Shown: positions 1 through 64,000 of the stretch, in pieces | Numbering within the stretch: the first letter of the stretch is position 1 | Layout: every line of letters begins with the position of its first letter | Assembly: GCA_002787775.1 (NCBI GenBank) | Contig: PCUW01000056.1 | Location: forward strand, 52,700-116,699 | Origin: Bdellovibrionales bacterium CG12_big_fil_rev_8_21_14_0_65_38_15 | GTDB lineage: Bacteria; Bdellovibrionota; Bacteriovoracia; Bacteriovoracales; Bacteriovoracaceae | Length of the DNA: 64,000 nt | Direction: 5' to 3' | Program-made: the position numbers and the translations under genes | Notes under the pieces: generated by a model | What the model was told of the DNA's origin: nothing | Database searches by the model: none | What the model saw: only the letters and a program-made list of their open reading frames with translations

Positions 1-1308
1 TCCACCAATTTGACGTTTACCAGTTCTAAGAGTGGCACGACCTGAGTTTTTATATAAAAGAGTCATGGCTGAAGATCGTTGTGAACTGTCGCCGCCCCAA
101 ATATACTTTCCACGGCCAGCAGCTGTATTATCGACAGTATCTCTAGCAGAAACACCACCATCAGTGAAAACATAAATAAGAACATCTTTTTGCTTTAACT
201 TAGCAAGTTGAATGACTTGACCAATAAGTTCTCCGGCTTCAAAGTCTCTTGTTTCACCACGACTTCTGTCACCAGTGTGGTAGTCATATCCACCTTTTTC
301 AATGGTTCCTGCTCCAATATGTCCATCAAGAACCATCTTTGCAATTGTAGCCGTCTTTCTTTTATCACCATTATCAAGAGCTCCAAAAGCTTGCATAACA
401 AGTGGGTCTTGAGCCGGATCAATTTCAGCTGAAGAGTAACGTCCAATTAAGTCTTGAGTTTGAATATATCCACACTCAACAAGGGTTTTAATTTGATCTG
501 GTAGAGTCAGATTATCAAAACGTTGAAGATGGTTTTCGCTCATTCGCTCAACTGCTTTTAATACTTTTTGTACATTAGCATCAGAGGTGACTTGTGAAAG
601 TCTTCCAGCACTGACAAGAGCTAAGGCATCGGTAGGAGAGTTAAGGCTTACCGGCTGCTTGGCAGGATTGATTGAAGCTCTTGGAGAATCAGATCGCCCA
701 CCAGACTGAGAATTTCTTGTACCGGCCAGATGACCTAAGTCACCTGTTGCACCTGCTTTGGCCAACCAATACATTGGGTTGTGCGGATTGTTTCCGGTAT
801 CATCAGCCGAAGATGTACAAAATATACCGCCTTCAACTCTAGATCTAGCGACGTTGTCAGTTTTTGAAACAATGCCTCTTAAAAAGCCTGAGTCGCTATG
901 AAACTTAAGTCCAAGTTGTGAGTCAATTTGATTCGGTTTATCAGGAGTCATGTCAGGAGGAAGACCCAGAGACATATAATCGCTTGGCGCTAAAAAATCC
1001 ATCTGACCATTACTATTACCAACGATAACGTTTGAGCCTGCGATATTACATCCACCTGAAAGATCAAAAATAATAACTGGTATATTTGTATTTAAAGCAG
1101 GAAGACCACCGCAGGCGAGTGGAGTCTGTGCCATGGCAAGACTACTTGGAGATCTACCAAGCAAAAGATCTAACATGCTTGGCGCTAATGCCCAGGCCGT
1201 TCCGGCTATAAAACCCTTGGCAAGAAAATCGCGACGTGAAGTCGGAGCATGATTTTCAATCTTGATTGGGCCTTCTAGTTCTTCTTTAGATTTTTTCTTA
1301 ATACTCAT
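1..1308 (-). CDS. Tat-exported DUF1501-like protein, C-terminus cut by window edge
   Basis: The frame runs open from an ATG at 1308 to the left edge, so the 3' end lies outside. After a lysine-rich start the protein has a twin-arginine motif, SRRDFLAKG (Arg25-Arg26), followed by a hydrophobic stretch and MAQ, which suggests Tat export of a folded, possibly cofactor-bearing protein. Downstream there are motifs such as FDLSGG near residue 80 and VFTDGG near residue 390. The layout (Tat signal, family-like FDLSGG, partner with a CxxCH motif) recalls DUF1501 proteins; the family call is by resemblance only. It is the third gene of an operon, 10 bp after the lipoprotein-like gene. Function unknown. 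Confidence 0.65.
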   Translation of the reverse strand, partial: MSIKKKSKEELEGPIKIENHAPTSRRDFLAKGFIAGTAWALAPSMLDLLLGRSPSSLAMAQTPLACGGLPALNTNIPVIIFDLSGGCNIAGSNVIVGNSNGQMDFLAPSDYMSLGLPPDMTPDKPNQIDSQLGLKFHSDSGFLRGIVSKTDNVARSRVEGGIFCTSSADDTGNNPHNPMYWLAKAGATGDLGHLAGTRNSQSGGRSDSPRASINPAKQPVSLNSPTDALALVSAGRLSQVTSDANVQKVLKAVERMSENHLQRFDNLTLPDQIKTLVECGYIQTQDLIGRYSSAEIDPAQDPLVMQAFGALDNGDKRKTATIAKMVLDGHIGAGTIEKGGYDYHTGDRSRGETRDFEAGELIGQVIQLAKLKQKDVLIYVFTDGGVSARDTVDNTAAGRGKYIWGGDSSQRSSAMTLLYKNSGRATLRTGKRQIGG

Positions 1309-1318
1309 AGTCGGCCTC

Positions 1319-2032
1319 TTATAACATGGTGACGTGAGCGCTTGATAAAGCAGCTGTACACGCACCTTTGATAACATTTCTAGTAGTTGTAGAATTACTT
1401 GCTAAACCAATTTTTAATTCTTCAATCAACATCGATAATTCAGCTCTTTCCATATTATATTCAACGAGCTGAGCACTTTGAAGATTCCAAAACCTCATTA
1501 TCATGTCATCGATGATTTTATCTTTCTTTGCACCAGCTAATGCTGTTGCCGAAGCTTCTCCAAAATTAGTTGTAGGCCAAACCATTGTTCTCATTGTTCC
1601 ACTTTCAACAAGTTGATGACAGTACTCTGCTGCAAGTTTAATAATTGAGACTTGATTAACAGCTAAAAATGATTTGATATCGTTTTCACTAGGAAGCTGA
1701 ACTGAAATATCTGCATAAACATTATCTACGTTTCCAGAATCAAAGGGAACACCAGTTAATGCACTCATTGTCATATAAATTTCTTCGAAATTCTTTACAC
1801 CGACGTAAACCTCTTGGGCCACAATTTCTTCCTCGGGCTCAGTTGTGTCTCCTCCACCTTCAACGGCTTGATCATTATTTGGAACTCCATTTGAAGCATT
1901 AGTCATACTTAGTTTTTTATTGACTTTAACTTTAGTCAAACTATCTAGACCACAATGATTAAAGCTTACGAGGACAACGGCCAACATAAAGGTTGTAATA
2001 GATAGGGAGAGTGTTCGCTTGTTTAATTTCAC
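1319..2032 (-). CDS. Putative lipoprotein of unknown function
   Basis: I chose the GTG at 2032: a GGGAGA Shine-Dalgarno lies 6 bp upstream of it, and it starts 2 bp after the stop of the upstream gene. The longer frame begins with a TTG at 2050 that has no such site. The N-terminus is KLNKR followed by a long hydrophobic segment ending in VSFNHCG, so the Cys may be lipidated although Phe-Asn-His before it is not a canonical lipobox. The remainder is acidic then helical, with no family I recognise. It sits between a CxxCH protein and a Tat-exported protein, so it may belong to the same envelope assembly. Confidence 0.6.
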   Translation of the reverse strand: MKLNKRTLSLSITTFMLAVVLVSFNHCGLDSLTKVKVNKKLSMTNASNGVPNNDQAVEGGGDTTEPEEEIVAQEVYVGVKNFEEIYMTMSALTGVPFDSGNVDNVYADISVQLPSENDIKSFLAVNQVSIIKLAAEYCHQLVESGTMRTMVWPTTNFGEASATALAGAKKDKIIDDMIMRFWNLQSAQLVEYNMERAELSMLIEELKIGLASNSTTTRNVIKGACTAALSSAHVTML

Positions 2033-2034
2033 GA

Positions 2035-3162
2035 TTATTCTCCCATACAATTAACAGCCACTTTGGCTATTAGTGTTTTCATATTGTAATTATCAGTTGA
2101 CATAAATTCTTGTCCAAGAGTTGTAATTAAATTTCTTTCTTCATCAGTCATTGGAGATCTTGTACAGGCCATTTCAAATGATCTTTGTGCCATACATTTA
2201 CCAAAAGCTTGGGTTTGAGTTAACATTTGTCCGAAACTTTTCGCACCATTGCCTGATGTTGTTGGACCCCAACCAAGAGTACTATTTTGTCCCATAGTCC
2301 ATAAGTTGACCCATGAATCATCTGTAACTTGGTGACCTTCTGGAAAATAATTGTTGGCGTTTATTTTACTTCTTACGTTTCCTGCTTGATAGACAACTCT
2401 ATTTCCAGTGAAATCATAATAGGCCCAAGCTCCGCCAAGTGCGTCTTGTCCAGCGTGACAGCCAACACAAGTATTTTTATAAGTTCTTGAGTCTCCACCT
2501 GGATCGCGCTCAACATCTCTTCTGACATAAATATCAGGTACGGTAATATCGTGGAGCGCTTCAAAATCATGACATAAGAAATTAATAAATAAAAATCGTG
2601 TCATTCTTCTATTTGTTCCAGCACTAAAAAAGGCTTCACCTGAAGCTCTTGTTGTAATAACACCAGCCGTGGCAGCAATATTATTCATAGCGGATTGTGT
2701 TGTTGGAACAAGATCTGCTTTTAAATCAACTCTTAATCGCTCTAAGTCTTCGTAGTGATCATTGTTATTGTCTTCGTAGGCATCAACATTAGCGAGTCCT
2801 GCTCTACCTATATATAGAATATCTTCAGTAAGGATTTCATTAAATGGTCGATCATCTCTAATCATGCCCAGCACTGTGGCGACGTAGTCATTTAATGGAG
2901 CACGATTTGTTCTCGCTTCATTGGTCCAAGTCTTAATCCAATTCTTAGCTTTAATATTATAAAACTCTGGTCTCTCTAGGGCGACTTTTGCAGCGGCGAC
3001 TTCATCTTGAGCATTGATCAAATTGATCATTTGATTCAACGTAGCCGTTGTTGGAGGAACGCCAGTAAGTCGATTGTGAAGCTTGATCGCTTGTTCTCTG
3101 GGTCCTGACCAAGCATTCATGCTCATACAAGCAAGTGAAAGAACTAATAATTTTCGCATCAT
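2035..3162 (-). CDS. Secreted protein with one c-type haem motif
   Basis: A signal peptide (MRKLLVLSLACMSMNAWS) is followed by a mostly helical protein with one CVGCHAG motif about two-thirds along, the covalent haem attachment signature of c-type cytochromes. A second ATG immediately follows the first; GAGGGC at 3167-3172 supports starting at 3162 or 3159 rather than at an upstream TTG. First gene of a three-gene operon with a lipoprotein-like and a Tat-signal protein. Cytochrome-like proteins of this layout occur beside DUF1501 proteins in several phyla, but their substrate is unknown. Haem attachment is inferred from the motif only. Confidence 0.6.
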   Translation of the reverse strand: MMRKLLVLSLACMSMNAWSGPREQAIKLHNRLTGVPPTTATLNQMINLINAQDEVAAAKVALERPEFYNIKAKNWIKTWTNEARTNRAPLNDYVATVLGMIRDDRPFNEILTEDILYIGRAGLANVDAYEDNNNDHYEDLERLRVDLKADLVPTTQSAMNNIAATAGVITTRASGEAFFSAGTNRRMTRFLFINFLCHDFEALHDITVPDIYVRRDVERDPGGDSRTYKNTCVGCHAGQDALGGAWAYYDFTGNRVVYQAGNVRSKINANNYFPEGHQVTDDSWVNLWTMGQNSTLGWGPTTSGNGAKSFGQMLTQTQAFGKCMAQRSFEMACTRSPMTDEERNLITTLGQEFMSTDNYNMKTLIAKVAVNCMGE

Positions 3163-3327
3163 AACTGCCCTCAAACTAAATAAATCTCACTGGCGTATCG
3201 GGTAGCAGAGGGATAAATTTAGTGAAACAAGTGAAATAATCTATAAATAACTGATATCACAAAGCTGAAATGATTTAGTCGGCTTAGAAACGGCAAAAAA
3301 AGACGATTATTAGTGTCGTTTAATCAT

Positions 3328-3354
3328 AAACTTAGTCACAATATTTAAGTCTAA
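3328..3354 (+). promoter_or_regulatory. Candidate ECF-type promoter upstream of the sigma-factor gene
   Basis: AAACTT (3328-3333) and GTCTAA (3349-3354) are separated by 15 bp, resembling the AAC / GTC elements recognised by many ECF sigma factors, and lie 27 bp upstream of the ECF gene start. This would give the usual positive autoregulation. Short motifs like these arise by chance in AT-rich DNA. Confidence 0.35.
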
Positions 3355-3380
3355 AGCGTAGTTATATTGATGAGGTTCTT

Positions 3381-3920
3381 TTGGTTGACCAAGATTTGAG
3401 TGATGAGGAATTGATGGATCTAATCAAGGCAAACCATATTGGTGCTTTTGAGGAACTCTACGATCGCTACTTTAGTAAGATCTTCAATTACTTAAAAGCC
3501 AAAAGTTCTACTGAGGTTGCTGAAGACTTAACTCAGAATTGTTTTATTAAGGTCTATGAAAAATCATCGACCTACAAAAATGATTTTCCGGTGAGTGCTT
3601 GGATCTATACGATTGCAAAAAACTTATTGATGGATGAATTTAGAAAATCGTCAACAAAAAATAAGTACTTTGAGCGTTTTAAAGAAATGTTTAGCAAAGC
3701 GGATATCATTGAAGCTAAAAATCTTTGGAATGAGCTGATGTTTGATATGCGAGATTTAGATGAAAAGAGTAGAGAAATCTTAATACTTAGATTTAATGAT
3801 GGAATGGATTTTGAAGAAATTGCCCAGAGACTTAATACTAATCCTGTTAATGCGAGAAAATTAGTGAGTCGGGCTTTAAAGACTTTTAAATCTTTTTTAG
3901 AAGTAGGGGATTCCTTATGA
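3381..3920 (+). CDS. ECF-family RNA polymerase sigma factor
   Basis: A 179-residue sigma-70 family protein with only regions 2 and 4. Region 2 spans about residues 18-92, including DLTQNCFIKVY and AWIYTIAKNLLMDEFRK; region 4 spans about 120-175, with SREILILRFNDGMDFEEIAQRL as the helix-turn-helix. Length and layout fit the RpoE/ECF group. The start is a TTG at 3381 with TGAGG 5 bp upstream; I found no better ATG in frame. It overlaps the next gene by 4 bp (ATGA), so the two are translationally coupled, and that gene is probably its membrane anti-sigma partner. Confidence 0.9.
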   Translation: MVDQDLSDEELMDLIKANHIGAFEELYDRYFSKIFNYLKAKSSTEVAEDLTQNCFIKVYEKSSTYKNDFPVSAWIYTIAKNLLMDEFRKSSTKNKYFERFKEMFSKADIIEAKNLWNELMFDMRDLDEKSREILILRFNDGMDFEEIAQRLNTNPVNARKLVSRALKTFKSFLEVGDSL

Positions 3921-4447
3921 AGGAACAGATCAATGAATATAAAAAATTTCTGGCAGATGATACTCAAGCAAGTCTGCAAACTAGACTAAGAGTTAAAAAA
4001 AATGTTTTAAAATATTTGCAACCGCCTTTAAAAAAGCTTTTACCTAAATTTTTATTTTCTTTATCTGCGGGAGGACTTACAACTTTAGCTATATGTCCTC
4101 AGTTTGGCGTTGGGCCTTTAATTCAAGGTCACGGAATTGGTCACGTTTTTATGCAGTTTGGTGAAACCGCTTGTGCTGCATTTTGTGGAGCCTTTTATAT
4201 CTCAATTTCAACGATAGTGGCGCTATTGATCTTAAAGCCCCATGAAAGAATGGTTATTTTTGATTATCACTATCGTTTATTGTCGGGTTTTTCTGTGGCA
4301 ACATTTTTATTATTTATGGTTTTGAATAAATCACTCGAATTACCATCGCTGTATAATTCACCATCTGCTTTTGTTGCATGGCTATTATCGGGTTTGGCAG
4401 CTTCAGCGATCATTTCAAGAGTAAGTTTAAGCCTTACCAAGTCTTAA
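3917..4447 (+). CDS. Four-helix membrane protein, candidate anti-sigma factor
   Basis: A 176-residue protein with a short basic cytoplasmic N-terminus (about 40 residues) and about four hydrophobic segments near 42-60, 85-108, 120-138 and 150-170. Overlap of its ATG with the stop of the ECF sigma gene is the usual arrangement of a sigma/anti-sigma pair. I do not see the HxxxCxxC zinc anti-sigma motif, so the role rests on context. Its 3' end overlaps the convergent MFS gene by 21 bp. Confidence 0.6.
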   Translation: MKEQINEYKKFLADDTQASLQTRLRVKKNVLKYLQPPLKKLLPKFLFSLSAGGLTTLAICPQFGVGPLIQGHGIGHVFMQFGETACAAFCGAFYISISTIVALLILKPHERMVIFDYHYRLLSGFSVATFLLFMVLNKSLELPSLYNSPSAFVAWLLSGLAASAIISRVSLSLTKS

Positions 4448-5590
4448 TAATAAAACGAGACATATAAACTGTAGTAGTGGCACTAGCCCCATTGCATATT
4501 CAATACCTAATAGATCACTTACATAACCAAAGCCTAGGTGCATGAACACTAGGCTTAAACTCACAATTGTAAGAACTGAAGCACTCATAAAGTCGAAACC
4601 AGTAGGAAACTTTTTAGATAACCAGTCCATGGCGACAGGATAAAAGAATGACATCGTTAGACCTAAGAGCGCTAAGAGATATGGGCTGATGACTAAGGAG
4701 CAAATGTAGATCACGATTGAGCTTACACAAGAAAATACAAGCCATCTCTGGCTTGCTCCTTTAATGGGTAGAATAGTAAATAGCAGTCGACCTAATAAAA
4801 GTAGCAAAAAGAAAAAAGATAAAGTCGTTCTTGCGGTATCTAGTGAAATGGCATGTGAAGTATTGAGATAGAGTACCAATCGCGTTGAAACAACGATCTC
4901 CGAAGCAACATAAAATCCAAACACACTTCCAAATGATAAGCGATTGATAAAGGGAGTTGGAGCAATAAGCTTAACCTTTGGCTTACTCTTATCAATAGAC
5001 TCATGCTCGTACTTAGTACTAAAAATAATTGAGCTCACAAGCATGAATAAAGGTATAAAGGCGAGATACTTAAAGAAGCTTGTCCAAGAGTTTTGAGTAG
5101 CTAAAAAAATATTGAGTATGATAGGAGCTGACAACGAGCCTATGCCGTAAACCGAGTGTAGCCCCGAAAAAAACTGACGTCTAAATTCCTCTTTTGTACC
5201 TCGGGCGATGAGAATATTCATCGTTACATTCGACATTCCCATCCCAAAACCCATAAGTAGAGAAGAAAGGTCTAAAAGAAATAGTCCATTCCCTAAAGAG
5301 TATCCAAAAAGATAAGAGGAGAGACTCATGAGAAAAAGTGCAATATGGGTAGCATGAATGGCTTCAATGGCTGGGAGCCACCACTTTGCAGTTAAGTTAG
5401 CCAGTAAACCTGAAAAAGAAGCTAAAGCGAAAATCCAAGAACCACGAGCGGCATCTATATTAAAGTCAGCTAATATTTCAGGATAAATAGGACCACGAGA
5501 ATTATCAAGAACAGATTGAAATAATAAAAGTGAGTAGGCAAGGATGATAAAAGCCCACTTCACTTCAATATTTATAACTTTTTTAATCAA
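4427..5590 (-). CDS. Major facilitator superfamily transporter
   Basis: A 387-residue polytopic protein with about 12 hydrophobic helices. The N-terminal half includes DNSRGPIYPEIL after helix 1 and MGFGMGMSNVTMNILIARG around helices 4-5, and a basic central loop (KYEHESIDKSKPKVKL) divides two six-helix bundles. It resembles FucP/NarK-like MFS carriers but the substrate cannot be read from sequence. The only upstream start is a TTG at 5590 inside the end of the preceding small gene, consistent with coupled translation; a GTG ten codons later is possible. It converges on and overlaps the candidate anti-sigma gene. Confidence 0.8.
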   Translation of the reverse strand: MIKKVINIEVKWAFIILAYSLLLFQSVLDNSRGPIYPEILADFNIDAARGSWIFALASFSGLLANLTAKWWLPAIEAIHATHIALFLMSLSSYLFGYSLGNGLFLLDLSSLLMGFGMGMSNVTMNILIARGTKEEFRRQFFSGLHSVYGIGSLSAPIILNIFLATQNSWTSFFKYLAFIPLFMLVSSIIFSTKYEHESIDKSKPKVKLIAPTPFINRLSFGSVFGFYVASEIVVSTRLVLYLNTSHAISLDTARTTLSFFFLLLLLGRLLFTILPIKGASQRWLVFSCVSSIVIYICSLVISPYLLALLGLTMSFFYPVAMDWLSKKFPTGFDFMSASVLTIVSLSLVFMHLGFGYVSDLLGIEYAMGLVPLLQFICLVLLLRLGKA

Positions 5591-5879
5591 AAAGAATTAC
5601 GTCTGAAACTTGGTCTCTTACAAGATAACCAGAAATTTGAGTTATTTTTTGGCAATTTTCTTCTTGTGTTTGAATCAAAAATCCTTCTGATAAAACTTCT
5701 TCTTCATCTAAAGGGCAAATGATTGAAGGAGTAAAATGAGAAAACTCAATTACTTTTACTAAACAGCTTGTTCCATTAAATGTCGTTTCAACTTGAGGTG
5801 CTATGAACTGAGCTTCTTGTTTACAGGCAAAAGAATTGAATGATGCTAAAATGAGTACTGAAAATAATACTTTTTTCAT
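5583..5879 (-). CDS. Small secreted cysteine-containing protein
   Basis: A 98-residue protein with a clear signal peptide (MKKVLFSVLILASFNSFA, then Cys). Four cysteines follow the hydrophobic core, at about positions 19, 39, 55 and 76, so disulfides in the periplasm are likely. The first Cys follows FNSFA, which could also be read as a weak lipobox. No family recognised. It is the first gene of a pair with the overlapping MFS transporter. Confidence 0.6.
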   Translation of the reverse strand: MKKVLFSVLILASFNSFACKQEAQFIAPQVETTFNGTSCLVKVIEFSHFTPSIICPLDEEEVLSEGFLIQTQEENCQKITQISGYLVRDQVSDVILFD

Positions 5880-6000
5880 ATTGGCTCCAACGCATGAGAA
5901 TCATTGCAAAGTTGGCTTTTAGTACCATAAAAACAAGATGATGGAAGGAAAAAGGGAGATAATTAAAAAAGTTAATGAAATCCTAATAATGGGACTGTAA

Positions 6001-7524
6001 TTATTTCACAAATTTATAGATGACTTTGATCCCGTCCTTTGAAGACTCCTCTAAAATGCCTAATTTTGACCATTCTTTAAGTAGTAAGCTGGCATTTGTT
6101 TTCTTCGTTCCTAGGATGTCCTCCAGCTCTTGTCTGGTGAAGGATTTTGTATGGGCGCTCACAAAATGGTAATGACCTTGAAAGTCTAATGCCATCGGTA
6201 AAATTATTGGAAAGATATCTAATTCAAAAATATCAATTTGATGGATTTGATTATTTACAGTTAATGGAATTCCTTTTTTGCGAAGATATTGAACTAGTTT
6301 CTTGAGTCGTTCTTTGCCACTTTGCCAGTCCCAAAAGTCCTGTCGATAAATAAAGTCAATGAGTGCGAATTCATGAATGCCAATTGGGCCAGAACCAACA
6401 GCAGCAATAATCGCTCTTATTTGAATTTCTGTGAATGTTTCTCTTTCTTGACCTTTCTTTTCAACGCCAGAATACAAATCAAGGACATTGTCTAATGCAT
6501 TCATATCAAGATCGGTATACGCCATTGGAATGACATCGTCTTTTGTGATGTACCAACAGTCATGACTTTCAACATACTGTGCACTTTTTTCTATTCTTGC
6601 ATGGAGTGGGTAAGGTGATTTGTTAATAGGCTTACCTAAAAGATATGAAAAACTATGAATACAAGAATGGGCGCGAATGGCAATTCTTGAGGGCATCTCA
6701 ATTTCAAGTTGATTTTTCTCCATCCAATACAAAACAGTGAGTTGAGATTGAGGTTGAGATAGCGGATGATGAAGAACGTCCCAAGCAATATTTAGTAATC
6801 GCTTTGATTCCTCTTTTTCTCCCATTTGGCCTTTAATCACTGCTTGCCATAAGAAAACATAGGCTTGATCTTTGTTTCTTTTTTCTGTCCCAAATATTTG
6901 TATTGCTTCTTCTATAAATTTTTGTCCATTTTCATAATCTCCGCTAATGATATGAATCCTTGCAAGATTTTGAAAATACATAGCCTTAAGAGTGTCATTT
7001 TCTGGACTTAAAAGGGCGATATTTTTATGTGCAAGTAGCTTCGCTTTTTCGATATGACCACAAGCTTCAAGACAGGCGACAAGATGCAACTCAAGATAAA
7101 TCTTTGTTGCTGGCTCCTTACTATTAGCTACAATTTTTTCAAAAAGAGGAAGTGCTTCATAGTACCTGGCGCTCTCATAAAAAATGAAAGCTTTGTAGGT
7201 TTCTAGCGAGAAGTGGTAGCCTGCGAGATCGATTTTTTGATGATCTAGGTGTTCAATGGTTTTTTCTAAAAGGCGCCTGGCTACGTATGTTGCTCCTAAA
7301 AAATTGAGCATATAAATAGCTCGAATTTGGAGGCAGAATTCCTCGGGCGAAAGCAAATGAAAGTCAGCCGGTGCAGCAATCTTTCCTAAAACTTTCATGG
7401 CCTGTACAGGCATTCCTAGCCATTGAAGTTCATGAGATAGCTTTAATTTTTGTTGGATTGATAATCCTTTTTTATTAATTAAAGTCGAGACGACCTCTTG
7501 GGCCAACTTAAAGTCCCCTCGCAA
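6001..7524 (-). CDS. TPR-like protein with C-terminal winged-helix domains
   Basis: About 500 residues. Residues 1-260 are amphipathic helices in TPR-like pairs, for example YFQNLARIHIISGDYENGQKF. The last ~150 residues look like two winged-helix segments, QIRAIIAAVGSGPIGIHEFAL... and SFTRQELEDILGTKKTNASLLLKEW near the end. This suggests a regulator that binds DNA or protein partners, but no ligand is evident. The start is doubtful: the first conventional in-frame codon is the TTG at 7524, yet the helix pattern continues upstream (LIQAQQAILRGDF), and a CTG at 7581 would include it; an in-frame TAA lies just before. Divergent from the secreted-protein gene at 7649. Confidence 0.65.
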   Translation of the reverse strand: MRGDFKLAQEVVSTLINKKGLSIQQKLKLSHELQWLGMPVQAMKVLGKIAAPADFHLLSPEEFCLQIRAIYMLNFLGATYVARRLLEKTIEHLDHQKIDLAGYHFSLETYKAFIFYESARYYEALPLFEKIVANSKEPATKIYLELHLVACLEACGHIEKAKLLAHKNIALLSPENDTLKAMYFQNLARIHIISGDYENGQKFIEEAIQIFGTEKRNKDQAYVFLWQAVIKGQMGEKEESKRLLNIAWDVLHHPLSQPQSQLTVLYWMEKNQLEIEMPSRIAIRAHSCIHSFSYLLGKPINKSPYPLHARIEKSAQYVESHDCWYITKDDVIPMAYTDLDMNALDNVLDLYSGVEKKGQERETFTEIQIRAIIAAVGSGPIGIHEFALIDFIYRQDFWDWQSGKERLKKLVQYLRKKGIPLTVNNQIHQIDIFELDIFPIILPMALDFQGHYHFVSAHTKSFTRQELEDILGTKKTNASLLLKEWSKLGILEESSKDGIKVIYKFVK

Positions 7525-7648
7525 GATAGCTTGCTGGGCCTGTATTAAAATATCCTGTGGGGTTTGCTCTTGAGTCGCCAGTTTTCCATCTCTTTGAAAT
7601 TAAAGAATTCTTATAAATTTTCCGATACCTACTTAACGGTAGAGATGA

Positions 7649-8425
7649 ATGATCAATAAAGCCTTGTTTATATTATTTTTTTTAATATCACCCGCTTTTG
7701 CTAGCGACGGATTAGGTATGGGTGGAGGTCCACCTGCGGATATTATTAATCCTATTTTGAGACCAGTTGTCCCAACAGATTCACTCAATATTCCTGGTAT
7801 CAACAGATTGATAATTCCAAATCATGCCGTTATTTCAACTGAAGGTATCGTTTGCCATGAAAGTGAAACGCTTTACCAATCTTCAATTCAAACTAGTGAA
7901 GTCTTAAGACGTTGGCCTTTAAGTGAAGAAGCAGATTGTATGGAGCCACTTAAAGATTTTAGTCAAAAGCTATCACTTGCTAGAGCGCCATTGGCTTTGT
8001 CTTTTGCAACATTTATTGATGGATTAGAAAAACATCTTAGTGGTAATGCCTTAAGATGGAAAAATTGTGGCTCAAATTGCAGCGCTTCAGTGACTAGTAG
8101 TGCAAGCTGTAATAATCCTGAGGTTTTAATTAAGAAAACGACTAACTTAATTTCACATTCCGATTCATACGAACTTAATAAGTCATTATGGGATAAATTA
8201 TCTAAAAAACAGCCAAGAGTTTGTGCGGCGACAGTTGTTGATCTTTGGCTTACTTCTCATGTCGCGGACAAATCAAAGCGCTCTGAGATTGTGAATGATT
8301 TCTTTTCGGCAAGATTCCACGCTAATAGTGAAACATCACTACGTTGTTTTGATCCTACAGCAGCTACAGTTCCATTTGATTCTTTAGATGGGCAAATTCA
8401 AAATATTTTACTTCAAATTAGATAA
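7649..8425 (+). CDS. Secreted protein of unknown function
   Basis: A 258-residue protein with a signal peptide (MINKALFILFFLISPAFAS) followed by a glycine-rich GLGMGGGPP linker. The mature part has eight or so cysteines, including CGSNCSASVTSSASC, suggesting an oxidised extracytoplasmic protein. No family recognised. The stop is followed after 5 bp by a strong stem-loop (8431-8494) that either ends its mRNA or starts a separate small RNA. Confidence 0.6.
   Translation: MINKALFILFFLISPAFASDGLGMGGGPPADIINPILRPVVPTDSLNIPGINRLIIPNHAVISTEGIVCHESETLYQSSIQTSEVLRRWPLSEEADCMEPLKDFSQKLSLARAPLALSFATFIDGLEKHLSGNALRWKNCGSNCSASVTSSASCNNPEVLIKKTTNLISHSDSYELNKSLWDKLSKKQPRVCAATVVDLWLTSHVADKSKRSEIVNDFFSARFHANSETSLRCFDPTAATVPFDSLDGQIQNILLQIR
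8397..8425 (+). promoter_or_regulatory. Possible promoter for the structured RNA
   Basis: TTCAAA (8397-8402), a 17-bp spacer and TAGATA (8420-8425) would start transcription about 6 bp downstream, at the first base of the stem-loop at 8431. Each hexamer matches the sigma-70 consensus at about four to five of six positions, and the elements lie inside the end of a coding sequence, so support is modest. Confidence 0.3.
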
Positions 8426-8430
8426 ACAAA

Positions 8431-8530
8431 GGAATGACCATCATTTCTTAGGTTTGGGGAACCATGAGAAGAAGAGAGGGTTGATGGCCATTCCTCTGGG
8501 TTAACTGGTTACCCTGCCAACCTTTTTTCT
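8431..8530 (+). ncRNA. Candidate small structured RNA or 3'-UTR structure
   Basis: GGAATGACCATCA (8431-8443) pairs with TGATGGCCATTCC (8482-8494), 12 of 13 positions. Inside it, 8444-8450 pairs with 8465-8471 including two G-U pairs, and GGTT (8451-8454) pairs with AACC (8460-8463) around TGGGG. A weaker second hairpin (GGTT at 8499, AACC at 8519) is followed by six T, as at a Rho-independent end. The region lies between convergent genes and does not match SRP RNA, tmRNA, 6S or RNase P core motifs that I know. It may instead be the terminator region of the preceding gene. Confidence 0.4.
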
Positions 8531-8623
8531 TGTGTGCGATATGTACCTCTGTTGGTCTAAAAAATAGGGGAGAAATATAGGTCGACCTATTACATCTCTT
8601 TAAATTTTAATAAGTTAGATTAA

Positions 8624-9262
8624 TTATTGATTTATTCGGTGAAAATTTTTCAATGTTTGCTCTTCAAGGAAATTCATCGAAATCCCCATCACCGAGCAAG
8701 CTTGCTGATAGACATCTTGTATATTTCTTTTTGAATCGTCTGTTTCAAAAAAGTAGTGCTTAATCCATTTAGAATGAATTGTTTGTTGCGCCTTAGAATT
8801 GTCTTTAAACAAGTTATTTCCAAAACTTAGAAAATGTCCCATGTTGATAATGAGTTCCGTTTCAATAGTATTGAAGTTCGCGTCGTGGAAGATGACTTGA
8901 CCTGAGTACTGACTTTCTTTTAATAGCTTTAAGATTTCATTTAGAGATTTCACGCAATGAATAAGAATTATTTTTATTTGACTCTCTTTTGCTAGTTTAA
9001 GTTGTTGTAAAAAAATAGTTTTTTGCATCTCTAAATTTTCTTTCTTGATTAAATCGATACCAATTTCGCCAAGAGTGAAAAAATTTTTATGACTAAAAAT
9101 GGAAGAGAAAAGCTCATCCAAGTTTGTATCTTGATAAAGGTGAGCATCCCAAGGATGAATACCAGCACTGAAATGGTATTGATCATTTATTAATGGTTGT
9201 CGACTATATTGAATACAAATGTGATTTGATGATGGTGAGTGAGTGTGAATATCAACGAGCAT
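8624..9262 (-). CDS. TatD-family metal-dependent hydrolase
   Basis: Starting at ATG 9262 the protein begins MLVDIHTHS, giving the HxH metal motif directly at the N-terminus as in TatD nucleases; the longer frame from 9307 adds residues with no counterpart in the family. Other family marks are SAGIHPWDA, GEIGIDL, IHCVKS, IFHDAN and FFETDD. It is about 212 residues, shorter than the ~260 usual for TatD, and sequence after GEIGID is divergent, so substrate may differ from DNA. It overlaps the end of the upstream tcdA gene by 11 bp and is probably coupled to it. Confidence 0.8.
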   Translation of the reverse strand: MLVDIHTHSPSSNHICIQYSRQPLINDQYHFSAGIHPWDAHLYQDTNLDELFSSIFSHKNFFTLGEIGIDLIKKENLEMQKTIFLQQLKLAKESQIKIILIHCVKSLNEILKLLKESQYSGQVIFHDANFNTIETELIINMGHFLSFGNNLFKDNSKAQQTIHSKWIKHYFFETDDSKRNIQDVYQQACSVMGISMNFLEEQTLKNFHRINQ

Positions 9263-10052
9263 TTTTAAGAATTGTTTGTATGGCCAAAGCAGAAGCAGTA
9301 AAGGCAAAACTGCCTGTTAACCAGCTCACTGTTCCAATACCTGTGGCGCAGTTGATACCGCGATTTGTAAGGTCTGGAACATACTCAAGCTGTCCGTTTT
9401 CATTTAGATATCGTGCACGCTCAATAGAGTAAACGGCTTGAACATTCCACAGCGTTTTATTGTCTCTTGGATAATTCCATTCCATTTTGAGGGTTCTTCG
9501 TACACGTTTTAGTAATGTGTCATTTGATGAATAACTTAGATCACTTGATCGAATCAAAGTTGGATCAATTTTTCCACCTGCCCCGCCAATGGTAATAATT
9601 GGAATGCTATTACTTCGGGCCATATCAATCAGGAGGCATTTGTTATCAATCGAATCAATACAATCTATGATCATATCAAAATTTTGAAATAAAATGTCTT
9701 CTGCTGTCTCTTTTGTAAAAAAGTCTAATATCGCATTGACGTCTATTTCTGGAGCGATATCAAAGATTCGCTCCTTCATCACTTGAACTTTAGGTTTACC
9801 AATTGTTGAGTTCAATGCAAGGAGCTGTCTGTTTGTATTAGTAATACAAACATCATCAAGATCGACTAGTGTAATATGCCCTACACCAGTTCTGGCTAAT
9901 GATTCCGCAACCCAAGATCCAACTCCGCCTATTCCAACAATAAGAACTCTCGACTTTGCTATAACATCGAGATTTTTTGGGGACATCAGCCTGGCTATCC
10001 CGCCAAAGCGCATATCATGAGTTTGTGGTTGAGTGTCATTGACGAATTGCAT
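9252..10052 (-). CDS. tcdA: tRNA threonylcarbamoyladenosine dehydratase
   Basis: A 266-residue E1/ThiF-fold enzyme. VLIVGIGGVGSWVAESLARTGVG (about 36-58) is the nucleotide-binding loop, VDLDDVCITNTNRQ follows, and DCIDSIDNK (about 130) and TIGGAGGKIDPT are typical of TcdA (CsdL). The enzyme uses ATP to cyclise t6A37 to ct6A in ANN-decoding tRNAs. MRFGGIARLMS near the N-terminus also matches the family. The gene precedes and overlaps the TatD-like gene and is divergent from tag. Confidence 0.92.
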   Translation of the reverse strand: MQFVNDTQPQTHDMRFGGIARLMSPKNLDVIAKSRVLIVGIGGVGSWVAESLARTGVGHITLVDLDDVCITNTNRQLLALNSTIGKPKVQVMKERIFDIAPEIDVNAILDFFTKETAEDILFQNFDMIIDCIDSIDNKCLLIDMARSNSIPIITIGGAGGKIDPTLIRSSDLSYSSNDTLLKRVRRTLKMEWNYPRDNKTLWNVQAVYSIERARYLNENGQLEYVPDLTNRGINCATGIGTVSWLTGSFAFTASALAIQTILKNAR

Positions 10053-10095
10053 GCTCGAACTATACTTCGAACTTTTTTATGAGTAAAATCGAAGC

Positions 10096-10665
10096 ATGAA
10101 AAATCGTTGTTCTTGGGCAAATCCAGCTAATCAAATCTATGTTGAGTACCATGATAAAGAGTGGGGGCGTCCTGTATTCGATGATTTACGACTGTTTGAA
10201 ATGTTATGTCTTGAAGGAGCACAGGCAGGGCTTTCGTGGGAGACAATACTCAATAAACGTGAGCATTACCGAAAAGTCTTTGATGGGTTTGATCCTTATA
10301 AAATGGCTAAGTATAAAACCTCTAAAATTGAAAAGCTTCTTCTTGACCCAGGCATTGTTCGTAACCGACTTAAGGTAAATGCCTTTATTGAAAATGCGAA
10401 AATTTTTGTGGAAATAGACAAAGCAGGATTGTCCTTTAGTGACTACTTGTGGAGTTTTGTTGATGGAAAGCCCATTGCCAATAATTTTAAAACATCCAAG
10501 CAGCTGCCTGCCCAGACTGAGCTTTCCAATGTAATGAGTAAGACCCTTAAAAAACGGGGTTTTCGATTTGTTGGTCCAACGATTTGTTATGCTTTTATGC
10601 AAGCCGTTGGTATGGTCAATGATCATACTAAAGAATGTTACCTTTATGGAAAGAGAATTAAATGA
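10096..10665 (+). CDS. tag: DNA-3-methyladenine glycosylase I
   Basis: A 189-residue protein close to the full length of E. coli Tag. Zinc-binding residues are present: Cys5 and His19 (EYHDKEWG) near the start, and His and Cys in NDHTKEC near the end. LFEMLCLEGAQAGLSWETIL and LKKRGFRFVGPTICYAFMQA are strongly conserved Tag blocks. It excises 3-methyladenine from alkylated DNA in base excision repair. Its stop overlaps the start of the GST gene (ATGA at 10662). Confidence 0.95.
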   Translation: MKNRCSWANPANQIYVEYHDKEWGRPVFDDLRLFEMLCLEGAQAGLSWETILNKREHYRKVFDGFDPYKMAKYKTSKIEKLLLDPGIVRNRLKVNAFIENAKIFVEIDKAGLSFSDYLWSFVDGKPIANNFKTSKQLPAQTELSNVMSKTLKKRGFRFVGPTICYAFMQAVGMVNDHTKECYLYGKRIK

Positions 10666-11252
10666 AATATACACTTATTGGTTCAACAACCTCGCCGTAC
10701 GTTCGAAGATTCAGAATATACTTAAAAACTCTTGGTTGTGATTTTCAGGGAACATCAGTATTTGATCCAAAAGATAGGGCCGTTTTAAAAGAAATTTCAC
10801 CTATTTTAAAGATTCCAATTTTAAAAATTCATCATACTAACTCCACTCAATATCTCTACGAATCGAGAGTTATTTTTAATTATATTAATAAGACTCATTT
10901 TAAGCAGGAAGTTACTCTACAGGACGAGAATTTCTTGTCTGTCATTGATGGAGTTAATGATTCTTTAATAACACTCTACTTAATGAAACTTTCTCAGATG
11001 ACAATTGAGGAAGACAAAAGATTCGTCATGGCCCAGCATGAGAGAGTTCAGGCTGGACTAACATTTCTTAATGAAGAAATATTAAAGAGCAATAAACCTG
11101 TTTGTGATTATATCGTTGTGTCACTTTATTGTTTAATTGATTGGATTAAGTTTAGAGAACTTGCTGATTTAAGTTCATATGGTGAGCTTGAAAAGCTTTA
11201 TCAAGAACTACGTTCCCAAGAAGATTACAAGCTCACGGATCCAAGAAACTAA
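10662..11252 (+). CDS. Glutathione S-transferase-like protein
   Basis: A 196-residue protein with an N-terminal thioredoxin-like domain: TTSPYVRRFRIYLKTLG carries the SPYVR active-site stretch, KIPIL supplies the cis-proline and YESRVIFNYI the glutathione gamma-glutamyl contact. The rest is helical as in the GST C-terminal domain. Coupled to tag by a 4-bp overlap, which suggests a joint role against electrophiles or alkylating agents, though this is inference. Substrate not predictable. Confidence 0.8.
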   Translation: MKYTLIGSTTSPYVRRFRIYLKTLGCDFQGTSVFDPKDRAVLKEISPILKIPILKIHHTNSTQYLYESRVIFNYINKTHFKQEVTLQDENFLSVIDGVNDSLITLYLMKLSQMTIEEDKRFVMAQHERVQAGLTFLNEEILKSNKPVCDYIVVSLYCLIDWIKFRELADLSSYGELEKLYQELRSQEDYKLTDPRN

Positions 11253-11584
11253 CTAGCTTCTTGGTTAATGTGTCCACTACCTCTCTCAAGCTCGTTGATA
11301 AGTTGTGTTTCTAGCTGAGACGGCTTGTACGCCTTACCGTTTACTGGCAAAGCAATTTCAATGATACCCTCTAGAAGCTTTTCATATTGAAGCAGACCCT
11401 TTTTCGCTAAATCTAAAAGCTTAGGTGGGTTTTCTTTAATAAAGTCTTTATTGTGTAATGCTAGTCTTGTCATGAACTGTGAAAAATCCTTCATAGATCC
11501 TCCTATTTTATCCTCAATGGTTGTTATTGAATCGAACGTTCGTGCTTTTAGCTGTGTGGAGTAAATTTTAGTTAAAGTGTTCAT
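11249..11584 (-). CDS. Small protein of unknown function downstream of TetR
   Basis: A 111-residue, mostly helical protein without signal peptide or recognised domain. It lies 18 bp after the TetR gene in the same direction and is likely co-transcribed. AGGA just upstream supports the ATG at 11584. Its 3' end overlaps the convergent GST gene by 4 bp. Its codons 13-18 contain a palindrome that closely matches the candidate TetR operator upstream of the regulator. Phasin-like helical proteins have this size, but I see no signature to support that. Confidence 0.55.
   Translation of the reverse strand: MNTLTKIYSTQLKARTFDSITTIEDKIGGSMKDFSQFMTRLALHNKDFIKENPPKLLDLAKKGLLQYEKLLEGIIEIALPVNGKAYKPSQLETQLINELERGSGHINQEAS
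11531..11546 (-). promoter_or_regulatory. Second candidate TetR-binding palindrome, inside coding sequence
   Basis: Read on the minus strand this is AGCACGAACGTTCGAT, containing the perfect palindrome CGAACGTTCG (11533-11542). It matches 13 of 16 positions of the site at 12203-12218 upstream of the TetR gene. It lies within the first codons of the downstream small gene, so it could be an internal repressor site or a coincidence of codons. Confidence 0.3.
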
Positions 11585-11602
11585 TCATTCCTCGCTAGTG
11601 TT

Positions 11603-12190
11603 TTAGTGTGAAGCTCTAGAAATAAGCTGATCAAGTGTATATTGATATTTTTGTTTTGCCGTTCTGTCGCGCAAGAGGCGAGTAAAGACATGAAAAGCCA
11701 TCATGTTTGCATAAAACTCATAGGCGAATTGTTCTGTATCAAGTCCCTCTTTAAATTCACCCTCTTCAATTGCAATTTTTGCAGCTTTTGAAAACGTATT
11801 CATCATCTCGCCTTGAAGAAGCTGTAGATAGTCTCTGATCTTTCCAGGACGATCATCGTATTCAACAGTTGCAGCAATGATAGGACAGCCACCAGCAAGC
11901 TTAGAACTCGCCCATTTTTGCCAATGAGTTGATAGGGCTAATATTCTTTCTTTACCCCTTGGAGCTTTTAGTGCGGGTCTTACAACAGAGCGAATAAAAC
12001 TTTGAGCTGCGTACTCCAAGACTTTCATCTGTAGAGTTTCTTTTGAATTAAAGTGGCCAAATAAACCTGACTTTGACATCCCAACAAGCTTGGCCAGTTC
12101 TCCTATAGAAAGAGACTCCAATCCAAAGCGACTCGTGAAATCGAAAGCTGCTTGAATAATATTTTCTTTGGTAGTTATACCTTTACTCAT
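11603..12190 (-). CDS. TetR-family transcriptional regulator
   Basis: A 195-residue protein with an N-terminal helix-turn-helix (about 8-55): NIIQAAFDFTSRFGLESLSIGELAKLVGMSKSGLFGHFNSKETL, the characteristic TetR pattern. The C-terminal ligand domain is helical and has WASSKLAGGCPIIAATVEYDD. Ligand unknown. A palindromic element at 12203-12218, in the 29-bp gap before its start, is a plausible autorepression operator. The small gene after it is probably co-transcribed. Confidence 0.9.
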   Translation of the reverse strand: MSKGITTKENIIQAAFDFTSRFGLESLSIGELAKLVGMSKSGLFGHFNSKETLQMKVLEYAAQSFIRSVVRPALKAPRGKERILALSTHWQKWASSKLAGGCPIIAATVEYDDRPGKIRDYLQLLQGEMMNTFSKAAKIAIEEGEFKEGLDTEQFAYEFYANMMAFHVFTRLLRDRTAKQKYQYTLDQLISRASH

Positions 12191-12202
12191 AAAAGCAATA
12201 AT

Positions 12203-12218
12203 AGCACGATCGTTCGGA
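12203..12218. promoter_or_regulatory. Candidate TetR operator
   Basis: AGCACGATCGTTCGGA, centred on an imperfect palindrome CGA-TCG / CGAACG, lies between the truC stop and the TetR start (12190). A near copy exists at 11531-11546. Location immediately upstream of a TetR gene is typical of autoregulation, but the binding is untested. Confidence 0.4.
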
Positions 12219-12219
12219 T

Positions 12220-12906
12220 TTAGTCAAGGCAGGTAAAATCGGACATCCCTTTAGCTTTTAGCGTTTCTAGAAGCTCTGTTCTTAAAGGGCATGTAAAAGA
12301 CATTTGTTTACCTGTCACAGGATGATTCAGTGTTAATTTCCAAGCATGCAGGAATATTCGGTGTAGGTTATAGTCCTGGCGGTAGCGCTCATTAAGGATG
12401 CCTTTACCGTAAGCTGTATCTCCGACGAGACATTGCATACGCCTAGAAAAATGCCTTCTAATTTGATGCTTTCTACCAGTTTCAATAGAGACTTGAACCA
12501 AGGTTGTATCGTCAAAATTATAGAGGGGACGATAATTTGTTATGGCGACCTGCCTGACCTTTTTATCGTTTCCAAGTTCAAAATCAAAACAGCCAGGCTC
12601 GGTAATTTGTCCTCGTGCTAAAGCTATATATTGTTTTTGAGTGAGGGTTTTATCTCCCCAATGTTCTTTAATTTTGGAGACGACTTCACCAGAAAAACCA
12701 AAAATCACGATGCCTGAAACAGGACGGTCGATACGATGGACAGGATAGACCCACTGACCTAATCGATCGCGCATCAAGGCCATAAGATTATCCCTCTCAT
12801 TGGAGGCTTCCTTAAACGGATGAACCAATAATCCACTAGGTTTATCAACAACCAAGATAAATTCGTCTTGATAAAGAATAGAAGTTTGTTCATTCCAATC
12901 GGTCAT
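12220..12906 (-). CDS. truC: tRNA pseudouridine synthase C-like (RluA family)
   Basis: A 228-residue RluA-family pseudouridine synthase. ILYQDEFILVVDKPSGLLVHP is the N-terminal block, VHRIDRPVSGIVIFG contains the catalytic Asp of HRxDRP, and IETGRKHQIRRHF and LHRIFLHAWKLTLNHPVTG are the later conserved motifs. There is no S4 domain. Architecture and HRIDRP rather than HRLDKxTSG fit TruC, which modifies U65 of tRNA; another RluA-type target is possible. Confidence 0.8.
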   Translation of the reverse strand: MTDWNEQTSILYQDEFILVVDKPSGLLVHPFKEASNERDNLMALMRDRLGQWVYPVHRIDRPVSGIVIFGFSGEVVSKIKEHWGDKTLTQKQYIALARGQITEPGCFDFELGNDKKVRQVAITNYRPLYNFDDTTLVQVSIETGRKHQIRRHFSRRMQCLVGDTAYGKGILNERYRQDYNLHRIFLHAWKLTLNHPVTGKQMSFTCPLRTELLETLKAKGMSDFTCLD

Positions 12907-12998
12907 GCCTTAGTTTTCATGTATTTAGCTCATTAGTCCAGATGAAATTTTTTAAAAATAAGCTTTAGTATTGGTCTTTAACTTACCGAAAAGAGGGT

Positions 12999-14474
12999 AT
13001 GCTTAAGCATCAATGTCTATTAGCACTAATTCTCCTTACTCTGTTTTCAGGGTGTACATCTACTCAATTTAGTCATCGCGAACCGTCTTCATTTGAAGCG
13101 GCACTTAGTTGTAAACATGTTCTGAATCAAGTTAGGCGTTTAACAAAACTCAATAACGATAAAGCGATGAACACACAGCTTCGATCTCAACTTTGGGATT
13201 GGCTGAGTGAGAATAGCTCTAAAGATTCAGTTGATCATTATATCGATCTTGTTAAGTTAAATTTTTCAAGTGAAGAAATACTAACTATTACAAAACCGTT
13301 AAGTTCTAGTGAACTGACAACTGACCGAATGAATTATCTTATTTGGGCCGGAGGTCAACTTCCTAAAAAAAGAAAAAGAGCTCTTAGTGAACTTGCCAGC
13401 TGGGATTCGCCAGAGGGAACGAAGGAGCTGAAGAAGTTCTTGAAAGCCAGAAAGAAATTTGATCAATGGGAAGAAAAGAGATTTAAAGATCTCGTTTCTG
13501 AAGCTGGTGACACTAGCGATACACAAGCCATGAGGGCACAAGCAAGAACTCAACGACAAACCTATGAAAGACTTAAATATGCTTGTTCAGCGAAAGTACC
13601 AAATAGTGATAATGCAGCAGCTGGTAAAAACTTCAGAAGATTTATTTTAACAGTTGGTCCCATGAGTGTATTGGCAGGTTATACAGTGGCGAATTGGAGT
13701 GATCTACAGTCATCTTGGGCGCAGATGCAAGAAGGAGAGGGTGCACCTCTTAAAGCTTGGTTTAAACAATTAGGTTATGATTTGTCGATTGGAATTGTTC
13801 TCAATTATACGATTGGACGAATATTTTCTGAGCCAACCGGAACATATCTTCAAAAAGTAATTAGAGGATATGGCGCGGACCTAGTCATCGGAACTGCAGA
13901 TATGTTCGCCTATAATATTATTTTTCCACAAGATGATAGTGAGCTAACAAAGAGATTCGAAGATTTAAAAACGAACCCAGAATTTCAAGAAAAAATGAAA
14001 TTGTTAAAGTCTCAATTAGATCATATTGGCTTTGTAGCTAAGTTTAAAAAAGTATTGATATCAAAAATGAAAGAGATCGTTCAAAGTGGTAATCCAATTG
14101 GTTTAAGTAGTATTGATTTATTGAATTTGAAACCAGAAGACTTAGATAAGCCAGAAATTCAAAAACTAGTGATGAGTGCTTTGTCGGCAGAAATGTATTT
14201 TGAAGGTCGCTATGGTGCTGAACCACCAGAATGGAGTGAAACGCTTATTCAAACAGGCGAAGGTGGAAGTGATCGTCTATTTTTCTACGCTAGTGTTGGT
14301 CCACTTTATCACACGGTAAATATCGCTATTGGCACTAGAATCTATCAAACGATTTGTATGGGTAAGGAAAATATAGGAAAGGCTTTCGCTAAAGCAGCTG
14401 TCATGCATACGATATGGGCTTTTAGTTATAATCTTTTTGAATTCCCAATGAGATCTAGGTTGATTAACCAATAA
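12999..14474 (+). CDS. Large lipoprotein of unknown function
   Basis: A 491-residue protein with a lipoprotein signal (MLKHQCLLALILLTLFSGC), lipobox LFSGC. The mature N-terminal ~180 residues are charged and helical, followed by hydrophobic stretches near 210-228 and 255-275 and again near the C-terminus (VMHTIWAFSYNLF), suggesting membrane contacts. No family recognised. Convergent with the PilZ-domain gene, with one base between stops. Confidence 0.65.
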   Translation: MLKHQCLLALILLTLFSGCTSTQFSHREPSSFEAALSCKHVLNQVRRLTKLNNDKAMNTQLRSQLWDWLSENSSKDSVDHYIDLVKLNFSSEEILTITKPLSSSELTTDRMNYLIWAGGQLPKKRKRALSELASWDSPEGTKELKKFLKARKKFDQWEEKRFKDLVSEAGDTSDTQAMRAQARTQRQTYERLKYACSAKVPNSDNAAAGKNFRRFILTVGPMSVLAGYTVANWSDLQSSWAQMQEGEGAPLKAWFKQLGYDLSIGIVLNYTIGRIFSEPTGTYLQKVIRGYGADLVIGTADMFAYNIIFPQDDSELTKRFEDLKTNPEFQEKMKLLKSQLDHIGFVAKFKKVLISKMKEIVQSGNPIGLSSIDLLNLKPEDLDKPEIQKLVMSALSAEMYFEGRYGAEPPEWSETLIQTGEGGSDRLFFYASVGPLYHTVNIAIGTRIYQTICMGKENIGKAFAKAAVMHTIWAFSYNLFEFPMRSRLINQ

Positions 14475-14475
14475 A

Positions 14476-15594
14476 CTAGACGTATTGCTCAAATGCCGTT
14501 GGGTCAAGAATAAGCTCACCCGCTTTTTCTTTTTTTAAAATAAATTTACAAATTTCTTCTTGAGCCTTTTGAACTGCTGAGGCGGGCTTTTGCTCGTTAA
14601 GCTTATATAAAAACTCTTCTCTCATTCTATCACTTACATCTATGAGTAGATCGTAGATAAGCTCTTTTGAAGATAGTCTTAAAGCGGCCGCTAATAGGTC
14701 CTTGTTAACATCGAGAAGGAATTGTTGTTTCATACTTGTGGTTAAGTATCTTAGTCGATCAAGTTGCTCAATACTGTCTCGTATTTTATTAGAAAGAATG
14801 AAATTATCTTCTGCAATTTTTCTAAGTGCTCTTTCTTGATCTTCATAATCAAGACCATTAAAGCCTTCCACATCTAAGCCTTTTATGCGCGTTTGCTTCT
14901 TCGTCACTAATGAGATGATTGACTTATAACTTATAGACTCGAGAGGTTCTAAGAATTTTGCGCCAATCTTGATCATTCCAGAACTATTATATTCCTGGCC
15001 TTTCTTGTTAACTCTATAAGGAGAAATATACAAAATCTTAGCTAGATGTGCATTGGGTAAAATCTGGTCTGTCAGTCTTGTTATATATAAATCGGTTCCG
15101 ATCGGCAAAGTACGCAGTTCTCTATCAGAAAGTACAAAACTAATCCCCTCAATAGAAATATCAATCAAGATACTCGACATTTTAATATTAGGTTGAGAGG
15201 GATCTGTTGGGTGAGGCGTATTAAAAGCTACGACTTTTGAATCTTGATATCTATAAGGGTATCTTAAAATTTTTCTTTTTTCTTTCATTCGAATTTCTAA
15301 TGGAAATTTAAAAGAAATAAGTCGACCGTTCTTTTTAAAATGATCTCTTTTAAATATCGTATCATTGAATGAACTGTGAATATAAAGTGGATCCGTAGCG
15401 CTAAAAAGTGTTGATTCACCTGGTGCAAGTTCTATTGTAATTTCAGTTTTATCAACTTGGTACAAATGAGCTTTAAGTTTTTCACGATCTTTACCACCAC
15501 TGCTTTGCCAAATAGTGAGTTCACCCTTTTGATCTAGAATGTCATCTAAATGAGATCGAATATAATCAATGTCAAAACAGGTCCACATTTGCAT
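14476..15594 (-). CDS. PilZ-domain-like protein
   Basis: I place the start at ATG 15594 because GGAG lies 8 bp upstream of it and not upstream of the ATG at 15612. About residues 95-220 look like a PilZ domain: KEKRKILRYPYR supplies the RxxxR-type basic motif and LIDISIEGISF the D/NxSxxG motif, the two elements that bind cyclic di-GMP. The preceding region may be a YcgR-N-like barrel, and the C-terminal 130 residues are helical. PilZ proteins relay c-di-GMP to motility or secretion; the target is not evident from neighbours. Confidence 0.65.
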   Translation of the reverse strand: MQMWTCFDIDYIRSHLDDILDQKGELTIWQSSGGKDREKLKAHLYQVDKTEITIELAPGESTLFSATDPLYIHSSFNDTIFKRDHFKKNGRLISFKFPLEIRMKEKRKILRYPYRYQDSKVVAFNTPHPTDPSQPNIKMSSILIDISIEGISFVLSDRELRTLPIGTDLYITRLTDQILPNAHLAKILYISPYRVNKKGQEYNSSGMIKIGAKFLEPLESISYKSIISLVTKKQTRIKGLDVEGFNGLDYEDQERALRKIAEDNFILSNKIRDSIEQLDRLRYLTTSMKQQFLLDVNKDLLAAALRLSSKELIYDLLIDVSDRMREEFLYKLNEQKPASAVQKAQEEICKFILKKEKAGELILDPTAFEQYV

Positions 15595-15716
15595 GGGAAT
15601 TTCTCCAACCATAATTGTACCAGAAAATTGAATATTGAAAATAATTAGGGGGAGTGGGGCTTGCTTTTTCAGGGCACTCCTATTTATAAGAAAAAGACGA
15701 GTATTAGGAGAAATGC

Positions 15717-16298
15717 TTGCCCATATTAAGAGAATACAGAGTATTAGCCGCGAAAATTCGTCAAGAATACGTCGAAATGGCTCAGGTTTTTAGCGAATAC
15801 CAACAAGCGACAGGGCTTCATTGTCCTAAGTCGTGCGCAAGGTGCTGTTCTAATCCAGATATTGAGGCGACGCCACTTGAGATGCTTCCAATGGTGATGG
15901 ATTTATTAGATTCAAATAAGCTAACGTCAGAATTCATCGAGGCAATTGATCAATCACCTTTATGCTTTGCCTATTCAATGGATCAAAATAATCCTTTAAT
16001 GGGTCAGTGTCTTCAATATAAAAATAGACCATCAATTTGTAGAATGTTTGGAGTTGCTGGCTATAAATTAAAAGATGGGAGTCCTTCAGTTTCAGTGTGT
16101 AAAACTTTAAAAGAAAATTATCCAGAAGAATATTTGAAGCTTAAAAATGAAGCTAATAATGCTCCACTAATGGTTAAGTGGAGCACGAAAATAAGAGTCT
16201 TGGATCCTGATTTGGGGTTTAAATATTATCAGATAAACCAAGCGTTTAAATTGATGGCGCAAAAAGTGATGCTCCTCAATGAATATGAACAGACTTAG
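15717..16298 (+). CDS. YkgJ-family cysteine cluster protein
   Basis: A 193-residue protein with the YkgJ (CxxxCxxCC) pattern: CPKSCARCCSNPDIEATPLEM near residue 35, then CLQYKNRPSICRMFG near 105 and a later VCKTL Cys. These cysteines are expected to bind zinc or an iron-sulfur cluster; the biochemical role is unknown. The start is TTG 15717: AGGAG at 15706-15710 is spaced 6 bp from it. An ATG at 15713 is in another frame, too close to that site, and soon stops. Its end overlaps the convergent ABC exporter by 4 bp. Confidence 0.82.
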   Translation: MPILREYRVLAAKIRQEYVEMAQVFSEYQQATGLHCPKSCARCCSNPDIEATPLEMLPMVMDLLDSNKLTSEFIEAIDQSPLCFAYSMDQNNPLMGQCLQYKNRPSICRMFGVAGYKLKDGSPSVSVCKTLKENYPEEYLKLKNEANNAPLMVKWSTKIRVLDPDLGFKYYQINQAFKLMAQKVMLLNEYEQT

Positions 16299-18076
16299 TT
16301 AAAAAGCTCTGGTGCTCCTGTTTGGACATTCCATAAATTGTAATAAAGCCCCTGTGAATGAATGAGTTCTTGGTGAGTTCCCGACTCAGAGATGCTTCCA
16401 TTTTCAAGCACAACAATTCGATCACAATGGATAACAGTTGAAAGTCTGTGAGCGATTATAATTGTCGTTTTATCTTTTAAAAGTGCGTCCAGGTTCTTTT
16501 GAAGCTTTGCCTCTGTCACATTATCTACAGCGGATGTTGCTTCATCTAGGATAATAACGGGAGCATTGGCAATTAATGCTCTCGCAATTGAAATCCTTTG
16601 TTTTTGCCCACCTGAAAGTTTTTGTCCTCGCTCCCCAACAATCGTGTCATATCCTTTTGGGAAAGCCGTAATAAAATCATCAACACATGACTGAACACAG
16701 GCTAAACGAATTTCTTCATCCGTTGCACTTGGGCAAGCAAAACGAATATTGTCTTTGATTGTTCCGTGGAAAAGGTACACATCTTGAGAAACCACGGCGA
16801 TGGAACTTCTAAGAATAGAAAGGTTATATTCAGCAATATTTTTTCCGTCTAAAGTAATCATGCCTTGTGAAGGATCATAAAAGCGCTGAATTAACTTAAT
16901 GAGAGTTGTTTTACCTGAACCTGTTCCACCAACAAGACCTAAACTTTCACCAGGTGCAATTTCTAACTGAACATTATTTAAAACTTTAGATCCATCGTTA
17001 TATGAAAAATGAATGTCATCAAAATGAAGACGCCCATTAATCCTTGATATTTCCGGTTTATAAGAGCCGTCAGTAATTGTAGCTGGTGTTTCTAAAAGCT
17101 CAAATGCACGTGCTGCCGAGGCTGATGCTCTTTGATAAAGATCTAGAGTTTGACCGAGACGAGTTAAAGGCCATAGTAAACGTTGGATAAGAAATACAAG
17201 AACTGAGTAAGTACCAACTTCAATTTGTCCATCAAGCGCGAGTTTTCCACCAATAAGCATCGTCATCAAAAAGCCAATCATGACAAGCATTCTAATAAGC
17301 GGAGTAAATAGGGCACTTACCACAATGGCATTTTCATTGGCCGAAACATAGGCTTTAGAAAGAGTAGAGATCTTATCGTAGTCCTCGTTCTCTCTCGCAA
17401 AACTCTTAATCGTTGCCATACCTTGAAGATTATTACTGAGTTCTCCGCTTAAAAGACCTACTTTATCTCTAACGAAACGGTAACGAGGAGAAAGGAAGTT
17501 TTGAAACCAAACTGATCCCCAAATAATAAGTGGCATTGTTGCAAAACTTAAAACAGCTAAAAGCGGATCTTTTATAAAATAGATAGAACCAATGATAAGA
17601 ACTGTTGTGATGATTTGAAGTATTTCATTAATACCACCATCAAGAAATCTTTCGAGTTGGTTAATGTCATCATTTAGAACAGAAATAAGATTTCCGCTCG
17701 ATTGATCTTCAAAATACGCAATATCTAAATGTTGGACTTTACGATAGCAGTCCATACGTAAACTATGTTGAATATCTTGAGCGAGTTTTCTCCATTCAAT
17801 GGAAAACATATATTCAAATAATGATTCACTCATCCAGATTGCAACAGTGGCCACAGCGACGACAATAAGTTGTTCGAACTTGTCAGTGAGATGAAAGTAA
17901 TTACCAACCCACGAGTCTTCACCCTTAACAACAACATCAACAGCTAAGCCGATCAGAAGTGGTGGCGCTAAATCAAATATTTTATTTAGGACTGAATAAA
18001 TTGATGCTTTATAAATTCTTAATCGATAAGAACGGGCATAAGTAAAAAGCTTAAACATCTGATTTTTATTTTTCAT
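16295..18076 (-). CDS. ABC exporter, fused permease and ATPase
   Basis: From ATG 18076 the protein has 593 residues. Residues ~20-310 form a six-helix type IV exporter domain; the nucleotide-binding domain has Walker A GLVGGTGSGKTT, signature LSGGQKQR, Walker B VIILDEATSAVD and switch IIAHRLST. It resembles MsbA/MdlB-type half transporters, which export lipids, peptides or drugs as dimers. A longer in-frame reading would translate through the terminator at 18093-18119, so the internal ATG is preferred. Located downstream of slyD but separated from it by that terminator. Confidence 0.92.
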   Translation of the reverse strand: MKNKNQMFKLFTYARSYRLRIYKASIYSVLNKIFDLAPPLLIGLAVDVVVKGEDSWVGNYFHLTDKFEQLIVVAVATVAIWMSESLFEYMFSIEWRKLAQDIQHSLRMDCYRKVQHLDIAYFEDQSSGNLISVLNDDINQLERFLDGGINEILQIITTVLIIGSIYFIKDPLLAVLSFATMPLIIWGSVWFQNFLSPRYRFVRDKVGLLSGELSNNLQGMATIKSFARENEDYDKISTLSKAYVSANENAIVVSALFTPLIRMLVMIGFLMTMLIGGKLALDGQIEVGTYSVLVFLIQRLLWPLTRLGQTLDLYQRASASAARAFELLETPATITDGSYKPEISRINGRLHFDDIHFSYNDGSKVLNNVQLEIAPGESLGLVGGTGSGKTTLIKLIQRFYDPSQGMITLDGKNIAEYNLSILRSSIAVVSQDVYLFHGTIKDNIRFACPSATDEEIRLACVQSCVDDFITAFPKGYDTIVGERGQKLSGGQKQRISIARALIANAPVIILDEATSAVDNVTEAKLQKNLDALLKDKTTIIIAHRLSTVIHCDRIVVLENGSISESGTHQELIHSQGLYYNLWNVQTGAPELFN

Positions 18077-18092
18077 TCGGTAGACCTGAATT

Positions 18093-18119
18093 AAAAAAAG
18101 CCCGCAAACGCGGGCTTTT
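18093..18119 (-). terminator. Rho-independent terminator after slyD
   Basis: On the minus strand, AAAAGCCCGCG-TTT-GCGGGC is followed by seven T. The GC-rich 7-bp stem and T-tract are textbook. It lies 22 bp after the slyD stop and 17 bp before the ABC exporter start, so exporter expression needs its own promoter or read-through. Confidence 0.9.
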
Positions 18120-18140
18120 GGCATATGTATTTCAAAAATC

Positions 18141-18623
18141 TTAGTGGTGGTGTCCACCTTCTCCGTGAGCGTGGCCATGAGCAAGCTCATTAGCTTCAGC
18201 TGCTCTTACGTTTAAAATCTCAATATCAAAATTTAACGTTTGACCTGCCATTGGGTGATTTGCATCAAGAGTAACATTTTGATCATCAAGACTAATGACT
18301 CGTGCAATAAATGTTTGCTCGTCGTTTCCAACTTCAAACATCATTCCAACTTCTAAAGTGTCACCTTCTCCAAATTGAGAACGTTCTACTTTTTGAATAA
18401 GATTAGGATCCGCTTCACCGTAACCATCAACTGGAGAAATAGTGCAATTGAACTTGTCACCTTTTTCTTTGCCTTCCATTTTTGCTTCAAGGCCAGTGAT
18501 GATATTACCGATACCTTGAATAAAACTTAGTGGTCCATTTTCACTTGATGAGTCAATAACAGTACCCTTGTCGTCCTTGAGAGTATAATTCATCGTTACG
18601 ACAACATTTTTAGCAATCTTCAT
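18141..18623 (-). CDS. slyD: FKBP-type peptidyl-prolyl isomerase, SlyD
   Basis: A 160-residue protein with the SlyD order: FKBP half (GTVIDSSSENGPLSFIQGIGNIITGLEAKMEGKEKGDKF), the inserted chaperone flap (about 70-125), then NVTLDANHPMAGQTLNF, a hallmark of the family. The His-rich tail AHGHAHGEGGHHH is a short nickel-binding C-terminus. It isomerises prolyl bonds, acts as a chaperone and can supply nickel. Followed by a strong terminator. Confidence 0.95.
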   Translation of the reverse strand: MKIAKNVVVTMNYTLKDDKGTVIDSSSENGPLSFIQGIGNIITGLEAKMEGKEKGDKFNCTISPVDGYGEADPNLIQKVERSQFGEGDTLEVGMMFEVGNDEQTFIARVISLDDQNVTLDANHPMAGQTLNFDIEILNVRAAEANELAHGHAHGEGGHHH

Positions 18624-18823
18624 AAAAATTTCCTTTGGTCCTACAAAGTTCAGTCTTTTATAGACGAGTAAAAATGCATCATAGCAATCTGGGCAGGTGA
18701 AGACCAGAATGAATGAGTTAGAAATTTAACTTTATGTTTAATTTTTTAATAAGAATTGTGCGCCGCAAATGAGCTGTAAGAATGCGCCTCGTGATTTATA
18801 ATGTCAAAAGCTAAGGAGCTAAA

Positions 18824-21130
18824 ATGACTGAGAATAAAATTTCTAGCGAGCTGCAACATTTAGTTTATTGGGCCGTCGATATTCTAGGTAAAGCTATATT
18901 AGAAGAATATGGCAAAGATATTTATACTCAAGTTGAAACTCTTAGAAAGAAAATGAAGCTCAACAGAGGAAGAGATTCCGAATCTGTTCATCAAAGTCTA
19001 AGAAAAAGTAGCTCTCTTCTTTCAAGACTAAGTAAGAAAAAACTTTATCAAATCGCTCATAGCTACGGAGTCATGCTCGAACTTATTAATAGATGTGAAT
19101 CGGCATATCGTGTCACAAGACTCGAGCAAAAAGAACAGAGCGAAATTAACTCAAGACCTCATGCCATCATCTTTGTTTTTACGGCTCATCCTACTGAAGC
19201 ACGAGGAGAGGCGGCATTAGAATTATTTTTAGCAATTCAACATTGTCTTGAGATGAAAATTAAGGAAAAGAGTGATCGCTCTCTTGAAATAAACCATCTT
19301 TTGAAGCTTATATTAAAAGTACCAATGGGAAAAAATGTAAAACCCACTGTTGAAGATGAAGCAAAACATATTTTTGGTACTGTATTAAAAAAAGAAATTA
19401 TTCAAGAACAAATTAATCTTAAAAAACGCGATCTTGTTGTTCATTTTAGATCTTGGGTTGGTGGGGATAAAGATGGACACCCAGGAGTTAATGAAAAAAC
19501 AATGGTTCGCTCGCTTCAAATTTCAAGAAAAGCGATTTTAGATTTTATTAAAGACAAAATTAAAGTATCGAAGAAACACTTGAAACTCATTAGTGCCGAA
19601 CCTACAATCTTCACAGATTTTGATCAAAAGTTAAAAAAAGTTGAAAGAATTAAAGACAAGGATGGTCTAAGAGTTGTTTCGTTGACGAAAGAAATTAAGA
19701 ATCTTGCAAAAATTTATAAAAAGAAAGTAGGCGTAGATTCTCCTGAGCTTTCGGAGATATTAGATTTAGTATGGCTATATCCGGCTTTAGTACTGCCACT
19801 TGAAATACGTGAAGATAGTGAACTTGTACATGCCGCCTTGGAAAACACTCAAGCTCCAATTGCTAAGATGTTGACAACATTAAGAACCATTTCATCTGGC
19901 CATGATCCCAAATGGTATATAAGAGGCTTTGTTCTTTCGATGGTGGAAAGTTCTGAAGATTTAAGCGCTGGCTTCAAACTTTGTACAAAAATGCTTACTA
20001 AATATGCAATTCCTGTCGTACCACTTTTTGAAAATGCGAAAGCCTTAACTCAGGCTACATCGATATTAAATGAATATTTTAAAAAGCATCCTAAAGTTAT
20101 TGAACACCATCAAAAAATGTGGAGTTCAAGGTTTGAAACAATGGTTGGCTATTCGGATTCTTCAAAAGAATCGGGCGTTTTTCCAAGTCGTTGGATGATT
20201 AGAAGAGCATTGGTTGCTATTGATCAAAATCTTAAAAAGCATTCTCTCGTTCCTGTCTTCTTTCATGGTTCTGGCGGTAGTGTTGAACGTGGTGGAGGAT
20301 CAATCAAAGAGCAGACACAGTGGTGGCCTAAAAGTGCTGTTGATATTTTTAAGGCGACAACTCAAGGAGAAATGGTTTCAAGAAATTTCTCTAGTCCTAC
20401 CATTATGCGAAGCCAAGTTGAAAAAATTGCCATGCAAGCAGCAGGCTCTACTATTAAAAATGAAACGGTTAAAGAAGTTGCGCTATTAGATAAATTTTCA
20501 AATTTAGTCGCAAAAAGATATCAGCAAACTGTTGCCTCGGACGACTTCTTTGAAGTGATTGAGAAAGCGACTCCTTATAACTATCTTAATGTTTTAAAAA
20601 TTGGATCAAGACCTAGCAAAAGACAAACTGGTCAGAACAAACGAAAATTAAGAGCGATACCTTGGGTTCTTTGCTGGACACAAACTCGTGTCTTGTTTCC
20701 TACTTGGTGGGGAATTGGTCATGCCTGGAAGCGCTTAGATAAAAGTGAAAAAGCGGCGATGAGAAAACTTTATCAAAATAATGAATTACTTTCATCGTTT
20801 TGCAAGTCGCTTGGATTTACTCTGGCTAAAGTAGAGCTTGGTGTATGGCGTACTTATTTAGACTATTCAGGTCTTGATCAAAAGACAAAAAAAGCAGTCT
20901 ACCTTGCTTTTGAGCATGAATATCAGGCGGCAAGAGAGTTTCTTAGAAGTCTTACGAGTGAAATGGATCTTTTATGGCATAGGCCTTGGCTTGGAGAGAG
21001 TATCTTCTTTCGCTCGGCGATGATTCATCCTCTAAACTTAATACAACTTGAAGCTCTTAGAAGACATGACGAAATGTTAGTTCGTGAAACCGTTACAGGT
21101 ATTTCATGTGGAATGTTGACTACCGGTTGA
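18824..21130 (+). CDS. ppc: Phosphoenolpyruvate carboxylase, divergent and short
   Basis: A 768-residue protein, about 115 residues shorter than the E. coli enzyme. It keeps TAHPTE with the catalytic His (His122), RSWVGGDKDGHPGV, MVGYSDSSKESGVFPSRW and the C-terminal VTGISCGMLTTG, so it belongs to PEPC, which carboxylates PEP to oxaloacetate. The glycine loop normally FHGRGGSxGRGG reads HGSGGSVERGGG: the first Arg is Ser483 and the Gly before the second Arg is Glu488; Arg489 remains. The usual MRNTG end is MLTTG. A good AAGGAG supports the ATG. The 3' end overlaps srkA by 27 bp. Confidence 0.85.
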   Translation: MTENKISSELQHLVYWAVDILGKAILEEYGKDIYTQVETLRKKMKLNRGRDSESVHQSLRKSSSLLSRLSKKKLYQIAHSYGVMLELINRCESAYRVTRLEQKEQSEINSRPHAIIFVFTAHPTEARGEAALELFLAIQHCLEMKIKEKSDRSLEINHLLKLILKVPMGKNVKPTVEDEAKHIFGTVLKKEIIQEQINLKKRDLVVHFRSWVGGDKDGHPGVNEKTMVRSLQISRKAILDFIKDKIKVSKKHLKLISAEPTIFTDFDQKLKKVERIKDKDGLRVVSLTKEIKNLAKIYKKKVGVDSPELSEILDLVWLYPALVLPLEIREDSELVHAALENTQAPIAKMLTTLRTISSGHDPKWYIRGFVLSMVESSEDLSAGFKLCTKMLTKYAIPVVPLFENAKALTQATSILNEYFKKHPKVIEHHQKMWSSRFETMVGYSDSSKESGVFPSRWMIRRALVAIDQNLKKHSLVPVFFHGSGGSVERGGGSIKEQTQWWPKSAVDIFKATTQGEMVSRNFSSPTIMRSQVEKIAMQAAGSTIKNETVKEVALLDKFSNLVAKRYQQTVASDDFFEVIEKATPYNYLNVLKIGSRPSKRQTGQNKRKLRAIPWVLCWTQTRVLFPTWWGIGHAWKRLDKSEKAAMRKLYQNNELLSSFCKSLGFTLAKVELGVWRTYLDYSGLDQKTKKAVYLAFEHEYQAAREFLRSLTSEMDLLWHRPWLGESIFFRSAMIHPLNLIQLEALRRHDEMLVRETVTGISCGMLTTG

Positions 21131-22162
21131 TAGAATTTCAGTCTGCTCAAAGAGATCACCTATTTGCTCACTCCAGTATTCATCACTGCCGAAGTGTGGA
21201 AAGGTGATCTTAAATGACGGATCATCAAATCTTTTACTAATCCATGCAGTAAAATGAATATAACGAAGTGTTCTTAAAGCTTCGATTAATTGAAGTTCAT
21301 GATAAGGAAACTCTCTCATTTCCTCATATCCATCAAGCAGCCAACCTCTAATTTGCTTGGCATTTTCATCTCTACCAGGAGTTAACAGCCAGATATCCTG
21401 AACGGCCGGGCCATTGAGAAAGTCATCGAAGTCTAATAGTAAAGGTCCTTCCATTTCGCGGTATAAAATATTCCCAAAATGCAGATCGCCATGAACTCTA
21501 ATATTCTTTATGCCATCAAACATAGGCGTGATGTATTGCATGGCATTTTTAGCGGCTTGATACCAAACCTCGCGGTACTTATCCGTGAGGTAAGGACTTT
21601 GTAGAATAGCATTGATATTCGAATCACCATAGGTGGCAGGATTTAGTGTTAGTCTATTTTTAGCAGGCTTTGTTTCTCCGATTAAATGCATTCTTGCAAG
21701 TAATCGACCAAGCTTTTCCCATTCTTCTTTTGGTAGATCGTATGGAGTTCGGCCAGCTCTTTTTTCAAAAACAGAAAAGAAAAGGTCATTGGTAGGGTTT
21801 GGCCAAACAGTTTGTGATTGATAGATAAGTGGAGCGATGACATTAAGATCATTATCTTTTAGTTCATGTAAAAAAGTATGCTCATCTTGTATCTGCTCTT
21901 TACTCCATCTTCCTGGACGATAAAATTTTGCTACAAGAAGCTTTGGATGGGCTGGAGAATTTTCTGGGTCAGGCCACATCGATTCTGGAAGTCCATTTTC
22001 GATTTCAATCTCATAAACTCTATTTTCCATCGAGTTTAATTGCAGCATACGTCCAGTACAGCGAACACCTAGTGTTTCAACTGCATCCATAACTTGGTCT
22101 GGATTAAGATCGATAAAAGATTTCATCGCTTGGTCACCCCAAGCATTTGTTGCATTGCTCAC
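21104..22162 (-). CDS. srkA: Stress response kinase A (YihE family)
   Basis: Residues LNPDQVMDAVETLGVRCTGRMLQLNSMENRVYEI near the start, VAKFYRPGRWSKEQIQDEH with the ATP-binding Lys, and VHGDLHFGNILYR...LLDFDDFLNGPAVQDIWLL with the catalytic Asp and metal Asp closely follow SrkA/YihE. This Ser/Thr kinase counters envelope and ROS-linked cell death in E. coli. GTG 22162 is preferred: AAGGGAG is 6 bp upstream, and the ATG at 22186 lacks a site. Convergent with, and overlapping, ppc. Confidence 0.9.
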   Translation of the reverse strand: MSNATNAWGDQAMKSFIDLNPDQVMDAVETLGVRCTGRMLQLNSMENRVYEIEIENGLPESMWPDPENSPAHPKLLVAKFYRPGRWSKEQIQDEHTFLHELKDNDLNVIAPLIYQSQTVWPNPTNDLFFSVFEKRAGRTPYDLPKEEWEKLGRLLARMHLIGETKPAKNRLTLNPATYGDSNINAILQSPYLTDKYREVWYQAAKNAMQYITPMFDGIKNIRVHGDLHFGNILYREMEGPLLLDFDDFLNGPAVQDIWLLTPGRDENAKQIRGWLLDGYEEMREFPYHELQLIEALRTLRYIHFTAWISKRFDDPSFKITFPHFGSDEYWSEQIGDLFEQTEILSTGSQHST

Positions 22163-22272
22163 AAATATCTCCCTTAGATTAGGCATCTTAAACGATTTAA
22201 CACAAAAAGCGTATGCTTAAGAAAGCTTGTTAGTTAGGGCATTGACGCAGTAGAATGTTTTTAGGAGTTTTT

Positions 22273-23133
22273 ATGAAAATTGCCTTTTTAAGCTGTAATG
22301 ACCTTGATGGATTTGTTGTTGATGATCATTATCTTCAAACTGCATTTGAAGCCAGAGGTGATAGTGTCGAAGTTGTTTCGTGGAATGATGATCGTCAGTG
22401 GAATCTCTATGACGTCGTTCTCATTCGTACAACTTGGGACTACAGTTCTAACTTGCATACATTTTTAGAAACACTTAAAAGAATATCTAATTCCGGTGCA
22501 AGACTTCTCAATTCGTTCGATCTCGTTGAATGGAATGCTCGAAAAAGCTATTTAAAAGAACTGCAAGAAAAAGAGATCCCTACCATTCCAACACTTTTTC
22601 ATAAAGGTGTAACTAAAGGATTTTTGTCTGATGCCTTTGAGGTCTTTCAAAGTGAGACATTAGTTGTAAAACCCTTAATTGGTGCTGGAAGTGCTAGAAC
22701 TTTTGTTGTGACAAAGAACTTTGAAACGAATGAACTTACAACAATACAAGATGAAATTGGTGGCGATGACGTAATGGTGCAGCCGTTTATAACTGACATT
22801 ACGACACAAGGAGAAGTTTCATTACATTTCTTTAATGGTGAGCTTTCTCATACAATTCGAAAAACTCCAAAAGAAGGTGATTTTAGAGTTCAGGAAGAAT
22901 TTGGTGGATTAATTGAATTGATCGAGCCTCCTGCAACGACTGTAGATCTAGCAAAAAAGACTTTAGAATGCCTAAGTGAAGTTCCACTTTACGCAAGAGT
23001 CGATTTGGTAACTTCAAATAATGAATGGATGCTTATTGAATTAGAGCTTATCGAGCCAGCATTGTATTTTAGAATGGATCAAGATTCGCCAAAGAGATTT
23101 CTAAAAGCGTTTGATCAGTACCTTAAAGCTTAA
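22273..23133 (+). CDS. ATP-grasp ligase, DcsG/RimK-like
   Basis: A 286-residue single-domain ATP-grasp protein. The start is ATG 22273, with TAGGAG 6 bp upstream. IRTTWDYSSNLHTFLETL and LLNSFDLVEWNARKSYLKELQEKEIPTIPT match the N-terminal part of DcsG-like (cycloserine-pathway) and related ligases; VVKPLIGAGSARTFVV is the ATP-binding lysine strand and RVDLV...WMLIELELIEPALYF holds the metal-binding acidic residues. It should join a carboxylate to an amine with ATP cleavage; substrates are unknown. Its end overlaps the flavin reductase gene by 11 bp. First member of the ATP-grasp island. Confidence 0.82.
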   Translation: MKIAFLSCNDLDGFVVDDHYLQTAFEARGDSVEVVSWNDDRQWNLYDVVLIRTTWDYSSNLHTFLETLKRISNSGARLLNSFDLVEWNARKSYLKELQEKEIPTIPTLFHKGVTKGFLSDAFEVFQSETLVVKPLIGAGSARTFVVTKNFETNELTTIQDEIGGDDVMVQPFITDITTQGEVSLHFFNGELSHTIRKTPKEGDFRVQEEFGGLIELIEPPATTVDLAKKTLECLSEVPLYARVDLVTSNNEWMLIELELIEPALYFRMDQDSPKRFLKAFDQYLKA

Positions 23134-23713
23134 TCTCATCTGAACTTAGCCACGATCTTTTGACGTCGCCTGTATCAACTTCCCAAGTTGCCCAAGCTTT
23201 TGAACTCGAACTCATTTGAAGTTCGAGATTCTTAATTAAAGTATTGATCTCTGTTAAACTCCAAAAATCACTTTTATGATCTGAATCAGTATCAATCAAA
23301 TGAGTGTTTAGAGAATAAACAAGTCCACTTAAAGGCGGAATAATTAAGCCAAAAGTATTGAGGACACCTTGAAGGCGGCTCAGAACAGATTTTCCTCCTA
23401 CCGAGTGCATTGTCACGATCACACTTGCAGGTTTTCCCAACCATCTTGAACTTACTTCCCAATCAGTCGTCTTTTCTAGAAAGGACTGAAGAGGAGAGCC
23501 CCAAGAATCCCAGTAAGTGCCAGTTAAAAAAATGAATCCATCGGCCCAAGAAACGAGTTCATCCCAGTCTTTTGAATTATGATTCAGATTAAGAGTTAAC
23601 TCTTTGAAATCGACATTCTTAAATGACTCCAAAATTTTTTTTGAAATGGCACCTGATTGACCTAGTTCGCCGTTTACCGAACCGTTAATGATGAGTACTT
23701 TATGCTTATTCAT
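23123..23713 (-). CDS. Flavodoxin-like NAD(P)H-dependent reductase
   Basis: A 196-residue flavodoxin-fold protein: KVLIINGSVNGELGQSGAI is the phosphate-binding loop of the NADPH-dependent FMN reductase family, and FLTGTYWDSWGSPLQSFLEKT and IVTMHSVGGKSVL are the second and third flavin contact regions. It overlaps the upstream methyltransferase gene by 8 bp and is the last gene of the minus-strand operon that starts with the GNAT-nitrilase fusion. Electron acceptor unknown. Confidence 0.75.
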   Translation of the reverse strand: MNKHKVLIINGSVNGELGQSGAISKKILESFKNVDFKELTLNLNHNSKDWDELVSWADGFIFLTGTYWDSWGSPLQSFLEKTTDWEVSSRWLGKPASVIVTMHSVGGKSVLSRLQGVLNTFGLIIPPLSGLVYSLNTHLIDTDSDHKSDFWSLTEINTLIKNLELQMSSSSKAWATWEVDTGDVKRSWLSSDEIKL

Positions 23714-24569
23714 TATTAACTCGCTTTCCGTATAACAAGACTTCTCTGTGGTGTGAGGGAAGTTGTAAATACTGAACTTTGAAACCCAGTTTTCTCATAG
23801 CTCTTTTATGGTTTTCTAATTGAGGTATAAGTTTTGGAATTGGTAGTTTTATCGTAAGGAAAATTTCCTTAAGTGATTTTGGATAAAAAGCAGCAATTCT
23901 TAGACTTTCTTTGACTGATTGAGTAGCCGATAAGTTTGTATCTACGGCTAATAAATCAATATCCTTTGGAAGTTCACTTTTAATAATATCTTGAACTGGC
24001 TTTTTGATATGTTTAAAATTAGTGTTTGCTAATAAAGTCGAAGACATTTCACCTGGATCAATACCTGTAAGTTGATAGTTTTGCCCAGTGAGAAAATACG
24101 AAGCTCCACCTGGGGAACTTCCAATTTCAATGGCATGTTTATAGTTACTTCTATCTAAGTTTAGAGCTTTAAAAGCTTGGGCAATTTTAAGCCATGCTCT
24201 TGACGGCGCTTCCTCTGGTAATTGGAGTTGAATGAGTTCAATAAGTTTTTCGAAGTGAAAGCAATCTGCTTGCCATAAATTGTCTTTCTTATCTTTGAAA
24301 ATAAAGTGCGGATTCCCCGAAACTTTTAACACATCATGCTCAATCCATATCGTAGGAGCTTGATCTTGAATTCGTTTTGCATCCCTGCCCATTGCTAATG
24401 ATAAAAGAGGAGGGTTTTTAAGAATATCATCGAGAACAGATTCATCACATAAACAGGTGATAAAGCCGGGTACATTAAAGCTAATTTTAATTTTATCTTT
24501 AAAACTAGCAAGCTCAGCTTTTAAAAGGTCAGTATTAGTTGGAATACAGAGAAAAAATATTGGCGTCAT
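23706..24569 (-). CDS. FtsJ/RlmM-like SAM-dependent methyltransferase
   Basis: A 287-residue protein. Residues ~145-250 form a Rossmann methyltransferase: HAIEIGSSPGGASYFLTG (motif I, SPGG like FtsJ and RlmM), GIDPGEMS, and DIDLLAVDTNLSA (acidic loop). The N-terminal ~130 residues may be a THUMP-like or unrelated RNA-binding part. FtsJ-type enzymes 2'-O-methylate rRNA; the short length and divergence from RlmM leave the target open. Its ATG shares one base with the stop of the S58 peptidase gene, indicating tight coupling within the operon. Confidence 0.72.
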   Translation of the reverse strand: MTPIFFLCIPTNTDLLKAELASFKDKIKISFNVPGFITCLCDESVLDDILKNPPLLSLAMGRDAKRIQDQAPTIWIEHDVLKVSGNPHFIFKDKKDNLWQADCFHFEKLIELIQLQLPEEAPSRAWLKIAQAFKALNLDRSNYKHAIEIGSSPGGASYFLTGQNYQLTGIDPGEMSSTLLANTNFKHIKKPVQDIIKSELPKDIDLLAVDTNLSATQSVKESLRIAAFYPKSLKEIFLTIKLPIPKLIPQLENHKRAMRKLGFKVQYLQLPSHHREVLLYGKRVNNE

Positions 24570-25699
24570 TATTTAACTGCATCTTGATATTTTTTATAAA
24601 GTACTCCAACTTCTTCTTTTGGAAGGGCCGGGCATAATCTATCTGATATTCCGATCATATCTTCAGCACCAAATAAGCTGTTTAAGATAGCTTCTTCTGT
24701 TGCTTCGATCGTTGCTTTGTAGATAGGGTTAAGACCTTTATCGTAAAGAACATCCATCTTATAGAGGCGTTTCTTCTCATGACGATCAAGTCTGTTTGCC
24801 GTTGAAAATGCTAAGACAATTTCACCAGAGCCGTGGGCCGCGTAACTTCCTACACGACCGATACCTAGAGCAGCTCGTTTCGCCAGTCTGTTGAGTTGAT
24901 TGCCAAGCATTGGAGCATCTGTAGCTACAACCACGATGATACTACCGTAGGTATGTCTTCTCTTTTTTATATGTTCGTATTTATCAGCTAACAGTCTACC
25001 TATTGGTGTACCGTCTACTTTCAAGTCTTCAATTTCGCCAAAGTTACTCATGACTAGAACACCAACTGTGTAGCCACCATCTTCGACAGGCAATTTTCTA
25101 GAGCTTGTGCCGATCCCACCTTTGAAGTCACAACAAGTCATACCAGTTCCACCACCAACAGAGCCTTCTTCAACAGGACCTGTTTTGGCAGCATCAAGTG
25201 CTTCAAATACGTGTTCAACTTGAACGTGCTGACCGGCAATATCGTTTAACCAGGAATCATCGCACTCGCCAACGAGTGGAATGACGACATCATGGATGCG
25301 ACCAATTTGTGGATGCTTTTGAGTTAAATATTGAACACATCCATCAGAGACAGTTCCCACAGAAAGTGTGTTTGTCAGAAGAATTGGAGTCTCAATCATT
25401 CCCCATTCTTGTACTTGAATCATGCCTGACATTTCTCCGGCACCATTTAAAATAAAAGAACCACCGCAGATGCGCTCGTCGTAAATATTATGGTGAAAAG
25501 GCCATATAGCAGTGACTCCAGTTCTGACTGGGCCATCGCCATTTTTGTGAACATGGCCTTCACCTTCGATTATTGTACTATGTCCAACTAAAACACCTTT
25601 AACGTCAGTGATACTATTCCAACGACCAGGTTTATATTGTCCAATGTTTATGCCGTAATCTCTGGCGCGCTTTTTTGTCTGTTTTTTTGTACTTGGCAC
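24569..25699 (-). CDS. S58 (DmpA/BapA-type) self-processing aminopeptidase
   Basis: A 376-residue Ntn-hydrolase of peptidase family S58. VGVTAIWPF, GSFILNGAGEMSG, TNTLSVGTV, EGSVGGGTGMTCCDFKGGIGTSS and the later VVATDAPM match. The proenzyme should cleave itself before a Ser in GIGTSSR, creating the nucleophile of the beta subunit; members hydrolyse N-terminal D- or L-residues, beta-peptides or amides. GTG start with AAGGAA 4 bp upstream. It lies 8 bp downstream of the tandem ligase, so it may hydrolyse the bonds that ligase forms. The lysine-rich N-terminus (KKQTKKRARD) is unusual. Confidence 0.9.
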   Translation of the reverse strand: MPSTKKQTKKRARDYGINIGQYKPGRWNSITDVKGVLVGHSTIIEGEGHVHKNGDGPVRTGVTAIWPFHHNIYDERICGGSFILNGAGEMSGMIQVQEWGMIETPILLTNTLSVGTVSDGCVQYLTQKHPQIGRIHDVVIPLVGECDDSWLNDIAGQHVQVEHVFEALDAAKTGPVEEGSVGGGTGMTCCDFKGGIGTSSRKLPVEDGGYTVGVLVMSNFGEIEDLKVDGTPIGRLLADKYEHIKKRRHTYGSIIVVVATDAPMLGNQLNRLAKRAALGIGRVGSYAAHGSGEIVLAFSTANRLDRHEKKRLYKMDVLYDKGLNPIYKATIEATEEAILNSLFGAEDMIGISDRLCPALPKEEVGVLYKKYQDAVK

Positions 25700-25707
25700 A
25701 AAGTTCC

Positions 25708-27735
25708 TTAGGTGTTGAGCAGTTTTGATTTTAGTTTATAGCGTTTGATCGCAGGAGCAAGGATTCTGCCAACAAGTTGTTGATAGTTTACGCCAGCACC
25801 ATTGGCGATAATACATAAATCCGACCATTCTGGAGTTAATCCTGGAAGGGGATTACATTCGATAAAGTTGACTCTGCCAAAGCTATCTAGTCTGAAGTCC
25901 ATTCGCGCAACGTCTCTACAGCCCAATGCTTTAAAACATTTCTTTGCGGCAGTTTCTAGTTCACGTCTTAATTTTTCATCAACTTCCGCTGGGGCAACAT
26001 AAGTGACTTCATCGTTGGTGTCTTGTTTGTGGGCGAAAGTATAAATTGGGGTAGGGTTTGATTTATCATTAAAAACAATTTCCATTGGGGGAAGCACTTC
26101 TGGCTTTGTCTCTCCCAATAAACCAATCGTAAATTCTCTACCGGTTAGAAACTCTTCAACTAGAGCACCTTGCTTGTAGCGACTTGTAATTGAAGTTACG
26201 ACTTCCTTTAGCTCTTCTGCATTTTTTACCACAGAGTTTGGAAGTACTCCTTTTGAACTTCCTTCAGCAACTGGTTTAACCATCATTGGGTAAGTCATAT
26301 CCGCTGGTATTTTATCTTTTGAAGAAGTGAGCGTTGCAAATTTGGGGGTTTTTACACCGGCTTCAGTCACAATTCTTTTTGCCATCGCCTTATCAAGTGT
26401 AATGGCTAAAGTTGACGGGTCACTACCTGTGTAAGGGATGTCCATTAGATCAAGTGTTGCGGGAACTTGGCTTTCTCTAAAGCGTCCTCTAACACCTTCT
26501 GAAATATTAAAGACAACATCAACTTGGGCTTCAATCAATTTTTGAGCAAAATTTGGAGTTGCTTCAAGGTCAATCACATCATGACCAAAAGAGGTTATAG
26601 CTCCACGAATAGCATTTAGTGTATCGATACCATCAAATTCAGCTTCGTTATCAGTTTCAGGATTGCTGGCATCTGGCTTGATTCTCTTTTGATTAAAAGC
26701 AAAGCCAATTCTAAGTTTAGATGAGTTTCTTTTTTTCTTGTTTCCTATTTTTAAATTGAATCGTTTCTCAGCGCTCTTAATAACAGCATCGATAACTTCA
26801 ATTTCACTTTTTAAACCGCTTCGTTTGGCGGCTTCATAAAGCCCAGCACCTTGCTCAAGGGAAGGAAGTGCATTGATTTCAATAAAGTAAGGTGTACCGT
26901 CATCAGTCACTCTGAAATCTATTCTTGCGAGATCTTTAATCCCAAGCTTCTCAATGATTTTCTTACCGTAATCTTGAATTAATTTTTTTGTTGTTTCAGA
27001 AATATCAGCAGGACATTTGATATTGACTTGATCAGCCAGATCATTTTTTAGTGAATAATCATAGATTTGATATTTTCGCTTTTTTACCACGTCACCATCA
27101 AAAAGATATTCGATTGGTTCAAGAATTCCATTGTTAGATTGACCACTAATAAAAGGTACAGTGACGTCCTTGCCAATAATAAATTCTTCGACAAGCATTC
27201 CTTCCGGATATTTTTTTAATAAATCTGGAAGTCGTGTTGTAAGTTGTTTTTCATCTTCAACCACAGAGTCAACTGTAATGCCTTTTGAACTTCCCTCTGC
27301 ATTTGGTTTAAGCATTAAAGGAAATTTTAATTGGTGGTTTTTAATTTCATTAATATTTTGAATGAGTATTGATTTTGGAGTTGGTACATTGACCTGAGAT
27401 ATTGCAAGTTTGGTCAAATTCTTATCCAATGTCATGGCACAGGTAAAAGGGTCACTCCCAGTATATGGAATTTCCAATTGTGTAAGAATAGAAGGGTAAA
27501 GTGATTCTCTAAATCTTCCTTTTTCACCTTCTGCTGTATTGAAAACTAAATCTGGTGTAAAGGCTTCCAGTGCATGAACAACTTTAGTGATGGATCCAGT
27601 GACATCAACCGGTAATACTTCATGACCAAGTTCGCGCATAAGAGTCGTTAAAAACTCAACAGTTTCAAGCGTATCAAACTCAGCATGTTCTTCTGAATCG
27701 TTCTGTTTTAAGTTGTGAATAAAGGCAATCTTCAA
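25708..27735 (-). CDS. Tandem double ATP-grasp ligase
   Basis: A 675-residue protein made of two homologous D-Ala-D-Ala-ligase-like units, ~1-325 and ~345-670. Each repeats the same landmarks: LVFNTAEGEKGRFRESLYP / VVFNISEGVRGRFRESQVP, IPYTGSDPFTCAMTLDKN / IPYTGSDPSTLAITLDKA, LMLKPNAEGSSKG / MMVKPVAEGSSKG, and IDFRV...FIEINALPSL / MDFRL...FIECNPLPGL for metal binding. Both units keep ATP and metal residues, so two ligations, or one split reaction, are possible. In operon between the GNAT-nitrilase fusion (76 bp) and the S58 peptidase (8 bp). Substrates unknown. Confidence 0.88.
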   Translation of the reverse strand: MKIAFIHNLKQNDSEEHAEFDTLETVEFLTTLMRELGHEVLPVDVTGSITKVVHALEAFTPDLVFNTAEGEKGRFRESLYPSILTQLEIPYTGSDPFTCAMTLDKNLTKLAISQVNVPTPKSILIQNINEIKNHQLKFPLMLKPNAEGSSKGITVDSVVEDEKQLTTRLPDLLKKYPEGMLVEEFIIGKDVTVPFISGQSNNGILEPIEYLFDGDVVKKRKYQIYDYSLKNDLADQVNIKCPADISETTKKLIQDYGKKIIEKLGIKDLARIDFRVTDDGTPYFIEINALPSLEQGAGLYEAAKRSGLKSEIEVIDAVIKSAEKRFNLKIGNKKKRNSSKLRIGFAFNQKRIKPDASNPETDNEAEFDGIDTLNAIRGAITSFGHDVIDLEATPNFAQKLIEAQVDVVFNISEGVRGRFRESQVPATLDLMDIPYTGSDPSTLAITLDKAMAKRIVTEAGVKTPKFATLTSSKDKIPADMTYPMMVKPVAEGSSKGVLPNSVVKNAEELKEVVTSITSRYKQGALVEEFLTGREFTIGLLGETKPEVLPPMEIVFNDKSNPTPIYTFAHKQDTNDEVTYVAPAEVDEKLRRELETAAKKCFKALGCRDVARMDFRLDSFGRVNFIECNPLPGLTPEWSDLCIIANGAGVNYQQLVGRILAPAIKRYKLKSKLLNT

Positions 27736-27811
27736 AGTAAACCCCAGTTAAAATGAGGTCATACAATACGCCTTTTTCTCTGTGGTCTCTACGAGATTTT
27801 GAAGAATTCGC

Positions 27812-29377
27812 TTATTCCTTAGGTCCGTGCCAAACAACCGAATAAAGGTCGTGGCGACGATTTTTAAGGTTTTGCACTGTTCCAGAATTTCTTGCTTCGA
27901 CCAAGTTATCAAGTCTTAAGTCTGCAAACGCGACGGTTTCCACGTTTGGTGTCGTATCTGCAGCGATCCCATCTCTAGCGAATGGAAAATCGCAAGGCGT
28001 TAGAATACAAGACTGTGAATAGTGAATATCAATGTTTTGAACATTTGGAAGGTTTCCAACTGAACCAGACATGACTGCGTAAATTTGGTTTTCAATTGTT
28101 CTGGCATGTGTGCAGTAGCGAACTCTGAAATAGCCTTGACGCTCATCTGTTAAGAATGGAACAAATAAAATTTTGATGCCTTGATTGACTAAATGTCTGG
28201 TTAGCTCTGGAAATTCTGAGTCATAACAAATCAAGACGCCAATGGTGCCACAGTCGGTCTCAATCGCTGAAAGCTTATCGCCACCTTCAATATTCCACCA
28301 ATACTTCTCATTAGGAGTTGGATGAATTTTAGGTTGTCCGTGTATCGAGCCATCTCTTAAAAAGACATAAGCGATATTTTGGATTTTGCCTTCACTGCGA
28401 GTTGGGTGTGAGCCAGCAATAATATTGACGTTATATTTAAGCGCCATGTCTCTGAAAAAAGTTTTTAACGGCTCGGTATATTCAGTCATTCGCTCGATGG
28501 CAATATGTGGTGGAACTGGCTCGTTATCAATTGATAACAACTGCAAAGTGAACAGCTCTGGGAACAAAACAAAGTCAGATTTATAATCGGAAACAATATC
28601 AATATAATATTCAACGATCTTTTTAAAATGATCGAAGCTATCAATCCTGCGCTGACCATACTGAACCGTTGCCACGCGAACACTTGTGACGTGACCGTCC
28701 GTACTTCTTTGTTTTTGACCTTTAACTTTGCGCCCTACAATTTCTTCTTCATTATGAAATTCAGGATTGTTCCATGTCATATGAGCTGCATAGCCCATTG
28801 AAGCTTCATCAAGAGGTAAATAATCTTTAATGAGACCTATCACTTCAAAACCGTTACGAAGTTGAAAACCAAGGACAGGATCCTTAATTTTTTTATTTTT
28901 AACTAACTCAATATAGTTTTCTGGTGTGCCAACTTCTTTAATTTTTTTCTTGAGATTAGGAAGGCGACCAGCAAAAACGATACCTCTAAGTCTTAAGTAC
29001 TTGGCTAATTTTTTTCTAGCGTCATAAAAACGCTGACCAATCCTATAGCCGCTAATGTCTTTATCTACACAAACTTCATAACCGTAGAGCCAATCTCCAT
29101 CGGCTTCGTGAGTTGTACCGTAGCCACCGCCCGTGATTTCTTTCCAGTTATGGGGTTTAAGAGCTTTGGCCCCAGGGACTCGAATTGCTGCACTATAACC
29201 AACGATCTTATCACCAAGCTCAGCGACAAAATGGCCTTGCGGGTAGTGGTTGATTTGTCCTCTGATCATATCTAATGGGTAGGGAGGCATGCCCGAATAA
29301 ACTCTTTCTGTTAGGTCGAGGATTGCTTTAACATCTGCTGGAGTGGCATTTCTGATTTGGAGTTTTTCATTTTTCAT
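27812..29377 (-). CDS. GNAT acetyltransferase-nitrilase fusion
   Basis: A 521-residue two-domain protein. Residues 5-190 are a GNAT-like domain (IRNATPADVKAILDLTERVYSG; the acetyl-CoA loop region is GYRIGQRFYDARKKL). Residues ~232-515 are a carbon-nitrogen hydrolase with the full triad: Glu274 in LFPELF, Lys350 in GQPKIHP and Cys384 in LICYDSEFP. The hydrolase should act on a nitrile, amide or N-carbamoyl group. It heads the operon with the tandem ligase and S58 peptidase. No Shine-Dalgarno precedes ATG 29377. The fusion type is known from many bacteria but its substrate is not. Confidence 0.88.
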   Translation of the reverse strand: MKNEKLQIRNATPADVKAILDLTERVYSGMPPYPLDMIRGQINHYPQGHFVAELGDKIVGYSAAIRVPGAKALKPHNWKEITGGGYGTTHEADGDWLYGYEVCVDKDISGYRIGQRFYDARKKLAKYLRLRGIVFAGRLPNLKKKIKEVGTPENYIELVKNKKIKDPVLGFQLRNGFEVIGLIKDYLPLDEASMGYAAHMTWNNPEFHNEEEIVGRKVKGQKQRSTDGHVTSVRVATVQYGQRRIDSFDHFKKIVEYYIDIVSDYKSDFVLFPELFTLQLLSIDNEPVPPHIAIERMTEYTEPLKTFFRDMALKYNVNIIAGSHPTRSEGKIQNIAYVFLRDGSIHGQPKIHPTPNEKYWWNIEGGDKLSAIETDCGTIGVLICYDSEFPELTRHLVNQGIKILFVPFLTDERQGYFRVRYCTHARTIENQIYAVMSGSVGNLPNVQNIDIHYSQSCILTPCDFPFARDGIAADTTPNVETVAFADLRLDNLVEARNSGTVQNLKNRRHDLYSVVWHGPKE

Positions 29378-29390
29378 GAAGCGATGCTAG

Positions 29391-29409
29391 CACACGAGAT
29401 TCATGTGTG
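29391..29409. promoter_or_regulatory. Imperfect palindrome in the divergent promoter region
   Basis: CACACGA and TCATGTG, separated by GAT plus T, form arms matching at all but one position in the 64-bp gap between the GNAT-nitrilase operon and the divergent amino-acid permease. It could be a shared operator; no cognate regulator is adjacent. Confidence 0.25.
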
Positions 29410-29441
29410 AAAATACATTTGCGCTCACGTAATGCGATGAT

Positions 29442-30740
29442 ATGATGCGCGTTATGAGTCAAAGCGAAGGTCAATTAAAAAGAGTTCTTGGTGTTAAAGA
29501 TGCAGTCGTCATGGGACTTGGTTCCATTATGGGAACGGGTGCTTTCGTGTCACTTGGTATTGCCGCTGGGGTCTCTGGTCAGTATTTTTTTCTATCGCTT
29601 TTTTTAGCGGCACTGCTTGCAGGTCTTAACGGTTTATCTACTGCTCAGTTGGCATCGAAGTATCCGGTCAGTGGCGGAGCTTATGAATATGCTAGAGGTG
29701 AAGTTTCAAATTTCGTTGGCTTTTTAGCAGGATGGCTTTTTCTTGTTGCTAAATCTGCCTCAGCTTCAACAGCTGCACTAGGGGCTGTCGCCGCCATTTC
29801 TTCAATCTTCTCACTAGGTCTAGACCGATTACAAATGGGCCTTTACGCAGCGATAACCGTTATGGTTATTGGTCTGTTTGTGTGTCTAGGTTTAAAGCGA
29901 TCTCAAATTGTTAATCGTCTTCTAGTTTCAATTGTTCTGTTAGCCTTGATTGTATTTGGTATTGTTTGTTTAAGCAGTACTCCTCAACCATATGTTAGTT
30001 TGTCGCCTCCTTTAGCGCCTGGCCTTAAAGAAGTCTTTTATGGTGCAGCTCTTTTATTTGTTTCGTTCACTGGCTATGGTCGAGTTGCAACTCTTGGCGA
30101 AGAGGTTATTAACCCTAAAAGAACAATTCCAATTGCTGTTGTTATGAGTTTAGTTGTTGTTTTTGGGATTTATTTTTGGATTTCAATTTGCTCAATTCAT
30201 GTCGTTGGAGAGATTGGTTTTGGTGAGCTTGCCATGAAAAATTATGCTCCTTTGCAAAGTATTGCTCGCCTCTTGGGGTACGACTGGCTTCGAATCCTTC
30301 TTGTTTTTGCAGCACTTGCAGCGATGCTTGGAGTTTTATTAAATCTGATTTTGGGTCTTTCCAGAGTGGCGCTTGCCATGTCTAGACATAAAGATCTTCC
30401 TAGCATTTTTGACTTCGTCTCAAGTAAAGGTGAACCAGTAAAAGCGACGATGCTTATCACTTTTGTCATCATGGCCTTTTGTTTAACAGAAAAACTTGAA
30501 AAGTCTTGGGAATTATCGGCTTTAACAGTTCTGCTTTATTATTCTATTACCAATATTTCTGCGCTTAAATTGAAAACAAAAGAGAGATTTCTTTCAAGTC
30601 ATTATTCAGCTTTAGGATTAATCGGATGCTTGTCTTTAGCCTTTTTTGTCGATAGCGATAGCTTACTAAAAGGTCTTGCCGTCATTATTATTGGTAGTGG
30701 TTACTATTATATTAGACAAAAATATTTTAAGAAAAGTTAG
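29442..30740 (+). CDS. APC-family amino acid permease
   Basis: A 432-residue membrane protein with about 12 hydrophobic helices. VMGLGSIMGTGAFVSLGIAAG at helix 1 is the GxGxxG substrate-binding turn of APC carriers, YPVSGGAYEYARGEVSNFVGFLAGW follows in helices 2-3, and SFTGYGRVATLGEEVINPKRTIP is the conserved helix 6 region. It should import or exchange amino acids or amines. Several starts are close; ATG 29454 would give MSQSEGQLKR. Divergent from the GNAT-nitrilase operon, overlapping the pyroglutamyl peptidase gene by 14 bp at its end. Confidence 0.88.
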   Translation: MMRVMSQSEGQLKRVLGVKDAVVMGLGSIMGTGAFVSLGIAAGVSGQYFFLSLFLAALLAGLNGLSTAQLASKYPVSGGAYEYARGEVSNFVGFLAGWLFLVAKSASASTAALGAVAAISSIFSLGLDRLQMGLYAAITVMVIGLFVCLGLKRSQIVNRLLVSIVLLALIVFGIVCLSSTPQPYVSLSPPLAPGLKEVFYGAALLFVSFTGYGRVATLGEEVINPKRTIPIAVVMSLVVVFGIYFWISICSIHVVGEIGFGELAMKNYAPLQSIARLLGYDWLRILLVFAALAAMLGVLLNLILGLSRVALAMSRHKDLPSIFDFVSSKGEPVKATMLITFVIMAFCLTEKLEKSWELSALTVLLYYSITNISALKLKTKERFLSSHYSALGLIGCLSLAFFVDSDSLLKGLAVIIIGSGYYYIRQKYFKKS

Positions 30741-31263
30741 AAAGTTTATTCCAGGTCTGTAGCACGATTTCAGAATATTTATTTAGAGCTTCTTTCGGTT
30801 CACTCTGATTAAGATGATATGGAAGATGAATAAAAATAATCTTAGTCTGTGGGAAACGTTGCAGACTTTTAAAGTATAATGAATTACAGACGTACGTGCC
30901 TGCAGAATAAGACCATTCCCAATCACCTGTAAGGCAATTTAGATCATTAAATGGGATATTTGTTTCAAGGCAAAGTGCTGCCCCCTCGACAACTTCTTTA
31001 TTGAAAGGAGTTACTCCCAGATTATCAGACTGTTTAGGGGAGTGAGCTAGATTGTGAGCATATCGTTCGATGGTTACGATATTTCTTGAGGCAGCTACAC
31101 CAAGTTGAATGATAAAGTCATAGTCTTCACTAATCAATTTATCGCAATCACTAAAGCTTACTGGTAATACCTTAAACGGAAGGTTTAATTTTTCAGCGAC
31201 AATTCGTGAAGTATTTTCTTTTATTGAAGAGAAATCTTCAAAGCAAGTAATTAGTCCTTTCAT
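30727..31263 (-). CDS. Pyroglutamyl-peptidase I-like (C15) cysteine peptidase
   Basis: A 178-residue protein, shorter than the ~215 of typical Pcp. All three catalytic residues can be seen: Glu66 in TIERYAHN, Cys126 in AGTYVCNSLY and His146 in IFIHLPYH. GVTPFNK and ITCFEDF also match. Such enzymes remove N-terminal pyroglutamate. It overlaps the 2OG oxygenase gene by 4 bp and is the last gene of that three-gene operon, within an island rich in amide-forming and amide-cleaving enzymes. The missing length makes substrate specificity uncertain. Confidence 0.82.
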   Translation of the reverse strand: MKGLITCFEDFSSIKENTSRIVAEKLNLPFKVLPVSFSDCDKLISEDYDFIIQLGVAASRNIVTIERYAHNLAHSPKQSDNLGVTPFNKEVVEGAALCLETNIPFNDLNCLTGDWEWSYSAGTYVCNSLYFKSLQRFPQTKIIFIHLPYHLNQSEPKEALNKYSEIVLQTWNKLSNFS

Positions 31264-31859
31264 CTTGATCTCATCCAGCCTGTTAAACTATAGCGTTCTA
31301 CAGTTGTTGTTTGAACCTCGTGGGGAAAGTCTGAAGAGATAAAACAAACAAATCTTCCCCAATGAGGGTTTAATGTTACAACATGATTTTTGTGAAGGTC
31401 TTCTACAATTAAAGCTCCGCCTTGTTTGTCTTCATAGTTCTTATTTAAATACAATGTTGTCGTAATAAGGCGGTGAGGATTATTTTTATGTCTATCAAGA
31501 TGTTTTTTATAAAATGTGTTTTTAGGATAGATGGCGAAATGAGCTTCGAACTCACTGGCGGCCATGAGTAACTCTCTATTGAGAACGAGTCTAAACTCAT
31601 TCATGACTTCGAGATAAATTTTTGTTGAAGGGTAGTCACCAGCTTCTGATAGCCATTTAATCCAATCGCCCCTAATTTCAGCTACCCTTTTTTGTTTGAT
31701 CCCTTTGCCAACTTTTGCTGGGCGAAATAATTCATTCTCATTTAAATGAAGAAGAGTGCCTCGTAGATCTTCAAGAAGTGGATTTGGAAAAAAATCGAGA
31801 GAACTATGCCAGCCATAGTTAATTAAATCTTCAGCGACTTTAGTAAAGTCAAAGTTCAA
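31260..31859 (-). CDS. 2-oxoglutarate/Fe(II)-dependent oxygenase
   Basis: A 199-residue prolyl-hydroxylase-like protein. Iron ligands are visible as His120-x-Asp122 (KKHLDRH) and His180 (DFPHEV), and Arg189 (ERYSLTGW) is the likely 2-oxoglutarate contact. RLITTTLYLNKNYEDKQGGALIVED is the conserved strand preceding the second half of the jellyroll. Members hydroxylate prolyl or other residues or small amino acids. It lies one base after the aspartoacylase-like gene, which suggests a coordinated pathway on an amino-acid or peptide substrate. Confidence 0.85.
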   Translation of the reverse strand: MNFDFTKVAEDLINYGWHSSLDFFPNPLLEDLRGTLLHLNENELFRPAKVGKGIKQKRVAEIRGDWIKWLSEAGDYPSTKIYLEVMNEFRLVLNRELLMAASEFEAHFAIYPKNTFYKKHLDRHKNNPHRLITTTLYLNKNYEDKQGGALIVEDLHKNHVVTLNPHWGRFVCFISSDFPHEVQTTTVERYSLTGWMRSR

Positions 31860-32936
31860 TTAAACCTCAAGCGAGATATCTTTCGCTTCAATACCAAGGT
31901 GTAAAACTCTAGTTCCAGCTTCACACACTGGATTTACATTTCGACCGATTACATAGCCTGCTTCTGGGGCAATAATTTTGTCTGTAATAGTCCCATGCAT
32001 GTCGTAGACAGCTCCGATAACTTCATCTTTTTCGACATGATCAGTTAGCTGCGGATAGACTTGAATCACTCCGCCATTATAGGCGTAGACCCAATAGCTT
32101 TTCTCGCAAACTGTGACCGAATTTTTTTCGATATGAAACTTTCCCGGAAGCATTTTTAAATACTTCATCAAATTTCTAATGCCGTCATATGTTTGGTCAA
32201 TAAGTTCAGGTTGAAAAGCATGGGGATTTCCAATCTCAATGGTAATACAGTGAATGCCCATACCATTGGCCCAAGCTCTTAGGGTTCCTTGCTCATCGTA
32301 TTTATTGACAATAATTTGAGAGTTTTGAAGTAGGGCCATCTTTCTAGTGACATGGTTGTCCAGATCGGCTCTCACATAAAGAGAGTTAATGCGACCAAAG
32401 CTAGCAGTATGTAAGTCACAAAGATAATCAAACTTGTTAATGATTCGATTGACTAAATTATAGCAATACATTTCAGAGGCAGTTCCATACTCTTTGCCTG
32501 GAAACAATCGATTAAGATCTTTTTTGTCGGTGAACTCACGTTGCTTGGCAAGAAAGCCTGGAACGTTAACGACAGGAATGGCAACCAATGTTCCTTTAAG
32601 TTTCGTCACATCAATGGTGTTAAAGAGTTTAAAAATTGTCGGTAATCCGTTGAGCTCATTGCCGTGAAGGGCGGCGGTGATACCTAAGACAGGTCCATCT
32701 TCGACGCCTCTGGCCACAAGAACAGGGACACGCCAATTGACTCCTAAGGGACTCTTCTGGATGTCGATATTGATTCGGTGAATCTCACCTTTGCGTAAGC
32801 GCTTGATATTGAGAGATTCAAAGTCTTTTAGATGAATTTTTTGCGCCAGTTTTGTATTGTCGACCGGAATAGTCGTTTCTTTATGACGAGTCGACTTTTT
32901 AACGGTCTTTTTTTTAGTTACCTTAGTCTTAGCCAT
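31860..32936 (-). CDS. Succinylglutamate desuccinylase/aspartoacylase-family zinc hydrolase
   Basis: A 358-residue M14-like protein. ITAALHGNELNGLP gives the HxxE zinc motif and LCDLHTASFGR the third ligand His; REFTDKKDLNRLFPG carries substrate-binding Asn-Arg. The C-terminal ~90 residues form the usual beta barrel (NPVCEAGTRVLHLG). A basic N-terminal tail, MAKTKVTKKKTVKKSTRHK, is added. AAGGACG precedes ATG 32936. Such proteins often neighbour RimK in proteobacteria, and here the two are divergent with 58 bp between them. It should remove acyl groups from amino acids; exact acyl unknown. Confidence 0.88.
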   Translation of the reverse strand: MAKTKVTKKKTVKKSTRHKETTIPVDNTKLAQKIHLKDFESLNIKRLRKGEIHRINIDIQKSPLGVNWRVPVLVARGVEDGPVLGITAALHGNELNGLPTIFKLFNTIDVTKLKGTLVAIPVVNVPGFLAKQREFTDKKDLNRLFPGKEYGTASEMYCYNLVNRIINKFDYLCDLHTASFGRINSLYVRADLDNHVTRKMALLQNSQIIVNKYDEQGTLRAWANGMGIHCITIEIGNPHAFQPELIDQTYDGIRNLMKYLKMLPGKFHIEKNSVTVCEKSYWVYAYNGGVIQVYPQLTDHVEKDEVIGAVYDMHGTITDKIIAPEAGYVIGRNVNPVCEAGTRVLHLGIEAKDISLEV

Positions 32937-32994
32937 CGTCCTTACCTCGCATTATGATATTTACAATATTACCCTAGATGGAATGGTTTGAAAC

Positions 32995-33903
32995 GTGAAA
33001 GTCGCAATTTTAACAATCCTGCCAGATACCTACTCTGTTAAAAGCCTTAGTGAAGAAGGTGCCAAGAGAGGTCATGAAATAAAAGTCATCAACTACTTAA
33101 AATGTTCGATGCAGGTCCGCGCTGACCAATCAACCCTTTCTTATGAAGGAGAGGAACTTAAAGACATCGACGCCGTTATCGCTAGAATAAGTTCTGGCTA
33201 TACCTTCATTGGTTGCTCGGTCGTAAGGCAATTCGAAGCGATGGGAGTTTATTGTGTTAATGGATCTCTTGGAATCGCTCGCTCTAAAGACAAACTAAGA
33301 AGTTTGCAAATTATGGCAAGAAAAGGAATGAGAATTCCACCAACGGCTTTTTCACATTCAACTCCTGACATCAATGGATTAATTAATAGTGTTGGCGGAG
33401 CGCCAGTTATTGTGAAGCTAATCGAAGGCACACAAGGTATCGGCGTCGTCAAAGCTGATACAAAACAAGCCGCCGAATCTGTGCTTGAAGCCTTTAGAGG
33501 TCTAAATGCCAACATGATTGTCCAAGAATATATTGGCGAAAGTGAAGGCGCGGATATTAGAGCTTTTGTCGTGGGAGAAAAAGTGATCGCCTCAATGATT
33601 CGAAAGGCTGCCGAAGGTGAATTTAGGGCCAATTTACACCGGGGTGGATCTGCTGAAAAAATAAAAATTACATCTGAAGAACGAGCACTGGCGATTCAGG
33701 CAGCTAAAGAAATGAAGTTATCAGTTGCCGGAGTCGATATCATTCGCTCAAAATCAGGACCTATGATATTAGAGGTTAATTCTTCGCCAGGACTTGAGGG
33801 AATCTCAGGTTCAACCGGAGTGAATGTTGCGGGAGCAATCTTTGATTTCATCGAAAAAGATCTTGTCAAAGTCGGTAGTAAAACGGCAAAAGTGACGATC
33901 TAA
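32995..33903 (+). CDS. rimK: RimK-type alpha-L-glutamate ligase
   Basis: A 302-residue protein collinear with E. coli RimK. Notable blocks are VIARISSGYTFIGCSVVRQFEAMGV, KDKLRSLQIMARKGMRIPPTAF, IVKLIEGTQGIGVV (ATP-binding), RAFVVGEKVIASMIRKAAEGEFRANLHRGG and ILEVNSSPGLEGIS (metal-binding). RimK adds glutamates to the C-terminus of ribosomal protein S6 and can make poly-glutamate. GTG start at 32995. Followed after 16 bp by the deoxyhypusine-synthase homologue. As part of an ATP-grasp island it may modify something other than S6. Confidence 0.93.
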   Translation: MKVAILTILPDTYSVKSLSEEGAKRGHEIKVINYLKCSMQVRADQSTLSYEGEELKDIDAVIARISSGYTFIGCSVVRQFEAMGVYCVNGSLGIARSKDKLRSLQIMARKGMRIPPTAFSHSTPDINGLINSVGGAPVIVKLIEGTQGIGVVKADTKQAAESVLEAFRGLNANMIVQEYIGESEGADIRAFVVGEKVIASMIRKAAEGEFRANLHRGGSAEKIKITSEERALAIQAAKEMKLSVAGVDIIRSKSGPMILEVNSSPGLEGISGSTGVNVAGAIFDFIEKDLVKVGSKTAKVTI

Positions 33904-33919
33904 ACTTTAAGGAAAAAAT

Positions 33920-34897
33920 ATGGGAAACCTTTCTACATTTATGCGCGAACACTACCGTCACTTTAATGCAGCAGCGATGATGGATGCTGCCGAAGATTAT
34001 AAAAAACACCTTGCTGGCGGAGGCAAGATGATGATCACTTTAGCTGGCGCCATGTCGACTGCAGAACTCGGTAGATCTTTAGCAGAAATGATTCGCCAAG
34101 GTAAAGTCGACGCCATTACTTGTACTGGTGCCAATCTTGAAGAAGATATCTTTAATTTAGTTGCTCATAATGAATATAAAAGAGTTCCTCACTGGAGAAA
34201 CTTAACTCCTCAAGATGAGGCTGACCTTTTGGCGGGTGGATTCAATCGTGTGACTGACACTTGTATTCCAGAAGAACAGGCCATGAGAAAAATTGAAACG
34301 GCAATTACAAGACAGTGGCAAGCTGCTGATGAGAAGAACGAAACAATGGCTCCTTACCAGTTCTTCTGGAAACTTCTTGATGACCCTGAAATTAAAGCTT
34401 CATTTCAAATTCCAGAGAAAAATTCATGGATGATTGCAGCTAAAGAAAAAAATATTCCAATTTTCACTCCAGGTTGGGAAGATTCAACTCTTGGTAATAT
34501 GTACGCTGCTGCCAATATAGAAGGACGTATCAAAAACGTCTCAACTGTTGAGCACGGTATTCAGACCATGATGAGACTTGCGAATTGGTATACAGAAGTT
34601 ACTCGCTCTTCAAAAAAGAGTGTTGGCTTTTTTCAAATCGGTGGCGGTATTGCAGGGGATTTTCCTATTTGTGTCGTACCCATGATTCATCAAGACCTTC
34701 AGCGCGAAGACGTTCCTTTATGGGGTTACTTTTGCCAAATTTCAGATTCAACGACGAGTTATGGCTCATATTCAGGAGCAACACCCAGTGAAAAGATCAC
34801 CTGGGGTAAACTAGGGGTTGATACACCAATGCACGTAGTAGAAAGTGATGCCACGATTGTTGCACCATTAATGTTTGGTTACATTTTAGATTGGTAA
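33920..34897 (+). CDS. Deoxyhypusine-synthase family protein
   Basis: A 325-residue homologue of deoxyhypusine synthase. MITLAGAMSTAELG, VDAITCTGANLEEDIFN, IPIFTPGWEDSTLGNMY and SGATPSEKITWGKLG are family blocks; Lys297 in TWGK aligns with the catalytic Lys that carries the aminobutyl group. NAD-binding features appear conserved. Bacteria lack eIF5A, and bacterial homologues have been assigned to polyamine (spermidine or homospermidine) formation, so that is the likely role. AAGG is upstream of the ATG. It follows rimK directly and is probably co-transcribed. Confidence 0.9.
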   Translation: MGNLSTFMREHYRHFNAAAMMDAAEDYKKHLAGGGKMMITLAGAMSTAELGRSLAEMIRQGKVDAITCTGANLEEDIFNLVAHNEYKRVPHWRNLTPQDEADLLAGGFNRVTDTCIPEEQAMRKIETAITRQWQAADEKNETMAPYQFFWKLLDDPEIKASFQIPEKNSWMIAAKEKNIPIFTPGWEDSTLGNMYAAANIEGRIKNVSTVEHGIQTMMRLANWYTEVTRSSKKSVGFFQIGGGIAGDFPICVVPMIHQDLQREDVPLWGYFCQISDSTTSYGSYSGATPSEKITWGKLGVDTPMHVVESDATIVAPLMFGYILDW

Positions 34898-34898
34898 A

Positions 34899-35681
34899 CT
34901 AATCTCGATTGATATGAACAACTTTAGGAAGAGATATTTCCACGTTGTTATTTTTAAAGGCCGTAATCATGCGGCCATAAAATTCGTTTTTGGTTTTTAA
35001 AAAGTTATCTCTGTGAATCCAAAATGAAAACTGAGCATCTAGTCTGGATTCTCTTATTCCTTGAACAATAAAAATCGGCTTAGGTTCATCTAGGCATTGT
35101 CCTGAATCTTCTGCGAGGTCCCTTAGTATTCTTTCTACTTGGACTAAGTCCGCTTCGAAAGAAAGAGGGATTTGGAGATCGGCTCTTCGAATCGGAAAGT
35201 GAGTGACGTTGGTAATCTCACTCTTCATTAAAGTTTCATTAGGTACTCGAACGAGTAGATTATCTAAAGTTCTAAGTCTGGTGGAGAAAAGATTTATCGC
35301 CATGACGACACCAGTTTTATCCCCGATGGTAATAACATCACCTTTTTTAAAAGGCTTTTCGCCTATTAAAAAAAGGCCACTGATTAAATTTGATGCTGAT
35401 GTTTGCGAGGCAAAACCTATGGCGACTGTAAAGACACCGGCAGCGCCAAGAAGTAGCTTAAGTTGGACTCCAGCAAAATCTAAAACGAGTAGTAGAATAA
35501 TTGTATTGAGAAGATAAGTAGAAAGCTTATTAAAAATAAAAAGTTTATTTTCATCAAGGGCTTTTGCTAAAAGAATGCAAGTTGCTCTAACCGCAATTCT
35601 AACGGCGATAAACCCGATGAGCCCTAGCATGGCCGCTTCAAGCCAAAGTTTTATATTTTCTGGGTTTAGTATTTTATACAT
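34899..35681 (-). CDS. Small mechanosensitive channel (MscS family)
   Basis: A 260-residue protein with three or so N-terminal helices and the MscS core: LLGAAGVFTVAIGFASQTSASNLISGLFLIGEKPFKKGDVITIG is the pore helix and start of the beta domain, and FSTRLRTLDNLLVRVPNETLM continues it. It should gate in response to membrane tension. Its gene follows a DUF432-like gene after 6 bp. Convergent with the deoxyhypusine-synthase homologue, one base apart. Confidence 0.92.
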   Translation of the reverse strand: MYKILNPENIKLWLEAAMLGLIGFIAVRIAVRATCILLAKALDENKLFIFNKLSTYLLNTIILLLVLDFAGVQLKLLLGAAGVFTVAIGFASQTSASNLISGLFLIGEKPFKKGDVITIGDKTGVVMAINLFSTRLRTLDNLLVRVPNETLMKSEITNVTHFPIRRADLQIPLSFEADLVQVERILRDLAEDSGQCLDEPKPIFIVQGIRESRLDAQFSFWIHRDNFLKTKNEFYGRMITAFKNNNVEISLPKVVHINRD

Positions 35682-35687
35682 CTCAAA

Positions 35688-36473
35688 TTATCCAATCAGC
35701 GTATTAAAAGCTTTTAGAAAAATATTTTTTTGAATTGGCTCGCGAGGCATCGCAATCTTTATTGGTGAACCAAATTCTATTTCATTTGGAGAGTTAATTT
35801 TCATCTTCATTTCAGAAGTATCGTCTTCTTTTACAATGGTGATTGTTTCAGTCAAAAGACCTGCATCTTCCGACTTATAAAGAGAGAGGTTATTTACCGG
35901 AACTTTGATTCTTTCAAGAAATAATTGTTTTGTATGATTATTCTTCAATACAATTTTCGTAACGGCACGATACTGAATCAGTTTTAAGTCTTCAAATCGA
36001 AGTTTTGCTTTTGTTTTGGCGGCATAACAAAGTTCACCTTCTGTCGGATCTGGTCCAAACCAAGAATCAGAAAGCCTTAGTATTGGCAATGAGAGGAGTT
36101 TTCTAGATCTGGGTTCAACCGTAATATTGATCCACATTGGAGTTGAAACAAAAATGGTAACTTCTTCACCAGCAGGTAGATAAAAAGGCATCTCAGGTCT
36201 AATCACAACAGGACGATCAGCTAGCGATGGAGTAAAGCGTATGGTGGCTTCAGTTTCTTTTCCACCAAAGCGGTTAGAATTTAAATTTTCAGGCATAACT
36301 CCCAAATAGGGAGATTCAATTTCTACTTGTCGATCTTCAGGATCATGGCTTGATGTATTAGCTATACGCCATTCGTTTTTAAAACGAGTAATCCACAAAT
36401 GCAAAGGGCCAATTTTCCAATGGCCCGATGCTTGAGAATCAATTTCAAATTCATTCCAAATCTTCATTTCCAT
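35688..36473 (-). CDS. DUF432-like protein paired with MscS
   Basis: A 261-residue soluble beta-rich protein with no signal peptide. FYLPAGEEVTIFVSTPMWINI and LSDSWFGPDPTEGELCYA resemble DUF432 proteins, which are often encoded beside MscS channels; the match is from memory. The stop is 6 bp from the MscS start, so an operon is clear. A regulatory or assembly role for the channel is inference. Confidence 0.55.
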   Translation of the reverse strand: MEMKIWNEFEIDSQASGHWKIGPLHLWITRFKNEWRIANTSSHDPEDRQVEIESPYLGVMPENLNSNRFGGKETEATIRFTPSLADRPVVIRPEMPFYLPAGEEVTIFVSTPMWINITVEPRSRKLLSLPILRLSDSWFGPDPTEGELCYAAKTKAKLRFEDLKLIQYRAVTKIVLKNNHTKQLFLERIKVPVNNLSLYKSEDAGLLTETITIVKEDDTSEMKMKINSPNEIEFGSPIKIAMPREPIQKNIFLKAFNTLIG

Positions 36474-36503
36474 ACTTTATAGTATAGAACCTAAAGTGGA
36501 ATA

Positions 36504-36695
36504 TTAGTAGTCGGAACCTTCGTCATAAACAGGCATTTCTTCTTCGCCTGCAGCGTCTTCTTTAACCATTGGCGTTGCTTCAGCTGGAACAGAAGATTCT
36601 TCACTCCAACCTTCATCGCTCATATCATCTTGAGCGTGAACAAGGTTAAATTGAGTTAATAGAGAAAGGGCGAATAAAATTTTCAACAGTTTCAT
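36504..36695 (-). CDS. Small acidic secreted protein
   Basis: A 63-residue protein with a signal peptide (MKLLKILFALSLLTQFNLVHA) and a mature part of about 41 residues that is very rich in Asp and Glu, ending EEEMPVYDEGSDY. TAGGAGAT is present before the ATG. No family recognised. High acidity could bind cations, but nothing else supports a function. Confidence 0.6.
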   Translation of the reverse strand: MKLLKILFALSLLTQFNLVHAQDDMSDEGWSEESSVPAEATPMVKEDAAGEEEMPVYDEGSDY

Positions 36696-37022
36696 AATAA
36701 TCTCCTAGGATTAATGAGTTGGATCGAAAATAAAATGGGATGAGTAGATAGAGATCTAGATACAAAAACAGAGAATAGTTTTTTGATGCCGGTGGTGATC
36801 ATGACAACGTTAACTAGTGCTTCTGTTCCTTTGCAGTCTTGTTGATTTTCTGCCTCTTAAGAATATTCCTGTCTTAGTTTGACTGCAAGCACAATTTTAA
36901 TCTTTTTTTAGGGGGCTATAAACTAAATCCAGTACTTATCCAAAGCTAACAATTTTAGTCTTTTTTTTAAGTCGATTAACAGGGATAATTCCAATGATCA
37001 TTTAGCCTATAAGGACCATTCC
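36696..37022. other. Intergenic region with no gene seen
   Basis: This 327-bp AT-rich gap separates the divergent acidic protein gene and the ATP-grasp-like gene and should hold both promoters. I find no ORF of note, tRNA or strong hairpin. TTGACT near 36878 and TATAAA near 36916 are too far apart to form one promoter. AAGGA near 37012 is the ribosome-binding site for the gene at 37023. Confidence 0.5.
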
Positions 37023-38459
37023 ATGAGCCGCTCAGTAAGACTTGTAAAGCCTGGTTGTTTTGAACCTGAAGAACATTTCTATCCAAAAGCGCTAAACGCT
37101 CAGATCCATCCTATGGTGGCTCACTTTTTCAACCTTGATCACGACCGAATTGTTCAACGATATGCTTATCTCAATCCTAAGGTTGATGGTAAGTCCCTAA
37201 GCCAGTTACTGAATCGCTCAACCAAGTTCTTTCATTGGGGCGGAGCCGACTTGTTTTATGTCACTACCGAACAAGGCAATCGTCAGATGGTGGTACTAGA
37301 GACAAACTCTTGTCCCTCAGGTCAAAAGTCTATGCCACCCAAGTCTGATGGTGATGAGCATAGAGGCTATAGAAGTCTGATCGAGGATAGTTTTCTAACT
37401 TTGATTAAAGGTAAGCGTTTACCAAAAGGTGTCTTGGCCGTTATTTATGATAAAAATCCAATGGAAGTTACTGGTTATGCCGCGACCTTGGCCGATCTAA
37501 GTAGGGAAGATGTTTGGTTAGTTCCCTGTTTTGATCAAGAGAAAAATCCTATTGTTTATAGAGACGGAGTTCTTCACTTAATAAATGAAGAGAATGAAGA
37601 GATCCCAATAAGGGCCTGTCTTAGATATGTGACTCAAAAACCTTGGAATAGACTACCTGTCGTAACTAAGACCTTTGTCTATAATTCAACTCTTGTTTGT
37701 TTAGCGGGGGGAAGAAATAAACTTGTCGCGAGCAAAGCCTACGATCTTTTTAATGCATCGACTAGAAAACTAGGCTTAAAAATTAATACGCCTGAAACAG
37801 TTGAAGGTGTTGGAAAACTAGAAATTCCAATGTGGGTCGATCGTTTTGGTGGATTTGCCGTTATTAAAAACCCTTATTCCAATGCAGGTCAGGGAGTTTA
37901 TACTATCACTAATAGTGATGAGCTCGAAGAGTTCATGAAAGGTGAGTATGACTACGACCAATTCATCGTTCAGTCTTTAATTGGACATGCCAAGTGGAGT
38001 TCCCAAACGGAACAAGGAAAGTATTATCATATTGGAACTGTCCCTAATAAAAAGGGCGAAATCTTTGTCGCCGACCTTCGAATGATGGTCTACGCGACGC
38101 CAACAGGTTTTAGACCTGCAGCTCTCTACGCCAGAAAAAGTCGCTCTCCTCTTAAAGAAGCATTGGATCCAGGGCAATCTTCTTGGGATGTTCTTGGAAC
38201 TAATCTTTCCATCAAAAAGGGAAAAGACCAGTGGGACTCTGATACTCATCGTCTCATGCTCATGGATAGAAAAGATTTTAATAATCTAGGGCTTGGGTTG
38301 GATGATTTGATCGAAGCTTATATCCAGGCGGTGCTTTCGGTTACAGCGATTGATGAAATGGCTGAAAAACTTATTTCTGCTAAGGGTGGATTTAGAATGA
38401 AGCTTTTTAAATCACTGAATCACGATCAAACATTATGTAATGAAGTTCTAACCAAGTAA
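37023..38459 (+). CDS. ATP-grasp-like protein of unknown substrate
   Basis: A 478-residue protein. VIKNPYSNAGQGVYTI near residues 280-295 looks like the ATP-grasp lysine strand and glycine loop, and YDQFIVQSLIG the next hinge strand; FVADLRMMV and FRPAALYAR may carry later catalytic residues. VLETNSCPSGQKSMPP near residue 95 is striking but I cannot assign it. It is less canonical than the other ligases here. AAGGACC precedes the ATG. It stands alone on the plus strand at the right end of the ATP-grasp island, convergent with the phosphatase gene by one base. Confidence 0.6.
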   Translation: MSRSVRLVKPGCFEPEEHFYPKALNAQIHPMVAHFFNLDHDRIVQRYAYLNPKVDGKSLSQLLNRSTKFFHWGGADLFYVTTEQGNRQMVVLETNSCPSGQKSMPPKSDGDEHRGYRSLIEDSFLTLIKGKRLPKGVLAVIYDKNPMEVTGYAATLADLSREDVWLVPCFDQEKNPIVYRDGVLHLINEENEEIPIRACLRYVTQKPWNRLPVVTKTFVYNSTLVCLAGGRNKLVASKAYDLFNASTRKLGLKINTPETVEGVGKLEIPMWVDRFGGFAVIKNPYSNAGQGVYTITNSDELEEFMKGEYDYDQFIVQSLIGHAKWSSQTEQGKYYHIGTVPNKKGEIFVADLRMMVYATPTGFRPAALYARKSRSPLKEALDPGQSSWDVLGTNLSIKKGKDQWDSDTHRLMLMDRKDFNNLGLGLDDLIEAYIQAVLSVTAIDEMAEKLISAKGGFRMKLFKSLNHDQTLCNEVLTK

Positions 38460-38460
38460 T

Positions 38461-39243
38461 TTAGCGTTGGAAAAAAAGAAAACTAGTATCATCAAAAAGC
38501 TCTTCATGACGCTTATTTGATTTTAAAGCTGTTTGTTCAAGCATGGCACTAAGTGTTTCCTCAAAATTGCCGTTTGGAAGCACAAACTCATAAGTGAAGT
38601 TTTTAGAAAACATTCCATCAGATGCAATCATAACGACATCACCCTTGGAAATTTTTAAAGATGGGCTGACTTCTACAAAATAATCATCAAGGCCAACAAC
38701 GTTTGAAACGAAATGGTCTTGCTCTTTTTGCATAATCGTTTTTTCTGCAAACAGACCACTTTTAAGAGCAAAGTCTTTTGGCGAGTGAAGATTACTTTGA
38801 TACAGCACTTCTCCAGTTGAAGAAAGCAAAAGTGCAGGCGAATCCCCGATTGAATAAAATCGAACTGTTTTCTCACCAACTTCGGCCACTGATAAAGTCG
38901 TACCAGCATCATCCCAGTTACGCTGAATTTTTTTATGAACGGCATCGATCGCTTCAATGATGGAGGCGATTGGTCCTACTTCTTTTGCACTTTTTAATTC
39001 ATTCAATATACCTTGAATAACAGCTTTTGAGGCTTTTTCACCTTCACTATGTCCACCCATTCCATCTGCTAATAAAAGAATGGTTGTTTGATTATCCGGA
39101 TCGTGAAAATAGCCAATGCTGTCTTGATTAATCTCTGCATAGGGGGTGGTGAAATAGGCAACCTTGTTTTTATCAAGTTCCAGTAGCTGTACTTCATCAT
39201 GATGAGTATTGAAGAATTGATCGCTCTTAATAAGATTTGGCAT
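38461..39243 (-). CDS. PP2C-type protein phosphatase
   Basis: A 260-residue PPM/PP2C phosphatase: LLADGMGGHSEGEKAS carries the metal-binding DGMGG, DDAGTTLSVAEV and YSIGDSPALLL follow, and VMIASDGMFSKNF is the later SDG motif. It should dephosphorylate Ser/Thr with Mn or Mg. Its ATG is directly after the kinase stop (TAAATG), making the two an operon and a probable opposing pair. Confidence 0.88.
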   Translation of the reverse strand: MPNLIKSDQFFNTHHDEVQLLELDKNKVAYFTTPYAEINQDSIGYFHDPDNQTTILLLADGMGGHSEGEKASKAVIQGILNELKSAKEVGPIASIIEAIDAVHKKIQRNWDDAGTTLSVAEVGEKTVRFYSIGDSPALLLSSTGEVLYQSNLHSPKDFALKSGLFAEKTIMQKEQDHFVSNVVGLDDYFVEVSPSLKISKGDVVMIASDGMFSKNFTYEFVLPNGNFEETLSAMLEQTALKSNKRHEELFDDTSFLFFQR

Positions 39244-39975
39244 TTAGAGAACTTCCAAGTGCATATGTTCAAGATAAACTCTTAAATGCCCTGCAGTTTT
39301 GAATTTCTTTCTAATCATATTCTTTTTCAGACCACAAACGATATCTTTTACTTCTTGGGGTTGTGAAGAATAGGTTTTTGCTCCACCTAAAGCATCATAG
39401 AAAATGCGAATCATATCGATAACATCATCTTGGATAGAACCTTTAGTCGCTCTTCCCCACTGAAAGACATCAATAAGCTTGACTGAAAACTCTAGACCAA
39501 ATTTAGTCACAATCACGTTATCTGTATGTAAATCACCATGATATTCCTTAAGGTGGTGAATCTCTTCAACACCTTTGGCGATAGCATGTAGAAGGTGTAA
39601 TCCTTGAAACGACGTTAGTTTTTTTCTTGGTCTAGAGTTTAGAAATGATGATAACGTCTTTCCATCTACAAACTCAGAGATCAGGTACGTGATCTCTTCA
39701 TCTTCATGAATGATAATTTCCTGAGAAAGATATTTTATCAAGGCATGACAGCTGTGCAGTTTATGTAATTTCTTTGCATAAAAATTAACTGTCTTATTTT
39801 TTAAATTTCTTTGTGGATAAAAAAACTTAGCAGCTCTAAGAATGTCTGTGCCAGCTTCTTGAACAAGGTAGACTTCACCCTCCCAGCCGCCGCCAAGACG
39901 TGAGACAATTTCATACTTACGAGAAAGTTTCATTCCTTCAGGAAAATCGAATGCATCTATTTTTGATAAAGCCAT
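39244..39975 (-). CDS. Serine/threonine protein kinase, single domain
   Basis: A 243-residue eukaryotic-like kinase: SRLGGGWEGEVYLV is the glycine loop, LRAAKFF the ATP-anchoring Lys, EYHGDLHTDNVIV the catalytic loop HxDxxxxN, and KLIDVFQWGR replaces the usual DFG with DVF. Activation and C-lobe segments are shortened, and there is no membrane or sensor domain. Starts the operon with the PP2C gene. Substrate unknown. Confidence 0.85.
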   Translation of the reverse strand: MALSKIDAFDFPEGMKLSRKYEIVSRLGGGWEGEVYLVQEAGTDILRAAKFFYPQRNLKNKTVNFYAKKLHKLHSCHALIKYLSQEIIIHEDEEITYLISEFVDGKTLSSFLNSRPRKKLTSFQGLHLLHAIAKGVEEIHHLKEYHGDLHTDNVIVTKFGLEFSVKLIDVFQWGRATKGSIQDDVIDMIRIFYDALGGAKTYSSQPQEVKDIVCGLKKNMIRKKFKTAGHLRVYLEHMHLEVL

Positions 39976-40047
39976 AAGTTATTCTATGTCCAAGTCTCGG
40001 GCAATAAAAGCCAATAATACCAAATGTTTGGCTATTTATATAATCAA

Positions 40048-40087
40048 AATCTATATAGATTGTTAATATAAAATAATATTATTTTAT
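40048..40087. promoter_or_regulatory. Two perfect palindromes upstream of the pirin gene
   Basis: AATCTATATAGATT (40048-40061, 14 bp) and a 20-bp palindrome with arms ATAAAATAAT / ATTATTTTAT (40068-40087) sit 36-75 bp before the pirin start. They may be operator sites, but the region is almost all A and T, where palindromes are common. Confidence 0.35.
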
Positions 40088-40122
40088 ACTCATTCGGACG
40101 AAGATGGATTTAGGAGGATTTT

Positions 40123-40830
40123 ATGCAGCAATCAATAGTACTACACCCAAGTCACGAAAGAGGTCACGTTAAAATGGATTGGCTTGAGAGTCATCATAGT
40201 TTTAGCTTTGCAAGCTTCTACGACCCTAGAAAAATGGGTTTTGGTGCACTTAGAGTTATTAATGATGACATCATTGAAGCTCATCAAGGCTTTGGTACTC
40301 ATCCTCATCAAGACATGGAAATTATCACTATTCCACTTCAAGGAAGCGTGCTTCACCAAGATAGTCTTGGGACAAAGGGAACTGTTAGTGTTGGTGAAGT
40401 TCAGTTAATGGCCGCAGGAACTGGAATAAGACATTCTGAACATAATCCAGAGGCGATTGATTTAAAGCTTTTTCAAATTTGGATTATGCCAAATAAAAAT
40501 GGACTCAAACCTAACTACCAACAAATGAGCTATACAGTTTCAGCTGGTAAAGTCACCTGGTTAGTCTCTCCAAGCGAAACTTATCAAGGAGATAAGACTC
40601 TTGTTATTAATCAAGATGCTTATATTGGAATCGTTGAATTTGATGGATCTGAACTAGAGATTGATTCGCCAAGCGAAGATCTAGGAACGTATCTTCTTGT
40701 CGTTGATGGGCAAATTGATGTTAATGGGACAAAGCTAGATGCAAGAGATGCAATCGGGCATTGGGATAAAACGACTCGATTTAAAGGGTCGAAAGGATCA
40801 AAGGTCATCATCTTTCATGTGCCAAGATAA
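40123..40830 (+). CDS. Pirin-family protein (YhaK-like)
   Basis: A 235-residue bicupin. HSFSFASFYDPRKMGFGALRVINDDII, GFGTHPHQDMEIITI (metal-binding HxH...E), GEVQLMAAGTGIRHSEHN (second metal His) are the pirin hallmark blocks. Members bind Fe and may have quercetinase activity or sense redox state. AGGAGG precedes the ATG. Two palindromes lie in its promoter region. Confidence 0.93.
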   Translation: MQQSIVLHPSHERGHVKMDWLESHHSFSFASFYDPRKMGFGALRVINDDIIEAHQGFGTHPHQDMEIITIPLQGSVLHQDSLGTKGTVSVGEVQLMAAGTGIRHSEHNPEAIDLKLFQIWIMPNKNGLKPNYQQMSYTVSAGKVTWLVSPSETYQGDKTLVINQDAYIGIVEFDGSELEIDSPSEDLGTYLLVVDGQIDVNGTKLDARDAIGHWDKTTRFKGSKGSKVIIFHVPR

Positions 40831-40879
40831 AATGGCGTGAAAAACCACCTAAGTTATCGATATTTATATAGACCAATTT

Positions 40880-40920
40880 CACAGGTATACTCAATTTAAC
40901 TGAATAGCGAGGTACCTGTG
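40880..40920 (+). promoter_or_regulatory. Inverted repeat covering a GTG start codon
   Basis: CACAGGTA (40880-40887) and TACCTGTG (40913-40920) are an exact 8-bp inverted repeat with a 25-nt loop. The right arm contains the GTG start of the 57-residue gene at 40918, and its GCGAGG ribosome-binding site lies at the loop edge (40907-40912). In RNA the hairpin would hide the start codon, suggesting translational control; alternatively it is a DNA operator. Confidence 0.4.
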
Positions 40921-41091
40921 GAAATCAAAACTTGGTTTAAAACTTTCTTGGTCATCTGTCTGATGGTGACAAATGTCGCCATTGAAAAGCAGTTTGAGCA
41001 AATGGATAATGGAAACGTTAAAGTGAGTTGGGATTTTTCAGTTAGTTATAACGATTCTTATGCGTTAGTCGATGCCAACGCTAATTTTTAG
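40918..41091 (+). CDS. Small secreted or membrane protein, 57 residues
   Basis: The frame begins with GTG, preceded by GCGAGG 5 bp upstream, and encodes VEIKTWFKTFLVICLMVTNV followed by a polar tail ending in NANF. A single hydrophobic segment (about residues 8-21) suggests a signal peptide or anchor. It ends 10 bp before the larger lipoprotein frame opens. The start codon lies in an inverted repeat. Not homologous to anything I know; expression is unproven. Confidence 0.45.
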   Translation: MEIKTWFKTFLVICLMVTNVAIEKQFEQMDNGNVKVSWDFSVSYNDSYALVDANANF

Positions 41092-41101
41092 ATAGAATAT
41101 T

Positions 41102-42802
41102 TTGATTGTAACAACAAGGATGTTGTCGTTGAGCTATGTGAACGTCGTTATTATTTTCATGATCCTCTTTTTGAGTTCTTGTTCAAATAACACCGATAGT
41201 GTTGTTGTCGATAATTTAAAGACAAATCCTGTTGTTAACGAAAGTTTGAATTTGAGCTGTATTGGTAAAACAAAGTTCAAGCAAGTGCAACATGAAGTTC
41301 AGTACATTTTGCTTGAATCTGCAGCTCCAAAAAAAGAAGATGGTTCAGTCAATGAAAGCTTCTTGTATCAAATTGCCTACTATGGAAATATGTTTATTCC
41401 ATTTAGCTTTGACTTCGTAAATGTCGCTAATCATGCAAAATTTATGTCTATGGATCCAGATTCAGTCAAAACAGAGATCATTTCACGAGAAGAGACGATA
41501 TATCCCTATGATGTGAAAACTGTAAAAATTAAAGATGAAGAGCTTAAGTTTCTTTCCCCTGAACTTATGCAATATGCGATTAAGCTCAAAGCAAGTGGCG
41601 CAAAAAAAGGGGATAAAGCGATCTTAGTCAAAGTCAAAACTAACTTCAATGCATACTATTGTCTTGGTTATAATGCACCAGCATTAGATTCTGAGAATTT
41701 TAATTATTATGTACCTATGGATCCAATGACAGCATTTGAGGTCGTTCCCGAAAGTGAGTATCGACCAATTCAAAGTTCTATCACTAAGGACGTGAGTGTA
41801 AATAATCCATGCATTGACCCAATATCTATTAGAGTGACTGAAACTTATAAATCTCTACAAAATAATGAATTCTTTTATTTCTGGAATCCTGTACTTCAGG
41901 CAAATGATGCAAACGGAGTCAGTTTTAATTGTGGTAAATGGTATAAATTAAACAACTCTTATCAAAAAGTTAAACCTCGTTTTTTTGATATTCCATCAAT
42001 AGAAAATAAAAGACTCCCTTTTGAAGAGATTATTAAGAAAAATAAAACGGTACACATAGGTTTGGCCATGGGCTTTACCATTAATCCACATCAAAAATTA
42101 GAAGCCGATATACTTTATAAAAAATTTGAACAAGCCTTTCAGATAAAAGACAAAGCTGGGTTTGATAAAATTCTTCCAAGTTTTAACGAAGGTTCAAATG
42201 TCGATGTTAGTGTTGATCGAATGCTTATTTTCTTATGGCGTTTAAATAAATACTTTAATGTTTCAAAAAAAGATGTATTTATTGATGAAAATAAAGTGGT
42301 GATTGATTTAAAGGGAGTTCTTAAGCAGAGTCAACTCTCTATCGACTTAAAGCTTTATCTAGGCTCTACCAAAGTAAAGACTTCCAATTTTGAAATCACA
42401 AAGAAATTTATTGGAAATGGAATGCTTGAAAGTGATATTTTTATTTACGAAGGCCATTCAAATTTCGGTGATGCAATCAATCCATCGACGTTAGATTTAG
42501 AGACTACGATCAAAGAATTCAAAGGTACTGCTCCTGAAAACCAAATCTTCGCTCTTTTTTCATGTCAGTCGTATTTTAATTACGCTCCAAGGCTTTTTAG
42601 TTCTATTCCTATTAAAGGTAAAAGGGGGTGGATTCATTCTCTTGGAAATTACAGAGAAGTGACCTCAAACGGTAGTCTTGGAGTTATCGCCTATCTTGAT
42701 CATATTGCCAGCAATAAAAAACCTATTCCTTTTGAAAAATGGGCAGATATGTTTGCTAATGATAACTTTTTGATGAGAACGGTACAAGAAAAAAGTCAAT
42801 AA
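41102..42802 (+). CDS. Large lipoprotein with a caspase-fold-like C-terminal motif
   Basis: A 566-residue protein, with lipobox LFLSSC at residues 22-27 after a hydrophobic segment. The longest frame starts with TTG 41102; AAGG at 41116 better suits TTG 41129, so the start is uncertain. The middle region has paired cysteines. Near the C-terminus FIYEGHSN (His452) and FALFSCQSYFNY (Cys488) at the ends of hydrophobic strands recall the His/Cys dyad of clan CD peptidases, such as gingipains and caspases. I cannot name a family, and peptidase activity is a guess. Confidence 0.6.
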   Translation: MIVTTRMLSLSYVNVVIIFMILFLSSCSNNTDSVVVDNLKTNPVVNESLNLSCIGKTKFKQVQHEVQYILLESAAPKKEDGSVNESFLYQIAYYGNMFIPFSFDFVNVANHAKFMSMDPDSVKTEIISREETIYPYDVKTVKIKDEELKFLSPELMQYAIKLKASGAKKGDKAILVKVKTNFNAYYCLGYNAPALDSENFNYYVPMDPMTAFEVVPESEYRPIQSSITKDVSVNNPCIDPISIRVTETYKSLQNNEFFYFWNPVLQANDANGVSFNCGKWYKLNNSYQKVKPRFFDIPSIENKRLPFEEIIKKNKTVHIGLAMGFTINPHQKLEADILYKKFEQAFQIKDKAGFDKILPSFNEGSNVDVSVDRMLIFLWRLNKYFNVSKKDVFIDENKVVIDLKGVLKQSQLSIDLKLYLGSTKVKTSNFEITKKFIGNGMLESDIFIYEGHSNFGDAINPSTLDLETTIKEFKGTAPENQIFALFSCQSYFNYAPRLFSSIPIKGKRGWIHSLGNYREVTSNGSLGVIAYLDHIASNKKPIPFEKWADMFANDNFLMRTVQEKSQ

Positions 42803-42812
42803 TCTTGACTTT
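42792..42812 (+). other. Stem-loop at the end of the large lipoprotein gene
   Basis: AAAGTCAA (42792-42799) and TTGACTTT (42805-42812) form an 8-bp hairpin with TAATC as the loop, overlapping the stop codon. Only TTTCCC follows, so a Rho-independent terminator is doubtful. It may protect or attenuate the mRNA. Confidence 0.3.
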
Positions 42813-42839
42813 CCCATGGCCAAAAGGCATTGCTCTTTT

Positions 42840-43364
42840 ATGATTACACAAGAACAGATTGATACGATTACATTACAACTTGGGCGAAAGCCTGTTGGTG
42901 CTTTAGAAGTCATGGCCTTTGATCGTGATCAGCAGCCTGCCGTTTTGAAGGTTGATCCGCTTGCTGAAGGAAAGCCTTTTCCTTCAATGTACTGGTTAAC
43001 AAGTCCATTAATTCATAAAGCCATTTCCAATATCGAGAGAACAGCCTGGATTAAAGACTTAGAAAATAATATTTTGCCTAACGATGAAACTTTAACGGCT
43101 AAATTAAAAGCTGATAATGAAAATTATAAAAAGCTTCGTTGGGATCTTTTTACCTCTCTTCATGACCAAAATGGTATTGATGATAGCTTTCTTAAAGTTA
43201 TTAAAGATACAGGCATTGGTGGAATTCAGGACTTCACTCGTGTGAGGTGCCTGCATATGCATTATGCCTATCATATTGTTCATGGTGGATTTGTTGGAGA
43301 ACTTCTAGACAAGCAGTTCCAACTCAACGAATTAGTTTATAGTGGATCTAAGGAGAAACTATGA
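42840..43364 (+). CDS. DUF501-family protein
   Basis: About 174 residues from ATG 42840. LQLGRKPVGALEVMAFD, VLKVDPLAEGKPFPSMYWLTSP, AWIKDLEN and VRCLHMHYAYHIVHGG match DUF501, a conserved bacterial family of unknown function that often neighbours eno/ppx-type genes. An ATG at 42816 is also possible; neither has an ideal ribosome-binding site, though AAAAGG lies 12 bp before 42840. It overlaps the glutathione peroxidase gene by 4 bp. Confidence 0.8.
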   Translation: MITQEQIDTITLQLGRKPVGALEVMAFDRDQQPAVLKVDPLAEGKPFPSMYWLTSPLIHKAISNIERTAWIKDLENNILPNDETLTAKLKADNENYKKLRWDLFTSLHDQNGIDDSFLKVIKDTGIGGIQDFTRVRCLHMHYAYHIVHGGFVGELLDKQFQLNELVYSGSKEKL

Positions 43365-43879
43365 AACGATTAGCATTATTATTTATTGTCCCTGCCATTT
43401 GTTTTGCCAATCCATTTTTTGAAAATGAAAAGTTGGATGCACCAAGAGGCAAATCGGTTGATTTTGGCAAAGGGCCAGTTCTCGTTGTTAATATTGCAAC
43501 TCAATGTGGTTATACTCCTCAACTTGAAGCTTTAGAAAAATTGAATCAACAATATAAAGACAAAGGTCTCACCATTGTAGGTGTACCAAGCAACGACTTT
43601 GGAGGACAGACTCCTGAATCTGATGAGGAAGTCGCAAAATTCTGTAAACTTAATTACGGAGCGACATTTCAAATATCAAAGAAAAAGACAGTGATTGGTG
43701 GAGATAAAAATCAACTTATAGCAAAACTTATTAAAGCATCTAAAAATGAGAAAGAAATTAAGTGGAACTTTGAGAAATTTTTAATTTCAAAAGATGGAAC
43801 GGTTGTGCAGCGTTTCTCGTCTAGCGTAGCTCCTGATTCCAAAGACTTTATCAATAAAATTGATGCATCTCTAAAATAA
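43361..43879 (+). CDS. Secreted glutathione/thioredoxin peroxidase
   Basis: A 172-residue GPx-family protein with an N-terminal signal peptide (MKRLALLFIVPAICFANP). NIATQCGYTPQ holds the peroxidatic Cys, VGVPSNDFGGQTPES the second conserved block with Gln, and IKWNFEKFLISKDG the Trp and Asn of the catalytic tetrad. It should reduce peroxides in the periplasm with thioredoxin-like or other reductant. Most bacterial homologues are cytoplasmic, so the export signal is of note. Coupled to the DUF501 gene. Confidence 0.9.
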   Translation: MKRLALLFIVPAICFANPFFENEKLDAPRGKSVDFGKGPVLVVNIATQCGYTPQLEALEKLNQQYKDKGLTIVGVPSNDFGGQTPESDEEVAKFCKLNYGATFQISKKKTVIGGDKNQLIAKLIKASKNEKEIKWNFEKFLISKDGTVVQRFSSSVAPDSKDFINKIDASLK

Positions 43880-43953
43880 TTTAGTGCATTTAACCATGAC
43901 GCTTCGCCATTTAAACGCTAGTCTTTTGGCGTCTTAAATTAAACGGAGAACTC

Positions 43954-44802
43954 ATGGAACAATCAATTCCTGAATTGATGAAACTCAACGATATTTTACC
44001 TCAGCTTCAAGAGCAAGCTATTGCCTATGCTCCTAAGATACTTCTTGCTCTAATAACTTTATTTGTAGGTCTTCGTTTCATTAAGATCTTAGATAAAGCA
44101 TTTAATAAAATAATGGTTCTTAAGAACTATGACGCCTCTTTGAGATCATTTTTAATTTCACTGTTTGATTTAGTTTCAAAAGTTGCTTTAGTTATTTCTG
44201 TCGTCAGTGTGATAGGTGTTGAAACGAGCTCTTTCTTAGCCATTTTAGGCTCAGCTGGTTTAGCCGTTGGCCTTGCTCTTCAAGGATCTTTGTCAAATTT
44301 TGCTGGTGGAGTCATGTTATTAATTTTTCAACCTTTTCGTGAAGGTGATTATATTCAAGCACAAGGCTTTGAAGGCTCAGTGAAGGAATTAACAGTCTTT
44401 CATACTATCATTCATACTGTTGATAACAAGAGAGTGATTCTTCCAAATGGCGCAGTAGCAAACGGACCGATTACAAACTTTACTATTACAGGCACTAGAA
44501 GATGCGACATGATGTTTGGAATTGGTTATGGAGATGACCTTAAAAAAGCAAAAGAAATTCTTACAGGGATGATTAAGGCTGATAAGCGTGTTCTTAGTGA
44601 TCCAGCTCCTCAAGTCCATGTTCATTCTCTTGGCGACAGCTCTGTTAATCTTCAAATACGAGTATGGACGACAACTGAAGACTACTGGTCCTTTTATTTT
44701 GAGACACAAGAGAATGTGAAGCTAACCTTTGATGAAAAAGGCATAAGTATTCCATTTCCTCAAAGAGATTTGCATATTAAGCAGATGCCGGTTCAAGCCT
44801 AA
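43954..44802 (+). CDS. Mechanosensitive channel of small conductance (MscS)
   Basis: A 282-residue protein close in length to E. coli MscS (286). ILGSAGLAVGLALQGSLSNFAGGVMLLIFQPFREGDYIQAQGFEGSVKEL is the pore helix TM3 and beta domain, and VILPNGAVANGPITNFTITGTRRCDM continues it. Gates on membrane tension in hypo-osmotic shock. GGAGAACTC precedes the ATG. The next gene starts in its stop codon (TAATG). Confidence 0.95.
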   Translation: MEQSIPELMKLNDILPQLQEQAIAYAPKILLALITLFVGLRFIKILDKAFNKIMVLKNYDASLRSFLISLFDLVSKVALVISVVSVIGVETSSFLAILGSAGLAVGLALQGSLSNFAGGVMLLIFQPFREGDYIQAQGFEGSVKELTVFHTIIHTVDNKRVILPNGAVANGPITNFTITGTRRCDMMFGIGYGDDLKKAKEILTGMIKADKRVLSDPAPQVHVHSLGDSSVNLQIRVWTTTEDYWSFYFETQENVKLTFDEKGISIPFPQRDLHIKQMPVQA

Positions 44803-45326
44803 TGGAAGGTATTTCCGAGCTCTTTGATAATTTTAATTCGAACTTTGACGGATTAGATGAAAGTCGAAGAGCTCAAGTGCTTCTTTATTCTCAAGCGATT
44901 AAACTTTCAAAGTTTAATGAGTTTAAGCTTAAAGATAAAAAAGCCTTTGATATGGTTAAAAATCTTTTTATTCTTCCAGGTAAATTTAACAAAGAACAAC
45001 TAGAACTCTTTAGCGCTTCTTTTATTCAAAACACTCAATCATGCATGGCTGAACTTGAAAAAGGTGGGACAGTACCTCAAGTTCGCGATATGGAAAATAA
45101 ATTATTTGCCAGTCTCTTGTGGGCCTTAACTTTTGGTAGTTGCAGTGACGGAACTCATAAAGAAGATCTCGAGCGTATCTGGAATGATCTTCTCAAGTGC
45201 CATAAGGATCTTTCGAAAGCATTTATTGATTGCACCAAAGGACTTAATTTAGATCCTGAAAAGTTGAAAATAATGGAAAAGGCTTCAAAGCAAAGTATCG
45301 ATGAAATGCAACCGGTTCTTTCTTAG
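44802..45326 (+). CDS. Soluble protein of unknown function, 174 residues
   Basis: A helical cytoplasmic protein with no signal peptide or recognised domain. It begins within the TAA of mscS, indicating translational coupling. Its C-terminal 4 bp overlap the convergent ATP-grasp gene. Cysteines occur at CMAEL, FGSCSD, LLKCHK and FIDCTK. Confidence 0.55.
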   Translation: MEGISELFDNFNSNFDGLDESRRAQVLLYSQAIKLSKFNEFKLKDKKAFDMVKNLFILPGKFNKEQLELFSASFIQNTQSCMAELEKGGTVPQVRDMENKLFASLLWALTFGSCSDGTHKEDLERIWNDLLKCHKDLSKAFIDCTKGLNLDPEKLKIMEKASKQSIDEMQPVLS

Positions 45327-46348
45327 TCTGTATAAATAGTGCTACTAGCAAAAGCGAGTGAAACCATCTTCTCAATGAGATCATCATACTTGATGCCCTT
45401 ATGCATGGCACTTTCTGCAAACTCATCATCTCTGCCAATATTGGGATTTGGATTCGCTTCGATAACATAAATGTCATTTTCAGGAGTGACTCTTAAATCA
45501 ATCCTGGCATATCCAGATAAATGAAGGGCACGATAAGTTCTTTTACATATATCGATGACTTTTTTTTGTAGGGCAGGAGTCAGCTTGGCAGGGCCTGATT
45601 TGATACCTTTTCTCGCTCGATAATCAGGATTCCATTTTGCCATTCGCGTATAAATTTCTTTTGAAGGCTCATCCACTTTATCAAAGTGAACTTCCCAAAC
45701 AGGCAGGGTGCTTAAGCGCTGATGGCCATAGACTCCAACATAAAGCTCGCGTCCTTCGATAAATTCTTCGGCAATCGCATGGTAACCAAGCTTTTCATGA
45801 ATCCACTTAACCCGATCGATGAGCTTTTCTTTTGATCTCACAATGCTCGATCTTGCAATTCCAAGGGAGGCTTCTTCCATTTGGCATTTTACAATACATG
45901 GGTAAGGTAATTCTTTTGGAACTTTAACACCCGTCCAAACAGGAAACTCTGCAAACCTTGGCGTTTTTATTCGATGATAAGTTAAGACTTTCTTTGTCAG
46001 TGCTTTATCTCTGGCAAGAATAAGTCCTCTCGGATTTGAGCCTGTATAGGGTTGTTTTAGCAGTTCAAGATAACTAACTACATTTTGGTCGAATAAAGCT
46101 TCGCCATCAAATTCTTCAAGTAAATTAAAAGTAGCATGAGGCTTAAACTCTTCAATAGCATCACGAATCGGTTTTAAGTCGCCATAGATACCTAGTGGTA
46201 AAACTTCATGCCCGCGCTTTTTTAGAGCTGTAATGACATCTAGTTCTGTAATCCAAGGGCATTTATCAGGATCGATATCACTTCTTTTGATCCCATTTTT
46301 AGGAACCAAATCTTTGTGCATTAGCACCATCAGGCGACTTTTTTTCAC
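45323..46348 (-). CDS. D-Ala-D-Ala-ligase-like ATP-grasp ligase
   Basis: A 341-residue protein homologous to each half of the tandem ligase at 25.7-27.7 kb: GHEVLPLGIYGDLKPIRDAIEEFKPHATFNLLEEFDG, QPYTGSNPRGLILARDKALTKKVL, CIVKCQMEEASLGIA (ATP strand), ARIDLRV...YVIEANPNPNIG (metal site). GTG start overlapping the stop of the metallopeptidase gene by 4 bp. Substrates unknown; the peptidase pairing suggests an amino-acid or peptide product. Signature residues of a true Ddl are not all evident. Confidence 0.88.
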   Translation of the reverse strand: MKKSRLMVLMHKDLVPKNGIKRSDIDPDKCPWITELDVITALKKRGHEVLPLGIYGDLKPIRDAIEEFKPHATFNLLEEFDGEALFDQNVVSYLELLKQPYTGSNPRGLILARDKALTKKVLTYHRIKTPRFAEFPVWTGVKVPKELPYPCIVKCQMEEASLGIARSSIVRSKEKLIDRVKWIHEKLGYHAIAEEFIEGRELYVGVYGHQRLSTLPVWEVHFDKVDEPSKEIYTRMAKWNPDYRARKGIKSGPAKLTPALQKKVIDICKRTYRALHLSGYARIDLRVTPENDIYVIEANPNPNIGRDDEFAESAMHKGIKYDDLIEKMVSLAFASSTIYTD

Positions 46349-47178
46349 ATTAAAATCCCAATATTCTCATTAATGAGCATTTGCTTTGCTTGAATAAGAA
46401 TATCAGGAGTTAGTTTTTTTGGGGATATTTTTTGAATTTTAACGACTTTAGTAATTGTTCTTAACTGTCGCTTTTTTGAACTTTCGATAAAATCAGCGAT
46501 TGTTCCTTTAGAATCAGTTATAGGGTCAACAACAAACTTCTCGCTATTGATAGGCTTTGTGCCCGCAATTTCTTGCATGATCGAATCACAATACTCCAGC
46601 TTCGAGAGAGCCAATGTCTTTTTATATTTATTTGTCCAAGTCTTCTTTGGAGTTGAGAGCCATACGGCAAATGTCTCTGCCCAGTCTTCGTCTGGATGGG
46701 CTTGAGAATAATGGCCTTCAAGATGATGGACATAATCAGTAGATTCTAAATTGGGTTTATAAATATTAGGATAAGGAGTTGTTGAACTTCCAAACAGTTT
46801 TTGCCTTTGTCTTTTTCTACGAAGGCGCCAGGCATTCTCAATAGCATGGCCGATTTCATGACGAATCAGCATCAATGCCTGTTTCTTATTGATGCCTTCG
46901 ACATTAAGGCCTGATTTTTTTAATAACTTTATAAATGTTGGATGAAATAGATAAAAAGGAATTGCTATACCGGGACATCCATCAGGACAAAACCATTCAT
47001 CCGAAACCCAAGTATGAAAAAATGGTTTAATATTTTTTTCGCGCAGCTCTTCTTTTACTATATTTAAGCAATCCCAAACCCAATGTTTTTTTAAATCAAA
47101 CCTAATCAGATTTAATGGCATCGCTAGCCATTGCTCTTGATTTAAATACGATAGATCAATTGGAGAGAGTTTTTTCAT
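46345..47178 (-). CDS. Zinc-binding metallopeptidase, HExxH type
   Basis: A 277-residue protein. MLIRHEIGHAIENAW holds HEIGH, with the two zinc-binding His, and the downstream HPDEDWAETFAVWLSTP has the DWAETFA motif that supplies the third ligand in this family (resembling putative zinc-binding metallopeptidases). No signal peptide, so cytoplasmic. The gene overlaps the ATP-grasp gene by GTGA. A link between ligase and peptidase on the same substrate is inferred. Confidence 0.8.
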   Translation of the reverse strand: MKKLSPIDLSYLNQEQWLAMPLNLIRFDLKKHWVWDCLNIVKEELREKNIKPFFHTWVSDEWFCPDGCPGIAIPFYLFHPTFIKLLKKSGLNVEGINKKQALMLIRHEIGHAIENAWRLRRKRQRQKLFGSSTTPYPNIYKPNLESTDYVHHLEGHYSQAHPDEDWAETFAVWLSTPKKTWTNKYKKTLALSKLEYCDSIMQEIAGTKPINSEKFVVDPITDSKGTIADFIESSKKRQLRTITKVVKIQKISPKKLTPDILIQAKQMLINENIGILM

Positions 47179-47376
47179 TATTCAGGGATATAACCCACCG
47201 CGACTTATTTGTCTTTGATTTTGTAATGATTTCTTAGATTTAGATAATATTTTTCTTAATAGCTCTTAGTGATTTCGGTAGTTTTTCGATGCATTATCTG
47301 TAAATTCGTAAAAACCTACTGGCCCTTAGGATTAACCTTTAGGAGAATAACTTATTCAATTTTTAAGGAGACATGG

Positions 47377-48393
47377 ATGCGCCTTTTAGTCATTTTGTGC
47401 ACTTTGATGCTTACTTCAAGTGCTTTTGGATCTTGGGGAGAGCCTGAAACAGATCTTTCTGGTAGCAGTGAGAAAAGAATTTTATTTAGTTCGAATTTTG
47501 TCATGCCCGATCAGGTTGAAAGTTCTGTCTCAAGAGACGGAAAAACTTCAGCATCGATGGTCTTAGTTAAAGGCGATGAAAAAATTATTTTGGCCATGCC
47601 AGACTTTAATTTAGAATCAAAATGTAAAAATGGAGAAGAAAGTTTTCGCGTTTATGCCAAAGCACAAACTTCAAGATTTTCAATTCAAGATAGAGATATT
47701 TATGAATTTGGTTTTGAAGGAAAATGTGGTCATGACCATAGACTCATTTATGATGAAAAAACTCCTGCTGGTGAATTAGCAGGTGTATGGAACACGGCTA
47801 AAACAGCTGAAGAAAAAATGACTGATGCTGGTATTATAAGCCTTTGGAAACGTAACGTTTCAATCATCTTTCCTGCCAACGGCGATTATTACAGTGGTGA
47901 TAGAGTACGTGTGACTAAAGGATATCAATGGGATGTTGTAGGTCATGAGTTAGGACATGCTATATATGATCAAGCAAAAATGGGCTCATTCGGAGGAGGA
48001 TCTCACCGTATTGATGAATGCTACTCCGAGGCTTTGGCCCTATCAGAAGGGTGGGCATCTTATTTTTCTGCTTGGTTGAAAATCGATCGCACTGATGCAG
48101 ATGCTAAGTTCGAATATATGGTTCCAAGACGAGCACCTCTTCGAATTGAAACAATTCCGGCAGATGTTTGTCAGGGGCCAAAAAATGAGTGGAGAGTGAC
48201 TGGCTTTCTTTGGGATGTCCTCGATTTGAATGATGATGATGAACAAGTTGATCAAACGTTTGCAGCAATTTGGCTAGCAACTGCAGAAAAAAGAAGTAGA
48301 AATATTAATCAAATGAAAGATTACCTAATCTCTTCAGGCATGAGTGCTGAAAAGATTAATGCCCTTTGGGAGAAGAATTTTTTCGATAGATAA
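47377..48393 (+). CDS. Secreted HExxH metalloprotease
   Basis: From ATG 47377, AAGGAG 6 bp upstream, the protein starts MRLLVILCTLMLTSSAFGS, a clear signal peptide; a longer frame from 47269 is discarded. WDVVGHELGHAIYDQA gives the HELGH zinc motif and DECYSEALALSEGWASYFSAW holds the downstream Glu, the gluzincin pattern. 338 residues. The substrate is unknown; an exported protease suits a predator or scavenger. Confidence 0.78.
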   Translation: MRLLVILCTLMLTSSAFGSWGEPETDLSGSSEKRILFSSNFVMPDQVESSVSRDGKTSASMVLVKGDEKIILAMPDFNLESKCKNGEESFRVYAKAQTSRFSIQDRDIYEFGFEGKCGHDHRLIYDEKTPAGELAGVWNTAKTAEEKMTDAGIISLWKRNVSIIFPANGDYYSGDRVRVTKGYQWDVVGHELGHAIYDQAKMGSFGGGSHRIDECYSEALALSEGWASYFSAWLKIDRTDADAKFEYMVPRRAPLRIETIPADVCQGPKNEWRVTGFLWDVLDLNDDDEQVDQTFAAIWLATAEKRSRNINQMKDYLISSGMSAEKINALWEKNFFDR

Positions 48394-48420
48394 AAACTAT
48401 CGATACATAAATAGTTAACA

Positions 48421-48459
48421 TTGGAGCTTATTACTGATCTACCGTAAAATAGTAATAAG
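48421..48459 (+). promoter_or_regulatory. dps promoter with a 9-bp inverted repeat
   Basis: TTGGAG (48421-48426), an 18-bp spacer and TAAAAT (48445-48450) form a candidate promoter. CTTATTACT (48427-48435) and AGTAATAAG (48451-48459) are an exact inverted repeat with a 15-bp spacer, bracketing the -10 element. This position fits an operator for a repressor. The regulator is unknown. Confidence 0.5.
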
Positions 48460-48483
48460 TAAACTTAAGAAAGGAGATGACAG

Positions 48484-48918
48484 ATGTCGAATAACGAAAC
48501 AATTAACAAGTTAAATAATATTCTTGCTGATGCAAACGTGATGTACACGAAACTTCATAACTACCATTGGAATGTAAAAGGAATGCAGTTTTATGGTCTT
48601 CACGCTAAAACTGAAGAGTTCTATCTTGCTTTTGGTACTATTTATGATGATGTCGCTGAGAGGATTTTACAACTTGGTGGTAAGCCTTTAGTTACACTAA
48701 AGCAGATTCTTGCTTCATCGCGCATTAAAGAAGAGGAAAAAACAGACTTTAACGGCAACGATGTTGTTAAGGCTTTATTAGAAGATTTTAAGTTTTTCCA
48801 TGGTGAGTTTAAATCTCTTTCTGAGACCTCAGATGCCATTACAACGGCATATGCGGACGATAAGGTTGGAATGCTTGAAAAAGAAATTTGGATGCTACGT
48901 TCTATGCTCGGTGAGTAA
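48484..48918 (+). CDS. dps: Dps-family DNA-protecting ferritin-like protein
   Basis: A 144-residue ferritin-like protein: MYTKLHNYHWNVKGMQFYGLHAKTEEFYLAFGTIYDDVAERILQLGG contains the ferroxidase ligands of Dps (His, His, Asp, Glu at the subunit interface). Dps dodecamers store iron, consume peroxide and protect DNA. AAAGGAG precedes the ATG. Followed by a strong terminator. The short N-terminus lacks a long basic DNA-binding tail. Confidence 0.9.
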   Translation: MSNNETINKLNNILADANVMYTKLHNYHWNVKGMQFYGLHAKTEEFYLAFGTIYDDVAERILQLGGKPLVTLKQILASSRIKEEEKTDFNGNDVVKALLEDFKFFHGEFKSLSETSDAITTAYADDKVGMLEKEIWMLRSMLGE

Positions 48919-48931
48919 AAACCGACTTTAA

Positions 48932-48959
48932 AGAGCGGCCTTCGGGTCGCTTTTTTTTT
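48932..48959 (+). terminator. Rho-independent terminator after dps
   Basis: A stem AGCGGCC / GGTCGCT with a TTCG tetraloop, followed by nine T. Only one mismatch-like pair (G-T). It lies 13 bp after the dps stop. Confidence 0.92.
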
Positions 48960-49040
48960 AACCTTTTGCATGGTCGCAAATGCTCAATAAAGTGTTATTA
49001 TGCTAAAGCTAAAAAGAGAACTGATAAGGAGGTTCGTCTC

Positions 49041-49676
49041 ATGGGTGCCCATCAAACTATTGTCGCTACTACTCGTAGCCTCAACCAAGCGCAGAGCTTG
49101 AAACAAATTAGAAAAGGACTTCAAGTTCCTGGTGTTCTTTTCGCTCGTGGATTAAATCCATCGACACCAATTTTTATTCAAAGAAAAGAAGCAAACGTCA
49201 TTCTCGCTACAGGCGAGCGAGTGCTAGATATGGTGATTGACGGCAAAAAAGAAATGGTTAACTTGACTGAAGTTCAAAGAGAACCATCTTCAGGTAAGCT
49301 TGTTCATATGTCATTTCACCTTCTAAAAGCTGGTGAAAAGACTCACGCTTCAATCCCTGTACATATTCTTGGAAAAGCAATCGGTGAAAAAACTGGTGGC
49401 TTAGTCCAACTTGTACTTAAAGAAATTGATATTAAGGCCCTTCCAAAAGATCTTCCAGAATTTATCGAAATTGATGTTTCAGGCTTAGATATTGGTGATC
49501 ACCTTGCGATTAAAGATATTAAACTTCCAACTGGTGTAGAGCTTTATAATATGAAGCCTGAGACTAACGTCGTTGCTTGTAAGCCACCTGCAAAAGAGGA
49601 AGCGGTTTCTGAAGTTGCGGCTGATGCAAACGCAGAACCTGAAGTCATTGGTAAAGAAAAAGCTAAAGAAGAATAA
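49041..49676 (+). CDS. rplY: 50S ribosomal protein bL25 (Ctc form)
   Basis: A 211-residue two-domain bL25/Ctc protein. AAGGAGGT lies 7 bp upstream of ATG 49041; the longer frame runs into the dps terminator and is rejected. KQIRKGLQVPGVLFARGLN is the 5S-rRNA-binding domain start; IDIKALPKDLPEFIEIDVSGLDIGDHLAIKDIKLPTGVEL is the C-terminal domain of the CTC form. An acidic/Lys tail follows. It binds 5S rRNA in the central protuberance. Confidence 0.93.
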   Translation: MGAHQTIVATTRSLNQAQSLKQIRKGLQVPGVLFARGLNPSTPIFIQRKEANVILATGERVLDMVIDGKKEMVNLTEVQREPSSGKLVHMSFHLLKAGEKTHASIPVHILGKAIGEKTGGLVQLVLKEIDIKALPKDLPEFIEIDVSGLDIGDHLAIKDIKLPTGVELYNMKPETNVVACKPPAKEEAVSEVAADANAEPEVIGKEKAKEE

Positions 49677-49688
49677 GAATTTGATAGA

Positions 49689-49718
49689 GAAAGGGCTTCC
49701 GAGGAAGCCCTTTTTTTT
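49689..49718 (+). terminator. Rho-independent terminator after bL25
   Basis: AAGGGCTTCC-GA-GGAAGCCCTT is followed by a run of T. The GC-rich stem of ~9 bp and T8 are unambiguous; the stem's 3' edge abuts the end of the convergent pqqD-like gene. Confidence 0.93.
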
Positions 49719-49968
49719 AGCCTACGAGGTCGACTTCTTTTAAACCTGAAATAATTTCTAAAACTAATCCCTCCATTTTAGGCGCATCAATTTCAGCAAT
49801 AGTTCCAATTTTATTTGCGATTGTTTTAACTTCGGTCTGTCCATCGAGCATATTCCAAACCATATGAGCTGTGTGACTAATTTGAAATTGATGACCTTCT
49901 GGGTTTATTAGGATGATATTTTCATTTTGAGTATTTGATTTAAGTTGGCTTCCGTGTTTTTCGAGCAT
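49717..49968 (-). CDS. PqqD-like small protein A
   Basis: From ATG 49968 (GGAGGAAAC upstream) the protein has 83 residues. IILINPEGHQFQISHTAHMVWNMLDGQTEVKTIANKI matches the PqqD/RRE fold: two strands, then a helix with W-x-M-L-D-G, typical of PqqD. Such proteins bind peptides or act as chaperones for radical-SAM enzymes. No precursor peptide or PqqE-like partner is visible next to it. It is divergent from ablB, sharing the 130-bp gap that holds the LysR-type site. A 12-residue longer start is rejected. Confidence 0.8.
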   Translation of the reverse strand: MLEKHGSQLKSNTQNENIILINPEGHQFQISHTAHMVWNMLDGQTEVKTIANKIGTIAEIDAPKMEGLVLEIISGLKEVDLVG

Positions 49969-50027
49969 GTTTCCTCCAGTATGTTTCTTATTATGGCAAA
50001 ACACTGAATTTACATAAAGAATTAGAT

Positions 50028-50051
50028 CATCATATTAGGTCATCCCTAATA
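50028..50051. promoter_or_regulatory. LysR-type operator, copy 1
   Basis: CATCATATTAGG-N6-CTAATA, with TAG-N7-CTA as an exact T-N11-A core (T50036, A50048) and the palindrome TATTAG-N7-CTAATA. An identical consensus sits at 54201. It lies 60 bp upstream of the pqqD-like A start and 47 bp before ablB. Confidence 0.75.
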
Positions 50052-50098
50052 CATGTTTAAGGTCATTGCTGCTATGATAGTTAAAATTCGAGGTAGAA

Positions 50099-50968
50099 AT
50101 GATAAAAACAAATGATCTGATCGTCACTGTTGGTGATGTTGTAGAGAAGATTGCTGGGGCCACCATTCAGCACGGTGAATTCAATGATCGTATTTATTTG
50201 ATGAAAATGAATGATGATATCTCTGCCAAGCAAGTTATTGTTTCGATAGAAGAGCTAGCCTTAGAAAATAATTACGGAAAGATTTTCATTAAAACTCCAC
50301 AATCAAGATATCTTTCATTTTTAGAAAATGGTTATGAAATCGAGGCTACAATTCCAGGATTTTATAAAGGCGTTGAGCAAGCCATTTTTATGGTTAAGTA
50401 TATAGATCAAGAAAGAAGAGAACTTGAAAAACCAGCACTTGTTCAAGAAGTGATTGAGGTCTCTCAAGATAAAGATACCATTAGGGCGCAAGGTCTGCCT
50501 TCCAATTATATGATGAGAGAGCTTACTCTTGAAGATACAGAAGAAATGGCAGCCATTTATTCTGAAATTTTTCCTACATACCCATTTCCTATCCATCAAT
50601 CAGAGTACCTTAAAACAGTGATGAGTGATTATGTTCGAAGCTTTGGAGTCTATGATCCTGAAGGAAAACTTGTTTCGGTTGCCGCTTGTGAAATTGATAA
50701 GAACGGATTAAATGTCGAAATGACGGATTTCGCCACTTTACCTGATTATAGAGGGCAAGGTCTTGCTCATGAAATATTATATTTTATGGAAGCACAAATG
50801 AAGCAAAATGGAATTAAAACTGCCTATACCATCGCTCGTGCGAGATCCTTTGGTATGAATATTACTTTTTCCAAAGCAGGTTATGAATTCGCTGGTATGT
50901 TAAAAAATAATACCAATATATCTGGCAGTATCCAGTCGATGAATGTTTGGTACAAGCAGTTAAACTAA
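50099..50968 (+). CDS. ablB: Beta-lysine N-acetyltransferase-like GNAT
   Basis: A 289-residue protein collinear with AblB. The N-terminal half (GATIQHGEFNDRIYLMKMNDDI, KIFIKTPQSRYLSFLENGYEIEATIPGFYKG) and the C-terminal GNAT domain (MTDFATLPDYRGQGLAHEIL; AYTIARARSFGMNITFSKAGYEFAGMLKNNTNISGSIQSMNVWYK) are distinctive of the family. It would acetylate beta-lysine to N-epsilon-acetyl-beta-lysine, a compatible solute. GAGGT is upstream of the ATG. The partner lysine 2,3-aminomutase AblA, normally adjacent, is absent from this window. The end overlaps the deacetylase by 4 bp. Confidence 0.88.
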   Translation: MIKTNDLIVTVGDVVEKIAGATIQHGEFNDRIYLMKMNDDISAKQVIVSIEELALENNYGKIFIKTPQSRYLSFLENGYEIEATIPGFYKGVEQAIFMVKYIDQERRELEKPALVQEVIEVSQDKDTIRAQGLPSNYMMRELTLEDTEEMAAIYSEIFPTYPFPIHQSEYLKTVMSDYVRSFGVYDPEGKLVSVAACEIDKNGLNVEMTDFATLPDYRGQGLAHEILYFMEAQMKQNGIKTAYTIARARSFGMNITFSKAGYEFAGMLKNNTNISGSIQSMNVWYKQLN

Positions 50969-51981
50969 AGAAAGCCCTTTAAAAAACTTTTAACGTTCGG
51001 GCCAAGATCTTTGGTGTGGTACCCACCTTCTTGTAAGATAACAGTAGGAAGATCTAATTCAAAGATTTGTCGTCCAAGCTTTTGATAGTCATCTGTTTCA
51101 AGTTCAAATTTGCCAATGGGATCTAATTTATAGGTATCAAATCCAGCTGACACAATAAGATGCTCTGGCTCAAATGCTTTTATCGTTGGGAAAACATGTT
51201 TTTTTAAAGCTTGTTCATAGGCCTTAAGTTTAGTTCCGGTAGGAAGGATAATATTATGATTAAACCCAGCTCCCGCTCCAGATCCTACCTCAGTTGAAAA
51301 ACCGATGAGGTATGGGAAATAGTCCCTAGGATCACCATGGATACTAATGACTAAAACATCAGGATCTTCATAGAATATTTCTTGAGAGCCATTTCCATGG
51401 TGAAAGTCGATATCAAGAATGACAACTCTACCTTTCTTTTTCAGTTCTCTGGCAGATATAGCGGCATTATTAAAGTAACAATAACCACCATATGTATCAA
51501 AAGAGGCGTGGTGACCAGGTGGTCTTGAAAGAGCGTAGGCATATTTAGACTTACCACTGGCAACCATCTTCGTCGCCTCAAGAGCGCAGGCAGCAGACCA
51601 GCCAGCAGCAGACAGTGTTTTATTATTTAACGGTGTCCCTGAGTCAAAGCAGTAATATCCAGCATGGTTTAGATTAGCAGGGTTAGGCTCAATACCAGAA
51701 CGTTGCAAGAAAACACTGGGATAGTACTCTTTATCATCTGGTAGGTGAGTTGCAGCATTATATAAAGTCCATAATTGGAAATTGTGAACATCACGAATTG
51801 CTGAAAGAGGTATTTTTTTTGGTTCAATAATTTCAAAACTTTGATCTTTTGATAAAGATTTAAATATAGACTCAGCTCTCTTCGTGCTTTCTGGATGTTT
51901 GATTTTATTACCTAAGGCCCACTCATACTTTGGAGCAAACTCAAGCTGTAATTGATTAAAAAATACGGGCATCTTATCCAT
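50965..51981 (-). CDS. HDAC-family acetylpolyamine/acetyl-lysine amidohydrolase
   Basis: A 338-residue class II deacetylase-like protein. RPPGHHASFDTYGGYCYFNNAA has the HH pair, VVILDIDFHHGNGSQEIF the zinc-binding DxH, SAGFDTYKLDPIG the Asp, and ILQEGGYHT the conserved Tyr-containing loop. The acetylpolyamine amidohydrolase branch fits best: it removes acetyl groups from acetylpolyamines or acetyl-lysine-type molecules. ATG 51981 is chosen because AAGGA is 5 bp upstream; longer starts overlap the ABC gene. Beside ablB, it could reverse the acetylation. Confidence 0.88.
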   Translation of the reverse strand: MDKMPVFFNQLQLEFAPKYEWALGNKIKHPESTKRAESIFKSLSKDQSFEIIEPKKIPLSAIRDVHNFQLWTLYNAATHLPDDKEYYPSVFLQRSGIEPNPANLNHAGYYCFDSGTPLNNKTLSAAGWSAACALEATKMVASGKSKYAYALSRPPGHHASFDTYGGYCYFNNAAISARELKKKGRVVILDIDFHHGNGSQEIFYEDPDVLVISIHGDPRDYFPYLIGFSTEVGSGAGAGFNHNIILPTGTKLKAYEQALKKHVFPTIKAFEPEHLIVSAGFDTYKLDPIGKFELETDDYQKLGRQIFELDLPTVILQEGGYHTKDLGPNVKSFLKGFL

Positions 51982-51989
51982 AACGATCC

Positions 51990-52721
51990 TTAGGCTATAA
52001 CTGACTTTAAAAACTCTTGAGTACGTGCATTTTTTGGTGAATCTAAAAGCTCGCAAGGTGAGCCTTCTTCTAGAATTTTTCCTTCATGTAAAAAACAAAT
52101 GCGATCGGCAACAGCTCGAGCAAAACTTATTTCGTGAGTAACAATAATCATTGTCATCCCATCATTAACAAGTTGCTTCATCACATTTAGAACACTCTCA
52201 ACCGTTTCAGGGTCTAGAGCACTGGTGGGTTCATCAAAAAGCATAAGCTTTGGATCCATGGCAAGCGCTCTTGCAATCGCGACTCTTTGCTTTTGGCCAC
52301 CAGATAATCTTGCGGGATATTCCTTCGCTTTGTCACTTAGACCAACTTTTTCTAATAAACGGTTGGCAATTTGTATCGCTTCACTTCGTTTTATTTTTTG
52401 AACTTTGATGGGAGCTTCAATGATATTTTCAAGCACTGACATATGAGGAAAAAGATTAAAATGTTGAAAAACCATACCCATCGAAGAACGGACTTGATTG
52501 AGGTTTGTTACCTTTGGATCAATCGGCGTTCCTTGATAGTTAATAATTCCATCAGTGGGTAGTTCTAAGTAATTTAAACATCTTAAGAATGTACTTTTAC
52601 CTGATCCAGAAGCACCAATAAGGCAGATGACTTCACCAGCTTGAACTTCTAGATCAATACCTTTAAGGACCTCAAGTTGACCAAAGTTTTTATGAATATT
52701 TTGAGCACTAAGAAGAGCCAC
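51990..52721 (-). CDS. Polar amino-acid ABC importer ATPase
   Basis: A 243-residue GlnQ/HisP-type ATPase: CLIGASGSGKSTFLRCLNYLELPTDG (Walker A), LSGGQKQRVAIARAL (signature), LMLFDEPTSALDPETV (Walker B), VTHEISFARAVADRI (switch His). The third gene of the importer operon, 8 bp upstream of the deacetylase gene, so the deacetylase is probably co-transcribed. Polar amino-acid family ATPases. Confidence 0.95.
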   Translation of the reverse strand: MALLSAQNIHKNFGQLEVLKGIDLEVQAGEVICLIGASGSGKSTFLRCLNYLELPTDGIINYQGTPIDPKVTNLNQVRSSMGMVFQHFNLFPHMSVLENIIEAPIKVQKIKRSEAIQIANRLLEKVGLSDKAKEYPARLSGGQKQRVAIARALAMDPKLMLFDEPTSALDPETVESVLNVMKQLVNDGMTMIIVTHEISFARAVADRICFLHEGKILEEGSPCELLDSPKNARTQEFLKSVIA

Positions 52722-53389
52722 TAGGTTGCTCCCGATTTTTTGAGTTTAGTTTCAACTTTACCGACAAGAAAACTTAAAATCATGACCATGAGAAGATAAT
52801 AGAAAGCGACGATAACTAAGTAAGTCATTTGATCAAAGTTATTTGAACCTTGAGTTGTCGCTATATTGAAAAGTTCATCCATGGAAATAAATGCGGCAAG
52901 AGATGAATCTTTAAGGGCAATGATAAATTGATTTCCAAGTGAGGGGATGGCACGAAGAAATGCCTGAGGAAGGATAATTCTTTTGTAGGTCAAAAGATTA
53001 TTCATACCAAGGCTTTTCGCAGCCTCATACTGACCATGATCAATACTTTGAATCGCTCCTCTAAAAATTTCCGAAATATAGGCACCATTATGAAAGGCTA
53101 GCGCTAATGTTGCGGCCATAAAGCTAGACATCTTAATCAGATCGGTTAAGCCAAAATAGAGCACAAAAATCTGAACAATAAGCGGAGTACCTCTTACGAT
53201 AGTAATATAAAAGGTTGATATTGCTTTTAAGACAGCCGATTTTGATAATGATAAAAAAGCAAAAAATAAACCAATGACTAAACCAATAAGTAGGGAAGTC
53301 GCTGACAGCTCAAGAGTCAGTAAGGCACCTTTAAGAAAAAGAGGCATCGATTTTAAGAAGACATCAAGAAGATGTTGTATATTCGGCAA
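52721..53389 (-). CDS. Polar amino-acid ABC importer permease
   Basis: A 222-residue HisM/GlnP-like permease with about five helices. VRGTPLIVQIFVLYFGL, NGAYISEIFRGAIQSIDHGQYEAAKSLGM (EAA loop contacting the ATPase) and LKDSSLAAFISMDELF are classic. Its stop overlaps the ATPase start by a single base. One permease gene is present, so a homodimer is likely. Confidence 0.95.
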   Translation of the reverse strand: MPNIQHLLDVFLKSMPLFLKGALLTLELSATSLLIGLVIGLFFAFLSLSKSAVLKAISTFYITIVRGTPLIVQIFVLYFGLTDLIKMSSFMAATLALAFHNGAYISEIFRGAIQSIDHGQYEAAKSLGMNNLLTYKRIILPQAFLRAIPSLGNQFIIALKDSSLAAFISMDELFNIATTQGSNNFDQMTYLVIVAFYYLLMVMILSFLVGKVETKLKKSGAT

Positions 53390-53399
53390 AGGTTTTAGC

Positions 53400-54143
53400 T
53401 CACTTTGAAATTGTATTACTAGGTTTAGAGATGTCTTTATTAAAGTATTTTATACCTAAGTCTCTCAATGTTCCATCTTCTATCATGACCTTGAGTGCCT
53501 TATTGATTTTGTCGAGTAGCTCTTTGTTTTCAAGAGAGACAGAAATACCTTGGCGACTTTCACCTAAAACTTGGTGACCATATATTTTAAGACCTCTCTT
53601 CATTGCCATAGCACCTGTGATCGCATCGGTAATGACATAGTCGTGTCGTCCATTTTGAAGTGCTTCAAGTGCCGTTATATCTGAATCATAAATGCTTAAA
53701 TCTTCTGTGAAAACTTTGGCGTTTTGTACATAAGTAGAGCCTTTAGAAACGGCGATATTTTTCTTGTTAAGATCTCTTTCTAGGTTTGGTGTTTTTTCAT
53801 CCCTGGAGAAAACTTGAGGGCCTGAATAATAGTAAGGAATAGTGAAAGCGACATGTTTTTTACGCTCTTCTGTTATCGTTTGACTTGCAACTCCGGCATC
53901 AAATCTTCCAGTTTTTACGCCTTCAACGATACCGGTGAATTTATACTTAACAGGTTTTGCTTCCTTGTTCATTCTCTTCGCAAGCTCTATTCCGACTTCA
54001 ATATCGTAACCTTGAAGCTCACCGCTATCGTTGGTGAAACTGAACGGTCTAAACTCACCGGAAGAAGCGAAGGAGAAAGTGTTCTCATTTTTATTTTGAC
54101 ATGAACTAAATAGAGCAAGACTGATCAATAGAATTTTAAGCAT
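53400..54143 (-). CDS. Amino-acid-binding lipoprotein of the ABC importer
   Basis: A 247-residue SBP family 3 protein with lipobox LFSSC; the ATG at 54143 has AGGAG 5 bp upstream, whereas the longer frame from 54182 does not. FRPFSFTNDSGELQGYDIEVGIELAKRM, TGRFDAGVASQTITEERKKHVAFTIPYYYSG are typical. Ligand may be a cationic or polar amino acid; context suggests beta-lysine, lysine or acetylated forms. Divergent from lysR. Confidence 0.92.
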   Translation of the reverse strand: MLKILLISLALFSSCQNKNENTFSFASSGEFRPFSFTNDSGELQGYDIEVGIELAKRMNKEAKPVKYKFTGIVEGVKTGRFDAGVASQTITEERKKHVAFTIPYYYSGPQVFSRDEKTPNLERDLNKKNIAVSKGSTYVQNAKVFTEDLSIYDSDITALEALQNGRHDYVITDAITGAMAMKRGLKIYGHQVLGESRQGISVSLENKELLDKINKALKVMIEDGTLRDLGIKYFNKDISKPSNTISK

Positions 54144-54200
54144 AACGACTCCTAAAGATATAAACTCTAACACTTCAAACAACTTGAATAAACCTCAAGG

Positions 54201-54225
54201 CATCATATTAGGCAAAAACTAATAT
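54201..54225. promoter_or_regulatory. LysR-type operator, copy 2
   Basis: CATCATATTAGG-N6-CTAATA, part of a perfect 7-bp palindrome ATATTAG-N7-CTAATAT, with T54209-N11-A54221. It is 58 bp upstream of the importer lipoprotein start and 98 bp before lysR. Nearby, TTTGC recurs at 54259, 54268 and 54278, roughly one helical turn apart, and may add to regulation. Confidence 0.8.
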
Positions 54226-54323
54226 TAAACCCTCTTACTTATTGAAATTACGTCCACTTTTGCATCATTTGCAATAATTTGCTACAACACAAATTCGGCA
54301 AATGAATATAAGGAGATTTAAAG

Positions 54324-55283
54324 ATGAAGAGGCTTAAAGATATCAATTGGAACCATCTTTATTGTTTTTACGAAGTCGCAAAAGCTCAATCATTAAAAAG
54401 TGCAGCCGTCGTGATTGGGGTCGCATCTTCGACTATTTCTGAGCAATTAAAAAAATTAGAGCAAAGTCTTGGTTTAAAATTGTTTATTAGAAGTTCTAAA
54501 GGTTTATTTCTAACTAAAGATGGAGAACGTCTTTTTGAACATGCCAGAGAAATGTTTGAAGCTGGAAGTAAACTGCTTGATAATGTTTCGCAAAGTGATG
54601 TTGGAGGCTATCCTGTCACTGTTGGGATTGAAGAAACTATTTCTTTTGATGTCGCTACAGAATTCGTCTCACAGTATTGGGACGTCTTTACACCTTTTGG
54701 TACTGTCAACACTTCAAGACAAATGGAGCATGACACTTTAGTTGAGAATCTCCTTAGTGGACAGCTTGATTGGGGTATTTCACTAAAAAATTCCTCAAGG
54801 AAAAATATAGAAGCTGAAAAAATCGGCTCATTCCAGTTAACTTTTTTATGTGCTAGTGAGCTGTATTCTAAATTTATAGATCCAAAAGATATCATCCGTA
54901 ATATTCCATTAGCGCAAAGCTCTTGGGATACTGGTCTTAATAAAGCAATTGAGAATTATCTTAAGAAGCAAGAGATCTATCCCAAAGAAACAATAGCGAG
55001 CGATCATTTCTCTTATGTGAAAAAGCTCTGTGCAAGAGGAAGATGTATTATTTATGTTGCTGAAAATCCTCTCGACGATTACGAGGGACTTCGTAAATTC
55101 CAAGTGGCCGAACCTTTGCAGATTGAATTATTCGCTCTTTGGAAAAAGACTAATGAAAATATGCTGAGTATTAAAAAACTTAGAGAACTTATTAAGTCAA
55201 AGCTTTCTCATGTTCCAAGTCGTTATACAGATTTAGATCTTCAAATCGAAGTTTCGGAAGTTTCTGATGAATTACTTCGCTGA
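54324..55283 (+). CDS. LysR-family transcriptional regulator
   Basis: A 319-residue LysR protein: NHLYCFYEVAKAQSLKSAAVVIGVASSTISEQLKKLEQSLGLKLFIRS is the N-terminal winged HTH, followed by the effector domain (PVTVGIEE, LVENLLSGQLDWGI). Ligand unknown; similarity is nearest to NhaR-like regulators. TAAGGAG precedes the ATG. It is divergent from the importer operon and its 3' end overlaps pqqD-like B by 43 bp. Operators at 50028 and 54201 make it the likely regulator of the cluster. Confidence 0.92.
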   Translation: MKRLKDINWNHLYCFYEVAKAQSLKSAAVVIGVASSTISEQLKKLEQSLGLKLFIRSSKGLFLTKDGERLFEHAREMFEAGSKLLDNVSQSDVGGYPVTVGIEETISFDVATEFVSQYWDVFTPFGTVNTSRQMEHDTLVENLLSGQLDWGISLKNSSRKNIEAEKIGSFQLTFLCASELYSKFIDPKDIIRNIPLAQSSWDTGLNKAIENYLKKQEIYPKETIASDHFSYVKKLCARGRCIIYVAENPLDDYEGLRKFQVAEPLQIELFALWKKTNENMLSIKKLRELIKSKLSHVPSRYTDLDLQIEVSEVSDELLR

Positions 55284-55552
55284 TTTGTCCAGGTTACTAA
55301 GTTAGCAGACTCTAGTTTTTCAATCGCCGAGATTAAAACTTGTTTGATTTCGTTTTTTGATATTTGCGCATCTTTAGATAAATGGTTGGTTATAACATCA
55401 AGACTCATTTCGCCATCTAACATAAACCAAATCTTTGAAAGATCACTATTAATAGCAAATGCTTTGTCTTCTTTGTTTATTAAAACTAGATTGCCTTTCT
55501 CATCTTTAGCCATTTTTCCTTGGCGAAGAGGCATGTTTGTTTGGTTACTCAT
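55241..55552 (-). CDS. PqqD-like small protein B
   Basis: A 103-residue protein, ATG 55552 with GGAGGG. LVLINKEDKAFAINSDLSKIWFMLDGEMSLDVITNHL parallels the PqqD-like protein A at 49.7 kb, including I-W-x-M-L-D-G; both lack an adjacent PqqE. Its C-terminus (NQRSNSSETSETSI) is an extra tail translated antisense to the end of lysR (43-bp overlap). Perhaps an independent RRE-like carrier or an adaptor for an enzyme encoded elsewhere. Confidence 0.8.
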   Translation of the reverse strand: MSNQTNMPLRQGKMAKDEKGNLVLINKEDKAFAINSDLSKIWFMLDGEMSLDVITNHLSKDAQISKNEIKQVLISAIEKLESANLVTWTNQRSNSSETSETSI

Positions 55553-55633
55553 AAACCCTCCTTAAAATCATTATGCTAAATGAAACTGCTTGTATCCAGA
55601 GTAAAGGGTAGGGATTAGGTTCTTACGAATCTA

Positions 55634-56872
55634 CTAAGGGGAAGTGAGTGATTTCTCTAAGAATTCGACTAAATCGTCTTTCTCACTAGGTGTTAAGCGA
55701 AGTCCGTTTCTCAGGAATGGCTGAATAATATTATCTTCAATATCTTCGAGTACTTGAGGGTCTTTTTCTATCTCTAACTCAACGGAATAAGCGCTTAGGC
55801 GATCTAGGGCAATCGTAAAGTTTCTTAGGTGAGGAATGACTTGGTCATAGTGTTCGACCACTTCGCGGATTGTTGAGTAAACACCATTATGCATATAGGG
55901 AGCACTCTTTGCGATGTTTCGAAGTCCTGGAGTTTTAAAGGCAAAACGATTTCTATAGCCGCGATCAACTGTAGTTCCTTTGACTTGTAATGGTGGAACT
56001 CCAACATTCATCACCATATTATTCGTTAGAAGTGGTCCATGGTGGCAAACAACGCATCGACCTTTATTCATAAATATATTGAGGCCATTTTTTTCTTTAA
56101 GGCTTAAAGCTTGATTATCCCCGGCGAGGTAACGATCAAGTGGAGTATTATTAACTTGAAATCTCCAAGCAATAAAACCTTCCATCGCTTTTGCTGCATG
56201 GCCGATATTGTGTTTTTCATTTGGAAAAACAGTATTAAACATTTCTGTATATGTTTTTCCATTTGGAGCAGTAGAGACTTTTAGTTTTTCAATGATGGCA
56301 TCCCAAACTTCAATAGAGTCTTTTAGATTTGCTATTGGGTTTGAGCCTGGTTTTCCTAACATTTCCTCGTGTGAAACAAGTGGAAAGATAACTTGTGCTG
56401 CTAATGCTGATGACAAGTTCTTGGTTATCTCTGGATGGTTATCAAGCTTTGGCTCTGGTGTAATAAGTTTATTTGACGCTCTGTCGATTCGAACTCTTGC
56501 ATCCCAGAACATTTCTTTTTGATCGGCGTGACCTAAATTCCATAAAGGAGGAGAGTGTCTTTTGACAACTTCGCCATTAGCTTGCGTTCTAGAACCTTGT
56601 CTAGAAAGTCCACCTTCTCCAATGGCCAAAGAGAGATTATCTCCGGTTCCAATCATTGGGTGATGACAGTCATGGCATGAAATATTGTTATTACCTGAAA
56701 GCTGTCTATCTCGAAAAAGCTCATGACCTAGAACCAATAACTCTTGATCTGGTCTTACGATTTCTGTTGGTGTTGTAATGAGGAATTGCTTGAGTTGAGC
56801 TCTTAGGTAGACGTCTAGGTCTTGTGCCTGAAGAGTCGTCGAAAGCAGAAATAGACTAAGGTAAAATTTCAT
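55634..56872 (-). CDS. Di-haem cytochrome c peroxidase (MauG family)
   Basis: From ATG 56872 the protein begins with signal peptide MKFYLSLFLLSTTLQAQ and has about 412 residues. Two haem motifs are present: NISCHDCHHPMIG and CVVCHHGPLLT. SAPYMHNGVYSTIREVVEHYD is the conserved CCP segment near the C-terminal haem. It should reduce hydrogen peroxide in the periplasm. It follows oxyR by 42 bp on the same strand, an expected target of that regulator. The earlier TTG start at 56908 lacks a signal-like N-terminus. Confidence 0.9.
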   Translation of the reverse strand: MKFYLSLFLLSTTLQAQDLDVYLRAQLKQFLITTPTEIVRPDQELLVLGHELFRDRQLSGNNNISCHDCHHPMIGTGDNLSLAIGEGGLSRQGSRTQANGEVVKRHSPPLWNLGHADQKEMFWDARVRIDRASNKLITPEPKLDNHPEITKNLSSALAAQVIFPLVSHEEMLGKPGSNPIANLKDSIEVWDAIIEKLKVSTAPNGKTYTEMFNTVFPNEKHNIGHAAKAMEGFIAWRFQVNNTPLDRYLAGDNQALSLKEKNGLNIFMNKGRCVVCHHGPLLTNNMVMNVGVPPLQVKGTTVDRGYRNRFAFKTPGLRNIAKSAPYMHNGVYSTIREVVEHYDQVIPHLRNFTIALDRLSAYSVELEIEKDPQVLEDIEDNIIQPFLRNGLRLTPSEKDDLVEFLEKSLTSP

Positions 56873-56914
56873 GGAGATGAGTTTCGGTAAAAGTGTTTGA
56901 TACGTCAAACTCTT

Positions 56915-57871
56915 TTAACTATCAATATCTATTACCCGTAATTTCTTAGACTTAAGGCTCAAGATATCATTCGGGATTGATGAAATAATCTCATTTTGCA
57001 TTGCTTCAATAATATTCTCTTTGAGAAAACTTCTTGAATGAACCAGACTCACTTCCCGGCTTGGCGCTGGAGATTGAAAAGGCCTAAGCATGTTTTTCTT
57101 TTCACTTGGAGAAAGCGCAAGTGTGGCAAGGTGAGGAAGAAAAGTGTAACCACCTTGAGTGCGCACCATATTCTTGAGTGTTTCTAAATTTCCACTTTGA
57201 AAGCGAACATTTTTAATCACGCTTGGAGCTTTACCAGACAGTGAACAAAACTTTATGACCTGATTTCTAAAACAATGCCCTTCATCAAGAAGCCAAACGT
57301 CATTTTCACTCAAGTCTGACTCTTTAACAATTTTACGTTTTGTAATTGGCGAGTTTGTTGAAGCATAAAGATAGAATGGCTCATAAAAAAGAACACGCTC
57401 AATAATATTGTTATTCTTAAGCGGAGTAACAAGAAGACCAGCATCGATTTTATCCCTGGCCAGTAATTCAATAATCTCGTCAGTCTGATGCTCTTCGATG
57501 GTTAATTCAATCTCAGGGTACTTCTTCGCAAATTGATGAAGAAAGAGTGGGATGACATAAGGGGAGAGAGTCGGAATAACGGCTAACTTAAATTCTCCGC
57601 GAAGCCCGGCGTCTTTATTAAGAGCAATTAATGCTAATTTTTTATATTCATTAATGACAACTTTGGCTTGTTCAATAATGAGTTTGCCCTGCTCAGTGGC
57701 CATAATAGGTTTTTTAGAGCGATCAAATACTATAATACCAAGTTCTTCCTCGAGCTTTTGAAGTTGCATTGAAAGAGAAGGCTGAGTGACATTACATTCA
57801 CTCGCAGCTTTACCAAAATGACGATGACGATCGACTGCGAGCATATATTCTAATTGTGTAATGGATGACAT
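56915..57871 (-). CDS. oxyR: Hydrogen-peroxide sensor OxyR
   Basis: A 318-residue LysR-family protein: LEYMLAVDRHRHFGKAASECNVTQPSLSMQLQKLEEELGIIVFDR is the HTH. LLDEGHCFRNQVIKFCSLSG contains two cysteines nine residues apart (about 200 and 209), matching Cys199 and Cys208 of E. coli OxyR that form the redox disulfide. ATG 57871 with GAGG upstream. In operon with the di-haem peroxidase. Direct TTATGG repeats are upstream. Confidence 0.93.
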   Translation of the reverse strand: MSSITQLEYMLAVDRHRHFGKAASECNVTQPSLSMQLQKLEEELGIIVFDRSKKPIMATEQGKLIIEQAKVVINEYKKLALIALNKDAGLRGEFKLAVIPTLSPYVIPLFLHQFAKKYPEIELTIEEHQTDEIIELLARDKIDAGLLVTPLKNNNIIERVLFYEPFYLYASTNSPITKRKIVKESDLSENDVWLLDEGHCFRNQVIKFCSLSGKAPSVIKNVRFQSGNLETLKNMVRTQGGYTFLPHLATLALSPSEKKNMLRPFQSPAPSREVSLVHSRSFLKENIIEAMQNEIISSIPNDILSLKSKKLRVIDIDS

Positions 57872-57925
57872 CAAAACCTCGATAGTATTATCTTATGGTT
57901 TTTTAATTATGGTTGTTTTAAATTA

Positions 57926-59080
57926 TTATGTCAAAGTCTTAGAAAAGCTCTCTTCGTACACAGGTCTAGTTCCATGACCTTCAAAGAGAATGAAGCGATC
58001 GATATGGCTTTTAAGGGAAAACGAGCGATTAAACCAAGCATCAATTTCGCCTTGAATTGGTATATTGCCTCTGGTTCTTGCGATGGTCCAATGAGGCGTA
58101 TAAGCCTTAAAGTCTAGTGGAATCCCTAAGTTCTTAAGCGTCTCTCTAATACGTGCAGCAAGCTCTAAAAGTTCTGGAGAGTGCTCAGGCTTAATCCATA
58201 AAACGCAAGGATGTTCTTTACTGTCAAAGGCATCAATTGATTTAAAGGTGAGATCAAACTTTGAGTATTCAAGCTCAGTTAAAGCTTCAACTAACTTTTC
58301 TTTTTGAGATCGTCTAACTCGGCCAATAAAACATAAAGTCAGATGGTAATTGGCATCAATAACCCAATCATACTCAGGTCTTTCATTTTGGAAGTCTTTA
58401 ATAAAGCTCGGATTTAAGCCAAGCCTGATTCCGACAAAGAGTCTTGGTGTTAATGGATCTGGATTACCATTGTCGTATTTATCTACACCTCTTGCCATGG
58501 CATGGGCATGATCCATTGCTGCTAATGAGACCATTAAATCCTTTTCAATTTGCTCGCCCTCAAGATCTCCTAAAGCGCGCGCAATAGCTTCAAAAGTACA
58601 AAGTCTGCCTTGTGCAACTTGGCGTCTTAAGCGGTAGAGAGAAGGCGATGCCGCTGCTAGTTTTACGGCTTGAACATTTTGAAGAGCGGGCTCTCTTTTA
58701 GCGACTCGCTTGGCCTGTCCCCAGGAACCATCTGGTACGATCAAGTGAGCAGGTCTTCCGGCTAAATACTCAGTAAGCTCTTTAGATCCAATCGCCAGAG
58801 CATCGTCTGATGGAAATAGTACTAAAGGCACACTATCATCATTAATGATGAGCTCTTTTGAAGCAGATTGATCCTTCATCCCTCGTAAAATGATTTCACA
58901 ATTCTTTAAAACTCTATTGGCAACAACAGCAGTATTACTGGTCAAAAAACGCTCACGACGATGCATGATTATACTAACTCGCGTTTTATTCTCGACATGG
59001 ATGAGACGCTGACAGTAGCAAAGTTCTTTTGGAACTTGGCATTCTTCACAGCGATTAAGTCCTCTTCCTATTTTAACCAT
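57926..59080 (-). CDS. DTW-domain/ThpR fusion protein
   Basis: A 384-residue fusion. Residues 1-195 are a DTW (TapT-like) domain: CEECQVPKELCYCQ zinc-type cysteines, PDGSWGQAKRVAKRE in place of DTW, and RLRRQVAQGRLCTFEAIARAL; such enzymes add aminocarboxypropyl to tRNA uridine. Residues 205-380 are a ThpR-type 2H phosphoesterase with both HxT motifs, YHLTLCFIG and PHWTIARTR, opening 2',3'-cyclic phosphate RNA. The gene follows the ABC-2 permease by 2 bp. DGSW instead of DGTW still allows activity but is unusual. Confidence 0.88.
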   Translation of the reverse strand: MVKIGRGLNRCEECQVPKELCYCQRLIHVENKTRVSIIMHRRERFLTSNTAVVANRVLKNCEIILRGMKDQSASKELIINDDSVPLVLFPSDDALAIGSKELTEYLAGRPAHLIVPDGSWGQAKRVAKREPALQNVQAVKLAAASPSLYRLRRQVAQGRLCTFEAIARALGDLEGEQIEKDLMVSLAAMDHAHAMARGVDKYDNGNPDPLTPRLFVGIRLGLNPSFIKDFQNERPEYDWVIDANYHLTLCFIGRVRRSQKEKLVEALTELEYSKFDLTFKSIDAFDSKEHPCVLWIKPEHSPELLELAARIRETLKNLGIPLDFKAYTPHWTIARTRGNIPIQGEIDAWFNRSFSLKSHIDRFILFEGHGTRPVYEESFSKTLT

Positions 59081-59082
59081 GA

Positions 59083-59877
59083 TTAACTCGAAGCCGATTC
59101 ATAACGAATACGAGCTTTCTCCCAACTAAGATGAAGTATAAAGGCAAACACAACGACTGCTACAATTAACCAAAGGATATAGTGCCACTTGCTGTGATCA
59201 AAAAGAAAGTGCATGGGAGCACTTCCAACAAGTAAAACAGGTAGCAGCGTCATTAAAACTTTCTTTGCTATGCCTCTATAAATAAGATCAGGCCATCTTG
59301 ATAATGATTGCAGTTGAAGGCGAATAAAGTTGATGCCAACACCTTCTGTGGTCCAAAACATCAAAAGGGCTATCGCCATTTCTAAGATAAAGCGAAGACA
59401 GACGGACAAGAAAAGAAGAAAGGGTAGAGCTATATAATCCACATAGGTAAAATGAAGCTTGTCAGCAAAATAGAATAAAAGCGCAATATCGATAACTAAG
59501 GAGATCACGCTCGATGGTCTTAGATATCTGAAGAACATTGGCAAGAATGAATGAATTGGTTTTAAAAAAGTGAAGTCTAAATTACCAGCTTTAAGATCAG
59601 TCGAAAGCATCCAAAAGTTTGAGGACAGAACTAATCCCTGAAAGTCGTCGATGATAAGCATGAAAACGAGAAAGAATTGCAACTGATCTCTGTTCCAGTT
59701 ACCAAGTGCAGGAATATGATCAAAGAGAATAAAGGTTGTACCAAGCGCGCTTAAAGTGAAGATGGCATCAACCACAAGAAGTAAAAAGAAATTAAGCCTA
59801 AAAGACAACTCTTCAGTAAGTGAGCAGCTAACAAAATTCCGATAAATATTGAAGTAGTTTAGTACTGACTTCATCAC
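59083..59877 (-). CDS. ABC-2-type permease B
   Basis: A 264-residue integral membrane protein with about six helices, resembling PF06182 ABC-2 permeases; NFWMLSTDLKAGNLDFTFLKPIHSFLPMFFRYLRPSS is the conserved cytoplasmic coupling region. It overlaps the previous permease by 4 bp (GTGA). Forms a heterodimer with permease A. Confidence 0.88.
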   Translation of the reverse strand: MMKSVLNYFNIYRNFVSCSLTEELSFRLNFFLLLVVDAIFTLSALGTTFILFDHIPALGNWNRDQLQFFLVFMLIIDDFQGLVLSSNFWMLSTDLKAGNLDFTFLKPIHSFLPMFFRYLRPSSVISLVIDIALLFYFADKLHFTYVDYIALPFLLFLSVCLRFILEMAIALLMFWTTEGVGINFIRLQLQSLSRWPDLIYRGIAKKVLMTLLPVLLVGSAPMHFLFDHSKWHYILWLIVAVVVFAFILHLSWEKARIRYESASS

Positions 59878-60668
59878 ATTCCTGCGGCGGTAAAGAGTCT
59901 AAGTCCTCTTCGCCAGATATAGGTATTAATAAAAAACATGGCCACAATTGAAATTGTTATCGTTATTAAGCCTTGATGAAGCCCTTGCATTTGGCCCATA
60001 AACAAATTGATCGGTGTATAGGTTAATGATGGAAAGGGCGTATACTGCAAATAATTTTGGGCCCATGCTGGAAAGAAGCTGATGGGAATAATGGATCCTG
60101 ATAGAAAATTTACTAAGAGTTGAAACATCACTCGCATCGTCCAAGTTTCTTCAAGCCAAAAAGCTAGTAGTCCGGTTGTGTACTGGACACTAAACCAAAA
60201 AATTCCAACTAGACTTGTGTAGGCAAAAGCGATCATTAAGTTTGAAAAGCTTGGCAGACTCACTAAATCGCTAAAGCAAAGTAAAGCTAGCGTAAAGATC
60301 GCTATCACGAACTGAATGGTTTGAAAGGAGATAAAGCTTGCGGTGTGAAATTCCCAAAAGTTGAAAGGGTAGATGAGGTATTTAGACATTCTGCCAAAGC
60401 GAATATCTTCGCCGAGATTAACTCCATTGGAAGACTGTGCCATAAGAACAACGATTAAGGCCCAGGCATGATAGTGAAGCATTTGTGGCAAAGAGTAGCC
60501 ATTGATAAGCATGTCTTTATCTGTATAAACAGCGCTCCATAGACTGACTTTAATAAAATAGAAAACTAAGGCAGGGCCAATAATGAGCAAAAAGAAATTT
60601 AATCGGTAGGCGGTCACCATCGACCAACCAATACGAATTGTTTCTAACCATTTTTTAAAATTACTCAT
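59874..60668 (-). CDS. ABC-2-type permease A
   Basis: A 264-residue membrane protein with about six helices. LGEDIRFGRMSKYLIYPFNFWEFHTASFI corresponds to the same coupling segment as in permease B. It overlaps the ATPase gene by 8 bp. The pair with one ATPase resembles PF06182-type exporters of unknown substrate. Confidence 0.88.
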   Translation of the reverse strand: MSNFKKWLETIRIGWSMVTAYRLNFFLLIIGPALVFYFIKVSLWSAVYTDKDMLINGYSLPQMLHYHAWALIVVLMAQSSNGVNLGEDIRFGRMSKYLIYPFNFWEFHTASFISFQTIQFVIAIFTLALLCFSDLVSLPSFSNLMIAFAYTSLVGIFWFSVQYTTGLLAFWLEETWTMRVMFQLLVNFLSGSIIPISFFPAWAQNYLQYTPFPSLTYTPINLFMGQMQGLHQGLITITISIVAMFFINTYIWRRGLRLFTAAGM

Positions 60669-61650
60669 GATTAAGAAGTTCTGGTCTTAACATGAGCTGC
60701 TTCATGACTCGCTCAATAGGAAGTTTTTCGGTTTGAAAATCGATCACATCAAAATGCTCTAAAACATAACCGCTAAAAGCTCTAAGCTCTTGCTGAGGCA
60801 AGGCTAGTTCAACACTTAATCCATTTAAATCCCATTTTGCATTGTATTTTTCAAAGGCAGATTTATCACTAGGACTCGTTTCAAAATTAAAACTGACCAC
60901 TTTGTCTGTGCCAAGGATCTTTTCGAAGTCTAAGATGTCTCCATCAAATTTCTTTTCGCCGTTCATGATGAGAACAAGGCGTGAGCAAAGGGACTGAACA
61001 TCTTGCATATAATGCGAAGTTAGAATGACTGTAGGGTTGTACTTTTCATGATAACTCTTGATGAAGTTTCTGATGGCATCTTGCGCGACAAGATCGAGCC
61101 CAATAGTCGGCTCATCCAGAAAAATAACTTCAGGCTGATGTAAAAGAGAAGCCATCAGCTCAAGCTTCATTCTTTCTCCCAGAGATAATTTTCTAACATG
61201 GACGTGAAGAAGCTCTTCGACATTTAAGATCTTGGCCATCTCTGCTACCCGCTCATTAAAATCAGCGGTTGGTATTTCATAATAAGCTTTAATTAAATGC
61301 AAAGAATCCATAGCAGGAATGTCCCACCAAAGCTGGGACTTTTGCCCCATCACCAAAGCAATTTTTTTTCTAAACTCTTTTTTTCTATCGAAGGGATTAA
61401 AACCTAATACTTCTAAATCACCACTACTTGGAACAATGATACCTGTGAACATTTTCATTAAAGTTGTTTTACCGGCACCATTTGGCCCAAGCAGTCCAAC
61501 GATTTCACCTTTACCAATTTCTAAATCAAAAGCATCAACTGCATTTTTTTCAATAAATGATCTATCCCATAAGGATTTGATGGCACCTTTTATTCCAGGT
61601 TGCTTCTTATAGCTGACGTACTTCTTGATGAGCTTCTTAGTTGTAATCAT
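60661..61650 (-). CDS. ABC-2-type exporter ATPase
   Basis: A 329-residue ATPase: VGLLGPNGAGKTTLMKMFTG (Walker A), VMGQKSQLWWDIPAMDSL (Q-loop), LSLGERMKLELMASLLHQPEVIFLDEPTIGLD (signature and Walker B), TSHYMQDV (switch). GQKSQLWWD is typical of the subclass paired with PF06182 permeases. First gene of a four-gene operon ending in the DTW-ThpR gene. Confidence 0.93.
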   Translation of the reverse strand: MITTKKLIKKYVSYKKQPGIKGAIKSLWDRSFIEKNAVDAFDLEIGKGEIVGLLGPNGAGKTTLMKMFTGIIVPSSGDLEVLGFNPFDRKKEFRKKIALVMGQKSQLWWDIPAMDSLHLIKAYYEIPTADFNERVAEMAKILNVEELLHVHVRKLSLGERMKLELMASLLHQPEVIFLDEPTIGLDLVAQDAIRNFIKSYHEKYNPTVILTSHYMQDVQSLCSRLVLIMNGEKKFDGDILDFEKILGTDKVVSFNFETSPSDKSAFEKYNAKWDLNGLSVELALPQQELRAFSGYVLEHFDVIDFQTEKLPIERVMKQLMLRPELLNHE

Positions 61651-61727
61651 GGCAAGAATCTATGAGATTTATGACTCTTAGTCTAGAAGTTGACGCGACG
61701 ACATATTCGACATAAAAATATTGAGCA

Positions 61728-62828
61728 ATGAATCATAACTGTCATTATTTCAACCAATCTGAGTGCCTTTCCTGTGAAGGATTGGGTGTTGGCCTAGCTA
61801 AATGGCGAACTAAGTCCCTAGACGAGATACAAGCCTTGCTTCCATCAGCACATTGGTCAGAAGCAACGTTGTGCTCAAGTGCTTTTGGATCGAGAAATAA
61901 AGCCAAATTTGCTGTTGGTGGAACTATCCTAGAACCTAAACTTGGGCGATTTACCTCATCAGGTGAAGTCGTCGATTTGAAAGATTGCTCTCTTTATTCT
62001 CCAGCGATAAAAAATATTATTCCCTCACTTTACCAATGGATCAGCGATTATAAACTTCATCCCTATGATGTTTCTTTAAAATCAGGGGAGCTCAAAACGA
62101 TTATTGTTGTTGAAGGAATTGATGACTCCTTAATGATTCGCTTTGTGGTCAGATCTAAAGAATCACTGGATCGATTACAAAAATTAGCTAAATCAATAGC
62201 GATGACTCGTCCTCAAGATGTTGTTTCGATGAATCTGCAACCACAAGCTAAGGCGATCTTAGAGGGGGATGAAGAGATTGTATTATCTGAGCTCTCGACC
62301 CTTAGACTTTCTTATAACAATATTACATTAAAGCTTCCTACTCAAAGCTTTGTGCAAACCAATCATGAAATAGCGTCAAAGCTTTATCTTAAGGCCAAGC
62401 AGTGGACTCGAGATATCTCTGGTAATATCTTGGAACTGTTTTGTGGTATTGGTGGATTTAGCTCTCATCTCATCCAAGACAATAGAAAAGTTGTAGGAAT
62501 TGAATTATCAGCTTCTGCCATAGAGGCGGCTAAGTCTAGCGTTCCTGGTGCGAGCTTCATTGCCATGGACGCATGGGAATATTTAAAAACCAGTGAGGCG
62601 TTTGATCTTATTGTGGTGAATCCACCAAGGCGTGGGCTTGGTAAAGATATCTGCCAAAAGATCTTACAACTCAAACCCAAATACTTATTGTATTCAAGTT
62701 GTAATCCTCAAACTTTTGCAGCAGATTTAAATTTACTTGGATATAAAATTTCTAGAATTGAAGCTTTTGAGATGTTTCCCTTAACCAATCATTGGGAAGT
62801 GTTGGCCCTTCTTACTCTTCAGGACTAA
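61728..62828 (+). CDS. rlmC: 23S rRNA m5U747 methyltransferase
   Basis: A 366-residue RumB/RlmC-like protein. NCHYFNQSECLSCEG plus a later DCSLYSP Cys can bind a 4Fe-4S cluster; SFVQTNHEIASKLYLKAKQW, LELFCGIGGFSSHLI (SAM motif), VVNPPRRGLG and YSSCNPQTFA (catalytic Cys) are the family marks. It methylates U747 in 23S rRNA; other m5U targets cannot be excluded. Overlaps the convergent secreted-protein gene by 17 bp. Confidence 0.88.
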   Translation: MNHNCHYFNQSECLSCEGLGVGLAKWRTKSLDEIQALLPSAHWSEATLCSSAFGSRNKAKFAVGGTILEPKLGRFTSSGEVVDLKDCSLYSPAIKNIIPSLYQWISDYKLHPYDVSLKSGELKTIIVVEGIDDSLMIRFVVRSKESLDRLQKLAKSIAMTRPQDVVSMNLQPQAKAILEGDEEIVLSELSTLRLSYNNITLKLPTQSFVQTNHEIASKLYLKAKQWTRDISGNILELFCGIGGFSSHLIQDNRKVVGIELSASAIEAAKSSVPGASFIAMDAWEYLKTSEAFDLIVVNPPRRGLGKDICQKILQLKPKYLLYSSCNPQTFAADLNLLGYKISRIEAFEMFPLTNHWEVLALLTLQD

Positions 62829-63444
62829 CAACTGCAGGGGCTCTACCACCACCACTTCTTCTGACTATTTCATAGCGAGTTGAACCAAGACCAGCAAAAC
62901 CATTTGACGTCTCAATGGTATCAAACAACCCGTTGGTCATCGAAAGCTTATAATCAATCTTTCTATCATTCTTTTCTTTTTGTAAAACAAGTCTGAAGCT
63001 TTGATACTCATCACCTTCAAGCACACTTGCTTTTTCAAAATTGATGGGAATAGTCTTCGTACGCTTTTCAGTTTGCCAAAAAAGACAACCAAAACCAATT
63101 TGTCCTGATAGTGGATTTTGATAAGCTGTTGTTTTGGCACAAACTCTTTCACCGTACTCAATTTTTAATTTTATTTTTTTTGGTGTGTCAGCCGTTCTTT
63201 TAAGGGCAATTGTGTATTTATCTCCACCTGTATAATTCGTGGCGACTTCTAAACTTTCAGAATTTAAGAGAATTGATTTTTGTATTGTTTCTTGATCGAG
63301 TTCGCCCGCACATGTCTCACAATACTCAGTGGGAGATGATACTGATCTTTCAATCTGTTCAGTGACATCAGTCAGCTGTTCCACATTGATTTCAGTGGCT
63401 TGAATAAGAAATGGAAATAGCAGCATGATAGCGATATAGTTCAT
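62812..63444 (-). CDS. Secreted protein of unknown function
   Basis: A 210-residue protein with a signal peptide (MNYIAIMLLFPFLIQA). CETCAG near residue 43 and two more Cys (VCAKT, GCLFW) suggest disulfides. Largely beta in the second half. The C-terminal RRSGGGRAPAVVSPEE is Gly/Arg rich. No family recognised. GAG precedes the ATG. Confidence 0.55.
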   Translation of the reverse strand: MNYIAIMLLFPFLIQATEINVEQLTDVTEQIERSVSSPTEYCETCAGELDQETIQKSILLNSESLEVATNYTGGDKYTIALKRTADTPKKIKLKIEYGERVCAKTTAYQNPLSGQIGFGCLFWQTEKRTKTIPINFEKASVLEGDEYQSFRLVLQKEKNDRKIDYKLSMTNGLFDTIETSNGFAGLGSTRYEIVRRSGGGRAPAVVSPEE

Positions 63445-63509
63445 GAATTCTCATCGGATAAATCGAAGATTTTATTACTCTGACTAATTAACTCGGAAAA
63501 GAGATAAGT

Positions 63510-64000
63510 ATGCGTAAAGTTGTGATTCACAGTGCTGGTGGTTATGAAAAACTTAAAATAGAAGAGCATCCTTCGCCGATAGCTAAGGCGGGACAGGTTA
63601 AAGTTCAAGTGAAGGCGGCAGGTATTAATTACGCCGATATCACTGTTCGTTGGGGTTTATATGAATCGGCCAAAAAATTTATTGGTTGGCCCATTACTCC
63701 TGGGTTTGAGTTTTCAGGAGTCGTACTTGAAAGTCACGATGATAAATTTAAAGTAGGCGATAAGGTTTTTGGAATTACGTTGTTTGGCGGCTATGCCTCA
63801 GAGATTGTGATACCTGCCCATCAGCTTTATCACTTGCCAGCCTCGATGAATTTTAGTCAGGCTGCAGGATTTCCTGCGGTTTTCATGACGGCGTATCACG
63901 CTTTATTTCAAAATATTGTGGTCAGACCTGAAATGACCGTTCTCATTCATTCCGCTGCCGGTGGAGTGGGAAGCTCACTAGTTCAGTTAGCAAAAGTCTT
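63510..64000 (+). CDS. Zinc-free MDR/quinone oxidoreductase, C-terminus cut
   Basis: The first 163 residues of a medium-chain dehydrogenase. VKAAGINYADITVRWGLYES, PGFEFSGVVLE, FPAVFMTAYHALF and IHSAAGGVGSSLVQLAK, the NADPH-binding motif, match the quinone oxidoreductase/VAT1-like group. Catalytic zinc ligands are absent, as expected for that group. Starts at ATG 63510; the frame stays open to the window edge. Confidence 0.85.
   Translation, partial: MRKVVIHSAGGYEKLKIEEHPSPIAKAGQVKVQVKAAGINYADITVRWGLYESAKKFIGWPITPGFEFSGVVLESHDDKFKVGDKVFGITLFGGYASEIVIPAHQLYHLPASMNFSQAAGFPAVFMTAYHALFQNIVVRPEMTVLIHSAAGGVGSSLVQLAKV

Follow-up and report, generated by a model that had tools for sequence, protein, structure and literature searches.

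The locus described here lies on the reverse strand of a 64,000-nucleotide stretch of DNA, in the following called the window, from a Bdellovibrionales bacterium. Its central gene encodes a single chain with two halves that both resemble a D-Ala-D-Ala ligase (Ddl), and the bases GGGG end six bases ahead of its TTG start codon. A gene for a peptidase of the S58 type follows downstream and a gene for a fusion protein lies upstream. The features are as follows:

25708-27735, (-) strand: tandem ligase, open frame, 675 aa, TTG start
26755..27735, (-) strand: half A, residues 1-327, ATP-grasp unit of the Ddl fold; acceptor-loop Ser and Gly exchanged (A297, S292)
26719..26754, (-) strand: linker between the halves, residues 328-339; pLDDT below 50 at residues 331-338
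25708..26718, (-) strand: half B, residues 340-675 plus stop codon, ATP-grasp unit of the Ddl fold; Ser (S638) and Gly (G632) of the acceptor loop kept
24569..25699, (-) strand: Ntn-hydrolase of the S58 (DmpA/BapA) type, directly downstream of the tandem gene at a distance of 8 bases; PF03576, 392 bits
24941..24946, (-) strand: predicted self-cleavage point Gly252-Ser253 of the S58 protein, with Ser253 as the expected nucleophile
27812-29377, (-) strand: GNAT-nitrilase fusion (GNAT-like N-terminal part, nitrilase C-terminal part), upstream of the tandem gene

The two halves share 112 of 334 aligned positions (34% identity, 189 bits, E 2e-62 by BLASTP). PF07478 (cut-off 24) gave 101 bits for half A and 135 bits for half B when each was searched on its own, and comparison of structures by VIA-align matched half A to the Ddl of B. 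pseudomallei (5nri_A; Z 30.6, rmsd 2.4) and half B to DdlB of P. aeruginosa (8evz_C; Z 34.0, rmsd 2.1), with 294 residues aligned in either case. A reading made from the sequence alone (the sequence-only reading) had proposed two full ATP-grasp units in one chain that share the motifs GRFRES, IPYTGSDP and KPxAEGSSKG. The Pfam and structure matches bear this out, and all three motifs are present in both halves, the last one as KPNAEGSSKG and KPVAEGSSKG. The AlphaFold2 model of the whole chain reached a mean pLDDT of 89.6 and a pTM of 0.52, values which suggest that each unit is well modelled but that their packing against each other is not.

With the tandem protein as query, 45 of the 368 genomes of the phylum gave matches at E 1e-40 or better. 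Judged from the match rows, the tandem or a clear part of it is present in 37 of them; fragments at contig ends count among these, as do a split copy (G285) and a genome that has only half B (G302). The remaining eight (G039, G051, G063, G075, G181, G201, G329 and G361) have single-domain relatives. Both halves of 31 tandem proteins, one from each of these 37 genomes except G059, G277, G278, G284, G285 and G302, were aligned with DdlB of E. coli, whose numbering is used below; the ATP, metal, oxyanion and donor-site roles of the scored residues are those that we presume for DdlB. Lys97, Lys144, Lys215, Arg255, Asp257, Glu270 and Asn272 are present in 31 of 31 sequences of either half, and Glu180 in all A halves and in 30 of the 31 B halves. 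Glu187 is replaced by Asp in all 31 A halves and Ser150 by Thr in 17 of the 31 B halves. The alignment at Glu15 is uncertain; an A-E-F-D motif with an invariant Glu (E19 and E366) follows the first strand. Neither half has lost its ATP or metal residues, which are near-invariant in the 31 proteins, and the view that both halves are intact can be upheld. Mean pairwise distances, determined for 25 loci, are 0.486 for half A and 0.491 for half B, and this near-equality argues against a decaying half. Two intact ATP-grasp units in one chain would make two couplings chemically possible.

Fold and ATP, metal and oxyanion residues of each half are those of Ddl enzymes such as the E. coli and P. aeruginosa DdlB proteins. 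The tandem differs from them in having two units in one chain, in the replacement of His63 and Tyr216 and, in half A, in the replacement of the acceptor-loop Gly and usually of the Ser. His63 has become Glu in 31 of 31 sequences of both halves, and Tyr216 is likewise absent from all of them (N or Q in half A; Q, L, H, N, M, S or I in half B); we take these two residues to form part of the D-Ala donor site in Ddl. Scored alone, both halves stay below the cut-off of one curated Ddl model (149.8 bits for half A and 193.5 for half B, cut-off 243) and below TIGR01205 (136 and 165 bits, cut-off 245.65). The whole chain passes both models (338.8 and 296.7) because two stretches are summed. Since the halves exceed the cut-off jointly and neither does so alone, annotation by score is likely to return 'D-alanine--D-alanine ligase' for this gene. 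The sequence-only reading had called the enzyme D-Ala-D-Ala-ligase-like; given the low scores of the single halves and the two exchanged donor-site residues, the name D-Ala-D-Ala ligase is not supported, and judged from the sequence it is not safe for the tandem. Internal duplication of an ATP-grasp protein is described for CarB, the large subunit of carbamoyl phosphate synthetase, in a passage of PMC11915815. A carbamoyl phosphate synthetase identity was rejected here: in each half the score for CPSase_L_D2 is lower than that for the Ddl model by a factor of about 4 to 5 (101 versus 21 bits in half A, 135 versus 36 bits in half B).

The halves also differ from each other. Among 51 columns conserved in at least 28 of the 31 sequences of each half, 42 are identical between the halves and 9 differ, and 4 of these 9 fall at DdlB positions 273-282, which we assume to be the loop that holds the second amino acid in Ddl. 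Half B keeps Gly276 and Ser281 in 31 of 31 proteins each. Half A has Ser at position 276 in 31 of 31, and at position 281 Ala in 28, Ser in two and Cys in one. The simplest reading of these alignments is that the halves would use different acceptors. A shared, heterodimer-like active site, one of two arrangements considered earlier, is not needed, because each half has a full residue set of its own. One may also ask whether only one half forms a bond while the other, in imitation of the Ddl homodimer, has a regulatory or structural function. Half A would be the candidate for such a role with its Ser for the loop Gly in all 31 proteins and no loop Ser in 29 of them, and in G302 half B stands alone beside an S58 gene, which indicates that half A is not always needed. 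Against this, the ATP and metal residues of half A (the set from K97 to N272) are invariant in all 31 proteins, half A changes no faster than half B, and a protein of the half A type occurs alone in a 529 kb contig of a viral collection. We regard a single active half as unlikely.

Peptidases of the S58 type remove N-terminal D- or beta-amino acids. The S58 protein of the window matches the relatives 2drh, 5tzb, 3n2w and 1b65 of the PDB over its full length and scores above the cut-off of PF03576. Gly252 and Ser253 are present in 25 of 25 aligned S58 proteins encoded with the tandem, and so is the S-G-E motif. With DmpA, BapA and the Pyrococcus-type protein 2drh it has in common the full-length match, the Gly-Ser cleavage point and the S-G-E motif; in contrast to these known S58 peptidases, its gene is linked to that of a ligase. 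According to PMC9570944, DmpA/BapA-type enzymes cleave themselves at Gly-Ser and can also make L-carnosine, a beta-alanyl dipeptide, so that the S58 partner might even have a part in synthesis. The genus g124 has a second S58 protein, more distantly related (L086 and L087), with a start that resembles a signal peptide. The S58 partner in the window has lysines at its start and, by eye, no such stretch, and for this reason ligase and S58 protein are probably both cytoplasmic.

Gene order was read in 28 loci, from 28 of the 36 tandem genomes other than that of the window. In 24 of them the S58 gene comes immediately after the tandem gene in the same orientation, with gaps between -56 and 75 bases when the longest possible start is used; 23 of the 24 pairs overlap or are separated by at most 31 bases. 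The remaining four loci either stop at a contig end (L031) or have other neighbours (L049, L058 and L062). The pair is kept in the families f1, f13, f14, f24, f26 and f29 while other neighbours change, and except for an ABC-ATPase family no other recurrent neighbour of the tandem extends beyond a few lineages. On the level of genomes, S58 matches at E 1e-50 or better were found in 42 of 368. Of these 42, 36 belong to the 37 tandem genomes and 6 to the remaining 331 (G077, G327, G344, G353, G356 and G357); the Fisher p value of this co-occurrence is 2e-42, ignoring kinship. The S58 gene lies on a contig other than that of the tandem in G364, G127 and G023, and the one tandem genome without a match, G126 (85% complete), gave none even at E 1e-20. 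In 25 loci the distances between S58 proteins track those of half A (r 0.88) and half B (r 0.93), and none of 2000 permutations gave values as high.

All of these data come from one phylum whose members are not independent of one another, and the link to S58 might in principle be a habit of the lineage without a shared pathway, with the tandem as a stand-alone ligase. The persistence of the pair across the six families amid changing neighbours makes this highly improbable, as does the finding that in two genomes the S58 gene stands beside another Ddl-like ligase. A second possibility is remodelling of the cell wall according to the logic of VanA and VanX, in which an alternative D-Ala-X end is made and ordinary D-Ala-D-Ala is removed; the tandem would then make the D-Ala-X end and the S58 protein, as a D-aminopeptidase, would remove D-Ala-D-Ala. 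The Ddl fold of both halves would suit this role, relatives of the S58 protein include D-aminopeptidases, and a UppP (BacA-family) gene follows S58 in 9 of 10 fetched f14 loci (by Pfam in two of them). However, the exchange of both donor-site residues in every half examined speaks against this role, the UppP gene was seen adjacent only in f14, and the usual E-x-E-[IV]-S-L motif is present in a further Ddl-like protein of the window's genome (G000, contig 40). We consider a role in the cell wall distinctly unlikely.

We favour, with a probability of roughly 0.5, the reading that the tandem is a two-step peptide ligase whose halves take different acceptors, and that the S58 enzyme cleaves or recycles its product. 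As restated in PMC6376114, ATP-grasp catalysis usually proceeds through an acyl phosphate, which is then handed on to an amine. Each half would accordingly be expected to activate a carboxylate with ATP as acyl phosphate and then to join it to an amine. As the acceptor loops differ, the two halves would probably carry out different, sequential couplings that lead to a short peptide other than D-Ala-D-Ala, and the Ntn-hydrolase would trim, release or recycle this product. The two halves, their residues and the linkage to S58 were obtained directly from computation; the activity of both halves, the order of coupling and an action of S58 on the product we infer from them. Several observations count against the favoured reading: six genomes with S58 only, the S58 genes on other contigs and the missing one of G126, the lone half B of G302, the changes at Glu187 and Ser150, the low pTM of the whole-chain model, the sparse occurrence of a third ligase described below and the restriction of the data to one phylum.

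The S58 genes of G127 and G023, which lie apart from the tandem, have a further gene for a Ddl-like ATP-grasp protein and a GNAT gene after them (by Pfam). Strong matches to this third ligase (E 1.3e-59 or better) occur in 7 of the 368 genomes (G000, G023, G059, G060, G061, G127 and G128), all of which bear the tandem or a piece of it; they make up 7 of the 37 tandem genomes. The chance that all seven fall among tandem genomes is about 6e-8, and counted by genus (6 of the 8 tandem genera, among 48 of the order) it is 2e-6, both ignoring kinship. A GNAT-like gene adjoins the third ligase in all seven (by Pfam in three). Weaker matches were found in ten further genomes, one of which (G325) has the tandem, and G059, G060 and G061 have extra paralogues of the third ligase without GNAT alongside. 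In the genome of the window, third ligase, GNAT and a fusion of the GNAT-histone-deacetylase type lie in a row (L100:8512-11743, contig 9 of G000). We assume that in some genomes the third ligase and the GNAT protein would probably extend or cap the peptide.

An acetylated peptide osmolyte similar to N-acetylglutaminylglutamine amide (NAGGN), perhaps built on beta-lysine, would give these genes another meaning. According to the section of PMC8070244 on it, the NAGGN operon has asparagine synthase, GNAT and aminopeptidase genes, and it thereby resembles the present case in combining a peptide-bond-forming GNAT protein with an aminopeptidase in one operon; that operon uses, however, an asparagine-synthase-like enzyme, and here a GNAT gene was seen to recur only beside the third ligase. 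Besides the third ligase and GNAT of the seven genomes, the osmolyte could draw on the product of window positions 50099-50968, which matches AblB with 324.9 bits (cut-off 205.1), and a single-domain relative in Thioflavicoccus stands beside diaminopropionate and KamA genes. On the other hand, AblB matches at E 1e-30 or better are present in only 6 of 37 tandem genomes (9 of 331 others), the lysine 2,3-aminomutase-like matches in the genome of the window are below the cut-off, and the third ligase with GNAT is missing from most tandem genomes. Such an osmolyte appears quite improbable, and the low AblB count also weakens beta-lysine as a common substrate.

Two other leads from the neighbourhood were weakened in the same way as AblB, because none of the three follows the tandem across genomes. 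The GNAT-nitrilase was rejected as a pathway partner: it occurs in 42 of 126 genomes of the order (E 1e-80 or better), 4 of which have the tandem (G000, G113, G046 and G047), and among the 28 loci it lies beside the tandem only in the genus of the window. In f14 an arginase-family gene is the immediate upstream neighbour in 7 of 10 fetched loci (L029, L030, L043, L052, L053, L054 and L063), one gene further away in L028 and not seen in L027 and L042; genes for Pot-type transporters are also near the tandem. Arginase or polyamine metabolism was discarded as a general partner, with arginase-family matches, among the genomes compared, in 18 of 33 tandem genomes and in 11 of 14 others.

Returning to the two-step ligase with its S58 partner, a wider and tentative proposal, which we hold to be rather unlikely in its full form, is a make-and-break system of the Bdellovibrio phylum with ligase, Ntn-hydrolase and, in part of the lineages, third ligase and acetyltransferase, which would assemble and take apart a new tri- or tetrapeptide containing D- or beta-amino acids, sometimes acetylated, for use as osmolyte, nitrogen store or signal. 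Literature searches by title gave, among the matches listed, no tandem Ddl-like ligase and no Ddl-like ligase together with S58. Pairs of an ATP-grasp ligase and a peptidase are a known theme, which Iyer and others reportedly treated in general form in their 2009 work on ATP-grasp gene neighbourhoods. The Anbu operon (ATP-grasp, alpha-E, transglutaminase-like and Ntn-hydrolase genes) is a comparable case in that an ATP-grasp protein is encoded with an Ntn-fold protein of unproved role; in contrast to the present locus its ATP-grasp protein is glutathione-synthetase-like, its Ntn family is a different one, and the portion of PMC6376114 that deals with it describes no tandem. The pair of ligase and hydrolase is the more useful finding than the tandem itself. 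Through a two-headed ligase with a dedicated hydrolase, the making and breaking of what would be a new small peptide of Bdellovibrio-like bacteria becomes directly testable, and the tandem might also serve as a tool enzyme for forming amide bonds.

Concerning the history of the tandem, its A halves and B halves form separate groups in the tree with matching inner order. The single-domain protein of the 529 kb contig (L111:4010-5044) joins the A group (support 100/100), and a single-domain protein of G329 joins the B group weakly (88/79). A tree in which the tandem halves, together with half B of G302, form one exclusive group was rejected (p-AU 2e-5). The tree is compatible with a fusion of two diverged genes as well as with the loss of one half at a later time. 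Both main types of the tandem occur within the family f1 (G060, G061 and the window versus G046, G047, G023, G062 and G127), and this points to a transfer of the gene as a whole or to an old duplication with losses. Among named records, a MAG under the label Halobacteriovorax sp. has the nearest relative, with 88% identity; a scan of contig collections gave one close relative, and a query with a single sequence reaches only close relatives. Among the matching records, 15 of 635 from plasmids and 10 of 22 from phages were read; in these both halves hit the same stretch of about 1,000 bases or less, which marks them as single-domain relatives; a second tandem protein as query gave no match against plasmids at E 1e-60.

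Note that the window is dense in ATP-grasp genes between 22255 and 46348, with members at 22255-23133, in the tandem, at 32995-33903 (RimK) and at 45323-46348. Of the 10 PF07478 matches in the genome, 4 lie within the window; two of the four are the tandem halves, and one is below the cut-off. Between 30727 and 34897 a pyroglutamyl-peptidase-like gene, a 2OG-Fe(II) oxygenase, an AstE/AspA-like gene, RimK and a deoxyhypusine-synthase-like gene follow one another, and the same order is found in L001. The AblB-type gene for a putative beta-lysine N-acetyltransferase (50099-50968, (+) strand) is convergent with a histone-deacetylase-family gene (50965-52056, (-) strand). The Thioflavicoccus ligase mentioned above is encoded on a plasmid (L073:2656-8137), where it is a single Ddl-like ligase beside diaminopropionate, diaminobutyrate-transaminase and KamA genes. 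A second Ddl-like ligase gene of the window, which encodes a single unit (45323-46348, (-) strand), overlaps a Peptidase_Mx (PF15887) gene (46345-47178, (-) strand) by 4 bases, and relatives of these two are neighbours in all eight fetched loci of this single-domain type (L033-L040).
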